Below, piece after piece: positions 1 through 64,000 of a stretch of 64,000 bases of DNA; positions within the stretch are counted from its first letter, which is position 1; every line of letters begins with the position of its first letter. Both the position numbers and the translations under genes were made by a program. Source of the stretch: Veillonella sp. DNF00869 (GTDB lineage: Bacteria > Bacillota > Negativicutes > Veillonellales > Veillonellaceae); NCBI RefSeq assembly GCF_001553345.1, contig NZ_KQ960771.1, forward strand, positions 136,215-200,214, given 5' to 3'. A model generated the notes under the pieces. It was not told the DNA's origin. It saw nothing but the letters and a program-made list of their open reading frames with translations, and did no database searches.

Positions 1-599
1 ATGCCTTTACATTATCTCCACAGAAATGGGCAACGACTACAAATGCCAAAGGCTTATTTGTAAAAGTTGGTAGAGGTGGTGGTACGTTCGCACATAAAGA
101 TATTGCTTTTAAATTCGCTTCTTGGATTTCAGCTGAATTTGAACTTTATATCATTAAAGATTACCAAAGACTAAAAGAAGATGAAACTTCAAAATTATCA
201 CTCACTTGGAATTTACATCGTGAAATATCAAAAATAAACTATAAAATTCATACTGATGCTATTCAAACATATTTACTAAATGATTTAACGGACAGTCAGT
301 TAGGTTTTAAATATGCAAGTGAAGCAGATATGTTAAATGTTTCCTTATTTGATAAAACGGCTAAACAGTGGCGAGATGAAAATAAAAACTTAAAAGGTAA
401 TATGAGAGATTATGCAAGTTTAAATGAATTATTAGTTTTAGCCAATATGGAAAGCTACAATGCAATTCTCATTGAGAAAGGTTTAGAACAAAAAGAAAGA
501 ATGATAGAACTAAGAAAGCTTGCAAGAAATCAAATGTTATCACTTGAAAAATTAAATAATACAGGAATAAAAAGATTAGGAAATAAGTCAAAGAAGTAG
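1..599 (+). CDS. KilA-N domain protein, 5' end outside the window
   Basis: The reading frame is open from position 3 to a stop at 599, giving about 198 visible residues; the start lies upstream of the window. The visible N-terminal part (TNAKGLFVKVGRGGGTFAHK followed by a WISAEFELY segment) matches the KilA-N domain, a DNA-binding fold common in phage antirepressors and mobile-element proteins. The remainder is lysine-rich and helical with no further domain I recognise. An internal ATG at 330 is not the real start because the KilA-N homology lies before it. The gene probably derives from a prophage or other mobile element to the left. Function as a regulator is inferred from the family only. 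Confidence 0.8.
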   Translation, partial: AFTLSPQKWATTTNAKGLFVKVGRGGGTFAHKDIAFKFASWISAEFELYIIKDYQRLKEDETSKLSLTWNLHREISKINYKIHTDAIQTYLLNDLTDSQLGFKYASEADMLNVSLFDKTAKQWRDENKNLKGNMRDYASLNELLVLANMESYNAILIEKGLEQKERMIELRKLARNQMLSLEKLNNTGIKRLGNKSKK

Positions 600-912
600 A
601 GATGTATATTGTGAGGTAGGCATTAGAGATTTTCTTCTAGGATCGATTCGTTCTTTGGAATATTGCTCATGAATCACTTTGTAGATATGGCAGTGCAAGG
701 ATATGGTTGGATTGGTGCTACGTAAGTAGTCAATTGTTTGTAAAGCGTGATTATAAAGTAGAAATAATCTTACATTGCAAGTAGAAGACGAAATAGGAAG
801 TTTGAAGTAACATATAGGTACGAAATAAATTCAGAAGAGATTAAAACGAGAAGTAAGTTAACTGCTTACAATTTGTAATCAGTTGAGAATGAAAGTAACA
901 AGATAGCAAATT
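600..912. other. Intergenic stretch, no convincing gene
   Basis: This stretch between the KilA-N gene and the next terminator carries only very short open frames (for example an 18-codon one from 669), none with a good ribosome-binding site or recognisable similarity. It may be decayed DNA from the same mobile element as the KilA-N gene, but nothing in it can be assigned. Confidence 0.4.
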
Positions 913-964
913 AAAATGCATGCTATACAGTATATAGGTTGCTATATACGTTAGCATGCATTTT
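913..964 (-). terminator. Rho-independent terminator of the binding-lipoprotein gene
   Basis: Inverted repeat AAAATGCATGCTA (913-925) and TAGCATGCATTTT (952-964), 13 bp perfect with a 26-nt spacer. On the minus strand it lies just after the stop of the 970-1914 gene and is followed by a T-rich run. It could also work on the plus strand. Confidence 0.75.
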
Positions 965-969
965 ATCGT

Positions 970-1914
970 TTATAATTGCTCTTTCACACCATAAATGATC
1001 TTAACTAATTCAGCCATAGCTTCTGGTGTTTCTAGTCCAGGGTTCAATAAGAACCATTGGGATGGTAAGAAGATGACTTTGTTATGTTTCACAGCTTGTA
1101 ATTGATTCCAAGCTGGGTTACTAGTCATTTCTTTGGCAAAGGTTGCATTGATTTCATCCTTTTTACCCATGGTAACAACAAGGATGATATCAGGGTTGTC
1201 TACTGTTAATGTTTCTAAGGAATAAGGCACTGTTTTAGAAGTCACATTATCTTTTAAATGTTGTTCGACAACATTGGTAATGCCTAATTCACGAATCATA
1301 GACGCTGTGATTGCTAGTGGTGTTTCTGCTGTTACCGATTTACCAGTAGCTCGCAATACAGCGACTTTGACAGGTTTGTCTTTTGGAATCGAGGCTTTCA
1401 CTGTATCGATTTTTTTATTGTAATCTTCGATGACAGATTTGGCCTTATCTTCTGTATGGAAAATATTGCCCAATAATGTTAATAGTGGAATGTTATCATT
1501 GATGCCATCGTAATTAATTAGAATAGATGGAATATTATTGCTATCTAGCTGCCCTTTAAATTTTTCATGTTGGCTAGGTAAACCTAATACTAAATCAGGA
1601 TGTAGACCAACTAATTGTTCCATATTAGGATTGGCTGTATGTCCTATGCTTGGTAATGATTCAATTTCACTAGGTAATTTTTCATTACTTTCAACACGAG
1701 CGATGGCTTTGCCACCTACAGCATAGATCATTTTGGAAATCGAATTAGATAAAGCTACTACCTTGGATGGGTTAGTAGGAATTGTGTAGGACTGATCTTG
1801 GTAAGATACAGTACGAGTTGTTTCTGTTGTAGTAGGACCTGTTTTCGTACATCCACCTAGTAAAAGAGAAGTGGAGAGTAGAACAGCACTACAAATTTTT
1901 AAATATGTTTTCAT
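970..1914 (-). CDS. ABC-transporter substrate-binding lipoprotein, BtuF/FhuD (Peripla_BP_2) type
   Basis: A 314-residue extracytoplasmic solute-binding protein. The N-terminus is a lipoprotein signal with lipobox LLGGC, Cys22 being the expected lipidated residue. The body has the two-lobed class III binding-protein pattern: an early PSKVVALSNS segment, then the PNMEQLVGLHPDLVLG motif typical of iron-siderophore, haem and cobalamin binders. Family members deliver such ligands to an inner-membrane ABC permease, but no permease or ATPase gene is visible here. It lies 74 bp downstream of the secreted CbiK-like gene on the same strand, so the two probably form one transcript. The ligand is not determined by sequence; haem, another tetrapyrrole or a corrinoid fits the context. 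The ATG at 1914 has a weak Shine-Dalgarno, suggesting coupling or lower translation. Confidence 0.85.
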   Translation of the reverse strand: MKTYLKICSAVLLSTSLLLGGCTKTGPTTTETTRTVSYQDQSYTIPTNPSKVVALSNSISKMIYAVGGKAIARVESNEKLPSEIESLPSIGHTANPNMEQLVGLHPDLVLGLPSQHEKFKGQLDSNNIPSILINYDGINDNIPLLTLLGNIFHTEDKAKSVIEDYNKKIDTVKASIPKDKPVKVAVLRATGKSVTAETPLAITASMIRELGITNVVEQHLKDNVTSKTVPYSLETLTVDNPDIILVVTMGKKDEINATFAKEMTSNPAWNQLQAVKHNKVIFLPSQWFLLNPGLETPEAMAELVKIIYGVKEQL

Positions 1915-1934
1915 GGGTCTTAACTTTCAAATAA

Positions 1935-1955
1935 GGGGATACGAATCGTATCCCC
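1935..1955 (-). other. Intercistronic hairpin between chelatase and binding-protein genes
   Basis: A perfect 21-nt palindrome (GGGGATACGA, one base, TCGTATCCCC) in the 74-bp gap. In RNA it would form a strong stem of at least 8 bp. On the minus strand it is followed by TTATTTG, a poor T-run, so it may be a partial terminator or an RNA-stability element that lowers expression of the distal gene. Confidence 0.55.
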
Positions 1956-1988
1956 CTAAATTTTAATACTATACTATTGTGATTGCGA

Positions 1989-2984
1989 TTATTTTACTAA
2001 TGCATCATATGCTTCAGAAGCACGTTCAGCAAAGATATCACGGATTTGTTGGTTTTCACCAGCACCATGGATGTAAGTATCTACAGTGAAGCCTTCTTTC
2101 ATAAGGATGCTTTTGTGTGAATCAGGTTCGTCACCAGCCATGTCGTTGTTTGCATGGTCACCAGCCACCATCATTAATGGCATTAATGTAACGTGTTTGA
2201 TACCTTTTTCTTTTAATTGAGGGATTACTGTTTCAAGGTTTGGCCATCCTTCAACTGTGTAAAGGTATGTATTTTGGAATCCCATGGAATCGATACGATC
2301 TTGGATTACTGCATAGTACGCATTAGATGGATCTGGAGTACCATGAGCCATGATCAATACAGCAGAATCTTTTGTTTGGATCATAGGGAATTGGGAAGAG
2401 TATGCTTTTAATGCTTGTTCAATATCATCGCGTTGTTCTTCTTGTCCCATCCAGTACATTAAAGGTAAACCTAATGTCATTTTTTTGAAATCTTGTTTAT
2501 GATGGTTGAATACAGCGCCAGCATAGTTATATTCCATACCTGGAATCATATTTAATGTTGTTAAAGCAACACGAGTGTATCCATCAGCTTTTAATTGGTC
2601 TAATGCTTCTTCTGGAGTAGGGTATGTAATACCTTCATGGGCTTTAATGCGATCAATGATAATATGGGATGTGAAAGCAGTGACTACTTTTACATTTGGA
2701 TGTTGTGCTTTGATTTCATTGATAGTAGCATCAATTGTTTTTGCACGAGTATCTTTGAAAGTAGTGCCAAAGGACATAACTACGATAGCATCTTTGTTCA
2801 TAGCATTTTTCATCATTGGATTTTCGTATGTACGAACACCAATGGAAGCTGCTTCTTGTAATGCTGGAGTTGCGTCTTTTACTTCAGCATTTAACATGTA
2901 CGCCGCGTCAGTAGATTGAGATACGCCGAAAGCTGCAGTTACTGCTAATGCCGCAATCATAGCGCTTTTAGAAAAGAACTTCAT
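1989..2984 (-). CDS. cbiK: CbiK-type sirohydrochlorin cobaltochelatase family protein with signal peptide
   Basis: 331 residues with a cleavable signal peptide (about residues 1-28, ending TDAA) ahead of a full CbiK chelatase domain. Family CbiK enzymes insert cobalt (or iron) into sirohydrochlorin. The two-lobe pattern is visible: VVMSFGTTFKDTR near the N-terminus, VTAFTSHII, and the second-lobe IMAHGTPDPSN containing the expected metal-site His. A later metal-ligand-rich segment is VAGDHANNDMAGDEPDSHKS. The signal peptide would place it in the periplasm. Periplasmic CbiK homologues are known in Desulfovibrio (CbiKP), and a chelatase-like haem-binding protein (IhtB) accompanies a TonB receptor in Porphyromonas. 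It has a good AAGGAG ribosome site and a consensus promoter. A role in haem or cobalt handling outside the cytoplasm is inferred; cytoplasmic B12 synthesis is the alternative. Confidence 0.88.
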   Translation of the reverse strand: MKFFSKSAMIAALAVTAAFGVSQSTDAAYMLNAEVKDATPALQEAASIGVRTYENPMMKNAMNKDAIVVMSFGTTFKDTRAKTIDATINEIKAQHPNVKVVTAFTSHIIIDRIKAHEGITYPTPEEALDQLKADGYTRVALTTLNMIPGMEYNYAGAVFNHHKQDFKKMTLGLPLMYWMGQEEQRDDIEQALKAYSSQFPMIQTKDSAVLIMAHGTPDPSNAYYAVIQDRIDSMGFQNTYLYTVEGWPNLETVIPQLKEKGIKHVTLMPLMMVAGDHANNDMAGDEPDSHKSILMKEGFTVDTYIHGAGENQQIRDIFAERASEAYDALVK

Positions 2985-3059
2985 AATAATTCTCCTTACC
3001 TAAAACTAGAATATACCCAAAAGCATGAATACTTATTTTCCCTATTCATACTTACTATT

Positions 3060-3088
3060 ATTATAATCTCAACTGTGATAAGTGTCAA
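3060..3088 (-). promoter_or_regulatory. Sigma-70 promoter of the chelatase/binding-protein unit
   Basis: On the minus strand TTGACA (3088-3083), a 17-nt spacer, then TATAAT (3065-3060): both hexamers match consensus. Transcription would start near 3053, about 70 nt before the chelatase ATG at 2984. Confidence 0.85.
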
Positions 3089-3265
3089 TGAAATATAAAC
3101 ATATAATCATGAAAGTTAGATATAATCAAATAAAATATCTTAGTACTTGGGATATCAATGAGTTTCAACAAAAATTAAGGGATACAAACAGGCCATTCAC
3201 TCTCTATTTACACAGTAAACTACTATGATTTTATTGACTTAAAAAAATCACTGTGATAGACTTAA

Positions 3266-3349
3266 CAAATTATAAAATTATCAAGAGCAATAAGAAGTCT
3301 AGAAGGTTTACAACAAGACGTACAAGCCTTAAAGGCATTGTTGAAATAA
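3266..3349 (+). pseudogene. Possible 3' remnant of a lost gene
   Basis: A 27-codon open tail with no start codon follows a stop at 3263. It translates to a helical, leucine-patterned end (RSLEGLQQDVQALKALLK) and runs to TAA at 3349, followed 32 bp later by a strong terminator. It looks like the last codons of a deleted gene that kept its terminator. The parent family is not recognised. Confidence 0.35.
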
Positions 3350-3381
3350 TACAATAGAACAGGAATAATACTTATACCGTC

Positions 3382-3420
3382 AAAGGCTATAGACTGATAG
3401 AATCGGCTATAGCCTTTTTT
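3382..3420 (+). terminator. Rho-independent terminator
   Basis: Stem AAAGGCTATAG (3382-3392) with CTATAGCCTTT (3407-3417), 14-nt loop, and a T-run to 3420. No intact plus-strand gene precedes it, supporting the remnant at 3266-3349. Confidence 0.8.
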
Positions 3421-3520
3421 GCCCTATATATAAGGAGTGCAATACATAAGATATTTGCCTAATAAATGAGAATAAATTTCTTATTTATTAGGCATTTGTC
3501 AAATGTTCATTAATGATAAA

Positions 3521-3535
3521 TGATAACGATTAATA
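3521..3535 (+). promoter_or_regulatory. Candidate Fur box upstream of the first TonB receptor
   Basis: TGATAACGATTAATA matches the 7-1-7 Fur consensus (TGATAAT-N-ATTATCA) at 11 of 14 positions. It overlaps further GATAA-type half sites from 3513. It lies about 150 bp before the receptor ATG. Iron control of the receptor is inferred from this match and the gene type. Apart from this box, the 3266-3349 remnant, the 3382 terminator and the minus-strand promoter, nothing else is seen in 2985-3680. Confidence 0.45.
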
Positions 3536-3680
3536 AATTAATAACCTTTTTGGGCTAATTTATAACGTTTCGGAGTAGAATCATGTATTGAATTACGGTA
3601 GAATTTATAGAAAATGATATTTCATGTCATTTGTGTTATTTGTTTTATTGTGTTATGTTATAAAGTAGGAGTAGATTGCA

Positions 3681-6600
3681 ATGACGACAAATCGTAGAAA
3701 GCAACAGAAATACTTCATGCTATCATGTGCGATTGCTACATGGATAGCGCTACCAGGTTTAATGTATTCCAACTCAGTACAAGCTGAGGGGTCTGTATAT
3801 GTTACAGCTGATAGAGCTCATGAAGAGGCTAAATATAACTCACAACAAGTGAGTATTATTACTAAAAAGGATATTGAACAAAAACAAGCTAAATCAGTAG
3901 AAGATATCATTTTCACTGAAAGCGGTGTATCTCGTACAGTAGACTCCATGGGTCGTGTAGGTGTATCCATTCGTGGTGCAGAAGCCCGTCATACTTTGAT
4001 TTTAGTAGATGGTCAAGCTGTATTAGGTGACTTGGCTAAGTTCAGTGGTGCAGCTGATGAAGTTATGCGCTTAGGCACAGAGAACGTAGAACGTATTGAA
4101 ATCGTACAAGGTTCTGCCAGCGCTAAATATGGATCTGATGCCATTGGTGGTGTTGTTAATATCATCACTAAAAAAGCAGCTAAAAAACCAACCATCCAAA
4201 TCAATGGTGAAGGATCTCGTGCGAAGGGTGGAGAACCTGGCTATCGTAACTCCAACTTCTTTATGCGTGCCGACTCTGGACAAATGGGTAAAGTCCGGGT
4301 AGCTATCTCTGGTAGTAAACGGGATATTTTACCTGTATATGCTACGCAAGAAAGAAGAGATACAGGAGATAAATTAGAAGGCGAATTTAAACCAAATGTA
4401 CTTCGTTTCTATGGTGACACGTCGGATATTGGACTAAATGCGATTTATGATATTAATAAAGAAAATAATATCCAAATCCGTTTAAACCGCTATACAGAAG
4501 ATTTACAACGTGATGTAAAACATAGTACATCTCCGTTTGAGCCACAACGTCATTTCAAACGTGATAGTAATCGTAACACCATGAATATGATTTGGAACGG
4601 CCGAGGTGGCGCTAGTGATTGGAAATTAGAATTGAATCATTCTCGTATTAATGAAAATGATATATCTTTAATTAACTACACTGGTCGTTCTCAATATGAA
4701 GGTAAGAATGAATTGAAGTATATTGATGATGTTGATCATCGTCAAACTGATGTCCGCTTCAATGCAAATTCAGCTATTGGGGACAAACACACATTGAGTT
4801 GGGGTATTGCGCAAACCCATGAAACTGGTTTTGGTAGCCGATTAAAAAGCTCTCCAAATGTAAAAACTCGATACATTGATCCATGGGATTACGATAAGAA
4901 CTTATTAGTAGCCGGAGTGGACCGTCTAGAGCGTCGCCCTGGAGACAATAGTTTACGTATTTATTCTCATATTCACGACTATAAATTTAAACCAGGCAAA
5001 GATAGTTTACCAATTTGGGATAAAGATTATGAATATTATGGTGTGGAAAAAGAAAGTGATGTTCCACCGATTACATATGAATATTTCCGAGAACATAAAT
5101 TAGATGATCCTAAAGAAAGTACCGAGCCATATAATTCGTACAATAATTTATCTAAATTTGATGTAGATGATGCACATTGGAAAAAAATTGTTGAATTTAA
5201 TGAAGCTTTGAAAAAAGAAAATAATCTTCAAGGTGCTTCTTCGGTGTATGTAAAATACTTTACACAAGGGGAATCTTTAGATCCAGCTGAACGTGCGAAA
5301 GCACCAAAATATAAAGGTGTCAAATTCCTCGAAAAATACCGTGAACGCGAACAACGTATCACAGAAGGGGAAGGCACTATCAACAAGACAAATGTGTATT
5401 TATCTGATGCATGGCAGGTTAATAAAGACTTGCTAGTACAACCTACGATTCGTCTCGATAAGAGCAACTTATTTGGTAGCCACGTATCCTGGAATTTAGG
5501 GGCTACTTATAATGTAAATTCTAATGCTCATCGTCGCTTGAAAGTCAATGTAGGAACAGGCTATGCTGAACCAGGTATGGGTGAATTGTGGTATAACTGG
5601 CAAATGTTTGGTTCTAACCCAGTAGCACAAGGCGTAGCTAAAATGGGATGGTACTGGGCAGGCAATCCTAATTTAAAACCAGAAACATCAAAAAATATTG
5701 ACATTAGTTTTGAAGGAGAAGGCAAAAATGACTATGCTCGCTTTGGCATTTTCCAAAATCGTATTACTAACTACATGTCTGTATACTTTACAGGAGAATT
5801 ACAAGATTGGGCTCCACAATTATCGAAACAAGATAAATGGATGCAAGCACCTGATTTAATCTATAGCTTCAAAAATATTGGAAAAGCTAAGATAACAGGG
5901 GTTCAATTAGAGTGGAAACATAAATTTGGCAACCATTGGAGTACACGCTTTGGTTGGACTCGTCTACAAGCGTTGAACCAATCTGATCCTACTATGCCAA
6001 GTCAATTATTAGATCGTCCAACAAATAAAATTGATTTTGGCATTACCTATGAAAGTAAAAAATGGAATGCACAACTTTGGGCAGATTACTATCATAAAAT
6101 GCTTGATAGTAACACACAAAAAAATCGTTCCAATTACTGGATTAGTGGCATAGATTCTGACAGTGCTATTTACAATGTGTCTAATGAATACGAAGAAAAA
6201 TCCTACGGTACATGGAATGCGATGGTACAACGTAAATTTGGCGATGATTCCTTAGTATACTTTGGTATTAATAATATCTTTGACCATCGTGATGATGACA
6301 GAGCTACCCAAGCTCGTGTGTACCGTTTTGGTGTGAACCTTAAATTCGGTGCTGGTGGTGCACATAAAGATGCAAATGCGAAAGCACAAACCCCAGGTAC
6401 ATCGAATAATAGTACAGGATCTACAACAGCGATTTCACAAACTCAAGTTGATACTGCATTAGCTAGAATCAATGGCGATGATATGGGACATAGTCATCAC
6501 TTCTTAGATCGTCCATTTGATGCAAATAAAGAAGTAGGCACTCAATTTATCGGTGATTACCGTGCACGCTTAATGGCACATGGTGGCTCTGAACGTCCAC

Positions 6601-8915
6601 AATCCTTGTATACAAGTACTTCTTATGTAGGAAGTGCTGAATATAACTTAAAAGATCAAAGAGAGCATGGCCTAGAACAACGCATTCGTTTTGGTGTAGA
6701 TGCAAAAATCAATGACCATACGAATGTGAAAGTATTAGCGAGTGCAAGTGGTACTCACTCCGTAGATACTGCAAGCACGACAGTTAACTCACAAGGACTT
6801 AATAAACAACGATTGGAAAACTTGGACGTAACAAATTCTAACGGACGTTGGGATTTCTCTATCGGTCGTTTATCTGAATCTATGGGTACCACAGGATATT
6901 GGTTTAATAAAACGTTTGATGGTATTCGTGCTGTTTGGACGGACCAACGCAATCAATTCCGTACTGGTATCGGCTCATTCAAAGCAAGCACTGGTATTAC
7001 AGACTCTGCGTATAGCCATAGCACATACTCTACATACTTTAGAGCTCCAACAATGGAAGAATTTATTGGTTTAAATCACTTATATCCATATGATAATGAT
7101 AAAGCGATGTTAGCTGATAAATGGGGTGTTGTACCTGAAGTAGATGGTAATAAAGTGGCTGGTGAAGGGTCACCAATGGATATATACCTTAGAGAATTTA
7201 AAGGTAAAAATGAAAACCTTTATTTCATGGAGCAATTGAGTGATGTTGATAATTCAATGCCTAATGCTACTGAGGAAGAAAAAATTGCTAAGCGCACAGA
7301 GATTATTCAACGTATGGCTAATATCTTAAGCCAAGCTTATCCAGAACTTATCAAAAATCATAATATTTCATATAAAGTTGCTGAAAGCCCGGATAATATA
7401 CACGTCGTTTATGAAGTAGAAGATGAAAACCATAATGTAGGGTATTTAACATCAACGATGGCTCTATATTATGATTCTAATTTTAGCCCAGATCGTATCG
7501 ATGAAAAAGAAGATTCTGCTGTGATAAAAGCTTACAAAGAAGAAAAAAATAAAGTCTTGGGTGAATTATATCTCAAAGAAAAGCCTGAATTAAATAAACG
7601 GTTTGGCACAACATTAGATAATGCTAATATTCTTAATTCTAACTATATAGATAATCATAAAGAGGAATTTGAATCAGCTTATTCTAAGGTTGCTGAATGG
7701 GTAGCTAAAACACACTTTAATAGCATATACTTATACCAAAGTGATGAACGGGAGAAAACTTTAAAAAATATTATTAATGGACAATTAACAGGTTTTTCCA
7801 CAAAAGTTGTTGCAAAATCATTATTACCTAAAACAATGGATATTGATAAATTAACCAATCCAGTAAAGAACTTTAAGTTTAAACGAGTCGTAGGAATAAA
7901 GAAACTAGGAGCTTATGATTTTGCTACTAGTACAAAAAAAGCGGATGATGTTAATGTTGTTGATGAATTAAAGGCTGCAAACTTTAGTAATAGTGATAGT
8001 GAATATAGCAAGGGTGATGTAACTACAATTGCACGAGAATATTTATCGTTATTAAAGCTTGCAGTTGAAGAATCTGAACAAGGTAATACATTACCTCGTG
8101 CCGCTTTAGAAAAAGTAATTGGTAAACCTGTCAAAGTGACTGGTTTAAAACTAGAACGTGATACAATTCCAGCTATTGATAAAGCTGTGTTTGCTCAATA
8201 TAAAACACAAATCAATCCACGGTTAGGTATTCAAGCATGGTTCTTACGCTCTTTGAACAATAATGAACACACAATGCAAGCTGGTCATGCAAAAACTAAG
8301 ATGGAAACACATCGAGATGTGGTAGGACATGCTAATGATTACTATTCAACACCTATTTACGGGGATGTAACATCTGAAGTACCAGACTTAACAAATGATA
8401 CATACACAACAAATCGCTTGGCAAATATATTTGCCATCGGTGCACAATATCAATTAGGTCATAATGCGTTACTTTCCTTAGATTATGGTTTGAATCGCAG
8501 TGATTTCGGTCGTTATATGAACGGTCATACAAACTTTGATCATGTACGAAATACAGCTGACTTCACAGTGAAAGGTCACTCTATGGGGGGTACTCCACAC
8601 TTCTGGACTGCTCGTCTTGACATCGGTCAATCTGATTACACAAGACCTGGTAGCTGGAATGCGTTCATGGATTACAAATACTTTGCCCATGGTTCCTTCT
8701 TCGGTGGTAATGGCACAGGTGCAGTACCTGATCGTTACTTAGATGGTATCCGCAGCTTTACATTAGGTGGTGGTTATGTTCCTCGTAAAGATTTATTACT
8801 AGAAGCATTCTATACATTTGATGCGAAGAGTATTGGAGAACGTGATACATTATACGGTGCAGAAAACTTTAAATTAGGTAACTACACTCGTATTCAAGGT
8901 ACTTACAAATTCTAA
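3681..8915 (+). CDS. Giant TonB-dependent receptor fused to a second porin-like beta-barrel (paralogue 1)
   Basis: 1744 residues. Signal peptide 1-35 (cut after SVQA), then a TonB-box-like EGSVYVTA. A plug domain (about 45-165) has the motifs SIRGAEARHTLILVDG and IEIVQGSASAKYGSDAIGG. A first barrel then ends with a classical receptor C-terminus (FGINNIFDHRDDD, then RFGVNLKF) at Phe889. The chain does not stop there. A Gly/Ala/Thr-rich linker (about 890-915) leads to a second beta-rich region resembling Negativicute porin barrels (GRWDFSIGRLSESMG, DGIRAVWTDQRNQFRTGIGS), ending at a second terminal Phe (YTRIQGTYKF). An AT-rich, charged, non-barrel insert occupies about residues 1130-1480. Such receptors import iron chelates, haem or cobalamin using TonB energy. 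Each half ends in an apparent beta-signal, so this may be a two-barrel outer-membrane protein. The ATG has a GGAG site 8-10 nt upstream. Confidence 0.92.
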   Translation: MTTNRRKQQKYFMLSCAIATWIALPGLMYSNSVQAEGSVYVTADRAHEEAKYNSQQVSIITKKDIEQKQAKSVEDIIFTESGVSRTVDSMGRVGVSIRGAEARHTLILVDGQAVLGDLAKFSGAADEVMRLGTENVERIEIVQGSASAKYGSDAIGGVVNIITKKAAKKPTIQINGEGSRAKGGEPGYRNSNFFMRADSGQMGKVRVAISGSKRDILPVYATQERRDTGDKLEGEFKPNVLRFYGDTSDIGLNAIYDINKENNIQIRLNRYTEDLQRDVKHSTSPFEPQRHFKRDSNRNTMNMIWNGRGGASDWKLELNHSRINENDISLINYTGRSQYEGKNELKYIDDVDHRQTDVRFNANSAIGDKHTLSWGIAQTHETGFGSRLKSSPNVKTRYIDPWDYDKNLLVAGVDRLERRPGDNSLRIYSHIHDYKFKPGKDSLPIWDKDYEYYGVEKESDVPPITYEYFREHKLDDPKESTEPYNSYNNLSKFDVDDAHWKKIVEFNEALKKENNLQGASSVYVKYFTQGESLDPAERAKAPKYKGVKFLEKYREREQRITEGEGTINKTNVYLSDAWQVNKDLLVQPTIRLDKSNLFGSHVSWNLGATYNVNSNAHRRLKVNVGTGYAEPGMGELWYNWQMFGSNPVAQGVAKMGWYWAGNPNLKPETSKNIDISFEGEGKNDYARFGIFQNRITNYMSVYFTGELQDWAPQLSKQDKWMQAPDLIYSFKNIGKAKITGVQLEWKHKFGNHWSTRFGWTRLQALNQSDPTMPSQLLDRPTNKIDFGITYESKKWNAQLWADYYHKMLDSNTQKNRSNYWISGIDSDSAIYNVSNEYEEKSYGTWNAMVQRKFGDDSLVYFGINNIFDHRDDDRATQARVYRFGVNLKFGAGGAHKDANAKAQTPGTSNNSTGSTTAISQTQVDTALARINGDDMGHSHHFLDRPFDANKEVGTQFIGDYRARLMAHGGSERPQSLYTSTSYVGSAEYNLKDQREHGLEQRIRFGVDAKINDHTNVKVLASASGTHSVDTASTTVNSQGLNKQRLENLDVTNSNGRWDFSIGRLSESMGTTGYWFNKTFDGIRAVWTDQRNQFRTGIGSFKASTGITDSAYSHSTYSTYFRAPTMEEFIGLNHLYPYDNDKAMLADKWGVVPEVDGNKVAGEGSPMDIYLREFKGKNENLYFMEQLSDVDNSMPNATEEEKIAKRTEIIQRMANILSQAYPELIKNHNISYKVAESPDNIHVVYEVEDENHNVGYLTSTMALYYDSNFSPDRIDEKEDSAVIKAYKEEKNKVLGELYLKEKPELNKRFGTTLDNANILNSNYIDNHKEEFESAYSKVAEWVAKTHFNSIYLYQSDEREKTLKNIINGQLTGFSTKVVAKSLLPKTMDIDKLTNPVKNFKFKRVVGIKKLGAYDFATSTKKADDVNVVDELKAANFSNSDSEYSKGDVTTIAREYLSLLKLAVEESEQGNTLPRAALEKVIGKPVKVTGLKLERDTIPAIDKAVFAQYKTQINPRLGIQAWFLRSLNNNEHTMQAGHAKTKMETHRDVVGHANDYYSTPIYGDVTSEVPDLTNDTYTTNRLANIFAIGAQYQLGHNALLSLDYGLNRSDFGRYMNGHTNFDHVRNTADFTVKGHSMGGTPHFWTARLDIGQSDYTRPGSWNAFMDYKYFAHGSFFGGNGTGAVPDRYLDGIRSFTLGGGYVPRKDLLLEAFYTFDAKSIGERDTLYGAENFKLGNYTRIQGTYKF

Positions 8916-9015
8916 TATACAATTACATAGTATTTCTCTTATGATATAATTCGCCGTGGCACGATGATCAAGCAGTATCGTTTGTAAAAAAGATAACATA
9001 GGGGGAATATACATT

Positions 9016-9067
9016 AGAAAAGCTATAGCATAGTTGAGGAATACCCTCAATTAGTTATAGCTTTTCT
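9016..9067 (+). terminator. Terminator after the first receptor
   Basis: Outer stem AGAAAAGCTATA (9016-9027) with TATAGCTTTTCT (9056-9067), and an inner stem TTGAGG/CCTCAA around 9034-9050. The whole folds as one long hairpin about 100 bp downstream of the stop at 8915. The receptors are therefore likely transcribed separately. The rest of 8916-9363 is AT-rich, with only a candidate Fur box. Confidence 0.65.
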
Positions 9068-9271
9068 GCATATTAGATACCAAATATATGGTGATAAAAC
9101 TAAAAGTAATTATATATATACTATCAATATAGGAGATAATTATACTAAAAGTAAATTAATAAGTATTCTGTGTATAAAGTGTTATTAAGAATAGAGAAAG
9201 AAATTAATCATATATTATATAAAAATTATTCTTAAAATGTCGTAATGGAGCATTGGCATACTTTTTAGAGT

Positions 9272-9286
9272 AGAAAAAGATTATCA
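9272..9286 (+). promoter_or_regulatory. Candidate Fur box upstream of the second TonB receptor
   Basis: AGAAAAAGATTATCA has a perfect right half-site (ATTATCA) and matches 11 of 14 positions of the 7-1-7 Fur consensus. It is about 80 bp upstream of the receptor start at 9364. Confidence 0.35.
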
Positions 9287-9363
9287 ATAACAGATATAAT
9301 AAAAGTAATTTGAATTTATTTCTCAAAAAAATGTATAATTTTGAGTTTAGGAGGAGGTTGCCA

Positions 9364-12300
9364 ATGACAAGGAAAGGTGAATCAACAAAGAAATACCTTA
9401 TGCTTTCCTGTGCCATTGCTACATGGATTGGGGGCGCAAGTTTTCTAGTTCCAACAGTAGCGCATGCAGAAGGGTCTGTATATGTAACAGCGAATCGTGC
9501 ACAAGAAGAGGCTAAGTATAATTCGCAACAAGTACAAATTATTACTAAAAAAGATATCGAAGCTAAGCAGGCTAAGTCTGCGGAAGATATTGTATTTAGT
9601 GAAACAGGTGTAAGCCGTACTGTGGATGCCATGGGTCGTGTTGGTGTATCCATTCGTGGGGCAGAGCCTCGTCATACCCTAATCTTGGTAGATGGTCAAC
9701 CTGTAATGGGTGACCTATCGAAATATCAAGGTGCTGGTGATGAGTTACAACGTCTTGGCACTGAAAACTTAGATCATATTGAAATTGTACAAGGTGCAGC
9801 GAGCGCTAAATATGGTTCCGATGCTATGGGTGGTGTCATTAATGTGATTACTAACAAGCCACGCAATAAAGCGGGTCTTCAGTTAAATGTAGAAGGCATC
9901 CGTGAGCGAGGTGACGGCAACAGTACACCAGCTACGAACGTCTTTGTCCGTGCCGATTCTGGTAAAATGGGCAAAGTAAAAGTAAATATCTTTGGCAGCA
10001 AACGAGATATTATGCCTATTTATGCTAGTGAAAGACCTAGAGCAGATTGTCTAGGAGCTGATGATACGGTAGACCATGGGTTCCTTAAAAACTCCTTGCG
10101 TTACTATGGTACAAATGCGAATGTAGGTGTGGCTAGTATTATAGATGTGAAAGATAATCAAACGATCAGCATGAAGCTAGATCGTTATCGTGAAGATTTA
10201 GAGCGCTATGTGAAAAATAGTGATTCTTTCATGGTCCCACAAATGCATTACAAACGTGATTTAAATCGTAATACTATGAACTTAACTTACGAAGGTAGAG
10301 ACGATGTATCCAACTGGAAAGCGGAAGTTAACTATACTCGTACCAATGAAAACGATTTAACGTTGAGCAGTGACTATGGTAAAAGCACCTATGAAGGTAA
10401 AAACACTTTAGAATACACAGATAATATTGACCACAGACAATGGAACTTTGGCATTTCTGGAGATATTCAAGCCAACGACAATCACCTAGTATCTTATGGT
10501 GTTGGCATGTCTCGTGAAACAGGTACAGGTAGCCGTTTGAAAAATGCACCGCATACCTATGTACGTGATATAGATCCATGGGATTACGATAAGAGTCTAT
10601 CTGTAGACCGAAATGGTGTTCCAAAATCTAACATTTATGACTATTCTTTTGGTAAGAATAAAGATGGTATCATCGAACGAAATAAAGAAAAAGAGTGGTA
10701 CAACACAGATAAATCCAATGCAAACAGTAAAGTACCTGAGTTTACCTATGAAGATTTCTTGAATTATAAAGAGAAGTTGACGGAAGGAGATCCTGCAGCC
10801 GCTAGAACATGGATTAATGGAGTTAACCCTAATACATTAGAAAAAAAATACCCTGAAGCATATAAAAAATACTTAGAATTTGCCAATACACTAAAAGAAA
10901 TTAATAGAGCAGATTTGATTGAGTTTAATAAAAAGCAAACTAGTAATAGTGATAAAGTAGATCTCGACTCAAGATATGATGTAGCATATTTACCATTGTA
11001 TTATTATGATAATACAGTTAAACCAAAAGTTAGTGAAGTCCTTAAGCTAAACGGTGCTACTTTCAAAGAAGAAGCTAACAAACGTATCAATAAACAAACG
11101 GTCGGTACTGGTACTATTAATAAACAATACCTATTTATACAAGATACTTGGCAATTAAACAAGAACACAATCTTAAATCCAATTGCTCGCTTTGACCATA
11201 GCAGCTTGTTTGGATCTAATTTATCTTTCAATATGGGCGTAACGCATAATTTGAATGGCAATACACATCGCCGTTTGAAAGCTAACGTGGGTAGTAGCTA
11301 TGTAGAACCAGGTATGGGTGAATTATTCTATAACTGGCAAATGTTCCCATCCCATATTACGGCATTTAGTTTAAATGGTGGTGAAGCTCGTCTTGGTTGG
11401 TATTGGCAAGGTAATCCTAACTTAAAACCTGAAAAATCCATTAACTTTGACGTATCTATTGAAGGTGAAAATAAAAATACCTACAGTAAATTGACTGTAT
11501 TCAGAAATAATATAGATAATTATATTACTGCTTATAATACAGGACATATCTTAGACTTCCATACAGATTTGAATGAAAATACAGAACGAGGAATTTATAA
11601 ATTCTTATATGCTCCAGATATGATTTACAGCTTTAAAAATATTGGTAAAGCAGAGATTACTGGTCTTGAATGGGAATTAAAACAAAAACTTTCCAATAAA
11701 TGGAAAGCTCGTTTAGGCTATACCTATTTACATGCTATCAACAAGAGTAATCCAGATATGCCACGTCAATTGTTAGACAAACCGACTCACAAAATTGGTA
11801 TTGGCGTAGATTACGAAGATGAAAAAACAGGTTGGTCTGGTAGCCTCTGGAGTGATTACTACATCAATATGTTAGATAGTAACTCCGTATCTGGTGGTGG
11901 CGGATATATGACATCAGGTACAGCCTATGAAAGAGATCCAATTACAAAAGCTATTGTACTTGATCCTGTTACAAGAAAAGCTAAGAAAATAGAAGGTAAA
12001 TCTGAAATTTCTTACTCTGGATCTGACCGTCGTACTAGCGATATGTATGAACGTAAAACATATGGCATTTGGAATATGATCGTTCAAAAGAAAATCAATA
12101 AAGATTCCCGTGTGTACTTCGGTATCAATAACATTTTTGACCATCGTGATGATGATCGTGCTCTTTCTACACGCCAATTCCGTATGGGTATTAACTTGAA
12201 ATTTGGTAGCGATGCTAATACAGGTAGTGGTCAACCGAATACGGCTACAGTAGAAGTAAAAACACGAGTGATGGATCCAATGGATTCTTTCATTCACCGT

Positions 12301-14616
12301 GATTTCGATGAAAATAAACCAGAAGGTGTGTCTTTCGTTGGCGATTACAGAAACCGTTGGGATAGCCATTTAGGCTTTGACCGCCCAACTAGTCGTGTAA
12401 CAGCGACTAGCTATATTGACAATGATGCGGTAGAAAACCTTCGAGATACAGATAATCATGGATTTACATCCCGCGTTCGTGCTGGCGTAGATGCTCGTAT
12501 TGGTAAAGATGTGGATGTGCGTGTTGTAGCTAGCGCTAGTGGTCAAGCTGGTGTAGATACAGATCATCATGTTACAGTGACAAAAGGCTTTAACCATCAA
12601 CGGATTGATGAAGCGACGATAACAAAGCATACTAACAAATGGGATATCACTGCAGGTCGCATGACAGAGCCAATGGGCGTCACTGGATATTGGTTTGGAA
12701 AAGAATACGATGGTATTCGTGGTGTTTGGACAGATGATACGAAACAAGTTCGTGTCGGCTATGGTGATTTCTCACATAGCACAGGTGTAACAGATTCTGC
12801 CTATACACATGCTATTTATAACGCATTTAAACGAGCTCCAACTGTTGATGAATTTATGGGAGTTAAAACTAGCTCAGGTGGCGGTAATGAAGAGCTTAAT
12901 ATTGAAAATGCTGGTAATACCATTGGATTCCATAAACAGCTAGAAGTCATAAAAGAAGACGAGAAAAAAGCAGTCGAAGCAGCTACAGATGTTATTAATA
13001 ATGCGGGAGAAGAAATAAACTCTAAAATTGATGAGATAACTAATGAATTAAATACATTTAAAGAGTCTAATGCTTACAAGGAATATAACGATAAAAAACT
13101 TGTTTTAGATGATAAGATTAGTAAAATTAACGATGAGATTGCAGATGGAGATCCTGAAATTGGAGATAACCCACTACCGGAAGAAAAATTTAATGCATTG
13201 CTTGAAAAAAGCAAAGAATTAGATAAAGAGAAGTCAGATTTAAAAGTAAAATACAAATCTGTGATTGATGAAGAAAATAGATTTATTAGTAAACGTAACG
13301 ATTTAGAGGCTAGTAAAGAAGATAGTAAAGAAGCAAAAAGAAATGAAATACGTAAGCCATTTATAGACAAACAATTTGAAGTTTTAAAACGAATGACTGA
13401 TTTAGCTAATCAAGGATATAGTGATGCTTTATCAGAAAAAAATAAACTTAGAATTGAGATTCCTGAAGTCAAATTACCAGTATTAGAAAATGGCAATATG
13501 GATAAAAAAGTTTCTGTAGATCCAACTGGCTCTTTAAGTGATAAAGATAAAGCATTATTTGATATACCGTTAAATACTCCAGGGTTATTAGATAATGGCG
13601 GTATAACATACCTATCAAAATGGTTTGATACTAATAAAGATAAAATAGCTACTATTTATAAATCAGCTACAAATGAATCTATTGTACTTGATAATCAGGT
13701 GATGAGTAACTTAAAAGAGCGCTTTATTTATGAAAATATTTATAAAGAACATTCTGGTCAACGTGGACTGTTAACAGGAACTTCTAATGCATATTCAAGA
13801 ATGTTAGTATCATTTTTTGATAATATGAGAAAAACTTTAACAGAAGCTGACCACTACAGTAAACTTCCTCGTGAAGCTTTAGGCAATGCGACAGGCAAAG
13901 TCATTCCAACGGAAGGTGTTATTATCCAACGTGATGTAATTCCTGCTGTTAAACGTGCTGGTTTTATCCAATATCGTCAACAAGTAAATAATAAATTAGG
14001 TGTCACAGCTTGGTACTTACGCTCTACAGGCCATGAAAATCATACTGTACATTATACAAGCGATAACGGAAATGAGTCTCGCAGCTTTGGTCGTTTAGCG
14101 AATGTATTTGGTTTAGGCTTAAAATACCAAATTGGTGATAATACAGCTGTATCTTTCGACTATGGTCAAAATAGAACAGACTTCGGTCGCTATATGAATG
14201 GTGGAAGTATCTATCAATCTACAGCAGGTAAAGTATATGATAATCCAGCAGGTAATCCTCAATTTGAATTGAAAGGTCATAGAACAGGTGGTACTCCACA
14301 CTTCTGGGCACTTCGTTTTGATGTAGGTCAATCTGATTACTACCGTCCTGGTAGCTGGAATGCATTTATTGACTACAAATACTTCGGACATGGTGCTTTC
14401 TTAGGTGGTAATGGCACAGGAGCTGTACCAGATCGTTACTTAGATGGTATTCGTAGCTTCACATTAGGTGGTGGATATGTACCAGCGAAAGATTTCTTAG
14501 TAGAAGCATTCTACACATTCGATGCAAAAGGTATTGGACAACGTGATACATTATACGGTGGAGAAAACTTTAAATTAGGTAACTACACTCGTATCCAAGG
14601 TACGTACAAATTCTAA
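9364..14616 (+). CDS. Giant TonB-dependent receptor fused to a second porin-like beta-barrel (paralogue 2)
   Basis: 1750 residues from the ATG at 9364, chosen because AGGAGG lies at 9350-9355 and a canonical signal peptide (1-35, cut after VAHA) begins there; a TTG at 9310 would add 18 non-signal residues. Organisation matches the upstream paralogue: TonB-box-like EGSVYVTA, plug (VSIRGAEPRHTLILVDGQ, then IEIVQGAASAKYGSDAMGG), and a first barrel ending in RMGINLKF at about residue 947. A linker and a second porin-like barrel follow, ending YTRIQGTYKF. The plug and both barrel ends are very similar between the two proteins, so they arose by duplication. The insert in the second barrel (about 1176-1380) is instead a Lys/Glu-rich probable coiled coil. 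The ligand is unknown. The neighbouring secreted chelatase and binding lipoprotein suggest iron, haem or corrinoid. Confidence 0.92.
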   Translation: MTRKGESTKKYLMLSCAIATWIGGASFLVPTVAHAEGSVYVTANRAQEEAKYNSQQVQIITKKDIEAKQAKSAEDIVFSETGVSRTVDAMGRVGVSIRGAEPRHTLILVDGQPVMGDLSKYQGAGDELQRLGTENLDHIEIVQGAASAKYGSDAMGGVINVITNKPRNKAGLQLNVEGIRERGDGNSTPATNVFVRADSGKMGKVKVNIFGSKRDIMPIYASERPRADCLGADDTVDHGFLKNSLRYYGTNANVGVASIIDVKDNQTISMKLDRYREDLERYVKNSDSFMVPQMHYKRDLNRNTMNLTYEGRDDVSNWKAEVNYTRTNENDLTLSSDYGKSTYEGKNTLEYTDNIDHRQWNFGISGDIQANDNHLVSYGVGMSRETGTGSRLKNAPHTYVRDIDPWDYDKSLSVDRNGVPKSNIYDYSFGKNKDGIIERNKEKEWYNTDKSNANSKVPEFTYEDFLNYKEKLTEGDPAAARTWINGVNPNTLEKKYPEAYKKYLEFANTLKEINRADLIEFNKKQTSNSDKVDLDSRYDVAYLPLYYYDNTVKPKVSEVLKLNGATFKEEANKRINKQTVGTGTINKQYLFIQDTWQLNKNTILNPIARFDHSSLFGSNLSFNMGVTHNLNGNTHRRLKANVGSSYVEPGMGELFYNWQMFPSHITAFSLNGGEARLGWYWQGNPNLKPEKSINFDVSIEGENKNTYSKLTVFRNNIDNYITAYNTGHILDFHTDLNENTERGIYKFLYAPDMIYSFKNIGKAEITGLEWELKQKLSNKWKARLGYTYLHAINKSNPDMPRQLLDKPTHKIGIGVDYEDEKTGWSGSLWSDYYINMLDSNSVSGGGGYMTSGTAYERDPITKAIVLDPVTRKAKKIEGKSEISYSGSDRRTSDMYERKTYGIWNMIVQKKINKDSRVYFGINNIFDHRDDDRALSTRQFRMGINLKFGSDANTGSGQPNTATVEVKTRVMDPMDSFIHRDFDENKPEGVSFVGDYRNRWDSHLGFDRPTSRVTATSYIDNDAVENLRDTDNHGFTSRVRAGVDARIGKDVDVRVVASASGQAGVDTDHHVTVTKGFNHQRIDEATITKHTNKWDITAGRMTEPMGVTGYWFGKEYDGIRGVWTDDTKQVRVGYGDFSHSTGVTDSAYTHAIYNAFKRAPTVDEFMGVKTSSGGGNEELNIENAGNTIGFHKQLEVIKEDEKKAVEAATDVINNAGEEINSKIDEITNELNTFKESNAYKEYNDKKLVLDDKISKINDEIADGDPEIGDNPLPEEKFNALLEKSKELDKEKSDLKVKYKSVIDEENRFISKRNDLEASKEDSKEAKRNEIRKPFIDKQFEVLKRMTDLANQGYSDALSEKNKLRIEIPEVKLPVLENGNMDKKVSVDPTGSLSDKDKALFDIPLNTPGLLDNGGITYLSKWFDTNKDKIATIYKSATNESIVLDNQVMSNLKERFIYENIYKEHSGQRGLLTGTSNAYSRMLVSFFDNMRKTLTEADHYSKLPREALGNATGKVIPTEGVIIQRDVIPAVKRAGFIQYRQQVNNKLGVTAWYLRSTGHENHTVHYTSDNGNESRSFGRLANVFGLGLKYQIGDNTAVSFDYGQNRTDFGRYMNGGSIYQSTAGKVYDNPAGNPQFELKGHRTGGTPHFWALRFDVGQSDYYRPGSWNAFIDYKYFGHGAFLGGNGTGAVPDRYLDGIRSFTLGGGYVPAKDFLVEAFYTFDAKGIGQRDTLYGGENFKLGNYTRIQGTYKF

Positions 14617-14708
14617 GATAAAGGAATAGAAATCTTATAGATGTTGGACTATACCTGTGTATAACTTCATAGGAAGATAGACAGGCATTCAGTACATAAT
14701 GATATACC

Positions 14709-14747
14709 ATAGAGGATAGTTAACGATGCAAGTTAGCTATCCTCTAT
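14709..14747 (+). terminator. Probable terminator or hairpin after the second receptor
   Basis: Stem ATAGAGGATAG (14709-14719) with CTATCCTCTAT (14737-14747), 11 bp perfect and 17-nt loop, about 90 bp after the stop. It lacks a good T-run, so termination efficiency is uncertain. Confidence 0.55.
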
Positions 14748-14860
14748 TACTATGCTATGTGTACTAGTATGGGAACAAAGGATTGCGAGCTATCTAAAGG
14801 TATGGGTCATTCTCTGTGTATCCAAAAATATATTGTGATATAAAAACTACATTGTGATTA

Positions 14861-15004
14861 AAGATTGCATTGAGATGCAAAAATTATCTATTATAGAATA
14901 AAAGTTACATCGAAATGCAAAAAGTAATTTATTTAAAATAAAGATTGCAATCAAATGCAATCTTAGTTAAAATTATAATAAAGATTACATTGTAATGTAT
15001 TTTT
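14861..15004 (+). repeat. Array of palindromes with exact 40-bp period
   Basis: Four copies of a 16-bp imperfect palindrome, consensus TTRCAT-N4-ATGYAA, begin at 14865, 14905, 14945 and 14985: exactly 40 bp apart. The copies read TTGCATTGAGATGCAA, TTACATCGAAATGCAA, TTGCAATCAAATGCAA and TTACATTGTAATGTAT, separated by 24 bp of A/T-rich DNA. Two shorter ATTGTGAT units at 14832 and 14851 precede them. The last copy ends about 75 bp before the ATPase start. Forty bp is close to four helical turns, so all sites would face the same side of the DNA. An operator or iteron-like protein-binding array is inferred. Confidence 0.7.
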
Positions 15005-15074
15005 GCAATATACTGAGAGTATGGATAACACTTTCATTGTATTGAAGGGTATCACAAATGATAGAGGAGTAGAC

Positions 15075-16283
15075 ATGAAGTTAATTAATAGGGAAAAGTA
15101 CATACAGTTTCTGAGAAATCACAGAGAAAAACGTGTTATAAAAATTGTGTCTGGCGTGCGTAGATGTGGTAAATCAACTTTATTTTATCTCTTTCAACAA
15201 GAGTTACTACAAGAAGGGGTAAATGAAAATCAAATCATCGCTATTAACTTTGAAGATTTGGAATACAGGGACTTAACGGATTATATACGGTTGTATGAAT
15301 ACATAAAATCCAAAATAATTCCTAATCAACAAATGTATATATTTTTGGATGAGGTCCAACATGTGCAAGGGTTCGAACGTGTGGTAGATAGTTTCTATAT
15401 TAAAGATAATGTAGATATCTATATTACCGGATCTAATGCGTACTTTATGTCTTCAGAAATAGCTACATTATTAGCGGGTCGATATGTTCAGCTAGATATG
15501 TTACCTTTATCATTTAAAGAGTTTGTTGAAGCACACAAAGAGACAACGAATCTATCTTTGAATGGTTTGTATCGTCTATTTGTAGCGCAAAGTGGTTTCC
15601 CAGGGACACTAGAATATGCTGGTCATGATGAAATGCTACATACCTATTTAGAAGGTATAGTCAATTCTGTAGTGTTGAAAGATGTTATGACACGCTTAAA
15701 GGGAAGCGATATTTTAATATTAGAAAGTATTATTCGGTATATTGCTGCCAACGTGGGAAGTTTATTAACACCTAAGAAGATAGCTGATTCTCTTACTAGT
15801 ATGGGAAGAAAGGTAGATAGTCGTACTGTAGAAAGGTACATAGCAGCACTGAGAGATGCATTGTTAATTTATGAAGCGTCTAGATTTGATGTGCGAGGGA
15901 AAGAACTGCTTAGATTATATTCTAAATTTTATTTAGTTGATCCTGGGCTGAGAAGATTTTTCGTACCTAATACAGGACGAGATACAGGTCACATTCTTGA
16001 AAATGTGGTGTATTTAGAATTATTGCGCCGAGGCTATACGGTTCATGTCGGTATCCTAAAAAATGGTGAAATAGATTTTGTAGCTCAGAAACATGGACTA
16101 TTTGAGTATTATCAAGTGAGTCAAAGTGTGTTAGACCCTACCACATTAGACAGAGAACTAACGCCTTTATTTGAGGTGAAAGACTATCATCCGAAATTTT
16201 TGCTTACTTTGGATGAGATTAATAGCAATGCATCTTATGAGGGAATACAACAAAAAAATGTGATAGAATGGCTATTGGAATAG
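15075..16283 (+). CDS. AAA-family ATPase with DUF4143 domain
   Basis: 402 residues from the ATG at 15075, preceded by GAGGAG at a proper distance; an in-frame TTG at 15003 would start inside the repeat array and is rejected. The Walker A motif is GVRRCGKST near residue 30. A Walker B-like FLDEVQ follows near residue 95, then ITGSNAYFM (sensor-like). The C-terminal half is a DUF4143 domain (FYLVDPGLRRFF, then ILENVVYLELLRRGY), whose end resembles a nuclease-like fold. Proteins of this class are widespread and often stand alone; their biological role is not established, though a link to mobile DNA or defence has been suggested. The upstream palindrome array may be its own control region. No partner gene is evident. 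Confidence 0.88.
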   Translation: MKLINREKYIQFLRNHREKRVIKIVSGVRRCGKSTLFYLFQQELLQEGVNENQIIAINFEDLEYRDLTDYIRLYEYIKSKIIPNQQMYIFLDEVQHVQGFERVVDSFYIKDNVDIYITGSNAYFMSSEIATLLAGRYVQLDMLPLSFKEFVEAHKETTNLSLNGLYRLFVAQSGFPGTLEYAGHDEMLHTYLEGIVNSVVLKDVMTRLKGSDILILESIIRYIAANVGSLLTPKKIADSLTSMGRKVDSRTVERYIAALRDALLIYEASRFDVRGKELLRLYSKFYLVDPGLRRFFVPNTGRDTGHILENVVYLELLRRGYTVHVGILKNGEIDFVAQKHGLFEYYQVSQSVLDPTTLDRELTPLFEVKDYHPKFLLTLDEINSNASYEGIQQKNVIEWLLE

Positions 16284-16337
16284 GGATTTTAAATATGGAA
16301 TAAACGTATTAGAATATACGTTATATAGGGGTGACAA

Positions 16338-16766
16338 GTGAAAGAAACAGTAACAAAAGAAGTACAAGAATCAACAGGTGTGATTCGTTATATTTGGATT
16401 GTATTAGGTGCTATTAGCTTTGGCTTAGGTTCGTTGGGAATTGTATTACCTTTATTGCCAACGGTACCGTTTTATTTATTCGCCGTATTTTGTTTTGCTA
16501 GAGGTTCTAAACGATTCCATGAGAAGTTTGTAAACTCTAAGCTTTATGCAAATTATGTAGAACCTTTTAAGAATAAAAGTGGCATGCCACTTCGTACTAA
16601 GATTAATATCTTAGTGTCCGTATCGATTTTATTGGGTATTGGAGCTTATGGTATGCGTAATATGCCTGTAGCATTGTATATTATGGGAGCCGTGTGGATC
16701 GGTCATGTCATTGCCCTTGCATTTATTGTGAAAACGGCGCCACCTGATGCTAAAGCAGAGCAATAG
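16338..16766 (+). CDS. DUF454 (YbaN-like) small membrane protein
   Basis: 142 residues starting at GTG 16338, after a GGGGTG ribosome site. It has an N-terminal hydrophobic segment with LGSLGIVLPLLPTVPFYLFA, then the family's FCFARGSKRFHEKF and a YVEPFKNKSGMPLRTK loop. Two more membrane segments follow, giving three or four TM helices in all. This matches the DUF454/YbaN inner-membrane family, of unknown function. It follows the ATPase by 54 bp and may be co-transcribed with it. Confidence 0.85.
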   Translation: MKETVTKEVQESTGVIRYIWIVLGAISFGLGSLGIVLPLLPTVPFYLFAVFCFARGSKRFHEKFVNSKLYANYVEPFKNKSGMPLRTKINILVSVSILLGIGAYGMRNMPVALYIMGAVWIGHVIALAFIVKTAPPDAKAEQ

Positions 16767-16846
16767 TTATTTTAGTAGTAGTGCAACTTTATCATGTTTG
16801 TATTTTACTGAATATGATGTACACATACAGATAGAATAGTTGTATT

Positions 16847-16886
16847 AGCCAAATCATGAATGAATGCTCATCGTGATTTGGCTTTT
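16847..16886 (+). terminator. Rho-independent terminator
   Basis: Perfect 10-bp stem AGCCAAATCA (16847-16856) with TGATTTGGCT (16874-16883), followed by TTT. It ends the ATPase/DUF454 unit. The rest of 16767-17132 shows only a 61-codon frame that begins inside this hairpin and is not believed. Confidence 0.8.
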
Positions 16887-17132
16887 ATTGTATTGTGCTT
16901 ATGTGGTATAGTAGTAGCAACCATAAAGATGCCTAAAGATAACCTAGTCATTGGGTGTATTGATAGAAGTTATTTTACAAGATCTTTAGCTACCATACAT
17001 AGTGAGTATGACAATCTATTCGTTAAGAATGATTCGACATACTAGATATGATATGCTCTGACTGTGAAAATAAATAATGGTAGCACTATATGGATGTGTA
17101 TATGTATAGATTATAATTAGGAGCGGAATATT

Positions 17133-17888
17133 ATGAATTCAAAACAACAACAAGGCCCTATACAAGGAGATCGATGTGGTATCTGCGTTCCTATTGTAGG
17201 ACCGACAGTAGAGGATATACTTTCACAGGTGCAAGAGGCAGTGAAAGCAAAGGTGGACCTCATCGAATTGCGCCCAGATATGTGGATGAAGGGTTCTCAT
17301 CTGCATGAAGAAGAGTACATACCAACAATAGTAAACTTGGTAGAAGAAGTGCACTCCAGATATGAAAAAATGTCGATATTGTTTACATGGCGCACCTTAG
17401 CTGAGGGTGGAGAAACGTCCTTAAGTAACGAGAATTACGGTAACCTATTACAAGCAATTGTGGATCAAAATGTAGTAGATGCTGTGGATGTGGAATTATT
17501 TACCTATACAGACACAATCGGCCAAATTATCAAAGAAGCTCATCATCAAGGGATTCAAACAGTAATGAGTTATCATAATTTCCACAAAACCTTGAATAGA
17601 GATACATTGCATCTCTATGCAGAACGTATGATATCAGCAGGAGCTGCAGTGATTAAGTTTGCCTTGATGCCAACAACGAGTGATGATGTACTTTCAGTGT
17701 TACAATTTACAAAGGAGTTAACTGAACGGTATCCACAATTGCCACGGATTACTATGTCTATGGGAAAATTAGGACAGATGACACGGACTTGCGGCCATGT
17801 GTTTGGAAATTGTTTGACCTTTGGTACACTGGGACAAGCATCAGCACCTGGACAGGTAGAGGTAGCGGTTTTAAAGCAACTAGTATAA
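17133..17888 (+). CDS. aroD: 3-dehydroquinate dehydratase, type I
   Basis: 251 residues. It catalyses the third step of the shikimate pathway, dehydrating 3-dehydroquinate through a Schiff base. Family marks: CGICVPIVG at the N-terminus, VDLIELRPD on an early strand, VMSYHNFHKT containing the catalytic His, VIKFALMP containing the Schiff-base Lys, and a C-terminal FGTLGQASAPGQ substrate-binding loop. The length is normal for type I enzymes. It starts at ATG 17133 behind TAGGAG. It lies just upstream of the tryptophan operon, consistent with supplying chorismate, but a hairpin and a separate promoter/T-box intervene, so it is not obviously under tryptophan control. Confidence 0.95.
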   Translation: MNSKQQQGPIQGDRCGICVPIVGPTVEDILSQVQEAVKAKVDLIELRPDMWMKGSHLHEEEYIPTIVNLVEEVHSRYEKMSILFTWRTLAEGGETSLSNENYGNLLQAIVDQNVVDAVDVELFTYTDTIGQIIKEAHHQGIQTVMSYHNFHKTLNRDTLHLYAERMISAGAAVIKFALMPTTSDDVLSVLQFTKELTERYPQLPRITMSMGKLGQMTRTCGHVFGNCLTFGTLGQASAPGQVEVAVLKQLV

Positions 17889-17947
17889 GGCAAAAATCAA
17901 CGTGATAGTAAAATTGTTTTATAATTACTATACTATGGAATCAAGAA

Positions 17948-18088
17948 GATTATTTCTGCTATTCTGCATGGTAAGGAGTAGATATTGAGATTATTCGTTT
18001 TCATGCGGAGTAGTTACGTAGCTATAGGGAGCACTTATGCGATTATTCACTTTTATGCTTAGTAGATATATATCTATAGGGAGTATCT
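17948..18088 (+). repeat. Degenerate ~52-bp tandem repeat downstream of aroD
   Basis: Two clear copies (17987-18036 and 18039-18088) align at a 52-bp offset, sharing GATTATTC, TTTYATGC, AGTAG and CTATAGGGAG blocks. A weaker third copy (GATTATTTCTGC, then AAGGAGTAGATAT) lies at about 17948-17984. No open frame spans them. Origin and function are unknown. Confidence 0.55.
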
Positions 18089-18109
18089 ATAGGTTATACA
18101 GGATACTCC
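18080..18109 (+). terminator. Hairpin, probable end of the aroD transcript
   Basis: Perfect 8-bp stem GGAGTATC (18080-18087) with GATACTCC (18102-18109), 14-nt loop, followed by an A/T-rich stretch without a clean T-run. It separates aroD from the trp promoter. Confidence 0.45.
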
Positions 18110-18141
18110 TATAAAAATTATAGAAAATTGTTATTATTCAG

Positions 18142-18170
18142 TAGACAAATGTATTTTAGTGTGATAAGAT
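18142..18170 (+). promoter_or_regulatory. Promoter of the trp T-box leader
   Basis: TAGACA (18142-18147), 17-nt spacer, TAAGAT (18165-18170), placing the transcript start near 18177, just before the T-box stem I. Confidence 0.65.
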
Positions 18171-18189
18171 TTGATACATAATTTAATAC

Positions 18190-18501
18190 TCGCCTAACAA
18201 ACCGATGAGGTGGAGATAAAAATAGAACGTGCACTTCCAGAGAGTGGGGGGTAGCTGAGAGCCCCGCAGAACGCAGTCTATTAAATGGACCACCGAGGGT
18301 ATGGGGAACGGACAATGTGTCCTAGTATAGCATAACGTGTCATGAGCGTTAATCGTGAGGGATATGATAGTATCCTGCAAAGGGGAATGCATGCATTCAA
18401 ACAAGGTGGTACCGCGATTTATATGAATCTTTCTGCGCATTTGTGCAGTTATTTAGCATATGAACTCGTCCTTGACATTTACGTCTAGGGCGAGTTTTTT
18501 T
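18190..18501 (+). promoter_or_regulatory. T-box riboswitch with tryptophan specifier, controlling the trp operon
   Basis: The invariant T-box sequence ACAAGGTGGTACCGCG is at 18401-18416. Upstream, stem I has the distal-loop signatures CAGAGAG and CTGAGAG (about 18239-18262) and a likely specifier codon TGG (Trp) at 18286-18288 in the context AAATGGACC. A terminator follows: AACTCGTCC (18463-18471) with GGGCGAGTT and seven T residues ending at 18501. Uncharged tRNA-Trp would stabilise the antiterminator and allow transcription of trpEGD(CF)BA; charged tRNA would favour termination. The specifier assignment is by position and by the downstream genes. Confidence 0.93.
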
Positions 18502-18516
18502 ATTGCAGGAGGAATT

Positions 18517-19980
18517 ATGAAACCATCAATAGAAACGGTAAAACAATTAGGACAGGGATTTGATATCGTACCGGTCTATGTAGAATTATTATCGGATATT
18601 CGTACACCTATTTCTGTATTGAAAGCGTTAAAAAAGATGAGCGCTCATACATTCTTATTGGAAAGTGCAGATAACACCCATCACTGGGGGCGATATTCTT
18701 TCTTAGGTTATAATCCATTGTTAGAAGTAACATGCAAAAACCATATGATGACGATCAAAGGAGATATGATACGTACGTTTACATGTCATAATCCAGCAGA
18801 AGAAATTCGAAACATCTTGGGTCAATATAAAAGCCCTAGAGTAGAAGCATTGCCAACTTTCACAGGTGGATTTGTGGGATACTTCGCCTATGAATACATA
18901 CGTTACATTGAGCCTACCTTAGATCAACATATTAGTGATACAGATACGAGTATGGTGAACGATGTAGATCTTATGCTCTTCGATAAAGTCATTGCGTTCG
19001 ACCATTATAAAAATAAAATCTATATCATCGGTCATGTACGTACAGACGATATTGAACGTAATTACGAGCGTACCCAATTGGAATTGCAAGCCTTAGCAGA
19101 CCTAGTGAAAGAAGGCGAAGAGGCTCAAATCGAGCGAGGTGTATTAGAAAGTGAATTCACCTCGGAGTTTACTTCCGAAGAATACCAAGAAGTAGTACGA
19201 AAAACACAACATTACATCACGGAAGGAGATATCTTTCAAGCCGTCGTATCCAATCGTAGAGAAGCAAAATTCAAAGGAAGTTTACTCAATGCTTATCGTG
19301 TACTAAGAACGATGAATCCATCTCCGTATATGTTCTATATGAGTGGTAAGTCTGTAGAATTAACGGGAGCTTCACCGGAAACATTGGTGAAATTGCAAGA
19401 TAGAAGCGTCTATACATTCCCAATTGCGGGCACATTGCCACGGGGCAAGAATGAAGAGGAAGATAGAGCGCAAGAGGCTAAGTTAAGCAAAGATGAAAAA
19501 GAATTAGCAGAACATAATATGCTCGTCGATTTAGGACGTAACGACATTGGTAAAGTCTGTGAGTTCGGGTCCGTCCAAGTAGAAGCGTTACATCAATTAC
19601 AACGGTTCTCTCACGTGATTCATTTAACGAGTACTGTGAAAGGAACATTAAGAGAAGAGTTTGATGCCTTAGATGCTATCGGTGCTACTTTACCGGCAGG
19701 CACTTTATCGGGGGCTCCTAAAATTCGTGCCATTCAGATTTTACAAGAATTAGAGAAAAGTCCTCGTGGTGTCTACGGTGGTGCTGTAGGATACTTAGAT
19801 TTCTCCGGAAATATGGATGTGTGTATTGGTATCCGCATGGCCATGGCAAAAGATGGTCGGGTATTCGTTCGTTCCGGCGGTGGCATTGTGCGAGATAGTG
19901 TGCCTGTGAATGAGTATAATGAAACTATCCACAAAGCACAATCTATGGTAACGGCTATCACATTGGCACAGGAGGTGTAA
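18517..19980 (+). CDS. trpE: Anthranilate synthase component I
   Basis: 487 residues from ATG 18517, preceded by GCAGGAGG; an upstream in-frame ATG at 18460 lies inside the T-box terminator and is rejected. TrpE converts chorismate and ammonia to anthranilate, with glutamine amide nitrogen supplied by TrpG. The N-terminal domain carries the feedback motif LLES (residues 47-50), where tryptophan binds in known enzymes. The C-terminal chorismate-binding domain shows ELTGASPETLVKL, PIAGTLPRGK and the catalytic-site NMLVDLGRNDIGKV. It is the first gene of the operon, one base from trpG, suggesting coupled synthesis of the complex. Confidence 0.97.
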   Translation: MKPSIETVKQLGQGFDIVPVYVELLSDIRTPISVLKALKKMSAHTFLLESADNTHHWGRYSFLGYNPLLEVTCKNHMMTIKGDMIRTFTCHNPAEEIRNILGQYKSPRVEALPTFTGGFVGYFAYEYIRYIEPTLDQHISDTDTSMVNDVDLMLFDKVIAFDHYKNKIYIIGHVRTDDIERNYERTQLELQALADLVKEGEEAQIERGVLESEFTSEFTSEEYQEVVRKTQHYITEGDIFQAVVSNRREAKFKGSLLNAYRVLRTMNPSPYMFYMSGKSVELTGASPETLVKLQDRSVYTFPIAGTLPRGKNEEEDRAQEAKLSKDEKELAEHNMLVDLGRNDIGKVCEFGSVQVEALHQLQRFSHVIHLTSTVKGTLREEFDALDAIGATLPAGTLSGAPKIRAIQILQELEKSPRGVYGGAVGYLDFSGNMDVCIGIRMAMAKDGRVFVRSGGGIVRDSVPVNEYNETIHKAQSMVTAITLAQEV

Positions 19981-19981
19981 C

Positions 19982-20560
19982 ATGGTATTACTTATCGATC
20001 ATTACGATAGTTTCTCTTTTAACATTTATCAATTAATTGGCTCGCTAGTAAAAGATATTAAGGTAATCCGCAGTGATGAAATGACAGTGAAAGAAATTCA
20101 AGAGCTTTCACCTGAGTGCGTCATCCTTTCACCAGGCACGGGCAGACCAAAAGATGCAGGTGTGTATGAAGAATTGCTGGAAATATGCCAAGGTGAGTTT
20201 CCTATCTTGGGCATTTGCTTGGGCCATCAAGCCATGGGCGAAGTGTTCGGCGCCACTGTGGGATATGCGAAAGAAGTCATGCATGGCAAACAAAGCGTAG
20301 CTACCCAATGTTATCCATCCATATTATGGAAAGATATTCCTCAAGAGTTCCCCGTAGCGCGGTATCATTCCTTAGCAGTTTTGGAAGATACCCTAGGAGA
20401 TGAACTAGTAGTAACGGCTCGTACGGAAGATGGAGAAATCATGGCCATGGAACATAGAACACATCCGATTTACGGAGTGCAATTCCATCCAGAGTCTATT
20501 TTGACACCGCAAGGAACACAAATGGTTAAGAATTTCTTGGAATATCATAAGATTATATAA
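19982..20560 (+). CDS. trpG: Anthranilate synthase component II (glutamine amidotransferase)
   Basis: 192 residues. A class I glutamine amidotransferase supplying ammonia to TrpE. The catalytic triad is visible: nucleophilic Cys in GICLGHQAMGE, and His/Glu in GVQFHPESI. The oxyanion-loop LSPGTGRPKDAG and N-terminal IDHYDSFSFN are typical of TrpG/PabA. It is a stand-alone protein, not fused to TrpD. The start is one base after the trpE stop. It could also serve folate synthesis as an amphibolic TrpG/PabA, since no pabA is seen nearby; that is inference. Confidence 0.96.
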   Translation: MVLLIDHYDSFSFNIYQLIGSLVKDIKVIRSDEMTVKEIQELSPECVILSPGTGRPKDAGVYEELLEICQGEFPILGICLGHQAMGEVFGATVGYAKEVMHGKQSVATQCYPSILWKDIPQEFPVARYHSLAVLEDTLGDELVVTARTEDGEIMAMEHRTHPIYGVQFHPESILTPQGTQMVKNFLEYHKII

Positions 20561-20574
20561 GGGAGATATAGAGT

Positions 20575-21591
20575 ATGATTCAACAAGCAATACGCCTTGT
20601 CACAGAGGGACAAGATATGCCATATGAAGTGGCAAAAGCAACGATGAACGCTATTATGAGTGGAGACGTACAGGAAGTGCCTATGGCTGCTTTTTTAGGT
20701 GGTTTACAAGCAAAGGGACCTAGCGTTACAGAGATTACCGCCTTTGCGGAAGTCATGCGAGAAAAAGCCGGCTCTGTGCCACATGACAATACAGTGGTAG
20801 AAATCGTAGGTACCGGTGGAGATGGTAGTAGTACTTTCAACATTTCTACGACATCTGCCATCCTACTAGCTGCAGCGGGAGTTCCTATCGCTAAACATGG
20901 GAATCGTAGCGTATCTAGTAAATGTGGCGCCGCTGATGTGCTAGAAGCATTGGGTGTGAAACTAGAACTCAATGGAGAGCAGAATAAAAAAGTGTTAGAA
21001 GAAGCAAATATTTGCTTTATGTTTGCTCCGGTATATCATGAAGCGATGAAATACGCAGGTCCTGTACGAAAATCTATGGGGGTCAGAACCGTATTTAATA
21101 TCTTGGGACCTTTGGCAAACCCAGCAGGTGCAACGGTAGAACTGATGGGTGTATACGATCGGTCCTTAGTGGAACCATTGGCACAGGTTTTATCTAACTT
21201 AGGTGTTCATCGTGGTGCTGTCGTATATGGTAGCGATGGGCTAGATGAAATTACAGCAACCGGAACAACGACAGTGTGCGAAATCAATCATGGTACGTTC
21301 AAGACCTATGAATTAGATCCTAAGGACTATGGATTTGACTGCGCCACACCAGATGAACTTGTAGGTGGTGACGCAAAAGTTAATGCAGAGATTACACGTA
21401 CACTATTAGAAGGCAAAGATAGAAGCGGTCGTGCTACCGCTGTGATTTTAAATGCGGGCATGGCATACTACTTAGCCAAAGAGGGAACGGTAACCTTAGA
21501 GAATGCTTTTAAAACGGTGCAAGAGTTATTGTATTCTGGTGTTGGAGCAAAGGCACTTTTAAAATTTGTGAAAGCATCACAAAATGCTTAA
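20575..21591 (+). CDS. trpD: Anthranilate phosphoribosyltransferase
   Basis: 338 residues, normal length. It transfers the phosphoribosyl group of PRPP to anthranilate. The PRPP-binding motif GTGGDGSSTFNIST and the following KHGNRSVSSKCGAADVLEALG are intact, as is VFNILGPLANPA. It starts at ATG 20575 behind GGGAGATATAG, 14 bp after trpG. The following gap of about 210 bp before trpC is the largest in the operon and shows no clear terminator. Confidence 0.96.
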   Translation: MIQQAIRLVTEGQDMPYEVAKATMNAIMSGDVQEVPMAAFLGGLQAKGPSVTEITAFAEVMREKAGSVPHDNTVVEIVGTGGDGSSTFNISTTSAILLAAAGVPIAKHGNRSVSSKCGAADVLEALGVKLELNGEQNKKVLEEANICFMFAPVYHEAMKYAGPVRKSMGVRTVFNILGPLANPAGATVELMGVYDRSLVEPLAQVLSNLGVHRGAVVYGSDGLDEITATGTTTVCEINHGTFKTYELDPKDYGFDCATPDELVGGDAKVNAEITRTLLEGKDRSGRATAVILNAGMAYYLAKEGTVTLENAFKTVQELLYSGVGAKALLKFVKASQNA

Positions 21592-21802
21592 TAGGCCGTG
21601 ATTGTCAATATATTTATAAAGCGGGAGATATCCTTTAGGAATAGTAGATTCTAAAACGTATTTAGGTATTTTGGTAACTAAATAGTACAAATATAGTAAT
21701 TCCTACCCATATCATTTAGATATATGAATGCTACGGAAAGTGTTTTGGCATATACATACTATGATAATAAGGTTATTCCAGAATAATAGGATAGAAATAG
21801 TT

Positions 21803-23368
21803 ATGATATTAGATAAGATTGTAGCAGCTACTGAAAAACGGGTCTATGACGCAAAAGATAATTTACCCTTGTCAGAGTTGCAACAGCAAGTAGAAAGAAT
21901 GCCTATTACGAAGGATTTTCTTTTTGAACAGGCATTACAAGAATTAGATTTTAATTTTATATGTGAAGTGAAAAAAGCGTCTCCATCAAAAGGGATAATT
22001 GCAGAAGATTTTCCCTATTTAGAGATAGCCAAGGAGTACGAAATGGCAGGGGCGGCTGCTATTTCCGTGTTGACAGAACCAGATTTCTTTTTAGGTAGCC
22101 CGCAATATTTACAAGAAATTGCTGAAGCGGTACATATTCCTGTATTACGGAAGGACTTTATTATCGATGAATATCAAATCTATGAAGAAAAATTGTGGGG
22201 TGCCTCAGCTATATTACTCATAGCCGCTATCTTGAATGATGAAACAATGGCACGCTTTCATAAGTTGGCAGATAGTTTGGGTCTATCTTGTTTGGTAGAA
22301 GCTCACGATGAAACGGAAGTATTGCGAGCAGTGAATATAGGGGCCCGCATCATTGGGGTCAATAACCGAAATTTAAAAGATTTTACGGTGGACGTGAACA
22401 ATAGCATTCGCCTACGAAAGCTAGTGGATGATTCAGTGATTTTCGTTTCTGAAAGTGGCCTAGATACAGCCGCAGATATCCAACGGTTACGAGACAACAA
22501 GATTCACGCTGCACTTATGGGTGAAAGCTTTATGCGAACTAACGATAAAGTTGCTAAATTAGCTGAATTGTATGGACCTATCAGATCGAAATGTTATATA
22601 CATAATAATACAGAACGAGACAGGTTAGGAACAGAAGATACATCTAACATAGAGGTACCAAGTGCACCAACAGTAGATGAAGCTACTCAATCTAGTTATG
22701 AGGTTAAGGTCAAATTTTGTGGCATATCCCAAGAAGATACAGTTCCTGTATTACTGGAGACACAACCAGACTATGTGGGGTTCATCTTTGCACCCAGCAA
22801 ACGACAAGTGACGGTAGAACAAGCCAAATCTATTACGAGAAGTTTGCAAGATAGCGTACACACTACAAGCGGTAACAAATGCTGCTCACGGGTAGGCGTA
22901 TTTGTGAATGAAACGATACCTACTATTGTAGAGATTACAAAGGCAGTACCACTTTCAGTAGTGCAATTACATGGAGATGAAACTGTAACATATATTGAAA
23001 CATTACGGAGCCAATTACGGGAAGAACAATTAGAATCCATTGAGATTTGGAAAGCTATACAAGTGCAAGGTAAAGAAGATATCTTGCCATGGAAACAAGC
23101 TCCCATCGATGGACTGGTGGTAGATGCCTATTCAAAGGAAGAACGTGGAGGCACTGGTAAGACTATTGATTGGTCATTGCTTGATGATGTGCAGGTTCCA
23201 TACTACCTAGCAGGCGGTATAGGGCTACACAATGTAGCTCGTGCCATTCGTCGACTACAGCCTTATGGGCTCGACATGAGTAGTAGTCTAGAGACAAATG
23301 GGCAAAAAGATGTGAAGAAAATAAAATCTATGGCACAGATTATTAAAACAGTAACAAATAGATGCTAA
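21803..23368 (+). CDS. trpCF: Fused indole-3-glycerol-phosphate synthase / phosphoribosylanthranilate isomerase
   Basis: 521 residues from ATG 21803, chosen because TrpC proteins begin here (MILDKIVAATEKR); an ATG at 21728 would add 25 unrelated residues. Residues 1 to about 258 are the TrpC domain (FICEVKKASPSKG, VLRKDFIIDEYQIYE, IIGVNNRNLKDF, VSESGL). A hydrophilic linker of about 40 residues (259-300) joins it to the TrpF domain (VKFCGISQ, VGVFVN, VVQLHGDE, YLAGGIG). The order is C then F, as in the enterobacterial fusion. The two activities catalyse consecutive steps: PRA isomerisation, then ring closure to indole-glycerol phosphate. The 3' end is tandemly duplicated (see the repeat at 23314). 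Confidence 0.95.
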   Translation: MILDKIVAATEKRVYDAKDNLPLSELQQQVERMPITKDFLFEQALQELDFNFICEVKKASPSKGIIAEDFPYLEIAKEYEMAGAAAISVLTEPDFFLGSPQYLQEIAEAVHIPVLRKDFIIDEYQIYEEKLWGASAILLIAAILNDETMARFHKLADSLGLSCLVEAHDETEVLRAVNIGARIIGVNNRNLKDFTVDVNNSIRLRKLVDDSVIFVSESGLDTAADIQRLRDNKIHAALMGESFMRTNDKVAKLAELYGPIRSKCYIHNNTERDRLGTEDTSNIEVPSAPTVDEATQSSYEVKVKFCGISQEDTVPVLLETQPDYVGFIFAPSKRQVTVEQAKSITRSLQDSVHTTSGNKCCSRVGVFVNETIPTIVEITKAVPLSVVQLHGDETVTYIETLRSQLREEQLESIEIWKAIQVQGKEDILPWKQAPIDGLVVDAYSKEERGGTGKTIDWSLLDDVQVPYYLAGGIGLHNVARAIRRLQPYGLDMSSSLETNGQKDVKKIKSMAQIIKTVTNRC

Positions 23369-23417
23369 GAAAATGAAAACTATGGAACAGATCGTTAAGA
23401 TAGTAACAAGCAGATAA
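23314..23417 (+). repeat. Diverged tandem duplication of the trpCF 3' end
   Basis: The last ~50 bases of trpCF (about 23314-23366, encoding KIKSMAQIIKTVTNRC) recur directly after the stop (about 23370-23417). There the reading, in another frame, is KMKTMEQIVKIVTSR followed by TAA. The second copy is not translated in frame with trpCF and falls just before the trpB ribosome site. Confidence 0.75.
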
Positions 23418-23428
23418 GGAGATAGACT

Positions 23429-24622
23429 ATGACAACACATCGCCATGGCTATTTTGGTGAATTTGGTGGACAATTCATGCCAGAAACACTAATGAATGCC
23501 ATCATTGAACTGGAAGCAGCCTATGAAATGTATAAAAATGATCCTGAATTTGTTAAGGAATTAGAAGATTTACATGTATCCTATACCGGCCGTCCATCCT
23601 TACTATATTTTGCAGAACAAATGACAAAAGATTTGGGCGGAGCTAAAATTTACTTAAAACGGGAAGACTTAAACCATACAGGATCCCACAAATTAAATAA
23701 TGTGTTAGGTCAAATGTTATTGGCTAAGCGAATGGGTAAAACGAGAGTGATTGCAGAAACGGGTGCCGGTCAACATGGTGTAGCCACTGCCACAGTGGCG
23801 GCTTTAATGGGCATGGAATGTGAAATTTTCATGGGTCAAGAAGACTGTGAGCGACAAGCTTTAAATGTATACCGCATGGAACTATTAGGTGCTAAGGTGC
23901 ATCCGGTTACTTCTGGAACAGGTACCCTGAAAGATGCTGTGTCTGAAACGATGCGGGAATGGACCAATCGAATGGCGGACACCCATTATGTCTTAGGATC
24001 TGTTATGGGGGCTCATCCGTTCCCTATGATGGTACGTGACTTTCAGTCCATCATCAGTCGTGAGGCACGGGAGCAAATTTTAGAAAAAGAAGGTAAATTA
24101 CCTGCTGCCGTATTAGCTTGTGTTGGTGGCGGTAGTAATGCCATTGGTATGTTCTATCATTTCATTCAGGATGAAGGTGTACGACTCATCGGTTGTGAAG
24201 CGGCTGGCAAAGGAGTTGATACAGAAGAACATGCAGCAACCATGACAAAAGGTACAGTAGGTATTTTCCATGGTATGAAATCTTACTTCTGTCAAAATTC
24301 CTATGGACAAATCGCACCTGTATTTTCTATTTCAGCAGGTTTGGATTATCCAGGAATAGGTCCAGAGCATGCCTATTTACATGACAGTGGCCGTGCTCAA
24401 TATGTGCCCATAACAGACGATGAGGCAGTGGATGCTTTTGAATATCTGTCTCGTATGGAGGGCATTATTCCAGCTATTGAAAGTGCTCATGCCGTAGCCC
24501 ATGCTATGCGATTGGCACCTACGTTAGGTCCTGATGAAAGTATCATCATTTGCTTATCCGGACGTGGTGATAAGGATGTAGCAGCTATGGCGAGATATAG
24601 AGGGGTGAATTTACATGAATAA
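23429..24622 (+). CDS. trpB: Tryptophan synthase beta chain
   Basis: 397 residues, canonical length. This PLP enzyme condenses indole (channelled from TrpA) with serine. The PLP lysine is in [13 protein letters not shown]; the phosphate-binding loop is [11 protein letters not shown]; the N-terminal [13 protein letters not shown] and [13 protein letters not shown] are family hallmarks. It starts at ATG 23429 behind AAGGAG. Its end overlaps trpA by 8 bases, consistent with coupled translation of the alpha2-beta2 complex. Confidence 0.97.
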
Positions 24623-25400
24623 GATAACAATAGCAGAGGCTTTCAAAAAGAAAGCATTTATCCCTTTCATTACTTCCGGTGACCAAGGGATTGATGCCAC
24701 AGAGAAATACATTCGTACTATGGCGAAGGCGGGGGCCAGTTTGATTGAAATTGGCATTCCTTTTTCTGATCCTGTAGCAGAAGGTCCTGTCATTCAAGCC
24801 GCCAGTGAGCGCGCTCTATCCACAGGCATTACAACAGATGATATCTTTGATATGGTAAAACGTTTGCGCACCGGTACAGAGCCGTTGACCATACCACTTG
24901 TGTTCATGACCTATTTGAACCCTATCTATGTGTATGGTGTTGAAAGCTTCATGACACGCTGTGAAGAAGTGGGAATCCAAGGTGTCATTGTGCCAGACTG
25001 TCCATTGGAAGAAAAACAAGAATTATCCCATCAAGCAAAAGCTCATGGCGTTGCTGTCATTTCATTAATTGCACCTACTTCAGAGCAACGAATTGAGGAG
25101 ATTGCTAGTCAAGCAGAAGGCTTTGTGTATTGTGTGTCATCTCTTGGTGTAACAGGTATGCGCAGTGACATTACAACAGACATTGCTAGCATCGTAGAAC
25201 AAGTTCGTCAATACACAGATATTCCTGTAGCTGTTGGCTTTGGTATTTCCACGCCGGAACAAGCAAAGGCGATGGCCGCAGTATCTGATGGAGCCATCGT
25301 AGGCAGTGCCATTGTGAAACAAATTGGAGAGTGGGGTCCTAATGGTGAACAACAATTATATAAGTACGTTTGTTCTATGGTAGAAGCTGTGGGTAACTAA
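24615..25400 (+). CDS. trpA: Tryptophan synthase alpha chain
   Basis: 261 residues. It cleaves indole-glycerol phosphate to indole and glyceraldehyde-3-phosphate in a TIM barrel. Visible marks: [16 protein letters not shown], the catalytic Glu in [29 protein letters not shown] (catalytic Asp region), [13 protein letters not shown] and GFGISTPEQ phosphate-binding loops. It is the last gene of the trp operon, with a strong terminator about 95 bp downstream. Confidence 0.97.
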
Positions 25401-25493
25401 TAGTAATGTATTCTAAGGTAACTCCTATGTATGACAGAGTTACTTGGTGATAGTATCCTTTATATCCTATTCTGTTATTTACGATGTCTCTTG

Positions 25494-25533
25494 AATAGCT
25501 GTGCAAGAAGTTTCTCTTGTGCAGCTATTTTTT
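25494..25533 (+). terminator. Terminator of the trp operon
   Basis: Stem AATAGCTG (25494-25501) with CAGCTATT (25522-25529), extended inward through two G-U pairs and CAAGA/TCTTG, followed by a T-run to 25533. A weaker GTAACTC/GAGTTAC hairpin precedes it at 25418-25443. Confidence 0.85.
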
Positions 25534-25669
25534 CATCGAAAGGACATTACATTCACAGAGGATCATAGTTAAAGTAGATATACTGCAGTCTTAAAAAAAT
25601 TGATGGTAACATGATTTGATATACTGTATACTTAATACTATACATAGTTCTTAACAGGAGACATAGGGT

Positions 25670-26089
25670 ATGGAAAAAACAAGTATTGGCGTTGGGCGTG
25701 CTGCATTACATGTGGCTATCTCTGAAAGTCGCGCCGAAGAGATGGCATTGCGGAAAGAGTTTGAAGCGCAGGGGATTCATACGTGTGCTATAGATTTTGG
25801 AGGAGCTTTCACAGAGATTATTCCTAAAATCATTGAACGAGCTGTGGTAGCAGCGGACCGACAAGGGTTGATTCAAGATGATCACGTTAGCAAAGGCGCT
25901 GTGGTAGGCGCTACAGCACAAGCCTTAGAGCAACTGAAAAATAAATGTGTCGGTCTCAATGTGGGCGGTAAAGTAGGAATTGCACGTAGCCAAGAACATC
26001 TAAGTGTAGCTATTTATTTAGGTGTTGGCGTATTGCATTTAGATGAGATTGCTGTGGCTATGGCACATCGAGCTGTACCAAGTATGTAG
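25670..26089 (+). CDS. HutP-family RNA-binding regulator, lacking the usual metal-site histidines
   Basis: 139 residues. It aligns along its length with Bacillus HutP, the histidine- and magnesium-dependent antiterminator of the hut operon. Matches are GVGRAALHVAISESRAEE at the N-terminus, KIIERAVVAADRQGLIQ, then GATAQAL, VGLNVGGKVGIARSQ and LSVAIYLGVGV. In Bacillus HutP the segment after the IQ helix contains two metal-binding His residues (H73, H77); here that segment reads KGAVVGAT with no His, so the ligand or mechanism may differ. It has its own ribosome site (AGGAGACATAGGGT) and sits between the trp terminator and menB. No histidine-utilisation genes are nearby. The RNA target is unknown. 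Confidence 0.82.
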   Translation: MEKTSIGVGRAALHVAISESRAEEMALRKEFEAQGIHTCAIDFGGAFTEIIPKIIERAVVAADRQGLIQDDHVSKGAVVGATAQALEQLKNKCVGLNVGGKVGIARSQEHLSVAIYLGVGVLHLDEIAVAMAHRAVPSM

Positions 26090-26118
26090 TGGTGCTATAA
26101 ATTTTACAGTATTTTTGG

Positions 26119-26124
26119 TATAAT
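26119..26124 (+). promoter_or_regulatory. -10 element of a probable men promoter
   Basis: TATAAT in the context TTGGTATAATG, 47 bp before the menB start. There is no convincing -35 at 17 bp, so it may be a weak promoter or reached by read-through from the HutP-like gene. Confidence 0.4.
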
Positions 26125-26170
26125 GTTCTTTAGAGTTTATAGACAATAGCTAATCATTTTGGAGGTAACT

Positions 26171-27013
26171 ATGAGTCAATTCGATTGGAAAGTATTAGAT
26201 CGTAATTACGAAGATGTCATTTACGAAACATATAATGGGATTGCTAAAATTACAATTAATCGTCCAGAAGTGCGTAATGCATTCCGTCCTAAAACAGTGA
26301 TGGAGTTAATCGATGCGTTTACCATTGCTCGTGAAGATGCAGAAGTGGGCGTTATCATTTTGACTGGTGCTAATCATGGTCAAGGAGAAGATAAAGAAGC
26401 ATTCTGCTCTGGTGGTGACCAACGTGTTCGTGGAGATGGCGGTTATGTGGGGGATGATAAAATTCCTCGTCTAAACGTATTGGATTTGCAACATTTAATC
26501 CGTATTACTCCAAAACCTGTTATTGCTATGGTTAACGGTTTTGCTATTGGTGGTGGTCATGTATTGCACATCGTATGTGACCTTTCTATTGCCTCTGAAA
26601 ATGCAAAATTCGGTCAAACAGGTCCTCGTGTAGGATCTTTTGATGCTGGTTACGGTGCTGGATACTTAGCGCGTTTAGTAGGCCATAAAAAAGCTCGTGA
26701 AATTTGGTTCTTATGCCGTCAATATTCTGCAAAAGAAGCCTTAGACATGGGACTTGTCAATACAGTAGTTCCATTTGATCAATTAGAAGCAGAAACAGTA
26801 AAATGGTGTGAAGAAATTCTTCAATTATCTCCAATGGCACTTCGTTTCTTGAAAGCTTCCTTCAATGCGGATACAGATGGTTTAGCTGGTTTACAACAAT
26901 TTGCAGGGGATGCGACTTTATTGTTCTACACAACTGATGAAGGTAAAGAAGGTCGCGATGCATTTAAAGAAAAACGTAAACCTAATTTCAAACAGTTCCC
27001 TAAATTCCCTTAA
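26171..27013 (+). CDS. menB: 1,4-dihydroxy-2-naphthoyl-CoA synthase
   Basis: 280 residues from ATG 26171, preceded by GGAGG at 26161; the in-frame TTG 12 bases upstream lies on that ribosome site and is rejected. A crotonase-fold enzyme of menaquinone synthesis that cyclises o-succinylbenzoyl-CoA. Marks: [17 protein letters not shown] (MenB-specific loop), [19 protein letters not shown] (oxyanion hole) and [20 protein letters not shown], the active-site region distinguishing MenB from other crotonases. menE and a thioesterase follow, giving three consecutive pathway activities. Confidence 0.96.
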
Positions 27014-27024
27014 TGGGTTAGGTT

Positions 27025-28485
27025 ATGAAGTGGTTATATAATCGAGCACAAACACATGGAGATAAGCTTTTTTTAAACGAGCTTACCTATGGTACTGTGT
27101 TGGATTTAACAATAGCTACAGCAAAACGACTCGCTCCTCATCTTCGAGGGGAGAGTCGTATTGCTTTATGGGCAGAAAATTCAGTATCCATGGCGATACA
27201 CCTATTTGCTCTATCTGCATTGGGTATAGAAACAGTGTTGCTGAATACGAATCTGACTGAACGAGAAGTGACCGAACAGATGGAAAGTACGGAAGTTCGC
27301 ACCTTATTGATGTCAGAAAAAATGACACAGATATTGCGTGCACATAAGGGAGTCTGTGACATAGAGATCACAGATGTTTCTAGGTCTTCGCATAGACAAA
27401 GTACAGCAGTCTTACAGTATTTGTGCTTTTCTAAAGATATTGATTTCAACCCTATTTCTCTTAAACATAGTGACGAAAATCTAGAGTGGGATCCATCTGA
27501 TGAAAAAGTATTTTGCATCATTAATACCAGTGCTACAACAGGCAAATTCAAATCAGTCCCTGTGCGGTGGTCACAGATTAAGGCTCATGTGAAAGCTTCT
27601 GCCAATGTGCTTGGCGTGGAGAAAGATGACAATTGGCTTGTGGTGCTCCCTATGTTCCATGTCAGCGGCTTATCTATTATTTTGCGTACCTTGTACAATG
27701 GCACAAGAGCAACGATTCGTGAAAAGTTCTCGGAACAAGTCGTACTAGAGGCATTGAAAACAGATGAAGTCACCATGGTATCTTTGGTGCCTACAGTATT
27801 ACAACGCATAGTAGAACGGATACAAGTACCAACTTTACGGGCTATCTTACTAGGTGGCGAGTTTATTCCTATGCCACTCTTACAAGAGTGCGTACAACGA
27901 AATTTACCCGTCTATAAGACATACGGCATGTCAGAAACTTTTGCTCAAAGTACTACCTTTAGTATACAGGAGTATCCGAATAAATTAGCCTCTGTAGGAT
28001 ATCCTTTACAGGGTGTTACTATTGAAATTCGCAATCCTGATGAAGAAGGAGTAGGAGAAGTGTGGCTTTCATCCCCAATGCTGATGAAAGGATATCTTAA
28101 TAAAGAACTTATAAAAGGTGCTTTTAATACAGATGACATTGGATACGTAGATGAAGATGGATTTTTATATCTTTTGAATCGCAGAAAGGACATCATCATT
28201 TCTGGGGGTGAGAATATTTATCCTAAGGAAATCGAGGATATTCTATATGGAATGGACGGTATACAGGAATGTGCAGTCATTCCTGTATCAGATCCTAAGT
28301 GGGGACAAGTACCTGTATTGTGCGTGGTAACAAATTGTTCCAAAGAAGATATATCACAATATCTACTCAGTCGTTTAGCAAAGTATAAAGTACCGAAACG
28401 AATGATATATTTTGATGCATTACCGAAAAATAGTATGGGGAAAATATTGCGACAAGACTTGATTCACACAGTAGAAAGGGCATAG
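27025..28485 (+). CDS. menE: o-Succinylbenzoate-CoA ligase
   Basis: 486 residues of the adenylate-forming (ANL) superfamily. It activates o-succinylbenzoate with ATP and CoA, the step before MenB. The P-loop-like motif is INTSATTGKFKSVPV; further motifs are YGMSETFAQSTT, DDIGYVDEDGFLYLLNRRKD (hinge region) and SGGENIYPKEIE. The C-terminal catalytic Lys is in PKNSMGKILRQDL. Assignment to MenE rather than another acyl-CoA synthetase rests on length and the position between menB and a thioesterase. It lies 11 bp after menB. Confidence 0.88.
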   Translation: MKWLYNRAQTHGDKLFLNELTYGTVLDLTIATAKRLAPHLRGESRIALWAENSVSMAIHLFALSALGIETVLLNTNLTEREVTEQMESTEVRTLLMSEKMTQILRAHKGVCDIEITDVSRSSHRQSTAVLQYLCFSKDIDFNPISLKHSDENLEWDPSDEKVFCIINTSATTGKFKSVPVRWSQIKAHVKASANVLGVEKDDNWLVVLPMFHVSGLSIILRTLYNGTRATIREKFSEQVVLEALKTDEVTMVSLVPTVLQRIVERIQVPTLRAILLGGEFIPMPLLQECVQRNLPVYKTYGMSETFAQSTTFSIQEYPNKLASVGYPLQGVTIEIRNPDEEGVGEVWLSSPMLMKGYLNKELIKGAFNTDDIGYVDEDGFLYLLNRRKDIIISGGENIYPKEIEDILYGMDGIQECAVIPVSDPKWGQVPVLCVVTNCSKEDISQYLLSRLAKYKVPKRMIYFDALPKNSMGKILRQDLIHTVERA

Positions 28486-28486
28486 T

Positions 28487-28909
28487 ATGAAGGAAACCTC
28501 TTTATTAGAACAATTACAGATAGAGACATTTTACTGTACTCAACAGGCCTTTCAAAGTACTATGAAGCTTTCATCGTTTCATGCACAACCCTTTGGATTC
28601 GTCAACGGTGGCGTGTATTTAGCCTATGGAGAAGTATTAGCAGGCATGGCATCTAATGCTATATTGGCACAAGAATCAACATCGAGCCATAAAAGCGTGG
28701 ACTTAGATTCGGCTGAACGAAAAGTAGCTGTAGGTCAATCCATAACGGCTAATCATGTGAAACCGAAACGATGTGAAGGATATGTCGTAGCACGTGGGCA
28801 ATTGTTACACAAAGGTGGTCGAAATCATGTATGGATGATTAATATCTTTGATGAAACAGATCGATTGTTATCTCATATGACGGTGACGAATAGTATAATT
28901 AAGGTGTAA
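28487..28909 (+). CDS. Hotdog-fold thioesterase, probable DHNA-CoA hydrolase
   Basis: 140 residues, PaaI/YbdB-like hotdog family. FVNGGVYLAYGEVLAGMASN corresponds to the long helix with the catalytic Glu/Asp. VGQSITANHVKPKRCEGYVVARGQLLHKGGR is the typical second half. It starts one base after menE. Hydrolysis of 1,4-dihydroxy-2-naphthoyl-CoA, the next menaquinone step, is inferred from context; the family is otherwise broad in acyl specificity. The following gap 28910-29097 shows no gene. Confidence 0.78.
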   Translation: MKETSLLEQLQIETFYCTQQAFQSTMKLSSFHAQPFGFVNGGVYLAYGEVLAGMASNAILAQESTSSHKSVDLDSAERKVAVGQSITANHVKPKRCEGYVVARGQLLHKGGRNHVWMINIFDETDRLLSHMTVTNSIIKV

Positions 28910-29097
28910 GAAATTATATCTATTAGTCGGAATTTATGTATAACACGATGTTATTATTACATCCATGTTAATTATAAAAGAGTATCTATAGATAGATTGG
29001 TAGTACACCGTAACACTTTATAAATAAGTAGCATAAGTCTGAATAGAATTAATATGTTATACAGTATTGTATTGACTAGAAAGGAGGTGCATAGTCC

Positions 29098-29928
29098 ATG
29101 AAAATAGATATTATATCCCTATTCCCAGAGTTTTTTGATGCCTTTTTTACACATTCCATCATCAAACGTGCCTTACAGGCAAATCGATTAGAAATGAAAG
29201 TGACAAATCCACGAGAATTTTCTCATAGCAAGCATGGTCAAGTGGACGATACTCCTTATGGAGGTGGCGCTGGCATGCTCATGAAAGCACCTCCTCTCTT
29301 TGAGGCTGTAGAGCATGTGTTGCAGATTCCCATAGAAGAACATCGTTGTACAAAGGAGAGTCACAAACGCCATGTTGTGTTTATGGGGCCTACAGGGAGA
29401 CCATTTACACAAGAAAAAGCAAGGGAATTGTCCACCTATGATCAACTTGTCATCGTCTGTGGACACTACGAAGGGGTAGATTATCGAGTGGAAGAACACT
29501 TAGTGGATGAAACTATATCTATTGGAGATTATGTGTTAACTGGCGGTGAACTACCAGCCATGGTGGTAGCTGACGCAGTGGCTCGCATGATTCCCGGTGT
29601 TTTAGGAGCTACCTCAGGAGCTATAGAAGATTCTTTTTATCATCCAGTACTTGAATGTCCACAATATACGAAACCCCAAATATACAGAGGTATGATGGTG
29701 CCAGATATATTATTAAGTGGTCATCATAAACATATTGAGCAGTGGCGATTAGAAGAGTCATTGAAACGGACTGCTTTACTGCGAAATGATTTGTTGCAAC
29801 GAGAATTAACTGTAGATGAATTTAAGGCTCTGAAAAGAGTACTAGATAGAGTGGATTCTGAAGAGGAACAACAAGTACTTTCAAAATTGATAGAACAGTC
29901 TAATTTCACAGAGGAAAAGAGGAAATAA
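29098..29928 (+). CDS. trmD: tRNA (guanine-37-N1)-methyltransferase
   Basis: 276 residues; the usual length is about 240-250, the excess being an insertion near residue 75-95 and a C-terminal extension. TrmD methylates G37 of tRNAs and prevents frameshifting. SPOUT marks: IDIISLFPEFFDAFFTHSII, DDTPYGGGAGMLMKAPPLF, VCGHYEGVDYRVEE and SIGDYVLTGGELPAMVVADA (the knot that binds SAM). Strong AAAGGAGG ribosome site. Its stop touches the start of the next methyltransferase gene. The usual partners rimM and rpsP are not adjacent in this window. Confidence 0.95.
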   Translation: MKIDIISLFPEFFDAFFTHSIIKRALQANRLEMKVTNPREFSHSKHGQVDDTPYGGGAGMLMKAPPLFEAVEHVLQIPIEEHRCTKESHKRHVVFMGPTGRPFTQEKARELSTYDQLVIVCGHYEGVDYRVEEHLVDETISIGDYVLTGGELPAMVVADAVARMIPGVLGATSGAIEDSFYHPVLECPQYTKPQIYRGMMVPDILLSGHHKHIEQWRLEESLKRTALLRNDLLQRELTVDEFKALKRVLDRVDSEEEQQVLSKLIEQSNFTEEKRK

Positions 29929-30501
29929 ATGGCGAATTTATATATCGGCCTCGTTCATTATCCCATTATGAATAAACATGGTGAGGTGATCACGACGGCC
30001 ATCACGAACTACGATATCCATGATATTGCCAGAGCATCTACAACCTACGATGTGGAACGATATTTCATCATTCACAATGTACCGAGCCAACGTGAATTGG
30101 CAGAAACTGTGATGAGTCATTGGAAAACGGGATTTGGCAGTACTTATAATCCGGATAGAAAAGATGCTTTCAAACATGTGGAACTTGTCAATTCCATTCG
30201 ACAAGCCATCGATATGGTGACGGAATTAGAAGGACAGACGCCAATCGTGTGTACTACGGATGCACGGACCTATGATAATACCATTACCTATGCATCGCTC
30301 CGTAAATCACTTGAAAGTGAGAGCCGTCCTGTGGTAGTATTATTTGGAACGGGGTATGGTATGACGAAAGAAACAATGGAAGATTTCGATTATATCTTAG
30401 AACCCATCTATGGACATGGAGAGTACAATCACCTTTCAGTTCGTAGTGCCGTATCAATTATATTAGACCGCTTGCGAGGCGAAGCGTGGTGGAATAAATA
30501 G
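29929..30501 (+). CDS. SPOUT-like RNA methyltransferase (TrmD-associated family)
   Basis: 190 residues. It matches the SAM-dependent RNA methyltransferase family often encoded directly after trmD: LYIGLVHYPIMNKHGEVITT at the N-terminus, ARASTTYDVERYFIIHN, and a C-terminal knot-like VVVLFGTGYGMTKETMEDFD with GHGEYNHLSVRSAVSIILDR. The target nucleotide is unknown. It begins immediately after the trmD stop (29926-29928), which argues for translational coupling and a shared tRNA-modification role. Confidence 0.82.
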   Translation: MANLYIGLVHYPIMNKHGEVITTAITNYDIHDIARASTTYDVERYFIIHNVPSQRELAETVMSHWKTGFGSTYNPDRKDAFKHVELVNSIRQAIDMVTELEGQTPIVCTTDARTYDNTITYASLRKSLESESRPVVVLFGTGYGMTKETMEDFDYILEPIYGHGEYNHLSVRSAVSIILDRLRGEAWWNK

Positions 30502-30510
30502 GAGGACACA

Positions 30511-31242
30511 ATGTCAGGACATTCTAAATGGTCAAATATTAAACATAGAAAAGGTAAAAATGATGCATTAAAAGCAAAAATTACCACAAAAATTAGTCGT
30601 GAAATCACAGTAGCTGTGAAAGCTGGTGGTACAGACCCAACAGGTAATATGCGCTTTAAGTTGGCGCTACAAAAAGCTCGTGAAAATAACATTCCTAAGG
30701 ATAATATTCAACGTGCCATCGATAAAGGTGCCGGTGCAGGGGATGCGAACAATTACGAAGAAATTACCTATGAAGGATACGGCCCAGGCGGTGCTGCTAT
30801 CCTTGTAGAAGTGATGACAGATAACCGTAACCGTGCAGCAGCTGATGTGCGTCATGCCTTCTCCAAACGTGGCGGTAACCTAGGTGAAAGTGGCTCTGTT
30901 AACTGGATGTTTAAACGCAAAGGTGTATTCGTGATTCCCCAAGAAGGCAATGATGAAGAGACATTGACATTATTGGCTCTTGACGCTGGCGCTGAAGACA
31001 TCAAAGTAGAAGACGATGTATTCGTTATCTACACATTGCCAGATGATTACGATGCCGTAGAAGCTGCCCTAGGAGAAGCATCCATCGCTACAGATATGGC
31101 ACAAATCACAATGGTTCCAGATACTAATATGGAATTAACCGGTGATGACGCAGTGAATATGCAACGAGTACTAGACATGCTGGAAGACTTAGACGATGTA
31201 CAAGATGTGTATCATAATGCCATCATGGATGAGGAAGAATAA
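30511..31242 (+). CDS. yebC: YebC/TACO1-family protein
   Basis: 243 residues, canonical length. The N-terminus MSGHSKWSNIKHRKG and the following KDNIQRAIDKGAGA and YEGYGPGGAAILVE segments are diagnostic. The family was long annotated as transcriptional regulators; recent work links YebC/TACO1 to translation, especially of difficult proline-rich stretches. The ATG at 30511 follows AGGAGG. It closes the trmD group and is separated from thiC by a riboswitch leader. Confidence 0.95.
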   Translation: MSGHSKWSNIKHRKGKNDALKAKITTKISREITVAVKAGGTDPTGNMRFKLALQKARENNIPKDNIQRAIDKGAGAGDANNYEEITYEGYGPGGAAILVEVMTDNRNRAAADVRHAFSKRGGNLGESGSVNWMFKRKGVFVIPQEGNDEETLTLLALDAGAEDIKVEDDVFVIYTLPDDYDAVEAALGEASIATDMAQITMVPDTNMELTGDDAVNMQRVLDMLEDLDDVQDVYHNAIMDEEE

Positions 31243-31301
31243 TTTACTATAAAAATCCACCATTCCATGCTATACTATAAACAAGTAAATATTTTAGATT
31301 T

Positions 31302-31391
31302 GCAAGGGAGCCTATGTAATAGGCTGAGAAAGGACTATGAAGTACCTGACCTTTTGACCTGATCGGGATCATGCCCGCGTAGGAAGCACGC
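31302..31391 (+). promoter_or_regulatory. TPP (THI-box) riboswitch aptamer
   Basis: The THI-box order is clear: GGGAGCC (from 31306), GGCTGAGA (31322-31329), ACCTGACC, TTTGACCTGATC (about 31353-31364), GGGATCATGCCC and CGCGTAGGAAGC. A TATACT -10 element lies upstream at 31271-31276. The aptamer binds thiamine pyrophosphate and represses thiC, the first committed pyrimidine-branch step. Two downstream hairpins form the expression platform. Confidence 0.95.
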
Positions 31392-31402
31392 TGACATATG
31401 TG

Positions 31403-31430
31403 GGTATCGATGTAATGTCGATACCTTTTT
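31403..31430 (+). terminator. Terminator in the thiC leader
   Basis: Perfect 8-bp stem GGTATCGA (31403-31410) with TCGATACC (31418-31425), loop of 7, followed by five T residues. Probable TPP-controlled transcription terminator 50 bp before thiC. Confidence 0.75.
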
Positions 31431-31448
31431 GTGTATAGAGTACTCAAA

Positions 31449-31479
31449 ATAGGCTCCTTTGTAATGAAAGGAGCTTTTT
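31449..31479 (+). promoter_or_regulatory. Hairpin sequestering the thiC ribosome-binding site
   Basis: GCTCCTTT (31453-31460) pairs with AAAGGAGC (31467-31474), which contains the thiC Shine-Dalgarno; five T residues and the ATG follow. The same upstream strand (ATAGGCTCCTTT, 31449-31460) is also complementary over 12 bases, with one G-U, to the 5' edge of the TPP aptamer (31304-31315). That offers an alternative fold that would free the ribosome site. Confidence 0.65.
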
Positions 31480-32784
31480 ATGTTTTACACACAAATGCAA
31501 GCAGCCCAAAAAGGCATTGTTACCGACGCGATGAAAGTGGTAGCAGAAAAAGAAAACATGGATGTTGAAGTATTACGAGACTTAGTGGCAAAAGGACATG
31601 TAACAATTCCGTGTAACAAGCATCATACATCTTTACAACCAGAAGGAATCGGACAAAAGTTACGCACAAAAATTAATGTAAACTTAGGTACATCTAAGGA
31701 TTGTACAGACTACGAAGAAGAGATGAAAAAAGTTCATCATGCAGTGGCATTAGGGGCTGAATCGATTATGGACTTATCTACACATGGTGATACAAAGGTG
31801 TTCCGCCGTCTGCTCACAAAAGAATGTCCCGTAATGATTGGCACCGTGCCTATCTATGATAGCGTTATCCATCATCAAAAAGATTTAGGTGAATTGACAG
31901 CTGAAGACTTTATTTCTACGATCCGTCTCCATGCAGAAGATGGGGTAGATTTTGTCACATTACATTGTGGAATTACACAACATACAGTGGAGCAAATTAA
32001 ACGTCACAAACGGAAGTTAAACATTGTTAGTCGTGGCGGTAGTTTAGTCTTTGCTTGGATGTCCATGACTGGTCAAGAGAATCCTTTCTATGAACACTAT
32101 GATGAAATCTTGGACATTTGTGCAGAATATGACATGACTATTTCTCTTGGCGATGCATGCCGTCCTGGTTGCTTGGCAGATGCTACAGATATCTGTCAAA
32201 TCGAAGAACTCGTTCGTCTTGGTGAGTTAACAAAACGAGCTCGTGAACGTGGTGTACAAGTGTTGGTGGAAGGTCCTGGTCATGTACCATTGAATCAAGT
32301 ACAAGCCAACATGGAAGTGCAACAAACGATCTGCGATGGGGCACCGTTCTATGTGTTAGGACCATTGGTCACAGATATTGCACCAGGCTATGACCATATT
32401 ACAGCGGCTATCGGTGGTGCCGTGGCAGCCATGCATGGGGCAGCCTTCCTTTGCTATGTGACACCAGCAGAACACTTAGCCTTACCTGACGAAAATGATG
32501 TAAAAGAAGGCATCATGGCTTTCAAAATTGCTGCGCATGCCGCAGACATTGCAAAAGGCATTCCGAATGCACGAGATCGCGATGACCGGATGGCAGAGGC
32601 GCGCCAAAAACTCGATTGGGAAGCACAATATGCAGTAGCACTAGATCCTGAAAAAGCACGTCGCATCCGTAAAAGTCGTGCCCCAGAAGAAGGGCATAAA
32701 GAAGCTTGCAGTATGTGTGGTAAATTTTGCGCCGTACGGAGCATCAATAAAGCCTTAGAGGGAGAGAAGATTGATATATTATAA
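31480..32784 (+). CDS. thiC: Phosphomethylpyrimidine synthase
   Basis: 434 residues. A radical-SAM enzyme converting aminoimidazole ribotide to hydroxymethylpyrimidine phosphate for thiamine. The length fits the shorter clostridial-type ThiC without the long N-terminal domain of proteobacterial forms. Visible: [58 protein letters not shown] and a C-terminal cluster-binding CSMCGKFC. As written the Cys spacing is CX2CX3C. The ATG at 31480 is fixed by the adjacent AAAGGAG. No other thi genes are in the window. Confidence 0.95.
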
Positions 32785-32797
32785 ATGAGAAACGAAA

Positions 32798-32826
32798 CAG
32801 CCAACTTTTGTAGGAAGTTGGTTGTT
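32798..32826 (+). terminator. Terminator after thiC
   Basis: Stem CAGCCAACTT with AAGTTGGTTG (G-U at the base), loop TTGTAGG, then TTTT. Confidence 0.75.
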
Positions 32827-32832
32827 TTGCAC

Positions 32833-32862
32833 TTGCTTTCATCTCACATTTTGTGCTATACT
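32833..32862 (+). promoter_or_regulatory. Promoter of rpsB-tsf
   Basis: TTGCTT (32833-32838), 18-nt spacer, TATACT (32857-32862). Predicted start near 32869, giving a leader of about 97 nt before rpsB. Confidence 0.65.
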
Positions 32863-32869
32863 AACCAAG

Positions 32870-32966
32870 TATGAATACACACGCAACTAGACTATCAGTT
32901 CTGTGCGCAATTTCGCGTTTGCTGAGGGATGAGAGTTGCGGAGGTTTTTTAACAGGAGGTGCCAAC
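32870..32966 (+). promoter_or_regulatory. Structured rpsB mRNA leader
   Basis: The leader can fold with a closing stem CGCAACT (32882-32888) and AGTTGCG (32934-32940), an inner TCAG/CTGA stem and a GCG/CGC tip. It is followed by GAGG and six T residues, then the AACAGGAGG ribosome site. A ribosomal-protein autoregulatory element or attenuator for S2 is inferred. It explains why an apparent upstream ATG (32871) is leader, not coding. Confidence 0.5.
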
Positions 32967-33692
32967 ATGGCAGTAGTATCACTTAAACAATTATTAGAAG
33001 CTGGTGTTCACTTTGGACATCAAACAAGAAGATGGAATCCTAAAATGGCTAAATTCATCTTCACTGAACGTAATGGTATTTATATCATTGACCTTCAAAA
33101 AACTGTAAAAAAAGTAGAAGAAGCGTATGATTTCTTACGTGAAGTAGCTCAAGAAGGCAAAACAATCCTTTTCGTAGGTACTAAAAAACAAGCTCAAGAA
33201 GCTGTAAAAGAAGAAGCTCTTCGTGCTAATATGTACTTCGTTAACGAACGTTGGTTGGGCGGTATGTTGACTAACTTCAAAACTATCGAAGCTCGTATTA
33301 AACGCTTAAAACAATTAGAAAAAATGGCTGAAGATGGAACATTTGAAGTTCTTCCTAAAAAAGAAGTAATTCGTCTTCGTCATGAGTGGGAAAAATTGGA
33401 AAAATATCTTGGCGGTATCAAAGATATGCCAGAAATGCCAGGCGCACTTTTCGTAATTGACCCTAAAAAAGAAAAAATCGCTATCGCAGAAGCTAAAAAA
33501 TTAGGTATTCCTGTAGTAGCTACTGTGGACACTAACTGTGATCCAGACGAAGTTGATTTCCCTATCCCAGCAAATGATGATGCTATTCGTGCAGTTAAAT
33601 TATTAGCTGGTAAAATGGCTGACGCTATTTTAGAAGGTCGTCAAGGTGAACAAGACGCTTTCGGTACAGAAACTGCTTCCGAAGAAGCTTAA
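32967..33692 (+). CDS. rpsB: Small ribosomal subunit protein uS2
   Basis: 241 residues from ATG 32967, behind ACAGGAGG; the earlier ATG at 32871 lies in the structured leader. Standard uS2: [65 protein letters not shown] and [20 protein letters not shown] are all present. It is followed by tsf, the near-universal bacterial arrangement. Confidence 0.98.
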
Positions 33693-33762
33693 GAATCTGT
33701 AAGATTATTTAACAATATATACAGACATAGTCTTAATTGATAAATAAGTAATAACGATGTAA

Positions 33763-33794
33763 AATTAAGGTAAGGCTAAGGTCTTACCTTAATT
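33763..33794 (+). terminator. Intercistronic hairpin between rpsB and tsf
   Basis: Perfect 12-bp stem AATTAAGGTAAG with CTTACCTTAATT, 8-nt loop, then ATTTAT. Probably a partial terminator or RNA-processing element that sets the S2 to EF-Ts ratio. Confidence 0.6.
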
Positions 33795-33813
33795 ATTTAT
33801 AGGAGGAAAAATC

Positions 33814-34497
33814 ATGGCTCAAATTACAGCAGCTTTAGTAAAAGAATTACGCGACATGACTGGCGCAGGTATGATGGATGCTAAAAAAGCATTGGTAGAA
33901 GTTGATGGCGATATCCAAAAAGCAGTTGACTTTCTTCGTGAAAAAGGCTTAGCAGCGGCAGCTAAAAAAGCTGGTCGTATTGCAGCTGAAGGTGTAGTAG
34001 CATCTTACATTCATGGTGGTGGACGTATCGGCGTATTAGTAGAAGTAAACTGTGAAACAGACTTCGTTGCTAAAACTGATGATTTCCAAGCTCTTTGTAA
34101 AGATGTAGCAATGCAAATTGCAGCAGCTAACCCAACATACTTAAAACGTGAAGATGTTCCAGCTAATATAATCGAACACGAAAAAGCTGTATTGATGGAA
34201 CAAGCTAAAGTAGAAGCTGAAGAAGACGTTAAAGCTGGCCGTAAACCAAAACCAGAAGCAGTTCTTGAAAAAATGGTAGCTGGCCGCGTTGAAAAATTCT
34301 ATAAAGAAAACTGCCTATTAGAACAAGTTTTCATTAAAGACGGTGAAAAAACTGTACAAGCTATGATCAATGAAGCAATCGCTAAAATCGGTGAAAACAT
34401 TAACGTACGTCGTTATGTTCGCTATGCTTTAGGCGAAGGTATCGAAAAGAAACAAGACGATTTCGTTGCAGAAGTTATGGCTACTGTAGGTAAATAA
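33814..34497 (+). CDS. tsf: Elongation factor Ts
   Basis: 227 residues, shorter than the roughly 280-290 of many bacteria but with all core parts. It has the N-terminal UBA-like domain ([20 protein letters not shown]), the EF-Tu contact TDF motif ([15 protein letters not shown]) and the C-terminal core with [16 protein letters not shown]. The shortness reflects a reduced second core subdomain, as in other compact EF-Ts proteins. It exchanges GDP on EF-Tu. It starts at 33814 behind AGGAGG. Confidence 0.97.
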
Positions 34498-34505
34498 GTA
34501 CGGAG

Positions 34506-34538
34506 ATAAGAGAACACCGCAAGTGTTCTCTTATTTTT
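34506..34538 (+). terminator. Terminator after tsf
   Basis: Perfect 12-bp stem ATAAGAGAACAC with GTGTTCTCTTAT, loop CGCAA, followed by a T-run: a textbook intrinsic terminator. Confidence 0.92.
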
Positions 34539-34573
34539 GAATTATTTGTTAGAAACGTCATAAGGAGAAGGAC

Positions 34574-35293
34574 ATGAGTGAACGTAAATTTAAACGTATC
34601 GTATTAAAACTTAGCGGTGAGGCCTTAGCAGGTGATCAAGGATTTGGCATTAACCCACAAGTGGTAGAACCATTGGCACAAGAAATTGCCGCACTTTCCA
34701 AAGAAAGTGGTATTGAAATTGCTATCGTTGTAGGTGGTGGAAATATTTGGCGTGGTCTATCCGGTAGTGCTAAAGGTATGGATCGTGCATCTGCTGATTA
34801 TATGGGTATGATTGCAACAGTGATGAATGCTATCGCATTACAAGATGCTCTTGAAAATGCAGGCGTAGCAACTCGTGTTCAAACAGCGATTGAAATGCAA
34901 GAAGTAGCAGAACCATACATTCGTCGTCGTGCTATTCGTCACTTAGAAAAAGGTCGTATTGTTATCTTTGCAGCAGGTACGGGTAATCCATACTTCTCTA
35001 CAGATACAACAGCTGCTTTGCGTGCTGCTGAAATCGAAGCGGATGCTATTTTAATGGCGAAAAAATTTGCTGATGGCGTATACGATTCCGACCCTAAAAC
35101 AAATCCAAATGCTGTAAAATTTGATGAATTGACATACATGGATGTAATCAGCAAAGAATTGAAAGTAATGGATGCTACATCAACTACATTATGTAAAGAT
35201 AATCATATTCCTATCGTTGTATTTAGCATGGATATTCCTGGTAACATCACACGTGCTGCTAAGGGAGAAGCCATCGGTACTATCGTAAAATAA
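34574..35293 (+). CDS. pyrH: UMP kinase
   Basis: 239 residues. Hexameric bacterial UMP kinase phosphorylating UMP to UDP. Family marks: [13 protein letters not shown] (ATP site), [51 protein letters not shown] and [12 protein letters not shown]. It begins the group running to proS, and frr follows within 15 bases. Confidence 0.97.
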
Positions 35294-35305
35294 AAGGTGA
35301 ACACT

Positions 35306-35866
35306 ATGGAAATTAAAGAAATTATTAGCCGCGAAGAAGCGCGCATGGACAAAACAATTGAATCCTTAAAACATGAATTTGCTAATGTACGCACAGGTCG
35401 TGCACATACATCTTTATTGGATTCCGTTATGGTAGATTACTATGGTGCACCAACACCTGTTAATCAAGTAGCGAATGTATCTGCTCCAGATCCACGTATG
35501 ATTTTAATCGCTCCATGGGATAAAACGATGATTGGTGCTATTGAAAAGGCAATCTTAACATCTGACTTAGGATTAAATCCTAATAATGATGGTGATTCTA
35601 TTCGTTTGGCGATTCCTCAATTGACGGAAGACCGCCGTAAAGAATTGGTAAAAGTTGTAAGCAAAAAAGCAGAAGACGCTAAAGTTGCGATTCGTAACAT
35701 TCGTCGTGATGCTAATGATGCAATCAAAAAAGAAGAAAAAGCGAAAACTATTACTGAAGACGTGTCAAAAGATGGACAAGAACAAGTTCAAAAATTGACT
35801 GACAAAAAAATTAATTTAATTGATGAACTTCGCGATATAAAAGAAAAGGATGTTATGTCTGTCTAA
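35306..35866 (+). CDS. frr: Ribosome recycling factor
   Basis: 186 residues from ATG 35306, spaced properly from AAAGGTG; the in-frame GTG at 35297 falls on that ribosome site. The length is canonical (about 185). Visible: REEARMDKTIESLKHEFANV, VRTGRAHTSLLD, YYGAPTPVNQVANVSAPDPR and IRLAIPQLTEDRRKELVK. With EF-G it splits post-termination ribosomes. Its TAA overlaps the ATG of the next small gene. Confidence 0.97.
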   Translation: MEIKEIISREEARMDKTIESLKHEFANVRTGRAHTSLLDSVMVDYYGAPTPVNQVANVSAPDPRMILIAPWDKTMIGAIEKAILTSDLGLNPNNDGDSIRLAIPQLTEDRRKELVKVVSKKAEDAKVAIRNIRRDANDAIKKEEKAKTITEDVSKDGQEQVQKLTDKKINLIDELRDIKEKDVMSV

Positions 35867-36123
35867 TGGAACATACATCTATTTTGGGATTTCCATGGCA
35901 GCTTGCACAGTCTCTTTTGCAGGCTGCCTCTATCCCTTTTACTACAAAAATAGAAAAGAACTATAATCGGTTCTTTTCCATTTCTTCCGAAGAATGTTAT
36001 GTAGGCCGTGTCATAGTAAAAGAAGGCGCATGGGAGATAGTTCTCTTTCATCCTATGGTAGCCAGTCATGTGGCGCAGTCGAATGAGGTACAGTATGCTA
36101 AAAAACTTATGGAAGAAAAGTAA
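35866..36123 (+). CDS. Uncharacterised 85-residue protein between frr and uppS
   Basis: 85 residues. Its ATG overlaps the frr stop by one base (TAATG) and its end overlaps uppS by 29 bases, so it is tightly embedded in the operon and likely translated by coupling. The sequence has a hydrophobic N-terminal part (ILGFPWQLAQSLLQAA), a beta-like middle (CYVGRVIVKEGAWEIVLFHP) and a charged helical end. No family is recognised. The position suggests a role linked to translation or envelope precursor synthesis, but that is only context. Confidence 0.6.
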   Translation: MEHTSILGFPWQLAQSLLQAASIPFTTKIEKNYNRFFSISSEECYVGRVIVKEGAWEIVLFHPMVASHVAQSNEVQYAKKLMEEK

Positions 36124-36862
36124 ACATCAAGAGAGACCGACTATAGATCCAACGAATATTCCAGAACATATTGCCATTATCATGGACGGTAACGGTAGAT
36201 GGGCAAAGCGTAAAGGCATGCCACGGAGTATGGGTCATCGCGCAGGTGCGGAAGTATTAAAGGATATTGTGAAAGCAGCCCAAGGATTTGGTGTGAAAGC
36301 ATTGACTGTCTATGGTTTTTCCACTGAAAACTGGAAACGACCAGAAGAAGAAGTCAGCCTGTTAATGGGTCTTATTAAAGAGTATTTACTTTCAAATGTA
36401 AAACGTATGCATGCGGAAGGTGTGCGCATTCGTTTTGTGGGAGATATAACCAAGTTATCTCAAGAGTTACAAGGAATCATCAAAGAATCTGAGGAATTAA
36501 CAAAAGATAATAAGGGAATCACACTGCAATTAGCAATTAATTATGGGGGACGTGACGAACTCACAAGAGCTACAAAACAGATTGTCCAAGATGTGGCAAA
36601 GGGTGCTATCACTGAGGAAGATATTACAGAAACATTGGTTTCTTCCTACTTAGATACAAAAGAATTTGATCGTGTGGATTTACTGATTCGACCAAGTAAT
36701 GATGCACGAATTAGTAATTTCTTGTTATGGCAAATTGCTTATGCAGAGTTCTGGTTTACCCCTTTGCATTGGCCAGATTTTACGCCACAAGTATTGGAAG
36801 AAGCCATCTTGGCATACCAACAACGTGAGCGTAGATTTGGTGGTTTAAAAGAGGAGAAATAA
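36095..36862 (+). CDS. uppS: Isoprenyl (undecaprenyl) diphosphate synthase
   Basis: 255 residues from ATG 36095, preceded by GAGG; a start at 36068 would add nine residues lying further inside the upstream gene. It makes undecaprenyl diphosphate, the lipid carrier for cell-wall and O-antigen precursors. Marks: HIAIIMDGNGRWAKRKG (diphosphate and Mg site), HRAGAEVLKDIVKAA, LTVYGFSTENWKRP, INYGGRDEL, and DLLIRPSNDARISNFLLWQ. cdsA and dxr, also lipid-precursor genes, follow. Confidence 0.96.
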   Translation: MLKNLWKKSKHQERPTIDPTNIPEHIAIIMDGNGRWAKRKGMPRSMGHRAGAEVLKDIVKAAQGFGVKALTVYGFSTENWKRPEEEVSLLMGLIKEYLLSNVKRMHAEGVRIRFVGDITKLSQELQGIIKESEELTKDNKGITLQLAINYGGRDELTRATKQIVQDVAKGAITEEDITETLVSSYLDTKEFDRVDLLIRPSNDARISNFLLWQIAYAEFWFTPLHWPDFTPQVLEEAILAYQQRERRFGGLKEEK

Positions 36863-36863
36863 T

Positions 36864-37682
36864 ATGTTAAAAACCCGTCTCATCACAGCTTTGATTGGCG
36901 TTGTCTTGCTGGCGGTTGCCATCACCTATGGGGGCCTGTTTTTTAATCTTGTGATGTCCGTGTTAGCTGTCATCGGTTGGGTAGAATGTGTTAGCTTATT
37001 TCGTCATATGAAACGGCGTCTATTACCACAGTGGGGTCTGATTTATATTGCCCTTGTATGCGGTTCCTTGGTGTTTGGTAGCTACCCATTAGCTTTATTC
37101 TTAGGAATTTTGGTGATGTTAGCTATGGTCATCGAATATACCTTCTGCAACGGGAAAAGAACTCTTCCAACAGTGCAATCTACTATTAGTAGTTTGTTGT
37201 ATGTTACCAGTGGCTTTATTGCATTGATGGTGTTGCGTGATAATAGTATCTATGAAAATACAACGTATTATGCTGGTCAAGAAGGCTTTGGTACGGCTGT
37301 CATTTGGCTTGTGTTGATAGCTATTTGGGCTAGTGATACATTTGCTTATTTTGTAGGCCGTTCTTTTGGAAAACGAAACATTGTACCAACTATTAGTCCT
37401 AATAAAACATTGGAAGGTTTTATTGGTGGTTTCATCGGCTGTATTTTAACAGGGTGGATTGGATCTCTTTCCTTAGGATTACCTCTGAATTTTGGCGTTG
37501 GTATAGGTGTCATTGTTGGGATATTAGCACCGCTAGGAGATTTATTCGAATCAAAATTAAAACGTGAGGCAAATAAAAAAGATTCTGGCACATTATTACC
37601 TGGCCACGGTGGCGTATTAGATCGTTTTGATAGCCTATTGTTTGCTGCACCATTAGTATTGGCATATATTCTTATGCTGTAA
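36864..37682 (+). CDS. cdsA: Phosphatidate cytidylyltransferase
   Basis: 272 residues, polytopic with about seven or eight membrane helices. It makes CDP-diacylglycerol from phosphatidate and CTP. The C-terminal signature is present: SDTFAYFVGRSFGKRN, SPNKTLEGFIGGFIG, and DLFESKLKREANKKDSG, then HGGVLDRFDSLLFAAP. It starts one base after the uppS stop, behind GAGGAG. Confidence 0.96.
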   Translation: MLKTRLITALIGVVLLAVAITYGGLFFNLVMSVLAVIGWVECVSLFRHMKRRLLPQWGLIYIALVCGSLVFGSYPLALFLGILVMLAMVIEYTFCNGKRTLPTVQSTISSLLYVTSGFIALMVLRDNSIYENTTYYAGQEGFGTAVIWLVLIAIWASDTFAYFVGRSFGKRNIVPTISPNKTLEGFIGGFIGCILTGWIGSLSLGLPLNFGVGIGVIVGILAPLGDLFESKLKREANKKDSGTLLPGHGGVLDRFDSLLFAAPLVLAYILML

Positions 37683-37706
37683 TGATTTAATTGTAGGGAG
37701 ACCTTT

Positions 37707-38867
37707 ATGAAAGCTATAAGTATCTTAGGCTCCACGGGGTCTATAGGAACACAAACTTTAGATGTGATTCGTCAACATCCAGATCAATTCCAAGCAGTAG
37801 CGTTAGTAACACATGGAAATATTGATTTACTAGAGCAGCAAATTGCCGAATTTAAGCCAATTATGGCTGGTGTTGTAGATGAAAAGGCATATATACAATT
37901 AAGAGAAGGCTATAATGGCCCCACAGAAATTATTGGTGGTAAAGAAGCCTTATCTATAGCGGCAACTTTGCCAGAAGCTATGATGGTAGTCACTGCCGTA
38001 GTTGGTGCTGCAGGCATTGAACCTACCATGGCTGCGATTCGTGCACAAAAAACGATTGGCCTTGCTAATAAAGAAACTTTAGTGGCTTGTGGGTCTTTAA
38101 TTACAAAAGCTGCCCAAGACAATAGTGTTTCAATTTTGCCAATTGATAGTGAACATAGTGCTATCTTTCAATGTTTGGAAGGTCAAGATAGAGGTAATGT
38201 AGAAAAATTAATCGTCACAGCTTCAGGTGGTGCCTTACGTCACTGGAAGTCAGACGATTTATATAAAGCGACAGCAAAAGATTGTTTAGCACACCCAACA
38301 TGGAATATGGGAAATAAAATTACTATTGATTCCGCTACTTTATTTAATAAAGGCCTAGAGGTTATTGAAGCCCATTGGCTTTTTGACTTTGATTACAATC
38401 ATATTGACGTAGTGGTACATCCACAAAGTATTGTACATTCTATGATTCAAATGAAAGATGGTGCTATTTTGGCACAGTTAGGGAATCCAGATATGCGTGA
38501 GCCTATCCAATATGCGATGACCTATCCGAAACGATATCCATTACAAATGGAGCATTTAGATTTTACCAAAGGTTTAGATCTTCAGTTCATGGCACCTCGG
38601 TGGGATGATTTTCCTGCCTTACGACTAGCTTTCACGGTGGGAAAAGAAGGCGGTTATGCACCTGCTGTATTTAATGCAGCCAATGAAATGGCCGTGTATG
38701 CCTTACTGGATGAACGAATTACCTATGGACATATATATGAAGTAGTTTCTACCGTTCTCGGGAGGATGATAAATGGCGTGCCTACTTCCATAGAAGAAGT
38801 ACTTGCTATGGATGCCTGGGCTAGACAAGAAGCTACCAAAGAAATACAAAGGAGAAGTGCATGTTAA
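37707..38867 (+). CDS. dxr: 1-Deoxy-D-xylulose 5-phosphate reductoisomerase
   Basis: 386 residues. Second enzyme of the non-mevalonate (MEP) isoprenoid pathway, NADPH- and metal-dependent. Marks: ISILGSTGSIGTQTLDV (NADPH site), GLANKETLVACG, LPIDSEHSAIFQCL, VTASGGALRHW, NKGLEVIEAHWLFD and VHPQSIVHSMIQ. Its end overlaps rseP by 7 bases. With ispG two genes later it supplies isoprenoids for UppS and menaquinone. Confidence 0.97.
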   Translation: MKAISILGSTGSIGTQTLDVIRQHPDQFQAVALVTHGNIDLLEQQIAEFKPIMAGVVDEKAYIQLREGYNGPTEIIGGKEALSIAATLPEAMMVVTAVVGAAGIEPTMAAIRAQKTIGLANKETLVACGSLITKAAQDNSVSILPIDSEHSAIFQCLEGQDRGNVEKLIVTASGGALRHWKSDDLYKATAKDCLAHPTWNMGNKITIDSATLFNKGLEVIEAHWLFDFDYNHIDVVVHPQSIVHSMIQMKDGAILAQLGNPDMREPIQYAMTYPKRYPLQMEHLDFTKGLDLQFMAPRWDDFPALRLAFTVGKEGGYAPAVFNAANEMAVYALLDERITYGHIYEVVSTVLGRMINGVPTSIEEVLAMDAWARQEATKEIQRRSAC

Positions 38868-39880
38868 TTACAATTTTAGGAGCTGTCTTCGTATTCGGCG
38901 TTATAGTTATGATTCACGAATTGGGGCACTTTCTAACTGCGAAAGCCTGTGGCATGCGTGTTGATGAATTTGCTATCGGTATTGGCCCTAATGTCGTTCA
39001 AAAGCAAAAAGGAGAAACACTATATTCCTTGCGTTTATTACCACTAGGTGGATTCAACAAAATTGCTGGTATGGATCCATCGGAAGATGCTGGCGAACGT
39101 GGTTTTAATAGTAAACCTGTATGGCAACGATTTATCGTTATCGCTGCAGGTGCTACATTTAACTTTTTATTGGCTATTGTGATATATTTTTGTGTATTTG
39201 CGTTCCATGGAACCACAGTACCATCTCAGGAACCGATTATTGGAGATATATTAGCAGGAAATCCAGCGGCTACGGCTGGTATCCAAAAGGGAGACAAAAT
39301 TGTATCCATTAATGGTCAATCCATTAAAGAATGGAAAGATATTACAGAGTCTCTAAAAGGTCATAGCAATCATGTAGTGTCAGTTATTTTAGATAGAAAT
39401 GGTGAGACTATATCTACGACAGTGATTCCTCGTGAATCTGGTGATAGAGCCGTTATCGGAATCAATCCAGTATTGGAAGTAAAAGAGTATAGTATTAGCG
39501 AATCTGCGGTGCATGCTGTATCCCACACTGGATCTACCCTTACTGATATGATACAAGGATTGTGGAATATTGTAACAGGGCATAGTAAAGGCGATGTAGC
39601 GGGTCCTATCGGTGTAGCACAAATGGCAGGGCAAGTAGCACAACATGGTTTTATCAGTTTGCTACTATTTACTGCATTATTGAGCTTAAACCTTGGAGTT
39701 ATCAACCTATTGCCAATTCCCGTCTTAGATGGTGGCCACTTGGTGTTATTAATTCTAGAAGGAATTACGGGCCGTAAACTACCAGAGAAGGCATTACAAT
39801 ACATCCAAATGACTGGCGTAGGCCTATTATTATTAGTGTTTGTATATTCTACATTCCAAGATATTCTACGATTATTTTAG
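38861..39880 (+). CDS. rseP: Site-2 metalloprotease RseP
   Basis: 339 residues. Membrane-embedded zinc protease: HELGHFLTAK holds the HExxH site in TM1 (His about residue 20), a single PDZ domain lies around residues 120-200, and the LLPIPVLDGGH motif in a late TM supplies the third ligand. The LGGF/IAGMD segment after TM1 is typical. In Firmicutes such proteases cleave anti-sigma factors or signal-peptide remnants; the substrate here is unknown. It overlaps dxr and precedes ispG by 9 bases. Confidence 0.94.
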   Translation: MLITILGAVFVFGVIVMIHELGHFLTAKACGMRVDEFAIGIGPNVVQKQKGETLYSLRLLPLGGFNKIAGMDPSEDAGERGFNSKPVWQRFIVIAAGATFNFLLAIVIYFCVFAFHGTTVPSQEPIIGDILAGNPAATAGIQKGDKIVSINGQSIKEWKDITESLKGHSNHVVSVILDRNGETISTTVIPRESGDRAVIGINPVLEVKEYSISESAVHAVSHTGSTLTDMIQGLWNIVTGHSKGDVAGPIGVAQMAGQVAQHGFISLLLFTALLSLNLGVINLLPIPVLDGGHLVLLILEGITGRKLPEKALQYIQMTGVGLLLLVFVYSTFQDILRLF

Positions 39881-39889
39881 AGGTATCCT

Positions 39890-40966
39890 ATGATAGAACG
39901 TAAACCGACAAAAGGTATTCAAGTGGGTACCGTCCATATTGGTGATAACGCACCTGTCAGTATCCAATCTATGATTACTACAAATCCTGTGAAAGTAGAA
40001 CAATCTATTGAGGAAATCAATCGCCTAGCTACTGCTGGTTGTGAATTGGTTCGTTTAGCTGTTCCTGATATGGCTGCAGCAAAAGCAATTAAAGATATCA
40101 AAGAGCGTGCGATGATTCCATTAATTGCGGATATCCATTTTGACTATCGGTTAGCACTGCAAGCTATTGACAGTGGGATTGATGGGCTTCGCATTAATCC
40201 AGGAAATATAGGTAGTATCGATAATGTGGTAAAAGTTGTGGAAAAAGCGAAGCCTAAATTGATTCCTATTCGTATAGGTGTCAATGCTGGTTCTTTACCA
40301 CAGCATGTATTAGATGCCCATGGTGGACATCCTACAGCAGATGGTATGGTGGATACTGCCTTAGAACATATTCGTATTTTAGAATCTTTAGAATATGACC
40401 AAATGAAAATTTCTATTAAAGCTACAGATGTACCTTTAATGATTGAAGCATACCGCAAATTATCAAGTAAAATACCGTATCCATTGCATTTAGGTGTAAC
40501 GGAAGCAGGAACTATCAAACAAGGAACGATTAAATCGGCTATCGGTATTGGAACACTCTTAGCAGATGGTATCGGTGATACCATTCGTGTGTCCTTAACG
40601 GGCGATCCAATCCATGAGGTAGAAGTGGCAAAAACTATTTTAAGTTCTTTGGAACTTCGTACCTTTGGAGCGACTATGATTTCTTGTCCTACCTGTGGCA
40701 GATGCCAAGTCAATTTATTCAATATGGCAGACGTTGTTGAAGAACGATTGAAGGCTATAAAAGCCCCAATCCGTGTAGCTGTTATGGGATGTGTAGTCAA
40801 CGGACCTGGAGAAGCACGAGAAGCTGATTTTGGTATTGCAGGAGGTAAAGGACAAGGTATCATTTTCCGTAAAGGAAAAGTATTAAAAACTGTACCAGAA
40901 CAAGAATTGGTAGATACCTTATTTGCTGAAATCGATCAATATCTTTTAACGTTAGAAGATAATTAA
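39890..40966 (+). CDS. ispG: 4-Hydroxy-3-methylbut-2-en-1-yl diphosphate synthase (flavodoxin)
   Basis: 358 residues. An Fe4S4 enzyme of the MEP pathway. The cluster cysteines are in ISCPTCGRCQ and VMGCVVNGPGEA. N-terminal barrel marks are GNAPVSIQSM-like (here IGDNAPVSIQSM), GCELVRLAVPD, ADIHFDYRLAL and LRINPGNIG. The length matches the bacterial short form. It lies in the dxr-rseP-ispG-proS run. Confidence 0.97.
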   Translation: MIERKPTKGIQVGTVHIGDNAPVSIQSMITTNPVKVEQSIEEINRLATAGCELVRLAVPDMAAAKAIKDIKERAMIPLIADIHFDYRLALQAIDSGIDGLRINPGNIGSIDNVVKVVEKAKPKLIPIRIGVNAGSLPQHVLDAHGGHPTADGMVDTALEHIRILESLEYDQMKISIKATDVPLMIEAYRKLSSKIPYPLHLGVTEAGTIKQGTIKSAIGIGTLLADGIGDTIRVSLTGDPIHEVEVAKTILSSLELRTFGATMISCPTCGRCQVNLFNMADVVEERLKAIKAPIRVAVMGCVVNGPGEAREADFGIAGGKGQGIIFRKGKVLKTVPEQELVDTLFAEIDQYLLTLEDN

Positions 40967-41001
40967 GAGTATGAATCATATAGAATATAAAGGAGTATGT
41001 T

Positions 41002-42738
41002 ATGTTAGCAAGTCGCTTGTATGCACCAACATTACGTGAAATGCCTTCCGATGCTGATGTAATCAGCCAACAGTTAATGTTGCGTGCAGGTTTTGTTCGT
41101 AAAGTAGCAGGTGGATTATATACTTATTTACCATTGGCTTGGCGCAGTATTCATAAAATTAATGAAATCATTCGTGAAGAAATGGAAGCTATCAATAGCC
41201 AAGAAATCATGATGCCAATCTTACAACCTAGTGAACTATGGGAAGAATCTGGTCGTTGGGCTGCGTATGGCGCAGAAATGATGCGCATTTCTGATCGTCA
41301 TGGCCGTGAATATTGCTTAGGACCAACTCATGAAGAAATGGTAACTAATCTAGTTCGAGGAGAAGTCAATTCCTATCGTCAATTACCTTTAAGTTTATAT
41401 CAAATTCAAAATAAATATCGCGATGAACGTCGTCCACGCTATGGATTGATGCGTAGCCGTGAGTTTATCATGAAAGATGCCTATTCCTTTGACATCGATG
41501 AAGAAGGTATGAGCAAGTCTTTTTGGGATATGTATGAGGCATATAGTAAAATTTTCAAACGTTGTGGCTTAACATGTAAACCAGTAGAAGCAGATAATGG
41601 TGCTATTGGTGGTTCCGGTAGCTTTGAATTCATGGCTTTGGCGGAATCCGGCGAAGCAGATGTTATCCACTGCACAAAATGTGATTATGCTGCAAATATT
41701 GAAATTGGCCAACCAAAAGCATTGGAAGTGGATACAGAAGAAGCTAAAGCATTGGAAACAGTATCTACACCAGATGCTAAGTCAATTCAAGCGGTAGCCG
41801 ATATGTTACAATTGCCATTGGAAAAAACAATTAAAGCAGTAGTCTACAACATTGAAGGTAAAGTTATTCTTGCTATTGTTCGTGGTGACCATGAAGTGAA
41901 TGAAATCGCTGTACAACGAGCTGTAGAAGGTGGCATTGAGCCAGAAATGGCAACCCCAGAAGACTTAGCACGTGTAGGATTAACAGCTGGATTCATTAGC
42001 CCAGTTGGACTTTCACAATCAGAAGAGTTTGCCATTGTAGTGGATGAAACAGTGATGAACTTACATAATGTATGTGGCGGTGCTAATACAACAGATGCGC
42101 ATTATATCAATATCAATCCTAACCGGGATTTCAATGTAGATGATATCATTGTGGCACCAATTCGTTTGATTACTCTCGATGACCCATGCCCTAAATGCGG
42201 TGGTCAACTTCGCATCGATAAAGGTATCGAAGTAGGTCAAGTATTTAAATTGGGTACGAAGTACTCTGAATCTATGAATGCCACAGTATTGAACCAAGGT
42301 GGCCGTCCAACTCCATTCCAAATGGGTTGCTATGGTATCGGTGTAGGACGTACATTGGCAGCTGCTATTGAACAAAGTTATGATGAAAATGGTATCATTT
42401 GGCCAGTAGCGATCGCTCCATTCGAGGTTGTTATCGTTCCAATTAATGCGAAAGATGAAGCTTTAATGGATGTAAGTGAACGCTTGTATAAAGAGATGAA
42501 ACAAGCTGGCGTTGATGTTCTATTGGATGATCGTAAAGATCGTGCAGGTGTTAAATTTAAAGACGCAGATTTGATTGGCTATCCTGTACGCATCACAGTA
42601 AGTAAAAATACCATCGAATCTGGTGAAGTAGAATTACGTGTTCGTAAAGATGGTTCTACAAGCACTGTTAAAATTGATGAAGTAAGTACCTCTGTACAAG
42701 GATTACTTCGTCTGTTGAAAGATGGATTTTCCATATAA
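41002..42738 (+). CDS. proS: Prolyl-tRNA synthetase (bacterial type)
   Basis: 578 residues. A class II synthetase of the long bacterial type, with a cis-editing INS domain between motifs 2 and 3 (about residues 225-400) that removes mischarged alanine. Marks: RAGFVRKVAGGLYTYLPLA, motif 1 region, motif 2 KYRDERRPRYGLMRSREF, motif 3 GCYGIGVGRTLAAAIEQ and a C-terminal anticodon-binding domain (VLLDDRKDRAGVKFKDADLI). It starts behind AAAGGAG and ends the operon at a terminator. Confidence 0.97.
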   Translation: MLASRLYAPTLREMPSDADVISQQLMLRAGFVRKVAGGLYTYLPLAWRSIHKINEIIREEMEAINSQEIMMPILQPSELWEESGRWAAYGAEMMRISDRHGREYCLGPTHEEMVTNLVRGEVNSYRQLPLSLYQIQNKYRDERRPRYGLMRSREFIMKDAYSFDIDEEGMSKSFWDMYEAYSKIFKRCGLTCKPVEADNGAIGGSGSFEFMALAESGEADVIHCTKCDYAANIEIGQPKALEVDTEEAKALETVSTPDAKSIQAVADMLQLPLEKTIKAVVYNIEGKVILAIVRGDHEVNEIAVQRAVEGGIEPEMATPEDLARVGLTAGFISPVGLSQSEEFAIVVDETVMNLHNVCGGANTTDAHYININPNRDFNVDDIIVAPIRLITLDDPCPKCGGQLRIDKGIEVGQVFKLGTKYSESMNATVLNQGGRPTPFQMGCYGIGVGRTLAAAIEQSYDENGIIWPVAIAPFEVVIVPINAKDEALMDVSERLYKEMKQAGVDVLLDDRKDRAGVKFKDADLIGYPVRITVSKNTIESGEVELRVRKDGSTSTVKIDEVSTSVQGLLRLLKDGFSI

Positions 42739-42760
42739 TTTATGATTATAGTATAAACTA

Positions 42761-42802
42761 AAAAGAGCTGCTCTATGCGTATATGCGTAGAACAGCTTTT
42801 TT
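42761..42802 (+). terminator. Terminator after proS
   Basis: Stem AAAAGAGCTG with CAGCTTTTTT, extended by an inner CTATGCG/GCGTAG helix around 42773-42790, and a T-run. Between this and the tmRNA 3' end lie only short direct repeats and the tmRNA terminator. Confidence 0.8.
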
Positions 42803-42943
42803 GCCTCTATAATATATTTTGGGGGATAGCAATAGTCTTTAAAGTATATTTTTTTAAATTGTCTTTTATTATTAATGGAATAGCCTTTGTATTGAGTGTT
42901 CTCTATAGGGCATTTTCCAGTGGGCAAAAACACCTAAACTATA

Positions 42944-43024
42944 CGAACACTTACGAACATAAAAAAGAAATAAAAATAACAAAAACCGCTTATTCATCGT
43001 ATTCGCGAACACTTGCGAACACTT
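42944..43024 (+). repeat. Short direct repeats beside the tmRNA 3' end
   Basis: CGAACACTTACGAACA (42944-42959) recurs with one change at 43006-43021 (CGAACACTTGCGAACA). The second copy is itself made of two GCGAACACTT units. It forms the loop of the tmRNA terminator hairpin. Function unknown. Confidence 0.6.
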
Positions 43025-43037
43025 ATGAATAAACGGT
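42983..43037 (-). terminator. Terminator of the tmRNA gene
   Basis: On the minus strand ACCGTTTATTCAT pairs with ATGAATAAGCGGT (about 43037-43025 with 42996-42984, one mismatch), and a T-rich run follows. It lies about 20 bp after the mature 3' end of tmRNA. Confidence 0.8.
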
Positions 43038-43054
43038 TATTTCATTTTGTATTG

Positions 43055-43396
43055 TGGTGGAGACGAGGGGAGTCGAACCCCTGTCCAAACATGTTGCCCC
43101 CTAGACCTCTCCGAGCGCAGTTGATGTTTTTAACTTCGAATAGTGTTTGGACATCAACAACCTAAGCTATTCTAGCTCATGAGATTTAACTAGCTTTAAT
43201 TGAGCGGATAGAACTAGCTAGCCCGTAGTTTGACGCCACATCCCTCTCCACGGGCGAGAGAAGGTGTGACGTAGCTTATGCAGCTAATGCAAAATTTTCT
43301 TCTGCGTTTAATTTAAGTTTCACTGTTTTATGGTCAAGTGAGACACCAGCTCGCTTTCTAAGATACATCCATACCTGTCGAAACCTTTACGTCCCC
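43055..43396 (-). ncRNA. ssrA: Transfer-messenger RNA (tmRNA)
   Basis: About 342 nt on the minus strand. The 5' end GGGGACGTAAAGGTTTCGAC (from 43396) and the 3' T-arm/acceptor GGGGTTCGACTCCCC with terminal CCA (43055-43057) form the tRNA-like domain, with the CCA encoded. The tag reading frame ends ...NAEENFALAA-stop (codons from about 43308 down to a TAA at 43278-43276), close to the usual ENxALAA degradation tag. The RNA rescues stalled ribosomes with SmpB, whose gene is 3.5 kb away. It has its own consensus promoter. Confidence 0.96.
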
Positions 43397-43417
43397 ATAT
43401 GTAATTATTGTCTTATA

Positions 43418-43446
43418 ATTATATAGATATATCTTGTGAAAGTCAA
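43418..43446 (-). promoter_or_regulatory. Promoter of the tmRNA gene
   Basis: On the minus strand TTGACT (43446-43441), 17-nt spacer, TATAAT (43423-43418). The start would be near 43411, about 15 nt before the mature 5' end, consistent with 5' processing. Confidence 0.85.
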
Positions 43447-43524
43447 ATGTAATATGTACTTTTTTTTAAAGATAGTGTATACTATTAAATATCATTCCTA
43501 GTACAGAGTTACAGGAGGAATCCT

Positions 43525-44169
43525 ATGTCATATGAAACAGAAACAGTAGCTGAGTTTGAAAGGTTTTCATCATTATCTGATGAAGAGATTGTTGATATTT
43601 ATCAACGTGAAAACAATCATTTTGCTACTGATTATATTGTTCAACGATATAAAAATTTTGTACGCTCTAAAGCTAGGTCCTATTTTTTAATGGGTGCTGA
43701 TAAAGAAGATATTATTCAAGAAGGTATGATTGGTTTGTATAAAGCAACAAGAGACTATAATCGAGACCGTGAGGTCAGTTTTAAATCATTTGCTGAATTA
43801 TGTATTACAAGACAAATCATTTCTGCTATCAAAGGGGCTAGTCGTCAAAAGCACATTCCTTTGAATTCCTATATCTCTTTAAATAAACCAGCCTATGATG
43901 ATTCAGAGCGAACTTTAATAGAAGTACTGGAAACAGAAAAAAATTTAGACCCAGAGGAAGTAGTTATTAATAGAGAGCAATACGCTCTTATTAAAGAAGT
44001 GATGGAGGCTGTTCTGAGCCCTCTAGAATGGGATGTATTACGTGGATATATGGATGCCAAATCCTACCAAGAAATGGCAGAAGAACATCATCGTTCTATA
44101 AAATCTATTGATAATGCATTGCAACGAGTAAAGAAAAAAATGGAAGTTTACTTCGGACATAACCGTTAA
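43525..44169 (+). CDS. sigH: RNA polymerase sigma factor, SigH family
   Basis: 214 residues, matching SigH-type sigma-70 factors of Firmicutes. Region 2: IVQRYKNFVRSKARSYFLMG, then DKEDIIQEGMIGLYKATRDY (core binding and -10 recognition), then FKSFAELCITRQIISAIK. Region 4 helix-turn-helix: LSPLEWDVLRGYMDAKSYQE with KSIDNALQRVKKK. In Bacillus it acts in stationary phase and sporulation; in non-sporulating relatives it may control competence-like or stress genes. A TATACT -10 element is at 43478-43483 and AGGAGGAAT precedes the ATG. secG follows by 19 bases. Confidence 0.93.
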   Translation: MSYETETVAEFERFSSLSDEEIVDIYQRENNHFATDYIVQRYKNFVRSKARSYFLMGADKEDIIQEGMIGLYKATRDYNRDREVSFKSFAELCITRQIISAIKGASRQKHIPLNSYISLNKPAYDDSERTLIEVLETEKNLDPEEVVINREQYALIKEVMEAVLSPLEWDVLRGYMDAKSYQEMAEEHHRSIKSIDNALQRVKKKMEVYFGHNR

Positions 44170-44188
44170 TACAGAAAGGAAGAGATTC

Positions 44189-44425
44189 ATGAGAGATTTT
44201 CTAATGGTTGTTGAAATTATTATTTCTATTCTTTTAATTGTGGTAGTAGTAGCACAGACCGGTAAAAGTGCAGGTATGGGTGGTGCTGTTTCTGGCGCAG
44301 CTGATTCCGTATTCGGTGGGAAAGAACGTGGTGTAGATGGATTCTTATCACGGTGTACAGTTGTGTTAGCAACACTATTCATTTTGGTTAGCTTAGCATT
44401 AGATTTAGTGTTAAGTTCTTATTAA
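44189..44425 (+). CDS. secG: Preprotein translocase subunit SecG
   Basis: 78 residues with two membrane helices flanking a Gly-rich loop: IIISILLIVVVVAQTGKSAG, then SGAADSVFGGKERGVDGFLS, then VVLATLFILVSLALDLVL. This is the SecG pattern; it assists SecYEG translocation. Secretion genes are commonly next to rnr-smpB in Firmicutes, as here. A terminator follows immediately. Confidence 0.94.
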   Translation: MRDFLMVVEIIISILLIVVVVAQTGKSAGMGGAVSGAADSVFGGKERGVDGFLSRCTVVLATLFILVSLALDLVLSSY

Positions 44426-44430
44426 TACAC

Positions 44431-44461
44431 AAAAAACCCTACCCTATGGTAGGTTTTTTTT
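44431..44461 (+). terminator. Terminator after secG
   Basis: CCTACC/GGTAGG hairpin with a TAT loop, flanked by an A-run on the left and a run of T on the right, so it may act on both strands. It stands 20 bp before rnr, which is therefore probably reached by read-through or by an unseen promoter. Confidence 0.85.
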
Positions 44462-44480
44462 ATAGATATATTGAGGTACT

Positions 44481-46853
44481 ATGAGAGACGAAATCTTACA
44501 ATTTTTTAGAGATATATGGCCTGAATCTTATCATATAGAAGATGTTCCTTTCATCTTGGGCTATAAAGATGAGGAAATTAAAGCATATTTTTCTATTTTA
44601 CATGATTTAGAAACTGCAGGCTCTATTTGCATTAAAGATGGTGAATATGCAACCTATCAAAAAACAGAAAATAGGAAATTACTAGGTATCTATAAAGCTA
44701 GTAAAAAAGGGTTTGGATTTGTTATACCTACAGAGGGACACTTACCAGATGTATTCATTCCCAATGGTTGTTCAGGCACAGCCATGCATGATGATGAAGT
44801 AGAATATATAATCAAACGGAAAGGAACTAGTGAGCGAAAAGCAGAAGGTATTATCCATCGTATTGTGACTCGAAATACGAATCGTGTAGTAGGTGTTTTT
44901 GAGCGTCTAAAAACAAGTGGATTTGTTACACCTCATAATGAACGATTAGGTGATGATATTTATATTCCTTTAGAAGCTACTTTAGATGCTAGAAGTGGTG
45001 CTACCGTAGTGGTAGAATTAACTGCTTGGCCAGAAGAAAATCGTAAAGCAGAAGGAAAAATTGTAGAAATTGTAGGGGATAGTTCTACCCCAGATTTAGA
45101 TGTCTTGTCAGTGATGGCTACCTTTAATTTGCCAAAAGAGTTTCCAAAAGATGTGCAAGAAGAGGCCCGGAAGATTTCTTTCACAGTTACTGATGATGCA
45201 GACCGCTTAGATTTGCGCCACCAAGAAATGATCACCATCGATGGAGAAGATGCGAAAGATTTAGATGATGCTGTGCATGCGAAAGTATTGGACAATGGCA
45301 ATATTGAATTGGGGGTTCATATTGCAGACGTCAGTCATTACGTGCCAGCTGGATCAATCATTGACCAAGAGGCATACCGCCGTGGCACCAGTGTGTATTT
45401 GGTGGATCGTGTGATCCCTATGTTACCAGTGGAGCTATCAAACGGTATTTGTTCCTTACAAGCCAAGGAAGATCGCTATGCCATGTCCTGTATTATGGAA
45501 GTAAGTCCTCAAGGTAAGGTATTGCACTATTCTATAAAGCCATCCATTATTCATATCACTCGTCGTTGTAGCTATAAGGAAATCTATTTAGCTTTAGAAG
45601 AAAATATCATTCCTGATGATTTGGCACCACTCATGGCAATGGTGCGGACCCTAGAAACATTGGCATACCAATTAATTAAGATGCGTCAACAAGCAGGAGC
45701 CATAAGTTTTGAATTCCCAGAATATAAGGTTCTTTTAGATGCTACAGGCATACCGCAACGAATCGTACGAAAAGATAGAACCATTGCAGAAAAATTAATC
45801 GAACAATGTATGTTATTAGCCAATGAAACCGTAGCTACATTTCTTAGTGAACGGTTAGATACTTCTGTGTATCGTATTCATGAAGAACCAAAAGATACAA
45901 AGTTAGAGCAACTTATTACGGTATTACACCATGCAGGATATCCTGTAAAACTGCCGACTAAGGTTGAGCCTAAGCATATTGAGGAGTTATTACAATCTGT
46001 GGCTGGTACAGAGATTGAACCTGTAGTACAAATCATGGTACTTCGTTCTATGCAACAAGCAAAATATAGTTCAGAGAATATGGGACACTTTGGTCTGGCA
46101 TCTTCTACGTATACCCATTTTACATCACCTATTCGCCGCTATCCAGATTTAATGATTCATCGACTATTGCGCTATGTCCTAGAAGGCAAACCAAAACGAC
46201 TCGCGCCGATTGCTGATGAGTCCTATTTAACACATAGTGCCAGTCATTGCTCAGAGCGTGAACAAATCGCTACAGAAGCAGAACGGGAAACTTTGGACAT
46301 GAAAAAGGTTCAGTATATGGCACAATATGTTGGTGAAAGTTTCGAAGGACATGTAAGTTCAATTACTGCCTTTGGTTTATTTATTGAACTTAATAATGGG
46401 GTAGATGGTTTAGTACCGTATAATTTAATGGATGATGACCATTATGTCTTTGACGAGCCACATTATATGGCCTATGGTAGACGAAGTGGAAAGGAATATC
46501 ACTTAGGTACACCGGTGACAGTAACATTGATTAAAGCTGATACAGAGCTTCGCCAAATCGATTTTGTCATTGGTGAAGTGGAATACATCGATAGATACTT
46601 ACGGCGAGGACAAGGTCGTGAAGAGTCACTTTCAAAACCGAAACGGGGAAATAGAAAATCCTATAAGAAGCAAAGAGAAGAGAAACGAAAAAGTCGAGAT
46701 AGACAAACTCATGATATAATAGAAACGACAGGTACCACGAAAGCGGTAGAGCGAATGCTACGCAAGTTGGATACAAAAAAGAAAACAGCATTTTATGAAA
46801 CGATACACAAAAAAAGTAATCATAAAAAAGGAAAGAAACAGAGGAAACGGTAA
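44481..46853 (+). CDS. rnr: Ribonuclease R
   Basis: 790 residues. Processive 3'-5' exoribonuclease able to unwind structured RNA. Order: N-terminal winged-helix/cold-shock domains (KASKKGFGFVIP near 75), the RNB catalytic domain starting at TIDGEDAKDLDDAVHAK (the acidic metal site), GVHIADVSHYV, then FTSPIRRYPDLMIHRLLRY. An S1 domain follows (SFEGHVSSITAFGLFIEL), then a Lys/Arg-rich tail of about 80 residues. In other bacteria this tail contacts ribosomes and tmRNA-SmpB. Its stop overlaps the smpB start (TAATGG). Confidence 0.96.
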   Translation: MRDEILQFFRDIWPESYHIEDVPFILGYKDEEIKAYFSILHDLETAGSICIKDGEYATYQKTENRKLLGIYKASKKGFGFVIPTEGHLPDVFIPNGCSGTAMHDDEVEYIIKRKGTSERKAEGIIHRIVTRNTNRVVGVFERLKTSGFVTPHNERLGDDIYIPLEATLDARSGATVVVELTAWPEENRKAEGKIVEIVGDSSTPDLDVLSVMATFNLPKEFPKDVQEEARKISFTVTDDADRLDLRHQEMITIDGEDAKDLDDAVHAKVLDNGNIELGVHIADVSHYVPAGSIIDQEAYRRGTSVYLVDRVIPMLPVELSNGICSLQAKEDRYAMSCIMEVSPQGKVLHYSIKPSIIHITRRCSYKEIYLALEENIIPDDLAPLMAMVRTLETLAYQLIKMRQQAGAISFEFPEYKVLLDATGIPQRIVRKDRTIAEKLIEQCMLLANETVATFLSERLDTSVYRIHEEPKDTKLEQLITVLHHAGYPVKLPTKVEPKHIEELLQSVAGTEIEPVVQIMVLRSMQQAKYSSENMGHFGLASSTYTHFTSPIRRYPDLMIHRLLRYVLEGKPKRLAPIADESYLTHSASHCSEREQIATEAERETLDMKKVQYMAQYVGESFEGHVSSITAFGLFIELNNGVDGLVPYNLMDDDHYVFDEPHYMAYGRRSGKEYHLGTPVTVTLIKADTELRQIDFVIGEVEYIDRYLRRGQGREESLSKPKRGNRKSYKKQREEKRKSRDRQTHDIIETTGTTKAVERMLRKLDTKKKTAFYETIHKKSNHKKGKKQRKR

Positions 46854-47317
46854 TGGCGAAAGATAACAATGCATTAATTGTAGATAATCGCAAAGCTAGG
46901 CATGACTTTCACATTCATGAAACCTATGAAGCAGGGATTGCCCTTACGGGAACGGAAGTGAAATCCATTCGAGCTGGTCGCATCAATTTAAAAGATAGTT
47001 TTTGCCGCATTGAACATGGTGAACTTTTCTTATACCAAGTACATATCAGTAAATACGAGCAAGGCAATCAATTTAATCATGAGCCAGAACGGACACGTAA
47101 ATTGCTTATGCATAAACGGGAGATTCATAAATTATTAGGGCAAGTAAAAGAAAAAGGTTACTCTTTGATCCCCTTGAACTTTCACTATAGTCATGGATAT
47201 GTTAAAGTCACTATTGGCCTTGTAACAGGTAAGAAAAATTATGATAAACGACAAGATATGGCGGAACGTGATGCAAAACGAGATATTCAGCGCCGTATGA
47301 AAGAACAAAATCGTTAA
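46853..47317 (+). CDS. smpB: SsrA-binding protein
   Basis: 154 residues. Binds the tRNA-like domain of tmRNA and brings it to stalled ribosomes. Marks: NRKARHDFHIHETYEAGIAL, LTGTEVKSIRAGRINLKDSF, and a C-terminal LVTGKKNYDKRQDMAERDAK with the basic helix (RDIQRRMKEQNR) that occupies the empty mRNA channel. One-base overlap with rnr; tmRNA is 3.5 kb upstream on the other strand. Confidence 0.97.
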   Translation: MAKDNNALIVDNRKARHDFHIHETYEAGIALTGTEVKSIRAGRINLKDSFCRIEHGELFLYQVHISKYEQGNQFNHEPERTRKLLMHKREIHKLLGQVKEKGYSLIPLNFHYSHGYVKVTIGLVTGKKNYDKRQDMAERDAKRDIQRRMKEQNR

Positions 47318-47330
47318 GAAAGGAAAGTCT

Positions 47331-48158
47331 ATGTTAGTCGATTTCCACATGCATACGAATGTATCAGATGGTACATATATGCCAAGAGATTTGGTGGCAT
47401 TAGCAAAGGAAAAGCATTTACAAGCTATTTCTATTACAGATCATGATGAAGTAGGAGCCTATGCGCAATTGACGACAAATGATAGAACAGGGATTCAAAT
47501 CTTTCATGGTTGCGAGTTTAGTACCTATTACCATGAAAAAGAAGTTCATGTGTTGGGATATCAGTTTTCCTTAGAGCATCCAGAACTACAGGATTATATT
47601 TCTCATTTTAAAGAAGTGCGACGCTCTAGAATTCATAAAATGGTAGATAAATGTGCGGACGCAGGCTATGATATTTCCTACGAGGAATTAGTAAATACAT
47701 TCACTGATGCAGTGTCCTTTGGACGCCCTCATATTGCGCAATTACTTATTGCTCATGGGTATGTGGAAACCGTAGGAGAAGCCTTTGATACGATGTTAAA
47801 CCCAAAAGGTCCTTGCTTTGTACCAAAAGAAAAGTATGAGCCTCAACAAGCCATTGATTTGATTCATCGTGCTGGTGGTATAGCTGTACTTGCACACCCG
47901 AAACTAGTAGAGAATGATACCTATGTGAATGAGTTACTAGACCTACCATTTGATGGTGTCGAGGTGTATCATTCTAGTCATTCCACCAAGGATAGTACTA
48001 AATATCGCAAGATTGCAGAGACTCGAGGATTGTTAATATCTGGTGGATCCGACTTTCATGGCATTCAAGATCGTTTCCCTGAAAGTATCGGTCTTGGAGA
48101 ATACGAAATACAACATGAGTGGGTAGCTAATTTTATGAAAGCCTTACAAGGCGCATAG
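47331..48158 (+). CDS. PHP-domain phosphoesterase (RNase AM / YciV-like)
   Basis: 275 residues. The PHP metal-binding motifs are all visible: VDFHMHTNVSDGT at the N-terminus, ITDHDEVGAY, HGCEFSTYY, a His in FGRPHIA, VLAHPKL, and SGGSDFHG near the C-terminus, with the family's trinuclear-site insertion subdomain around residues 100-160. Characterised relatives hydrolyse 3',5'-nucleotide bisphosphates or trim 5' ends of RNA (RNase AM/TrpH). Position after smpB suggests RNA metabolism; substrate inferred only. Confidence 0.85.
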   Translation: MLVDFHMHTNVSDGTYMPRDLVALAKEKHLQAISITDHDEVGAYAQLTTNDRTGIQIFHGCEFSTYYHEKEVHVLGYQFSLEHPELQDYISHFKEVRRSRIHKMVDKCADAGYDISYEELVNTFTDAVSFGRPHIAQLLIAHGYVETVGEAFDTMLNPKGPCFVPKEKYEPQQAIDLIHRAGGIAVLAHPKLVENDTYVNELLDLPFDGVEVYHSSHSTKDSTKYRKIAETRGLLISGGSDFHGIQDRFPESIGLGEYEIQHEWVANFMKALQGA

Positions 48159-48167
48159 AGGTGTAGT

Positions 48168-49025
48168 ATGGATGTAATCGCATTTATTGGCCCTAGCGGA
48201 ACAGGTAAAAGTCATAGAGCATTGGTGGTGGCACATGAACATCACGCATCTTGTATCATTGATGATGGAATTTTAATTCATAATAATCGCATTGTAGGTG
48301 GTTTTTCAGCAAAAAAAGAAGAAAATCGCATTAAAGCAGTTCGACGTGCTATCTTTCAGGATAAAAAACAGGTAGAAAGCGTAAGAAAAGCGCTAGATGA
48401 AATTCAACCAGAACGCCTTATGATATTAGGTACGTCGGAAAATATGATTGGAAAAATTACAAAAGCCCTCGGCATCCCTGGGCCGTCCTATTATATCCAT
48501 ATTGAAGATGTAGCCACCCCAAAAGATATTGAAAAAGCACAACACGCTAGATTAAAAGAAGGAAAGCATATTATTCCCGTTCCAACTGTTGAATTGAAAC
48601 CCCATTTTAAAGGCTTTTTAATCGACCCTATTAAATCTTTCTGGCGAAGAACTAGATTATCTTCGAAACAAGATGAAGGATGGGAAAAATCTGTTATCCG
48701 TCCAGCTTTTAGCTATTATGGAAAACTAGTTTTTGAAGATGCAGTGATTCAAGCACTCATCAGGAATAGCATTGAAAAATCTCCAGGTGTGACAGATGTG
48801 CGTAGTATGGACATTAAGAAAAGTAAAGAAGTCACTAATGGTTTAATCTTACAAATTGACGTTACCGTTATGCTAGGATTTGTGGTCAAGGAAATCATGG
48901 ATACTTTACAAAAAACGATACGTCAAGAAATTGAATATATTACAGGCATGTCTATTGAGCGACTTGCTATTAAGGTAGGTGGCACCATTGAGCCATCAAA
49001 AGTAAAATACAAGCATAAGGAGTAA
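48168..49025 (+). CDS. P-loop protein with C-terminal Asp23/Gls24-like domain
   Basis: 285 residues. An N-terminal P-loop, GPSGTGKSHRA (residues 8-18), begins an ATP-binding region with FSAKKEENRIKAVRRAIF and IQPERLMILGTSENM. The C-terminal part from about residue 190 (YGKLVFEDAVIQALIRNSI, then LILQIDVTVMLG, then IEYITGMSIERLAIKVGG) resembles the Asp23/Gls24 envelope-stress fold. Such fusions occur in Firmicutes and Negativicutes but have no assigned function. It sits between the PHP gene and miaB with almost no gap, so it is co-expressed with RNA-processing genes. Confidence 0.75.
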   Translation: MDVIAFIGPSGTGKSHRALVVAHEHHASCIIDDGILIHNNRIVGGFSAKKEENRIKAVRRAIFQDKKQVESVRKALDEIQPERLMILGTSENMIGKITKALGIPGPSYYIHIEDVATPKDIEKAQHARLKEGKHIIPVPTVELKPHFKGFLIDPIKSFWRRTRLSSKQDEGWEKSVIRPAFSYYGKLVFEDAVIQALIRNSIEKSPGVTDVRSMDIKKSKEVTNGLILQIDVTVMLGFVVKEIMDTLQKTIRQEIEYITGMSIERLAIKVGGTIEPSKVKYKHKE

Positions 49026-49026
49026 T

Positions 49027-50337
49027 ATGAAGTCATACTATATTTATACATATGGTTGCCAAATGAATGAAAGTGATTCAGAACGATTGGCACATCAATT
49101 AGAGTCTGTTGGATATGTACCTACAGAAGATGTAGATTCTTCGGATTTGATTATTTTAAATACTTGTTGCGTTCGTGAAACAGCGGAAAATAAAATTTAT
49201 GGCCGTATTGGCGAGTTAAAGCATTTGAAAGAAAAGAATAAAAACTTAATCATTGCCATCACTGGCTGTATGGCACAAAAAAACCAAGCGGATATGTTCA
49301 AACGAGCACCTCATATTGATATTGTATTGGGTACGCATAATATCCAACATATCAATGAAATGGTAAAAGAAGTGCAACGTACGAAAAAACGCCAAGTCAA
49401 TGTAGAAATGGATAACACTGTATTACCAGAACTGGCGGCGAAACCAAATGGTACTTTCTTTGCGTGGGTACCAATTATGAATGGTTGTAATAAGTTCTGT
49501 ACATACTGTATCGTACCCCATGTGCGGGGCCGTGAAATTAGCCGACCTGTAGAGTCCATTGTGAAGGATGTGCGTGAACTAGGTGAAAAGGGCTTTAAAG
49601 AAATCACTTTGTTGGGACAAAACGTAAACTCCTATGGTTTGGATTTTAAAGATGGTACAGACTTTGGTACTTTAGTAGATGCCTTAGATGGCATTCCAGG
49701 TATCGAGCGTATTCGTTATATGACAAGCCACCCCCAAGATATGACGAAAGGCATGGTAGATGCCTTAGGTCGTTCTTCTAATATTGTGACACAGTTACAT
49801 TTACCAGTGCAGTCTGGATCTGACAACATTTTAAAACGAATGAATCGTCATTATTCTGTAGAACAATATAAAGAGTTGTTACAATATTGCCGTGAAAAAA
49901 TCGATGGCGTTACTATCACAACAGACATTATTGTGGGTTTCCCTGGAGAAACAGAGGAAGATTTCCAACAAACATTGCAATTATTGAAAGACGTACGCTA
50001 TGATATGGCATTTACTTTCATTTATTCCAAACGCTCTGGTACACCAGCAGCGGAGTTTGAAGAACAAGTGCCAGAGGAAGTAAAACGTGTTCGTTTGCAA
50101 GCCTTGATGGACGTGCAAAACGAGATTTCCCTCGAGTTAAACCAAGCCATGGAAGGCAAGGTATACGATATTATCGTAGAAGGTCCTAGCCGTACTGATG
50201 AAAATATGTGGTTTGGTCGTACATCAGGTAATAAAATGGTCCTATTCCCTAAACAAGAGACCTTAAAAATTGGGGATACTATCGATGTGCGCATCGATAA
50301 AGGACAAACTTGGGTATTATACGGCACGGTACTATAG
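49027..50337 (+). CDS. miaB: tRNA-2-methylthio-N6-dimethylallyladenosine synthase
   Basis: 436 residues. A radical-SAM methylthiotransferase that adds the 2-methylthio group to i6A37 in tRNA. N-terminal UPF0004 domain has YTYGCQMNESDSE and two further cluster Cys (NTCCVRETAENK, ITGCMAQK). The radical-SAM motif is CNKFCTYC, followed by GRTISR-like RGREISRPVE. QLHLPVQSGSDNILKRMNR and a C-terminal TRAM domain complete it. miaA, which makes its substrate, is 5.4 kb downstream in the same run. Confidence 0.96.
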   Translation: MKSYYIYTYGCQMNESDSERLAHQLESVGYVPTEDVDSSDLIILNTCCVRETAENKIYGRIGELKHLKEKNKNLIIAITGCMAQKNQADMFKRAPHIDIVLGTHNIQHINEMVKEVQRTKKRQVNVEMDNTVLPELAAKPNGTFFAWVPIMNGCNKFCTYCIVPHVRGREISRPVESIVKDVRELGEKGFKEITLLGQNVNSYGLDFKDGTDFGTLVDALDGIPGIERIRYMTSHPQDMTKGMVDALGRSSNIVTQLHLPVQSGSDNILKRMNRHYSVEQYKELLQYCREKIDGVTITTDIIVGFPGETEEDFQQTLQLLKDVRYDMAFTFIYSKRSGTPAAEFEEQVPEEVKRVRLQALMDVQNEISLELNQAMEGKVYDIIVEGPSRTDENMWFGRTSGNKMVLFPKQETLKIGDTIDVRIDKGQTWVLYGTVL

Positions 50338-50351
50338 AAAGGAGTTAGCAG

Positions 50352-52952
50352 ATGGGCAAGAAACAAACGCCTATGATGGAGCAGTATTTTAGTATTAAAG
50401 CTCGCTATGAAAAGGAACTATTATTTTTTCGGTTAGGTGACTTTTATGAGCTTTTTTACGACGATGCTATCACCGCATCACGAGAATTGAATATAACCTT
50501 AACAGGTCGCAATGCTGGTGAAGAAGATAAAGCTCCTATGTGTGGCGTTCCCTTCCATTCTGCGGAATCCTATATTGAAAAACTCATCAGTAAAGGATAC
50601 AAGGTAGCCATCTGTGAACAAGTGGAAGATCCTAAAGAGGCAAAGGGTATCGTAAAACGTGATGTCATTCGTGTCATCACGCCTGGTACAGTACTCAGTG
50701 AAAATGGTACAAAAGATGGAGAAAATAACTTTTTAGCCTTGACCTATGAAACAGGGGGGCAGCGCATTGTGTTGTTCACAGATATCACTACTGGTGAAGT
50801 GATTTGGGAACGTATGAATTGCGGTAGTGAAAGTTCTTTATTTGATGCTTTCACCATGTACCAACCAAAAGAGCTTATCCTAGCTGGTAGTAGTGAATTA
50901 CCTCCTAGTATCCAAGAATTTTTGACACGTCAAATGTCAGGCATAGCCTTGTCTCCGTTCACGCCTACAGAAACTATAGACAGTATTCGCCTAAAAGGTC
51001 GTGAACATTTTTCTGACGCCGGCTTGCTAGAAGAAGATGTATTAGAAGCCTTAGGTTATGTAATTCTCTATTTACAAGAAATTATTAAAACAGATACATC
51101 TCATATTAATTATGTACACCAACTATCTGTGGGAGACCGCATGATATTGGACACATCTTGTTTGCGTCATTTGGAGATTACAAGAAATGTTCGAGATGGA
51201 TCTAAAAAAGGTACGCTCCTAGATGTACTAGATAAAACATTAACCCCTATGGGGGCTCGCATGTTGAAACAGTGGATTGAACATCCTTTAATGGATATCC
51301 ATCGCATCGTGCGCCGTCAAATGGGCATAGGTGAATCTATTGATAATCCAACCATGCGCAGTCAACTGCGTTCTTTACTGACATCAGTTTATGATTTTGA
51401 ACGTATTCTAAGCCGTGTAGAAACGGGGAGTGTGTCTCCTAGAGATTTTGCCTCCTTACGAGAATCTTTGCGGGTCTTACCGATGATTCAAGAGGTAATA
51501 CAACATTGTATCTCTAATATTCTTCAAGACTGTCATATTATGATTCATACTCATGATGACCTATGTGACCTCTTAACACGTGCTATCGTGGATCAGCCGT
51601 CGTTGGCGTTGAAAGATGGTCATGTTATCCGTGATGGATACAGTGAAGAATTAGATGAATTACGTTCTTTGGCTACCAATAGTCAAGAGTGGCTACATCG
51701 CTTAGAAGAAGAGGCGAAACAAGCTACAGGAATTCGTCTTAAAACAGGCTATAATAAAGTATTCGGATACTATTTTGAAGTATCCCAAGGGCAAGTGGGG
51801 CTCGTGCCAGATTATTTCATTCGTAAGCAAACCTTAACCAATGCGGAGCGCTATATTACGCCAGAGCTAAAAGAGTTTGAAATAAAAATGCTCAATGCAA
51901 AAGAGCAAATTCAAAAGTTGGAATATTCTTTGTACCAAGACTTACGGTTGATTGCTAAAGCGCATATTAAAGAGATTCAAGAAACGGCTCGTGGCATTGC
52001 ACAGTTAGACGTGATTTTGAGCTTAGGGGAAGTGGCCTTTACTAATAAATATGTATGTCCTACTATTGTTACAAATGGAGCGATTTCCATCAAAGACGGT
52101 CGCCATCCAGTGATTGAAATCTTGCTGAAACAGGAATTGTTCATTCCTAATGATGTGGTGTTGAACCATTCCGAAGAAGAGTTTATCCTTATCACAGGTC
52201 CTAACATGGCAGGTAAATCTACCTATATGCGTCAAGTGGCTTTGCTCATGATTATGGCGCAAATTGGCTCATTTATTCCTGCTAGAGAAGCCACCATTGC
52301 TCCTGTGGACAGAATTTTTACCCGCGTCGGTGCCAGCGATGATATTTCCACAGGCCAAAGTACTTTCATGGTGGAAATGAAAGAAGTATCCTATATCCTA
52401 GAGCATGCGACATGCAACAGTCTAGTCATCCTCGATGAAATTGGCCGTGGTACATCTACCTTTGATGGCCTTAGCATTGCTCGTGCCGTAATAGAGCACA
52501 TTTGTGAAACCATCCACTGTAAAAGTTTGTTTGCCACGCATTATCACGAGTTGATTGAACTGGAAGACCAATATAATAAACTGAAAAACTATACGGTAGC
52601 CGTTAAAGATAAAGGCAATGATGTACTATTTTTGCGCCGCATTGTAAAAGGTGGGGCAGACCGCAGTTATGGTATCCATGTGGCTAAATTAGCAGGTCTT
52701 CCTAAGGCTGTTCTAGATCGAGCTAACACAATTCTATCTCATTTGGAAGATGGAAAAGTGGTATCGGAAGCAGTGCCTAAGAAAAAAGAAAAACAAAGTG
52801 TTACAGGCCCTCTATTCGGGAGTGGTGATTTATTTACACAACCTGTTCTGGATCAGTTATTAAAGCTAGACATAATGAGTATGACACCCATAGAGGCCAT
52901 CAGTGAATTATATCGTTTACAGGAAGAGGCGAAACAAGGAGGTGGCAAGTAA
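50352..52952 (+). CDS. mutS: DNA mismatch repair protein MutS
   Basis: 866 residues. The mismatch-reading Phe-x-Glu motif is in RLGDFYELFYDDA near residue 35. The ATPase domain has ITGPNMAGKSTYMRQ (about 614-628), DDISTGQSTFMVEM, LVILDEIGRGTSTFDGLSIA and FATHYHELIEL. The short C-terminal tail includes a helical dimerisation segment (IEAISELYRLQEEAK). It starts behind AAAGGAG, 14 bases after miaB; its stop overlaps the mutL start by one base. Confidence 0.97.
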   Translation: MGKKQTPMMEQYFSIKARYEKELLFFRLGDFYELFYDDAITASRELNITLTGRNAGEEDKAPMCGVPFHSAESYIEKLISKGYKVAICEQVEDPKEAKGIVKRDVIRVITPGTVLSENGTKDGENNFLALTYETGGQRIVLFTDITTGEVIWERMNCGSESSLFDAFTMYQPKELILAGSSELPPSIQEFLTRQMSGIALSPFTPTETIDSIRLKGREHFSDAGLLEEDVLEALGYVILYLQEIIKTDTSHINYVHQLSVGDRMILDTSCLRHLEITRNVRDGSKKGTLLDVLDKTLTPMGARMLKQWIEHPLMDIHRIVRRQMGIGESIDNPTMRSQLRSLLTSVYDFERILSRVETGSVSPRDFASLRESLRVLPMIQEVIQHCISNILQDCHIMIHTHDDLCDLLTRAIVDQPSLALKDGHVIRDGYSEELDELRSLATNSQEWLHRLEEEAKQATGIRLKTGYNKVFGYYFEVSQGQVGLVPDYFIRKQTLTNAERYITPELKEFEIKMLNAKEQIQKLEYSLYQDLRLIAKAHIKEIQETARGIAQLDVILSLGEVAFTNKYVCPTIVTNGAISIKDGRHPVIEILLKQELFIPNDVVLNHSEEEFILITGPNMAGKSTYMRQVALLMIMAQIGSFIPAREATIAPVDRIFTRVGASDDISTGQSTFMVEMKEVSYILEHATCNSLVILDEIGRGTSTFDGLSIARAVIEHICETIHCKSLFATHYHELIELEDQYNKLKNYTVAVKDKGNDVLFLRRIVKGGADRSYGIHVAKLAGLPKAVLDRANTILSHLEDGKVVSEAVPKKKEKQSVTGPLFGSGDLFTQPVLDQLLKLDIMSMTPIEAISELYRLQEEAKQGGGK

Positions 52953-54970
52953 TGCCAACCATTCATGTCCTAGATGAAACGACTATTAATCAGATAGCAG
53001 CTGGCGAAGTCGTAGAACGCCCTGCCTCTGTTATCAAAGAGTTAGTAGAAAATGCCATCGACGCAGGGGCTACTTCTATTGAAGTGGAAATCGCAGAAGG
53101 TGGCATCGAATACATGCGTATTACCGACAATGGGTGCGGTATGTCCGAAGTAGATGCACGGCTAGCCGTATTGCGTCACGCTACTAGTAAAATTCGCAGT
53201 GCCGACGATTTATACGATATTGCCTCTTTAGGTTTTCGTGGTGAAGCGATTGCCAGCATTGCCTCTGTATCTAAGTTTACCTTATGGACCCGTCAGGAAA
53301 CGGATACTATGGGCACACGGATTTATATCGAAGGTGGTCATATGGTAGATTGCGATCCATGTGGCACATCGGTGGGCACCTCCATTGAGGTGAAAGATTT
53401 ATTTTATAACACCCCGGCTCGTAGAAAGTTTTTAAAATCTACTCGTACAGAAGCGAATAAGATTCAAGATATGATTGGTAAATTGTCTCTTAGCCATAAC
53501 CATATAGCCTTTAAATGCATCGTGGATAATCGTGTAACCATCATGACACCAGGAAATGGAAATATGGTGGATACTATCGCCGCTCTCTATGGATTTAAAG
53601 TGAGTGAAGATGTATTTCCCATTGCTTATGAGGCGGAAGGTATTTATGTGGAAGGTGTGGTCAGCAAGCCAACGGTACTAAAAAGTAGCCGTCAATGGCA
53701 GACGATCATCGTAAACCAACGTGTCATTTCCGACAAAGCTATCTATAAGGCTATCGATACGGCGTACCATGCCCTATTACCGAAAGGTGGCTATCCCTTG
53801 GTGGTGTTACAAATCGTAGTACCTCCAGGGACCGTAGATATCAATGTACATCCACGAAAAAGTGAAGTGAAATTCTCTGACGATAAGCCGGTATTTAAGG
53901 CAGTGTATAACAGTATTTTACAAGCCTTAGAACATCCGACTCATCACACAACTAGCCAGCAAGAAGAAACCATTGCTACAGCTATCGACTACGATAAAGT
54001 ATTCACTGGACGTTCCCAAGGATTTACAGTGATGCGTGAAAAAACAGAGGCCCTTGTGGATACCATCCGTCAAAAGGGATATACAGTGCCACAGCGCACT
54101 GTGTATGAACAAAGCAATTTTAACGAATCCCTAGATGTGAATGAAAACTTTGTGCCTAAAAGTTATACACAGGAAGACAAAGATCGGTTCAGAGCAATCC
54201 GTGAATCACGGCCTAATCTAGTGCCAAGCTCTGTAGATCCATATATAAACCATATTGGAAAAGAATTTGGAGCTGAAGGTTTAACTACATCACAAGGATT
54301 AGCAGGTGATTCTCACACTGGAGCAGCTATTGGTGCAGATGATTCTTATGATACTCATCATGGTGATTCAAACAATACTAATATTAGTAAAACAGTAGCC
54401 AATCAAGGATTACTTCCTATGGGCCAAGTAGCCTCTTGCTATATTTTGGCAAAAAAAGGCGATGATTTATACATTATCGACCAACATGCAGCGCACGAAC
54501 GTGTGCGGTATGATAAACTATGCAAATCTTCCGAGTCCATTCCTATGCAGGAATTATTGATGCCTATACACATGGATGTTAGCGAGGAAGAATTAACATT
54601 AGCGGAAGAACAGAGAGATGCATTGTTAGATTTAGGATTCCAAGTAGACCAAGGTGGACCCACTTCCTTACGTATTGATGGTCATCCTGTGGATATTATT
54701 GAAAGTAAAGTTCCAGAAATTTTACAATACGTATTTTCCTATATGCATGATCATCAAAGCCCAAGTGCGGCGCAATTACGTCATGAAATGTTGGCCTATG
54801 CTTCCTGTCGTGGCGCCATTAAAGCAGGGCATAATCTAAACTTGGTACAAATTGATGCTTTATTACAAGACCTGTTCAGCACAGAAAAGCCCTATGTGTG
54901 TCCTCACGGACGACCTACGATCATTAAATTTACACCAGACGAATTAGGAAAATTATTTTTACGGAGTTAA
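52952..54970 (+). CDS. mutL: DNA mismatch repair protein MutL
   Basis: 672 residues. GHKL ATPase N-terminus: IAAGEVVERPASVIKELVEN, IDAGATSIEVE, DNGCGM, RHATSKI and GFRGEAIASIASV. A poorly conserved linker (about 330-490) leads to the C-terminal dimerisation/endonuclease domain. There the metal motif reads DQHAAHERVRYD (consensus DQHAx2Ex4E; the last acidic residue is Asp here), with later SCRGAIKAG and CPHGRP. It is thus an endonuclease-type MutL, as expected for a bacterium without MutH. Confidence 0.96.
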   Translation: MPTIHVLDETTINQIAAGEVVERPASVIKELVENAIDAGATSIEVEIAEGGIEYMRITDNGCGMSEVDARLAVLRHATSKIRSADDLYDIASLGFRGEAIASIASVSKFTLWTRQETDTMGTRIYIEGGHMVDCDPCGTSVGTSIEVKDLFYNTPARRKFLKSTRTEANKIQDMIGKLSLSHNHIAFKCIVDNRVTIMTPGNGNMVDTIAALYGFKVSEDVFPIAYEAEGIYVEGVVSKPTVLKSSRQWQTIIVNQRVISDKAIYKAIDTAYHALLPKGGYPLVVLQIVVPPGTVDINVHPRKSEVKFSDDKPVFKAVYNSILQALEHPTHHTTSQQEETIATAIDYDKVFTGRSQGFTVMREKTEALVDTIRQKGYTVPQRTVYEQSNFNESLDVNENFVPKSYTQEDKDRFRAIRESRPNLVPSSVDPYINHIGKEFGAEGLTTSQGLAGDSHTGAAIGADDSYDTHHGDSNNTNISKTVANQGLLPMGQVASCYILAKKGDDLYIIDQHAAHERVRYDKLCKSSESIPMQELLMPIHMDVSEEELTLAEEQRDALLDLGFQVDQGGPTSLRIDGHPVDIIESKVPEILQYVFSYMHDHQSPSAAQLRHEMLAYASCRGAIKAGHNLNLVQIDALLQDLFSTEKPYVCPHGRPTIIKFTPDELGKLFLRS

Positions 54971-54971
54971 T

Positions 54972-55751
54972 ATGTATCTCATTAGCACAAGTTCAAAGAC
55001 AAATGCATATCTCATTGAACAGGCTAAGGAGCTAAGTCAACTCCTGCAAATGCCCTATGTGACGCGTAAGCATCAGTCCGTGGAAGAATTATTAGATGCA
55101 CATCATTGTGCGGGTGCCTTAGTAGTGACCAAGGAAGGTCCTTCTTTTGTAACAAAAGAGGGAATACCTCATCAATTTCATCTGTCTATGGCACATTTGC
55201 GCTTGTTAGAAATCGACCGTGGACATACAGACCATCTTCTGCGAGCTATCGGCTATGAAACGGCCACATCTGTTTTAGATTGTACTGCCGGCTTAGGAGC
55301 CGATAGTGCTATTATCAGCTATGGTTGTCCACAGTTAACACGTCATACGGCTATTGAAGGACATCCTATCTTGGGGTATATCACCAATTATGGATTTCGA
55401 CACTTTCAACATAAGAATCCAAGTGTAACAGAGGCATTGCGCCGTATTCAATTAGTCATTTGCAATTATCAGGATTTTTTAAACCAGATAGAACCTAATC
55501 GGTATGATGTTATCTATTTGGACCCTATGTTTGAAAATCCTGTTTATGAAAGTCCTCAATTTCAGCAGTGGCGTGGTCATTTACTAGAATCTAAGATACA
55601 TCCAGATATTGTAGAACTCGGCTTGGAAAAATCGAAACGTTTGGTCATTAAAGAGCGCAAAGGCAGTCGTCTATTCAAAGACATACCACCTATAGAAATG
55701 GTAGGTGGTAAATATAGTTCCATTGCCTATGGTATCTATGAAAGGAGGTAA
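54972..55751 (+). CDS. Class I SAM-dependent methyltransferase, RsmJ-like
   Basis: 259 residues. Motif I is SVLDCTAGLGADSAI (about 97-111) and motif IV is VIYLDPMFENPVYESPQ, the DPM(F/Y) form found in the RsmJ (16S rRNA m2G1516) group. The C-terminus has RLVIKERKGSRLF and KYSSIAYGIY. Methylation of rRNA is inferred from this similarity; the exact site is not certain. It starts 2 bases after mutL and its 3' end carries the miaA ribosome site (AAAGGAGG). Confidence 0.8.
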   Translation: MYLISTSSKTNAYLIEQAKELSQLLQMPYVTRKHQSVEELLDAHHCAGALVVTKEGPSFVTKEGIPHQFHLSMAHLRLLEIDRGHTDHLLRAIGYETATSVLDCTAGLGADSAIISYGCPQLTRHTAIEGHPILGYITNYGFRHFQHKNPSVTEALRRIQLVICNYQDFLNQIEPNRYDVIYLDPMFENPVYESPQFQQWRGHLLESKIHPDIVELGLEKSKRLVIKERKGSRLFKDIPPIEMVGGKYSSIAYGIYERR

Positions 55752-55752
55752 G

Positions 55753-56700
55753 ATGAATCAGTTAATCACTATTTTGGGACCTACCGCAGTAGGGAAAACA
55801 GCCCTTACCTTGCGGATGGCGGAAACCTTACAATCTCCCGTACTATCTGGAGATGCTTACCAAATTTATAAAGGGTTGACTATTGGCACTGCCAAACCTA
55901 CCCTTGAAGAATTGAACAGAGTGCCTCATTATTTCATCGATACCCATGAGCCTAATGACTCGTATAGTGTGGCAGAGTTCGATGCACAAGCTAACAATGT
56001 CATAGATGTCGTTAACAAGGACGGTAAGATTCCCATTTTATCCGGTGGGACAGGGCTATATGTGCAATCCTTGCTAGAGGGCTATGACTTTTTAGATGTA
56101 CCTCGCAATGACAGTTTGCGCCTTGAATTAGATAAAATTTTTGATACCTCTGGATTAGAAGGTTTGCAAGCCTATGCCAATGAATTGGCTAAAAAAGAAG
56201 ATCTTACGTTACCATTTCAAGATAAACATCGCCTATACCGTGCGATTGAGTGCGTACTAGCTGGTGAGGGACATGCTTTATTAACGCCGTCAAAAGAAGG
56301 ATTAGTCTTTCATGGTCCTGTCATCGGCTTAGAACGGTCCAGAGAGGAGTTATACGAACGGATTAACCTTCGAGTAGAGTATATGGTTCGAGATGGTTTA
56401 TTCGAGGAAGTAGAACACCTATTGGAATCTGGCGTGAAACCAGATTCGCAGGCTTTCAAAGGCATTGGATATAAAGAGATTATTCCTTACTTTCACGGGG
56501 AATATTCAAAAGAACGGGCTATTGAATTAGTCCAACAACATACACGACAATTTGCAAAGCGGCAAATTACGTGGTATAAAAGGATGCCGTATATTCAGTG
56601 GATTTCTATCACTCCGAATCGCAGTGAAGAAAGCATTTATGAGGAAGCTATGGAGCTGGTTAAAACTAGTTTTGAGTTTTCTATACATAGAAAGGAATAG
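55753..56700 (+). CDS. miaA: tRNA dimethylallyltransferase
   Basis: 315 residues from ATG 55753, spaced correctly from AAAGGAGG; the longer frame to 55705 is an extension into the previous gene. Transfers the dimethylallyl group to A37 of tRNAs reading U-initial codons. Marks: ILGPTAVGKTALTLRMAE (P-loop), VLSGDAYQIYKGLTIGTAKP, VPHYFIDTHEPNDSYSVAEF, LSGGTGLYVQSLLEG and AFKGIGYKEIIPY. The prenyl donor comes from the MEP pathway encoded earlier in the window. Confidence 0.97.
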   Translation: MNQLITILGPTAVGKTALTLRMAETLQSPVLSGDAYQIYKGLTIGTAKPTLEELNRVPHYFIDTHEPNDSYSVAEFDAQANNVIDVVNKDGKIPILSGGTGLYVQSLLEGYDFLDVPRNDSLRLELDKIFDTSGLEGLQAYANELAKKEDLTLPFQDKHRLYRAIECVLAGEGHALLTPSKEGLVFHGPVIGLERSREELYERINLRVEYMVRDGLFEEVEHLLESGVKPDSQAFKGIGYKEIIPYFHGEYSKERAIELVQQHTRQFAKRQITWYKRMPYIQWISITPNRSEESIYEEAMELVKTSFEFSIHRKE

Positions 56701-56701
56701 A

Positions 56702-57943
56702 ATGACTGTAGAAGAAATCCGTCAACAGGCTCTTGAGCTAGCTGAAAAAGAGTTCAAAAAATTTGAGCCTGTGGCGTTATATAATACAAAAAAAGTACTG
56801 GAAGCATTTAAAGAGTGCCAACTTTCAGATTATCATTTTAATGGCACCAGTGGCTATGGTTACAATGATGTGGGTCGTGAGAAACTAGACGAGGTGTTCG
56901 CTCACGTGTTTAAAGGAGAGCGTGCCATCGTGCGCCCTCATTTCGTGTCTGGCACCCATGCATTAGCCACAACCTTGCAAGCTATCTTGGGCAATGGATC
57001 GAAAGGGAAAGAGTTTGTCTATGCTGTAGGGCAACCATATGATACGATGCAGTCTGTTATTGGTGCGTCACGTCATGTACCGGGATCATTAACAGAGCAA
57101 GATTTCATCTATAAAGAAGTTCCTTTAGTAAATAACACCTACGATTTAGAGGGCATTCGCCAAGCTATTACAAAAGACACTCGTGTAGTGGTAATCCAAC
57201 GTTCTAGAGGGTATAGTACGCGAGAACCTTTATCTGTAGAAGACATTGGTATCATTGTGAAAGCTGTAAAAGAAGTGAATCCTGAGACCATAACCTTTGT
57301 GGATAATTGTTATGGTGAATTTACAGAAACTAGAGAGCCTCTAGAAGTAGGAGCCGATATTATGGCAGGCTCCCTCATTAAAAATGCTGGTGGCGGGATT
57401 GCGCCTACCGGTGGCTACGTGGTAGGTCGAGATGACCTAGTGGAACAAGTGGGGTATCAGTTAACAGCTCCAGGCTTAGGAGACCATATGGGATCCTACG
57501 CACCGGGATATCGCTTATTCTTCCAAGGACTATTCTTAGCACCACATGTAGTATTACAAGCTTTAAAAGGGGCGGTCTATACAGCAGCGGTGGGAACCTT
57601 ATTGGGATATGAAGTATTTCCAAAAGTCGATGCACCACGCTTTGACTTAATCCAAGCTATCAATCTACATGGACCAGAAGAAATGGAATACTTCTGCCGT
57701 GGCATGCAAGCCTATAGCCCTGTAGATGCCCATGTTCACCCTATCCCAGGAGATATGCCTGGCTACGAAGATAAAATCATCATGGCTGGCGGAACCTTTG
57801 TACAAGGATCCTCCATTGAACTGAGCGCAGATGGACCAGTGCGACCACCGTACACCATCTTTATGCAAGGCGGACTTGTATTTGAACACTCCATGCTAGG
57901 CATCTTGGGGGCTGCGGAAGAGATATTAAAACATAGAGATTAA
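56702..57943 (+). CDS. Methionine gamma-lyase-family PLP protein (aluminium-resistance type)
   Basis: 413 residues from ATG 56702; the open frame extends 50 codons upstream but only through miaA in another frame. Fold-type I PLP enzyme of the family annotated as aluminium resistance or methionine gamma-lyase-like. Features: FNGTSGYGYNDVGREKLDEV, AIVRPHFVSGTHALA, VVIQRSRGYS, TFVDNCYGEF, and the probable PLP Lys in AGSLIKNAGGGIAP. DAHVHPIPGDMPGYEDKIIMA near the end is characteristic. Catalytic activity is unproven for most members. The usual hfq gene after miaA is absent here. Confidence 0.88.
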   Translation: MTVEEIRQQALELAEKEFKKFEPVALYNTKKVLEAFKECQLSDYHFNGTSGYGYNDVGREKLDEVFAHVFKGERAIVRPHFVSGTHALATTLQAILGNGSKGKEFVYAVGQPYDTMQSVIGASRHVPGSLTEQDFIYKEVPLVNNTYDLEGIRQAITKDTRVVVIQRSRGYSTREPLSVEDIGIIVKAVKEVNPETITFVDNCYGEFTETREPLEVGADIMAGSLIKNAGGGIAPTGGYVVGRDDLVEQVGYQLTAPGLGDHMGSYAPGYRLFFQGLFLAPHVVLQALKGAVYTAAVGTLLGYEVFPKVDAPRFDLIQAINLHGPEEMEYFCRGMQAYSPVDAHVHPIPGDMPGYEDKIIMAGGTFVQGSSIELSADGPVRPPYTIFMQGGLVFEHSMLGILGAAEEILKHRD

Positions 57944-57950
57944 ATCTTGA

Positions 57951-57977
57951 AACCACTTACTTAGGTAGGTGGTTTTT
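57951..57977 (+). terminator. Terminator, copy 1 of a repeated sequence
   Basis: Stem AACCACTTAC with GTAGGTGGTT (one G-U), followed by TTTTT. The same 27 bases recur exactly at 58824-58850, and a variant occurs at 59944-59973. Confidence 0.88.
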
Positions 57978-58141
57978 GTTACAAATGACGTATTTTCTAT
58001 GGTGAGTTTAAATTAGACGAAAACCTCTTGCCCCAACATTTGATATAACTTATAATTTGTATGAGTAGATAAATAATAGGAAAGATAAGACATATATCGT
58101 TGAGAAGACATTGATAACAATATTTGGTAAGGGGGGATCAT

Positions 58142-58420
58142 ATGTCGCAGATAAACGAAAGAAATGATGATTTATATGACTATTTAGATGATTGGGAAAA
58201 CGAGCCAACACCGTTTTATACATTAGAAACAGTTCATTTGTATCATAAAGAGATTGAGGAATTTGAAAAACTGGTTGATTCAAATGAAGAGTTGAAAGAA
58301 TGGACAGAAAATTTATTTAAAAGTTTGGGATTTTCTGATAAAAAGAAAAACAAGAAGAGGTCAAGAAAAGAGAAGAAGAAGTCAAGAAAGGTTAAGAGAC
58401 TTGTCGATACACAAATGTAG
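58142..58420 (+). CDS. Small acidic protein with basic tail, YDYLDD family (paralogue 1)
   Basis: 92 residues from ATG 58142, behind AAGGGGGG; an upstream in-frame start at 58124 overlaps that site. The first about 65 residues are acidic and helical (LYDYLDDWENEPTPFYTLET, then EEFEKLVDSNEELKEW). The last about 25 are almost entirely Lys/Arg/Ser. The N-terminal part is clearly related to the next gene (58631): shared YDYLDD, NxPxP, TxET and F-x2-L-x-F/Y positions. No family is recognised. A small immunity or regulator protein is possible but unsupported. Confidence 0.65.
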   Translation: MSQINERNDDLYDYLDDWENEPTPFYTLETVHLYHKEIEEFEKLVDSNEELKEWTENLFKSLGFSDKKKNKKRSRKEKKKSRKVKRLVDTQM

Positions 58421-58454
58421 AACTAATCAATAAATAAAATATAATCTGTAATAG

Positions 58455-58484
58455 CACTCTAGGCAATGGCCTATGGGTGATTTT
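58455..58484 (+). terminator. Probable terminator after paralogue 1
   Basis: CACTC-TAGGC (58455-58464) pairs with GCCTA and GGGTG (58469-58479, one bulge), loop AATG, followed by ATTTT. Confidence 0.5.
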
Positions 58485-58630
58485 ACAGTGAGAATATTAA
58501 AGGGAATAAACGGCATGTTGTAAAAATATTTGATACTTTATATAATAAAATAGAAAAATAATCTGATATGGGAGCCTCAAAATTGTCAGAGCAGCCTTTA
58601 TAAATTTACAAAATAAAGGAGTGTTAACAT

Positions 58631-58825
58631 ATGTCGAACAAATTGCAAAAAGAAAAGATAAAATATGATTATCTTGATGACTTTAAAAACAATCCAGAGC
58701 CAGTGATAACATGGGAGACAAAAGAAGCCTATTTTGCAAGTGCAGATGAATTTTGTAGAATGCTAGCAGAAGATAAAGAATATCAAGAGTTACTTGATGC
58801 ATTGTGTAAACAATTTGGATACTAA
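58631..58825 (+). CDS. Small acidic protein, YDYLDD family (paralogue 2)
   Basis: 64 residues, starting at ATG 58631 behind AAAGGAG. It aligns with the N-terminal two thirds of the 58142 protein: YDYLDDFKNNPEPVITWETK against YDYLDDWENEPTPFYTLETV, then a helical end ELLDALCKQFGY against the corresponding LFKSLGF. It lacks the basic tail. Its stop codon abuts the second copy of the repeated terminator. Function unknown. Confidence 0.65.
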   Translation: MSNKLQKEKIKYDYLDDFKNNPEPVITWETKEAYFASADEFCRMLAEDKEYQELLDALCKQFGY

Positions 58826-58850
58826 CCACTTACTTAGGTAGGTGGTTTTT
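58824..58850 (+). terminator. Terminator, copy 2 of a repeated sequence
   Basis: Identical to 57951-57977 over all 27 bases, then one more T. It overlaps the last base of the paralogue-2 stop region, so this gene ends exactly at the repeat boundary. Confidence 0.88.
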
Positions 58851-58941
58851 TATGTATAAAGATATATTAATATGAAAAAGGACACACATAAGACTACTCA
58901 TTCTAATTTAGTTATCAATATGCTAAGGAGGATTAAAATAG

Positions 58942-59031
58942 GTGATTATGCAGAGGATTAAAAATAATCTTTATCTATATAAACTTTTTTCGGTAAAGTG
59001 GTATAATAAAAGTAATCATAAAATGACATAG
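58942..59031 (+). pseudogene. Truncated copy of the 60639 membrane-protein gene
   Basis: Thirty codons from GTG 58942 read VIMQRIKNNLYLYKLFSVKW and then YNKS. They match the start of the 60639 protein (MIMQRIKDNFNPYKPLSIKG, then YNKS). The similarity stops and the frame closes at 59031. The preceding AAGGAGGATTAAAAT also matches the upstream region of that gene. It is a 5' fragment left by duplication and deletion. Confidence 0.75.
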
Positions 59032-59078
59032 ATTAACTATGAAAGGAATTTTAGAGTTGATAGGTATGAAAAATTATA

Positions 59079-59225
59079 TTGAAAGTGTACGTAGTATTAG
59101 CGATTGCTGTATTTATTGCTAAAATTTATACAGGGTTAGATTGGAGCTCCTGGATTAATGGCTTTGTTGTTAGCTATGTAATTACAATCATAACTAAACT
59201 GTTAGGGGGAGATAAGGATGCCTAG
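59079..59225 (+). pseudogene. Frameshifted copy of the 52-residue membrane protein
   Basis: Translated from TTG 59079, this reads LKVYVVLAIAVFIAKIYTGL and on to LLGGDKDA, nearly identical to the product of 60129. The corresponding ATG (59066) is out of frame by one base because of an insertion in the first codons (ATGAAAAATTATATTG versus ATGAAAACAATATTG). It could still be translated from TTG but lacks a good ribosome site, so a disrupted copy is more likely. Its stop overlaps the start of the 59218 gene through ATGCCTAG. Confidence 0.65.
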
Positions 59226-59421
59226 AGGTGGAACACGAGAAGGTGCAGGTCGCAAGGTTGGGTGGCGTAAAGGATATAGCGAGGCTAGACAAGGTCATCA
59301 AATCCGATTGCACGAAGATGAATGGGAAGTAGTTAAAGCATTTGCCAACTTAGTAAAACAAGATATTAATAAAGCAAGAGAAAAGTTAAAAGAATTAGAA
59401 GATGAACTGCGAAAAGTCTAA
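59218..59421 (+). CDS. Small ribbon-helix-helix-like protein with MPRGGxREGAGR N-terminus (copy A)
   Basis: 67 residues, ATG 59218 behind GGGGGAGATA. The N-terminus MPRGGTREGAGRK resembles the basic leader of phage small-terminase and related DNA-binding proteins. The rest (HQIRLHEDEWEVVKAFANLV, then a charged helix) fits a strand-helix-helix (RHH/CopG-like) layout. It is paralogous to the 60280 protein. RHH proteins are often antitoxins or repressors; here this is inference. The start overlaps the small membrane-protein copy by 8 bases. Confidence 0.65.
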   Translation: MPRGGTREGAGRKVGWRKGYSEARQGHQIRLHEDEWEVVKAFANLVKQDINKAREKLKELEDELRKV

Positions 59422-59515
59422 TTATTTATTGTTGCTTTAATAAATGATTGAATATATTAATACCTAAAAAATTATAACATTACACAATTCTAAAATATAA
59501 TAAGGTTTATACAGA

Positions 59516-59749
59516 ATGGTAAGACTACAAAAACAATATGAAACAGTGAATACCGTAAAATATAATTATTATCCCAATAATGGAACAGATTATGGGACAT
59601 TTTCAGTAGATAAAACAACTCTCAACTTTACGGTTGAATGCTTAGATCCAATCTATCCGGAATTATTTTTTTTCAAAGCTTTAATAAAAGTCAAAGAAAT
59701 GATTGCAAATAATGATTGCAAGGATGAAGCAAGCATTATATGGTATTGA
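59516..59749 (+). CDS. Uncharacterised 77-residue protein
   Basis: ATG 59516 with a weak AAGG 12 bases upstream and a TATAAT-like element nearby. The N-terminal half is Tyr/Asn-rich and beta-like (VKYNYYPNNGTDYGTFSVDK); the C-terminal half is a helix (LFFFKALIKVKEMIA) ending DEASIIWY. No family recognised. It separates the two copies of the duplicated module. Confidence 0.5.
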   Translation: MVRLQKQYETVNTVKYNYYPNNGTDYGTFSVDKTTLNFTVECLDPIYPELFFFKALIKVKEMIANNDCKDEASIIWY

Positions 59750-59818
59750 TTAATTTAACTTGAAGTTTTATTGATAAGAATTATATCGGGTATTTTCAGC
59801 ATAATTTATTTAAAGAGC

Positions 59819-59848
59819 TTTACAAATTACTAATATTTTTAGTAGAAT
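59819..59848 (+). promoter_or_regulatory. Promoter of the candidate small RNA
   Basis: TTTACA (59819-59824), 18-nt spacer, TAGAAT (59843-59848). The predicted start near 59855 falls just before the RNA's closing stem. Confidence 0.6.
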
Positions 59849-59854
59849 AGGTAT

Positions 59855-59973
59855 AAGAACTTCTCGAGGTAGAAAATTTGTGGCCTCTACACAACTAGAA
59901 ATAGGATTGAGATGTGGGGTAAGCGACACCCACCGAGAAGTATAAAAACCACCTGCATAAGTAGGTGGTTTTT
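59855..59973 (+). ncRNA. Candidate structured small RNA with its own promoter and terminator
   Basis: About 119 nt. A closing stem ACTTCTCG (59859-59866) pairs perfectly with CGAGAAGT (59934-59941). Inside are a GTAGA/TCTAC hairpin (59869-59890), a small CTA-GAAA-TAG hairpin (59896-59905) and a GTGGG/CCCAC hairpin with an AAGCG-containing loop (59914-59933). An intrinsic terminator, AACCACCTGC with GTAGGTGGTT and a T-run, follows directly. There is no open frame of note. It does not match tmRNA, SRP RNA, 6S RNA or riboswitch classes I know. It lies within a duplicated module of small-protein genes. Confidence 0.55.
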
Positions 59974-60008
59974 CTATTAACTTTCCTTATATTTGAATTA
60001 TAAGATGA

Positions 60009-60014
60009 TATAAT
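60009..60014 (+). promoter_or_regulatory. -10 element before the 60038/60129/60280 genes
   Basis: Perfect TATAAT at 60009-60014, 29 bp before the GTG at 60038; no clear -35. Confidence 0.4.
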
Positions 60015-60037
60015 ATAAATATGAAAGGAGGTGAAGC

Positions 60038-60220
60038 GTGAAAGAATGGATGGAGATTGTCGATTCGATAGTAGCCTTACTGCTAGAAGAAATCTCTCAA
60101 TATATATCCGTTGTGACACGTGAAAAGTATGAAAACAATATTGAAAGTGTACGTAGTATTAGCAATTGCTGTGTTTATCGCCAAAATTTACACAGGGTTA
60201 GATTGGAGTTCATGGATTAA
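60038..60220 (+). CDS. Possible 60-residue protein overlapping the membrane-peptide gene
   Basis: GTG 60038 follows an excellent AAAGGAGGTG. The first about 30 residues (MKEWMEIVDSIVALLLEEIS, amphipathic) are unique; the second half runs in the alternative frame of the 60129 gene. Either it is a genuine short gene whose end overlaps its neighbour, or its role is to couple translation to the 60129 start. The equivalent segment is missing from copy A. Confidence 0.4.
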   Translation: MKEWMEIVDSIVALLLEEISQYISVVTREKYENNIESVRSISNCCVYRQNLHRVRLEFMD

Positions 60221-60287
60221 TGGCTTTGTTGTTAGCTATGCAATTACAATTATAGCTAAATTCATGGGTGGTGATAAGGATGCCTAG
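60129..60287 (+). CDS. 52-residue small membrane protein
   Basis: ATG 60129; sequence MKTILKVYVVLAIAVFIAKI and onward forms a first TM helix. After TGLDWSSWING comes a second hydrophobic segment (FVVSYAITIIAKF), ending GGDKDA. A frameshifted copy lies at 59079. Its last bases overlap the next gene's start (ATGCCTAG), arguing for coupled translation with the RHH-like protein. A two-helix peptide beside a DNA-binding-like partner recalls toxin-antitoxin or holin-like arrangements, but this is speculation. Confidence 0.65.
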   Translation: MKTILKVYVVLAIAVFIAKIYTGLDWSSWINGFVVSYAITIIAKFMGGDKDA

Positions 60288-60450
60288 AGGGGGAGCACGA
60301 GAAGGTGCAGGTAGACCATTAACAGGTGGAGAGCTAAGAAAGCAACGCCAATTAAGAGCTACAGAAGAAGAATGGCAAATCATTAGAGAGTTTTCTCAAA
60401 TCTTGAAAAAAGACAAAGAACGAGCGAAACGGATGTTAGAAACAGAATAG
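60280..60450 (+). CDS. Small ribbon-helix-helix-like protein with MPRGGxREGAGR N-terminus (copy B)
   Basis: 56 residues from ATG 60280. MPRGGAREGAGRP followed by RQLRATEEEWQIIREFSQIL and a short charged helix. Paralogue of the 59218 protein: same N-terminus and E-W helix, shorter end. The strand-helix-helix layout suggests DNA binding. It overlaps the 60129 gene by 8 bases and is followed by a terminator, so 60129-60280 forms a compact unit. Confidence 0.68.
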   Translation: MPRGGAREGAGRPLTGGELRKQRQLRATEEEWQIIREFSQILKKDKERAKRMLETE

Positions 60451-60454
60451 GAAT

Positions 60455-60483
60455 AAGGACGCTTAGAAATAAGCGTCCTTTTG
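60455..60483 (+). terminator. Terminator after copy B
   Basis: Perfect 11-bp stem AAGGACGCTTA (60455-60465) with TAAGCGTCCTT (60470-60480), loop GAAA, then T residues. Confidence 0.9.
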
Positions 60484-60638
60484 TGTTGCATGAAATGTGG
60501 TGATGATTTTATAAAAACGTATGTAGTAAGAAACAATAGTTAAATAACAGGTGTAGCAAATGGTTGGCTATTCAAATTTAGTTTATCAATATGATATGAT
60601 GTATATATAATGAGTGGTAAAATTAAGGAGAGTTAAAA

Positions 60639-61016
60639 ATGATTATGCAGAGAATAAAAGATAATTTTAATCCATATAAACCACTTTCGATAAAAGGTTA
60701 TAATAAAAGTTTAGGCTGGATAATATTGTGGTCATGGCTACTAGGGATTCCTGCACTTATTTTAGAGAAAAATGGGGCAGAGGTTGACATTCTTGCTTTA
60801 ATAGTAGCTATCATCATAGGTGGTTCTCAGTATATGTTGTTTATATTTACTATAAAACGGTTCAGATCAATGAATATTCCAACCATTTGGGCAACAGCTA
60901 TGTTTATTATACCTCTTCATCTATTATGTTTTATAGTAGCAGAGTCAAATGATGATTTTATCGTTAAGATGAGAAATAAGTTAGGTCATTTAGTGAAAGA
61001 GGATACAAATGCATGA
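60639..61016 (+). CDS. Three-TM small membrane protein, DUF805-like layout
   Basis: 125 residues; ATG 60639 behind AAGGAGAG. After a polar start (MIMQRIKDNFNPYKPLSIKG) come hydrophobic segments at about 27-43, 50-70 and 85-100, with a basic TIKRFRSMNI loop between the last two. The layout resembles DUF805 proteins, but the match is weak. A truncated copy is at 58942. Its stop overlaps the next gene's start by 8 bases (ATGCATGA), so the two are co-translated. Confidence 0.65.
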   Translation: MIMQRIKDNFNPYKPLSIKGYNKSLGWIILWSWLLGIPALILEKNGAEVDILALIVAIIIGGSQYMLFIFTIKRFRSMNIPTIWATAMFIIPLHLLCFIVAESNDDFIVKMRNKLGHLVKEDTNA

Positions 61017-61422
61017 AATCATCAAAATAACACTCCAAACACTTGATGGCTATGGAGCTGATGTGGAGGATATGTTATTTTTGTTTTATAATTGCATTGG
61101 ATTGATTCCGTTATGCATATATTGTTTTAAATACAATAACAAAAGATATACTATGTTAACCAATATAGGGATTCATATTTTACGAGTATTAATTTTCTCT
61201 GTCTCTTTTGGTACATTAATTCGATTTGGATTTATAGATGGTTGGATTAAATGGAACTCCTTATTATTAATAACTTACACTATTATAGGTTACTACTATT
61301 GGGTACATGAGGAATTGTTATCATCCCTCACTAATAAAGTGCGTCATATTTTGAAATATACCTTTTACAGTTCTGTTTGTATTGAAAGTATATACATCTT
61401 GTGCAAGTTGTTGGAAGTTTAA
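61009..61422 (+). CDS. Uncharacterised four-TM membrane protein
   Basis: 137 residues. After a short amphipathic start there are four probable TM helices: LFLFYNCIGLIPLCIYCF, ILRVLIFSVSFGTLI, LLLITYTIIGYYYW and a final one near the C-terminus (YSSVCIESIYILCKLL). Strong AT bias. Overlap with the 60639 gene suggests an operon of membrane proteins. Immunity to a membrane-acting toxin would fit the setting, but no family is recognised. Confidence 0.65.
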   Translation: MHEIIKITLQTLDGYGADVEDMLFLFYNCIGLIPLCIYCFKYNNKRYTMLTNIGIHILRVLIFSVSFGTLIRFGFIDGWIKWNSLLLITYTIIGYYYWVHEELLSSLTNKVRHILKYTFYSSVCIESIYILCKLLEV

Positions 61423-61481
61423 ACTTTCAAAAAGTCATTTTCTATTTTATCCTATCCAATTTATTAAGTAGAGGTTATTAC

Positions 61482-62066
61482 ATGTGTAAAAGATATAAAA
61501 TACTATTATACCTGTTTACAAGTATTCTAGACGGGAAAAATATTTTTGATTGTCTTTTTTACCAATATTGGGATAAGAGAACGATACACTCTTTAACAAA
61601 AACTGAGTTTCTGGAAAAGATTTGGGATAATAAAATATCTAGAATCTATTATATTTTATATAATCTAATCACTGATGTTCATTTTGATAGCCAATTATAT
61701 GACCTATTAGAAAAGCTAATTCAGTCAGAGAAACTTATATGCCAACCATATTTTTTGGCAATAGAACTATATAAAAAGATACTTTCGTATAATCCAAATA
61801 AAGAAAATTGTGTGCATTTTTATAGATATTTAATAATTAATGCATGGGAATTTGAAAGTTTTATTATAAAAGGTTTATTATTTGAGAAAAAGTATGAAGA
61901 AATAAAAGAGTTTGCTTTACAGCATACATTTGCAACTATTGATAATTCATTTTTCCTAGAATCTAGTATATGGCGTAATGTTGATTATTTTGAATACTTA
62001 GAGTCACGAAATATAGATTGGAGAGTTGAACCTACATTTGACGATAGTTTCCAATTATTTCCGTAA
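61482..62066 (+). CDS. Uncharacterised 194-residue helical protein
   Basis: Start chosen at ATG 61482 (AGAGG 8-12 bases upstream); a GTG at 61401 would overlap the previous gene. Predominantly alpha-helical, rich in Tyr, Ile, Lys: ILLYLFTSILDGKNIFDCLF at the start, YDLLEKLIQSEKLI in the middle, SSIWRNVDYFEYLESRNIDW near the end. No signal peptide or clear TM. Looks like an immunity-type soluble protein, but this cannot be confirmed. Confidence 0.6.
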   Translation: MCKRYKILLYLFTSILDGKNIFDCLFYQYWDKRTIHSLTKTEFLEKIWDNKISRIYYILYNLITDVHFDSQLYDLLEKLIQSEKLICQPYFLAIELYKKILSYNPNKENCVHFYRYLIINAWEFESFIIKGLLFEKKYEEIKEFALQHTFATIDNSFFLESSIWRNVDYFEYLESRNIDWRVEPTFDDSFQLFP

Positions 62067-62137
62067 ATTTAAGAAAAAGCAACTGAACTATCTATCCTTT
62101 ACATATTCTATTGTATATCCTTAGCAGGTGATGAATT

Positions 62138-62728
62138 GTGAAAAAAGTATGCATATGGTTTTTAATAATTATGGCGATAATGGGACCACTTTATCTATAT
62201 ATTAATATTTATCGGTATATGGATATAAAAACATTTTTTCGATATGAAATAACCTATTTTTATGAATTGAGAGATTACTTTAATAATCTAACTATAGAAA
62301 ATGAGATGTATACGTATATTGTAAAAGGTGATTATTTGTATACTTATGGAGTGTCAGGATATACAAAGACAAAATTAGGATTAGGTATACATATTATTAA
62401 AGTCTTAAATGTTGAATATGAAAAAAATTATATTGCTGATGTAGAAGGAAGAGGCTCATTTTATTCTAGTATAGGGGAATTAAGATATGGGTATTTAGAC
62501 GATATTACTCTTTTAACAAATTTTAAAGATATGGATGATCAAGATCTAGATACCTTTTATTTGTTGTATAAGAAAATGAAGGATGATGAAGAATATTTAT
62601 TGATTATAGAAAAATACCCTGATGTTTACAAGGATGAAAAAAAAGTGGCACAAGGACTCCGAGAATTAAATGCCTCATTAGTTAAAGAGTATATGAAGAG
62701 AAATGGAGAAATAAAGGAGATCAATTAA
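62138..62728 (+). CDS. Uncharacterised membrane-anchored protein
   Basis: 196 residues from GTG 62138, preceded by CAGGTGAT; an ATG at 62131 is in another frame. One N-terminal TM helix or uncleaved signal (CIWFLIIMAIMGPLYLYINI), then a Tyr-rich beta-like region (YTYIVKGDYLYTYGVSGYTK) and a Lys/Glu-rich helical tail. Its stop lies only a few bases before the endonuclease remnant. No family is recognised. Confidence 0.6.
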   Translation: MKKVCIWFLIIMAIMGPLYLYINIYRYMDIKTFFRYEITYFYELRDYFNNLTIENEMYTYIVKGDYLYTYGVSGYTKTKLGLGIHIIKVLNVEYEKNYIADVEGRGSFYSSIGELRYGYLDDITLLTNFKDMDDQDLDTFYLLYKKMKDDEEYLLIIEKYPDVYKDEKKVAQGLRELNASLVKEYMKRNGEIKEIN

Positions 62729-62730
62729 AT

Positions 62731-63017
62731 TCAGATGATGACCGATTACCAAATGACGAAGGGGGCATCTGATAGCTAAAACCTTTGGAGGATCAGGAGA
62801 ATTAGATAATCTAGTTGTTATGGATAAAATTGTTAACAGAAGTGATTATAGAATAATGGAAAATCAATAGAAGAATGCGTTACAAAGGGGTAAGGAGGTA
62901 AAGGTAATGATAGATATAGTATATGATGGAGAAAATAAAAGACCGAAAGAATTTAATATAAGTTATTTTATTAATGGAAATGAAGAGAAAGCTAGGTTTT
63001 CTAATGGAGGTACATAA
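62731..63017 (+). pseudogene. Decayed C-terminal DNA/RNA non-specific endonuclease domain (polymorphic-toxin type)
   Basis: Frame-corrected reading: DDRLPNDEGGHLIAKTFGGS, then GELDNLVVMDKIVNRSDYR, MENQ, KNALQRGKEVKVMIDIVYDG, and RPKEFNISYFINGNEEKARF. This is the C-terminal toxin form of the Endonuclea_NS family, with its GH(L)IA, GELDNLV-MD and N-R-x-x-Y/E motifs. Two lesions are visible: a one-base deletion in the G-run at 62761-62765, and TAG at 62868-62870 where Trp (TGG) is expected. No delivery region precedes it. It is a non-functional leftover; its stop overlaps the next gene (TAATG). Confidence 0.85.
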
Positions 63018-64000
63018 TGTTTTCAGAAGAAAATAAATTATTGATGGAAGAAAATTTAATACAGGCTATTAGAGAAATAGGAAGTACGTATATTCCTGGC
63101 AATTGGTTAAAGATACTAGTTCATATTGAATTATATTTAGGATCATATTGTGGCGACTTTATAGTTATATATAATGATGATTCATTTATAACTAGAAATG
63201 ATTTATTTATAGTCTCTAATTATCTCCGTGACGATATTTCAGGGCTAGGATTAGGAAAAATAGCTAATAGTGCTTATATTAGTCCAAAGGATGAAGAGAA
63301 TTGTCCTTTGGATATTGTGGAGTTAGAAGTGGGTGTTGACGGAAATAGTCAAATTAATTATTATGAAATTCCTCTAGATTATACATATCACGATACGCCA
63401 GAATTAATCTGGCAGTATAGAAAGATAGGGTATAAATGTCGTGTTCTTTGGGGGGATGAAGCAGCTAGTATAGTAAAGAAACAAAATATTATTCCAGAAA
63501 AAGTACTCAAAAATAGGATTAAATCTGTTGATTTAGTTGATACTTTGAATAATATAATTAAGAAAAAGCCACTTTATTTAAGAGATTTTATATCTAAGAA
63601 CTCTAAAAGAATGTATTTTCATTTAGATACAATCTGTGATAAGAAAAAATTGAATATCTATGTTGAGTATAAGGATAATACATGGATTAAAGAAAAAAAT
63701 ATACAATCAAAATTTGAAGGTACAGTGGATTTTAGAGTGCCAGCTGCTTATTGGGACTGGTTTAATGAGTTTTATGATATGCATAGAATTTTAGAAAAAA
63801 GATATACTTCCTTAGATTGTATATTTAATATTTCCACTGGTGAACTCTCTTATGTATATGACAATATCACAGAAGATAATTTTACTGATGAACTAGCTTT
63901 GATAAATGCCTGGGAAGAACGGTATTTCTCCCCGGAAGGAGAACCACTACATACGCATGCAGTAGCACCACATGAAGGATGTATCACAGGGACTATGCAC
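63017..64000 (+). CDS. Possible immunity protein to the nuclease toxin, open at the window end
   Basis: 328 codons from ATG 63017, preceded by GGAGG, with no stop before 64000. The protein is acidic and has repeated Tyr/Trp-rich stretches (IPGNWLKILVHIELYLGSYC, YWDWFNEFYDMHRILEKRY) and DCIFNISTGELSYVYDNIT, then INAWEERYF. The end of this block resembles the YezG/DUF600 immunity pattern (a beta-hairpin with YxYD, then a W-x-x-RYF), the group that protects against Endonuclea_NS toxins such as Bacillus YeeF. The similarity is weak; position directly after the nuclease remnant supports it. The last residues (PLHTHAVAPHEG) look different and may begin another domain. Confidence 0.55.
   Translation, partial: MFSEENKLLMEENLIQAIREIGSTYIPGNWLKILVHIELYLGSYCGDFIVIYNDDSFITRNDLFIVSNYLRDDISGLGLGKIANSAYISPKDEENCPLDIVELEVGVDGNSQINYYEIPLDYTYHDTPELIWQYRKIGYKCRVLWGDEAASIVKKQNIIPEKVLKNRIKSVDLVDTLNNIIKKKPLYLRDFISKNSKRMYFHLDTICDKKKLNIYVEYKDNTWIKEKNIQSKFEGTVDFRVPAAYWDWFNEFYDMHRILEKRYTSLDCIFNISTGELSYVYDNITEDNFTDELALINAWEERYFSPEGEPLHTHAVAPHEGCITGTMH

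Follow-up and report, generated by a model that had tools for sequence, protein, structure and literature searches.

A single open reading frame of Veillonella sp. DNF00869 (3681..8915, +; hereafter denoted ORF A) joins a TonB-dependent receptor to an OmpM-like porin in a protein of 1744 amino acids with an ATG start, and this chain very probably builds two outer-membrane barrels. The fusion frame is uninterrupted over 1744 codons in the ORF listing of the window (the whole stretch of 64,000 nucleotides that was analysed). The fusion, its conservation, the family and fold of the second barrel and the presence of a folded insert within that barrel are each observed directly or strongly supported by computation.

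An initial annotation had reported that a receptor terminus, RFGVNLKF, is followed by 855 more residues; the motifs are present and the frame is open over the full length. It had overlooked a second gene of the fusion kind, ORF B (9364..14616, +), which the ORF list, Pfam matches and comparison with ORF A identify as a tandem paralogue of 1750 amino acids from its ATG, with a frame extending to an upstream TTG at 9310. ORF B is 41% identical to ORF A overall and appears, from sequence comparison, to be of equal build.

Architecture of the fusion chain

The N-terminal half of ORF A begins with a candidate signal peptide, assigned by eye (residues 1-35, ending ...VQA/EGS; 3681..3785, +), followed by EGSVYVTA (residues 36-43; 3786..3809, +), which from its pattern we take to be a candidate TonB box. 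The plug domain (residues 54-158; 3840..4154, +) scores 73.1 bits against PF07715 (cut-off 23.9). The TonB-dependent receptor barrel, with boundaries placed by eye at about residues 176-889 (4206..6347, +) and ending in RFGVNLKF, matches PF00593 (TonB_dep_Rec) over residues 542-866 with 112 bits (cut-off 27), the match reaching the end of the profile. The nearest solved chain to the receptor half by sequence is the colicin I receptor. Judged by these family matches, the first barrel would be a plugged TonB-dependent receptor.

A linker (residues 890-944; 6348..6512, +) connects the two halves and is predicted to be disordered, with pLDDT values below 50 across local residues 1-49 in an AlphaFold2 model of the C-terminal half (local numbers are counted within residues 890-1744). 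In the alignment of ORF A relatives, no other segment of the C-terminal half is so poorly conserved. Since receptor and porin barrels both begin and end in the periplasm, the linker is expected to be periplasmic.

AlphaFold2 folds the C-terminal half as a barrel, and not as the soluble domain that had been named as the alternative for this region. Strands 1-7 occupy residues 945-1099 (6513..6977, +), an enlarged loop L4, delimited by strand matching to OmpM, occupies residues 1100-1500 (6978..8180, +), and strands 8-16 occupy residues 1501-1744 (8181..8912, +), terminating in YTRIQGTYKF. The best structural match is OmpM1, and the predicted second barrel has the 16-strand porin barrel fold of OmpM. 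Sequence comparison with OmpM is co-linear, matching weakly at the start (local residues 59-209 against 110-242, E 0.022) and again at the end (725-855 against 283-416, probability 95, E 3e-8). When residues 890-1744 were scanned alone, Porin_5 (PF16930) scored above its cut-off in two stretches (26.4 bits against 22, E 3.2e-6); it was absent from the match list when all 1744 residues of ORF A were scanned. The proposal that the residues after 889 are porin-like and close with their own YTRIQGTYKF signal is thus borne out by Porin_5 and the AlphaFold2 barrel. Of the porin and SLH-porin profiles that had been suggested as a check of this region, the porin part held and SLH was not listed: it is not among the Pfam matches for either the whole chain or the C-terminal half, in scans whose HMMER filters discard the majority of matches weaker than E 0.1, whilst an OmpM control (L051) scores SLH at 41 bits.

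With the first barrel given by family matches and the second by Porin_5 and OmpM matches together with AlphaFold2, the earlier reading of two barrels in one chain stands, and ORF A can be counted as a multibarrel protein. Its second half is 18% identical, over the aligned part, to OmpM (V. parvula OmpM1, PDB 8bym/8bys/8byt; Porin_5). ORF A lacks the SLH domain and stalk of OmpM and has the TonB-dependent receptor in their place, and its L4 holds about 360 folded residues beyond those of OmpM. According to the available part of PMC10628300, the SLH region of OmpM lies at the N-terminus.

Loop L4 of the second barrel

The initial annotation had treated the 855 extra residues as barrel; a barrel is indeed predicted, but about 360 of these residues form a folded insert in L4 (residues 1122-1483; 7044..8129, +), which structure prediction gives with confidence. 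A search of this domain against the PDB returned no significant match. The corresponding insert of ORF B, located by sequence comparison with ORF A, spans about residues 1161-1513 (12844-13902, +). Strand parity in the model would place the insert outside the cell. AlphaFold2 also gives two additional strands in the second barrel (local residues 223-232 and 595-604); if both of these spanned the membrane, the strand count would rise to 18 and the insert would come to lie on the periplasmic side.

Among the folded parts of the chain, the insert changes fastest in 10 of the 11 homologues compared. Between ORF A and ORF B it is 28% identical, against 64% for strands 8-16, and comparison of ORF A with P0042, P0043, P0047 and P0059 gives 29-33% for the insert against 64-76% for the strands. 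The closest homologue, P0001, departs from this: there the insert is 95% identical and does not change fastest. The insert's length ranges from 287 to 367 residues across 30 rows of alignment A1. No His, Met or Cys of the insert is conserved in 80% of rows; two tyrosines, at 1220 and 1244, are invariant (45 of 45 rows), with some further conserved aromatic residues, although such conservation, read from sequence, is no proof of haem binding. A folded and fast-varying L4 domain suggests that the second barrel has a task at the cell surface besides leakage.

Distribution and genomic context

The five related loci among named genomes are all from Veillonella. A search with the C-terminal-half alignment, accepting matches at an E-value of 0.001 or lower, hit 21 of the 28 family genomes and 56 of the 380 class genomes (in the class, with at most two candidates scored per genome). 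In 41 of these 56 the C-terminal half lies in a frame of at least 1290 amino acids, including a G153 frame of 1293 amino acids which is a split copy. These long frames, together with the lengths of 1633-1807 amino acids found for 115 of 120 homologues listed (344 matches), argue that the fusion is not a product of chance or sequencing error. Among the 56, 13 match weakly (E 1.7e-12 to 7.6e-4) and likely include stand-alone distant porins; the G022 match is an SLH and Porin_5 protein (Porin_5 20.3 bits, below the cut-off of 22), and G008 has only a 103-residue frame among the matches listed.

Searches for proteins of stand-alone length in a set of 5.8 billion, each scoring about 8000 candidates, returned the same five proteins with a single sequence and with a profile. 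P0121 and P0122 are C-terminal pieces starting in the linker or strand 2, and the remaining three also contain receptor sequence; a convincing stand-alone gene for the C-terminal half is not found among the five. Where strong matches fall in short or split frames (L075-L078), the receptor half lies directly upstream in another frame in four of four cases. Split fusion frames in relatives (L040:4105-9094, L046:5941-10647, L075, L076, L077 and L078) may reflect frameshifts or errors of assembly. Elsewhere in the genome of L001 there is a third fusion frame, shorter at 1565 amino acids (L059; G001:C4:100000-110000), near a gene which by its first residues resembles a CobW-type metal chaperone.

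Across 12 genomes examined for the plug domain, frames of at least 1290 amino acids account for 26 of the 144 plug matches, and a check for a porin half covered part of these 26. Ordinary receptors are thus also numerous in these genomes, the fusion making up a subset. Three of the 26 are fusions in the opposite order, all in G333 (L066:4546-9837, -; L067:2415-7760, +; L068:3860-9163, -), in which a domain scan finds an Autotransporter beta-domain (109, 107.1 and 100.7 bits; cut-off 26) ahead of the plug and TonB receptor barrel in proteins of 1764-1782 amino acids. A junction-spanning query, with up to five candidates scored per genome, is matched over its whole length (beginning at residue 15 or earlier and reaching 355) in 18 of the 380 genomes of the class; domains were scanned in the three G333 proteins only. 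The opposite order would, on this sequence reading, again set a domain displayed at the surface next to a TonB importer.

Upstream of ORF A, and divergent from it, lies a CbiK-type chelatase (1989..2984, -; PF06180, 272 bits) whose N-terminus by eye resembles a signal peptide, and beyond this a periplasmic-binding protein (Peripla_BP_2; 970..1914, -; PF01497, 118 bits). The latter is closest to the haem-binding IsdE, at a score below the cut-off (TIGR03659, 141 against 298.65 bits). The order of the tandem fusions in the window, type A first, is swapped relative to L001, L005 and L045. The fusions are separated from a small gene by an AAA_14/DUF4143 gene (15003-16283); a frame of this size is absent there in L001-L005, L005 having a 183-residue frame instead. 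Elsewhere in the window, an Rfam scan found a TPP riboswitch (31294-31402), a tmRNA (43055-43396) and a skipping-rope RNA (59859-59941, 54.8 bits).

Gene context bearing on the ligand is seen at L045, where an AraC regulator is followed by two fusions, ExbB, ExbD, TonB, a haem-operon-type flavodoxin and HutW. The best L045 match of ORF A is the second fusion (49.7%) and that of ORF B the first (53.2%), in a comparison of fusion types across loci which leaves out the L059 row. Sixteen loci were taken for the context count, from which L051, having no fusion, is omitted. Among the 15 fusion loci that remain, L045 included, compared by blast with the L045 proteins, HutW occurs at four, ExbB with ExbD at five and flavodoxin at six, and only eight show one or more of these genes or TonB in the vicinity; HutW was not found at the other 11. 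L040, L044 and L045 pass the curated HutW cut-off, and in L043 HutW is a blast match. At L037, ExbB and ExbD adjoin a separate, ordinary receptor. Neither exbBD, tonB nor HutW was found in the first 20 kb of the window or in the scanned stretches of L001-L005.

ORF A shares the plug and receptor barrel with the haem/haemoglobin receptors (HmuR; TIGR01785, TIGR01786), and in several of its relatives the neighbouring genes suggest a haem operon. Unlike them, it has a second barrel, and it falls far below the NCBIfam cut-offs (119.2 against 316.85 bits for TIGR01785, 130.3 against 323.75 for TIGR01786). A further difference concerns the stretch from EPG to NPNL in the receptor half: haem receptors have a histidine there, whereas none is conserved in 90% of rows here. 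Veillonella dispar and atypica are among the organisms with hmuW/hmuF haem clusters in the accessible part of PMC10404700, which names the TonB-dependent receptor of the cluster HmuR and there makes no mention of a second barrel. We infer that the likeliest ligand of ORF A is haem or a haem protein.

A possible co-receptor and its alternatives

We propose that ORF A combines an N-terminal plugged importer with a C-terminal Porin_5/OmpM-type barrel of 16 strands, the two joined by a flexible periplasmic linker which would hold them at 1:1. In place of the SLH tether of OmpM, the second barrel would carry the folded domain of about 360 residues in L4, and its main role may be to anchor this domain beside the importer as a built-in co-receptor. 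The L4 domain would capture the ligand and pass it to the plugged barrel; the outward position of the insert, ligand capture, haem and hand-over are the parts that we infer. Taken whole, with haem as the likeliest ligand, this mechanism is a tentative one, its chances falling a little short of even. For a variable, folded domain that probably sits on the outer face and is held 1:1 to an importer, capture is the best reading, and the barrel would serve to anchor it. In Neisseria, TbpA-TbpB and HpuB-HpuA each consist of a TonB receptor with a separate, lipid-anchored surface partner; the proposed capture domain would, like TbpB and HpuA, sit beside its importer, but fused to it and anchored by a barrel.

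Other roles for the second barrel are conceivable. It may be the passive pore proposed in the initial annotation, an open diffusion channel which supplies small solutes, or releases a by-product, beside the gated channel, as its porin family and its match to OmpM1 (described as a porin of V. parvula in the available part of PMC10628300) would suggest; moreover, none of the ten segments compared is better conserved than loop 7 (mean entropy 0.20). We nonetheless regard a putative pore as unlikely, given that L4 holds a large, fast-varying folded domain and that the five Veillonella genomes sampled already have several OmpM-like genes, which leaves no clear need for another, fused leak. By analogy with OmpM1, the closest fold and a trimer according to the same part of PMC10628300, the second barrel might be a trimerising scaffold that gathers three importers around one porin core, a reading that we consider improbable.

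The remaining alternatives separate the second half from import or from the chain itself. Cleavage in the linker after insertion, yielding two ordinary outer-membrane proteins from one gene, would suit a segment that is disordered and poorly conserved, but the halves remain fused across many genomes, which is more than co-expression needs, and we hold this to be quite improbable. An insert that served as an adhesin or antigenic decoy, variable at the surface and with no link to import, would fit the rate of change seen in 10 of 11 homologues; the constrained length and confident fold of the insert, and the finding that all carriers found with the full gene are TonB importers, make this very doubtful. 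A lost stop codon or assembly error joining two genes has next to no chance of being correct, and is ruled out by the equal fusion in many genomes and by the tandem paralogue.

In the titles and abstract openings of the literature searched, a TonB receptor-porin fusion was not found described. Multibarrel outer-membrane proteins were reportedly the subject of Solan et al. (2021, PNAS). The available parts of PMC11494523 and PMC8592465, which cite Solan et al. 2021, treat such proteins as known, and GfcD, like ORF A, has two membrane barrels per chain; GfcD is, however, a proposed polysaccharide exporter with 12- and 13-strand barrels (PMC11494523, same part), whereas ORF A would pair an energised importer with a porin. 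For V. parvula, the accessible portion of PMC5491611 gives nine TonB systems in the genome, six of them seen in outer-membrane and surface fractions, and at least five TonB family proteins named in its outer-membrane proteome table; that of PMC10665443 describes envelope machines which lack several lipoprotein parts. It is possible, if doubtful, that lipoprotein-poor diderm Firmicutes have at least twice fused an importer to a barrel displaying a capture domain with a fold not in the PDB, once with a porin behind and once with an autotransporter in front, and that the porin version is a trimer with three importers.

Veillonella is a genus common in humans. The insert of about 360 residues is a confidently predicted domain with no significant counterpart among solved structures. 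If the reading of ORF A is correct, Veillonella and its relatives would carry in their outer membrane a covalent importer-porin pair, whose natural 1:1 tether would make co-receptor hand-over directly testable and whose internal and terminal beta-signals would allow a test of how two barrels are inserted from one chain.
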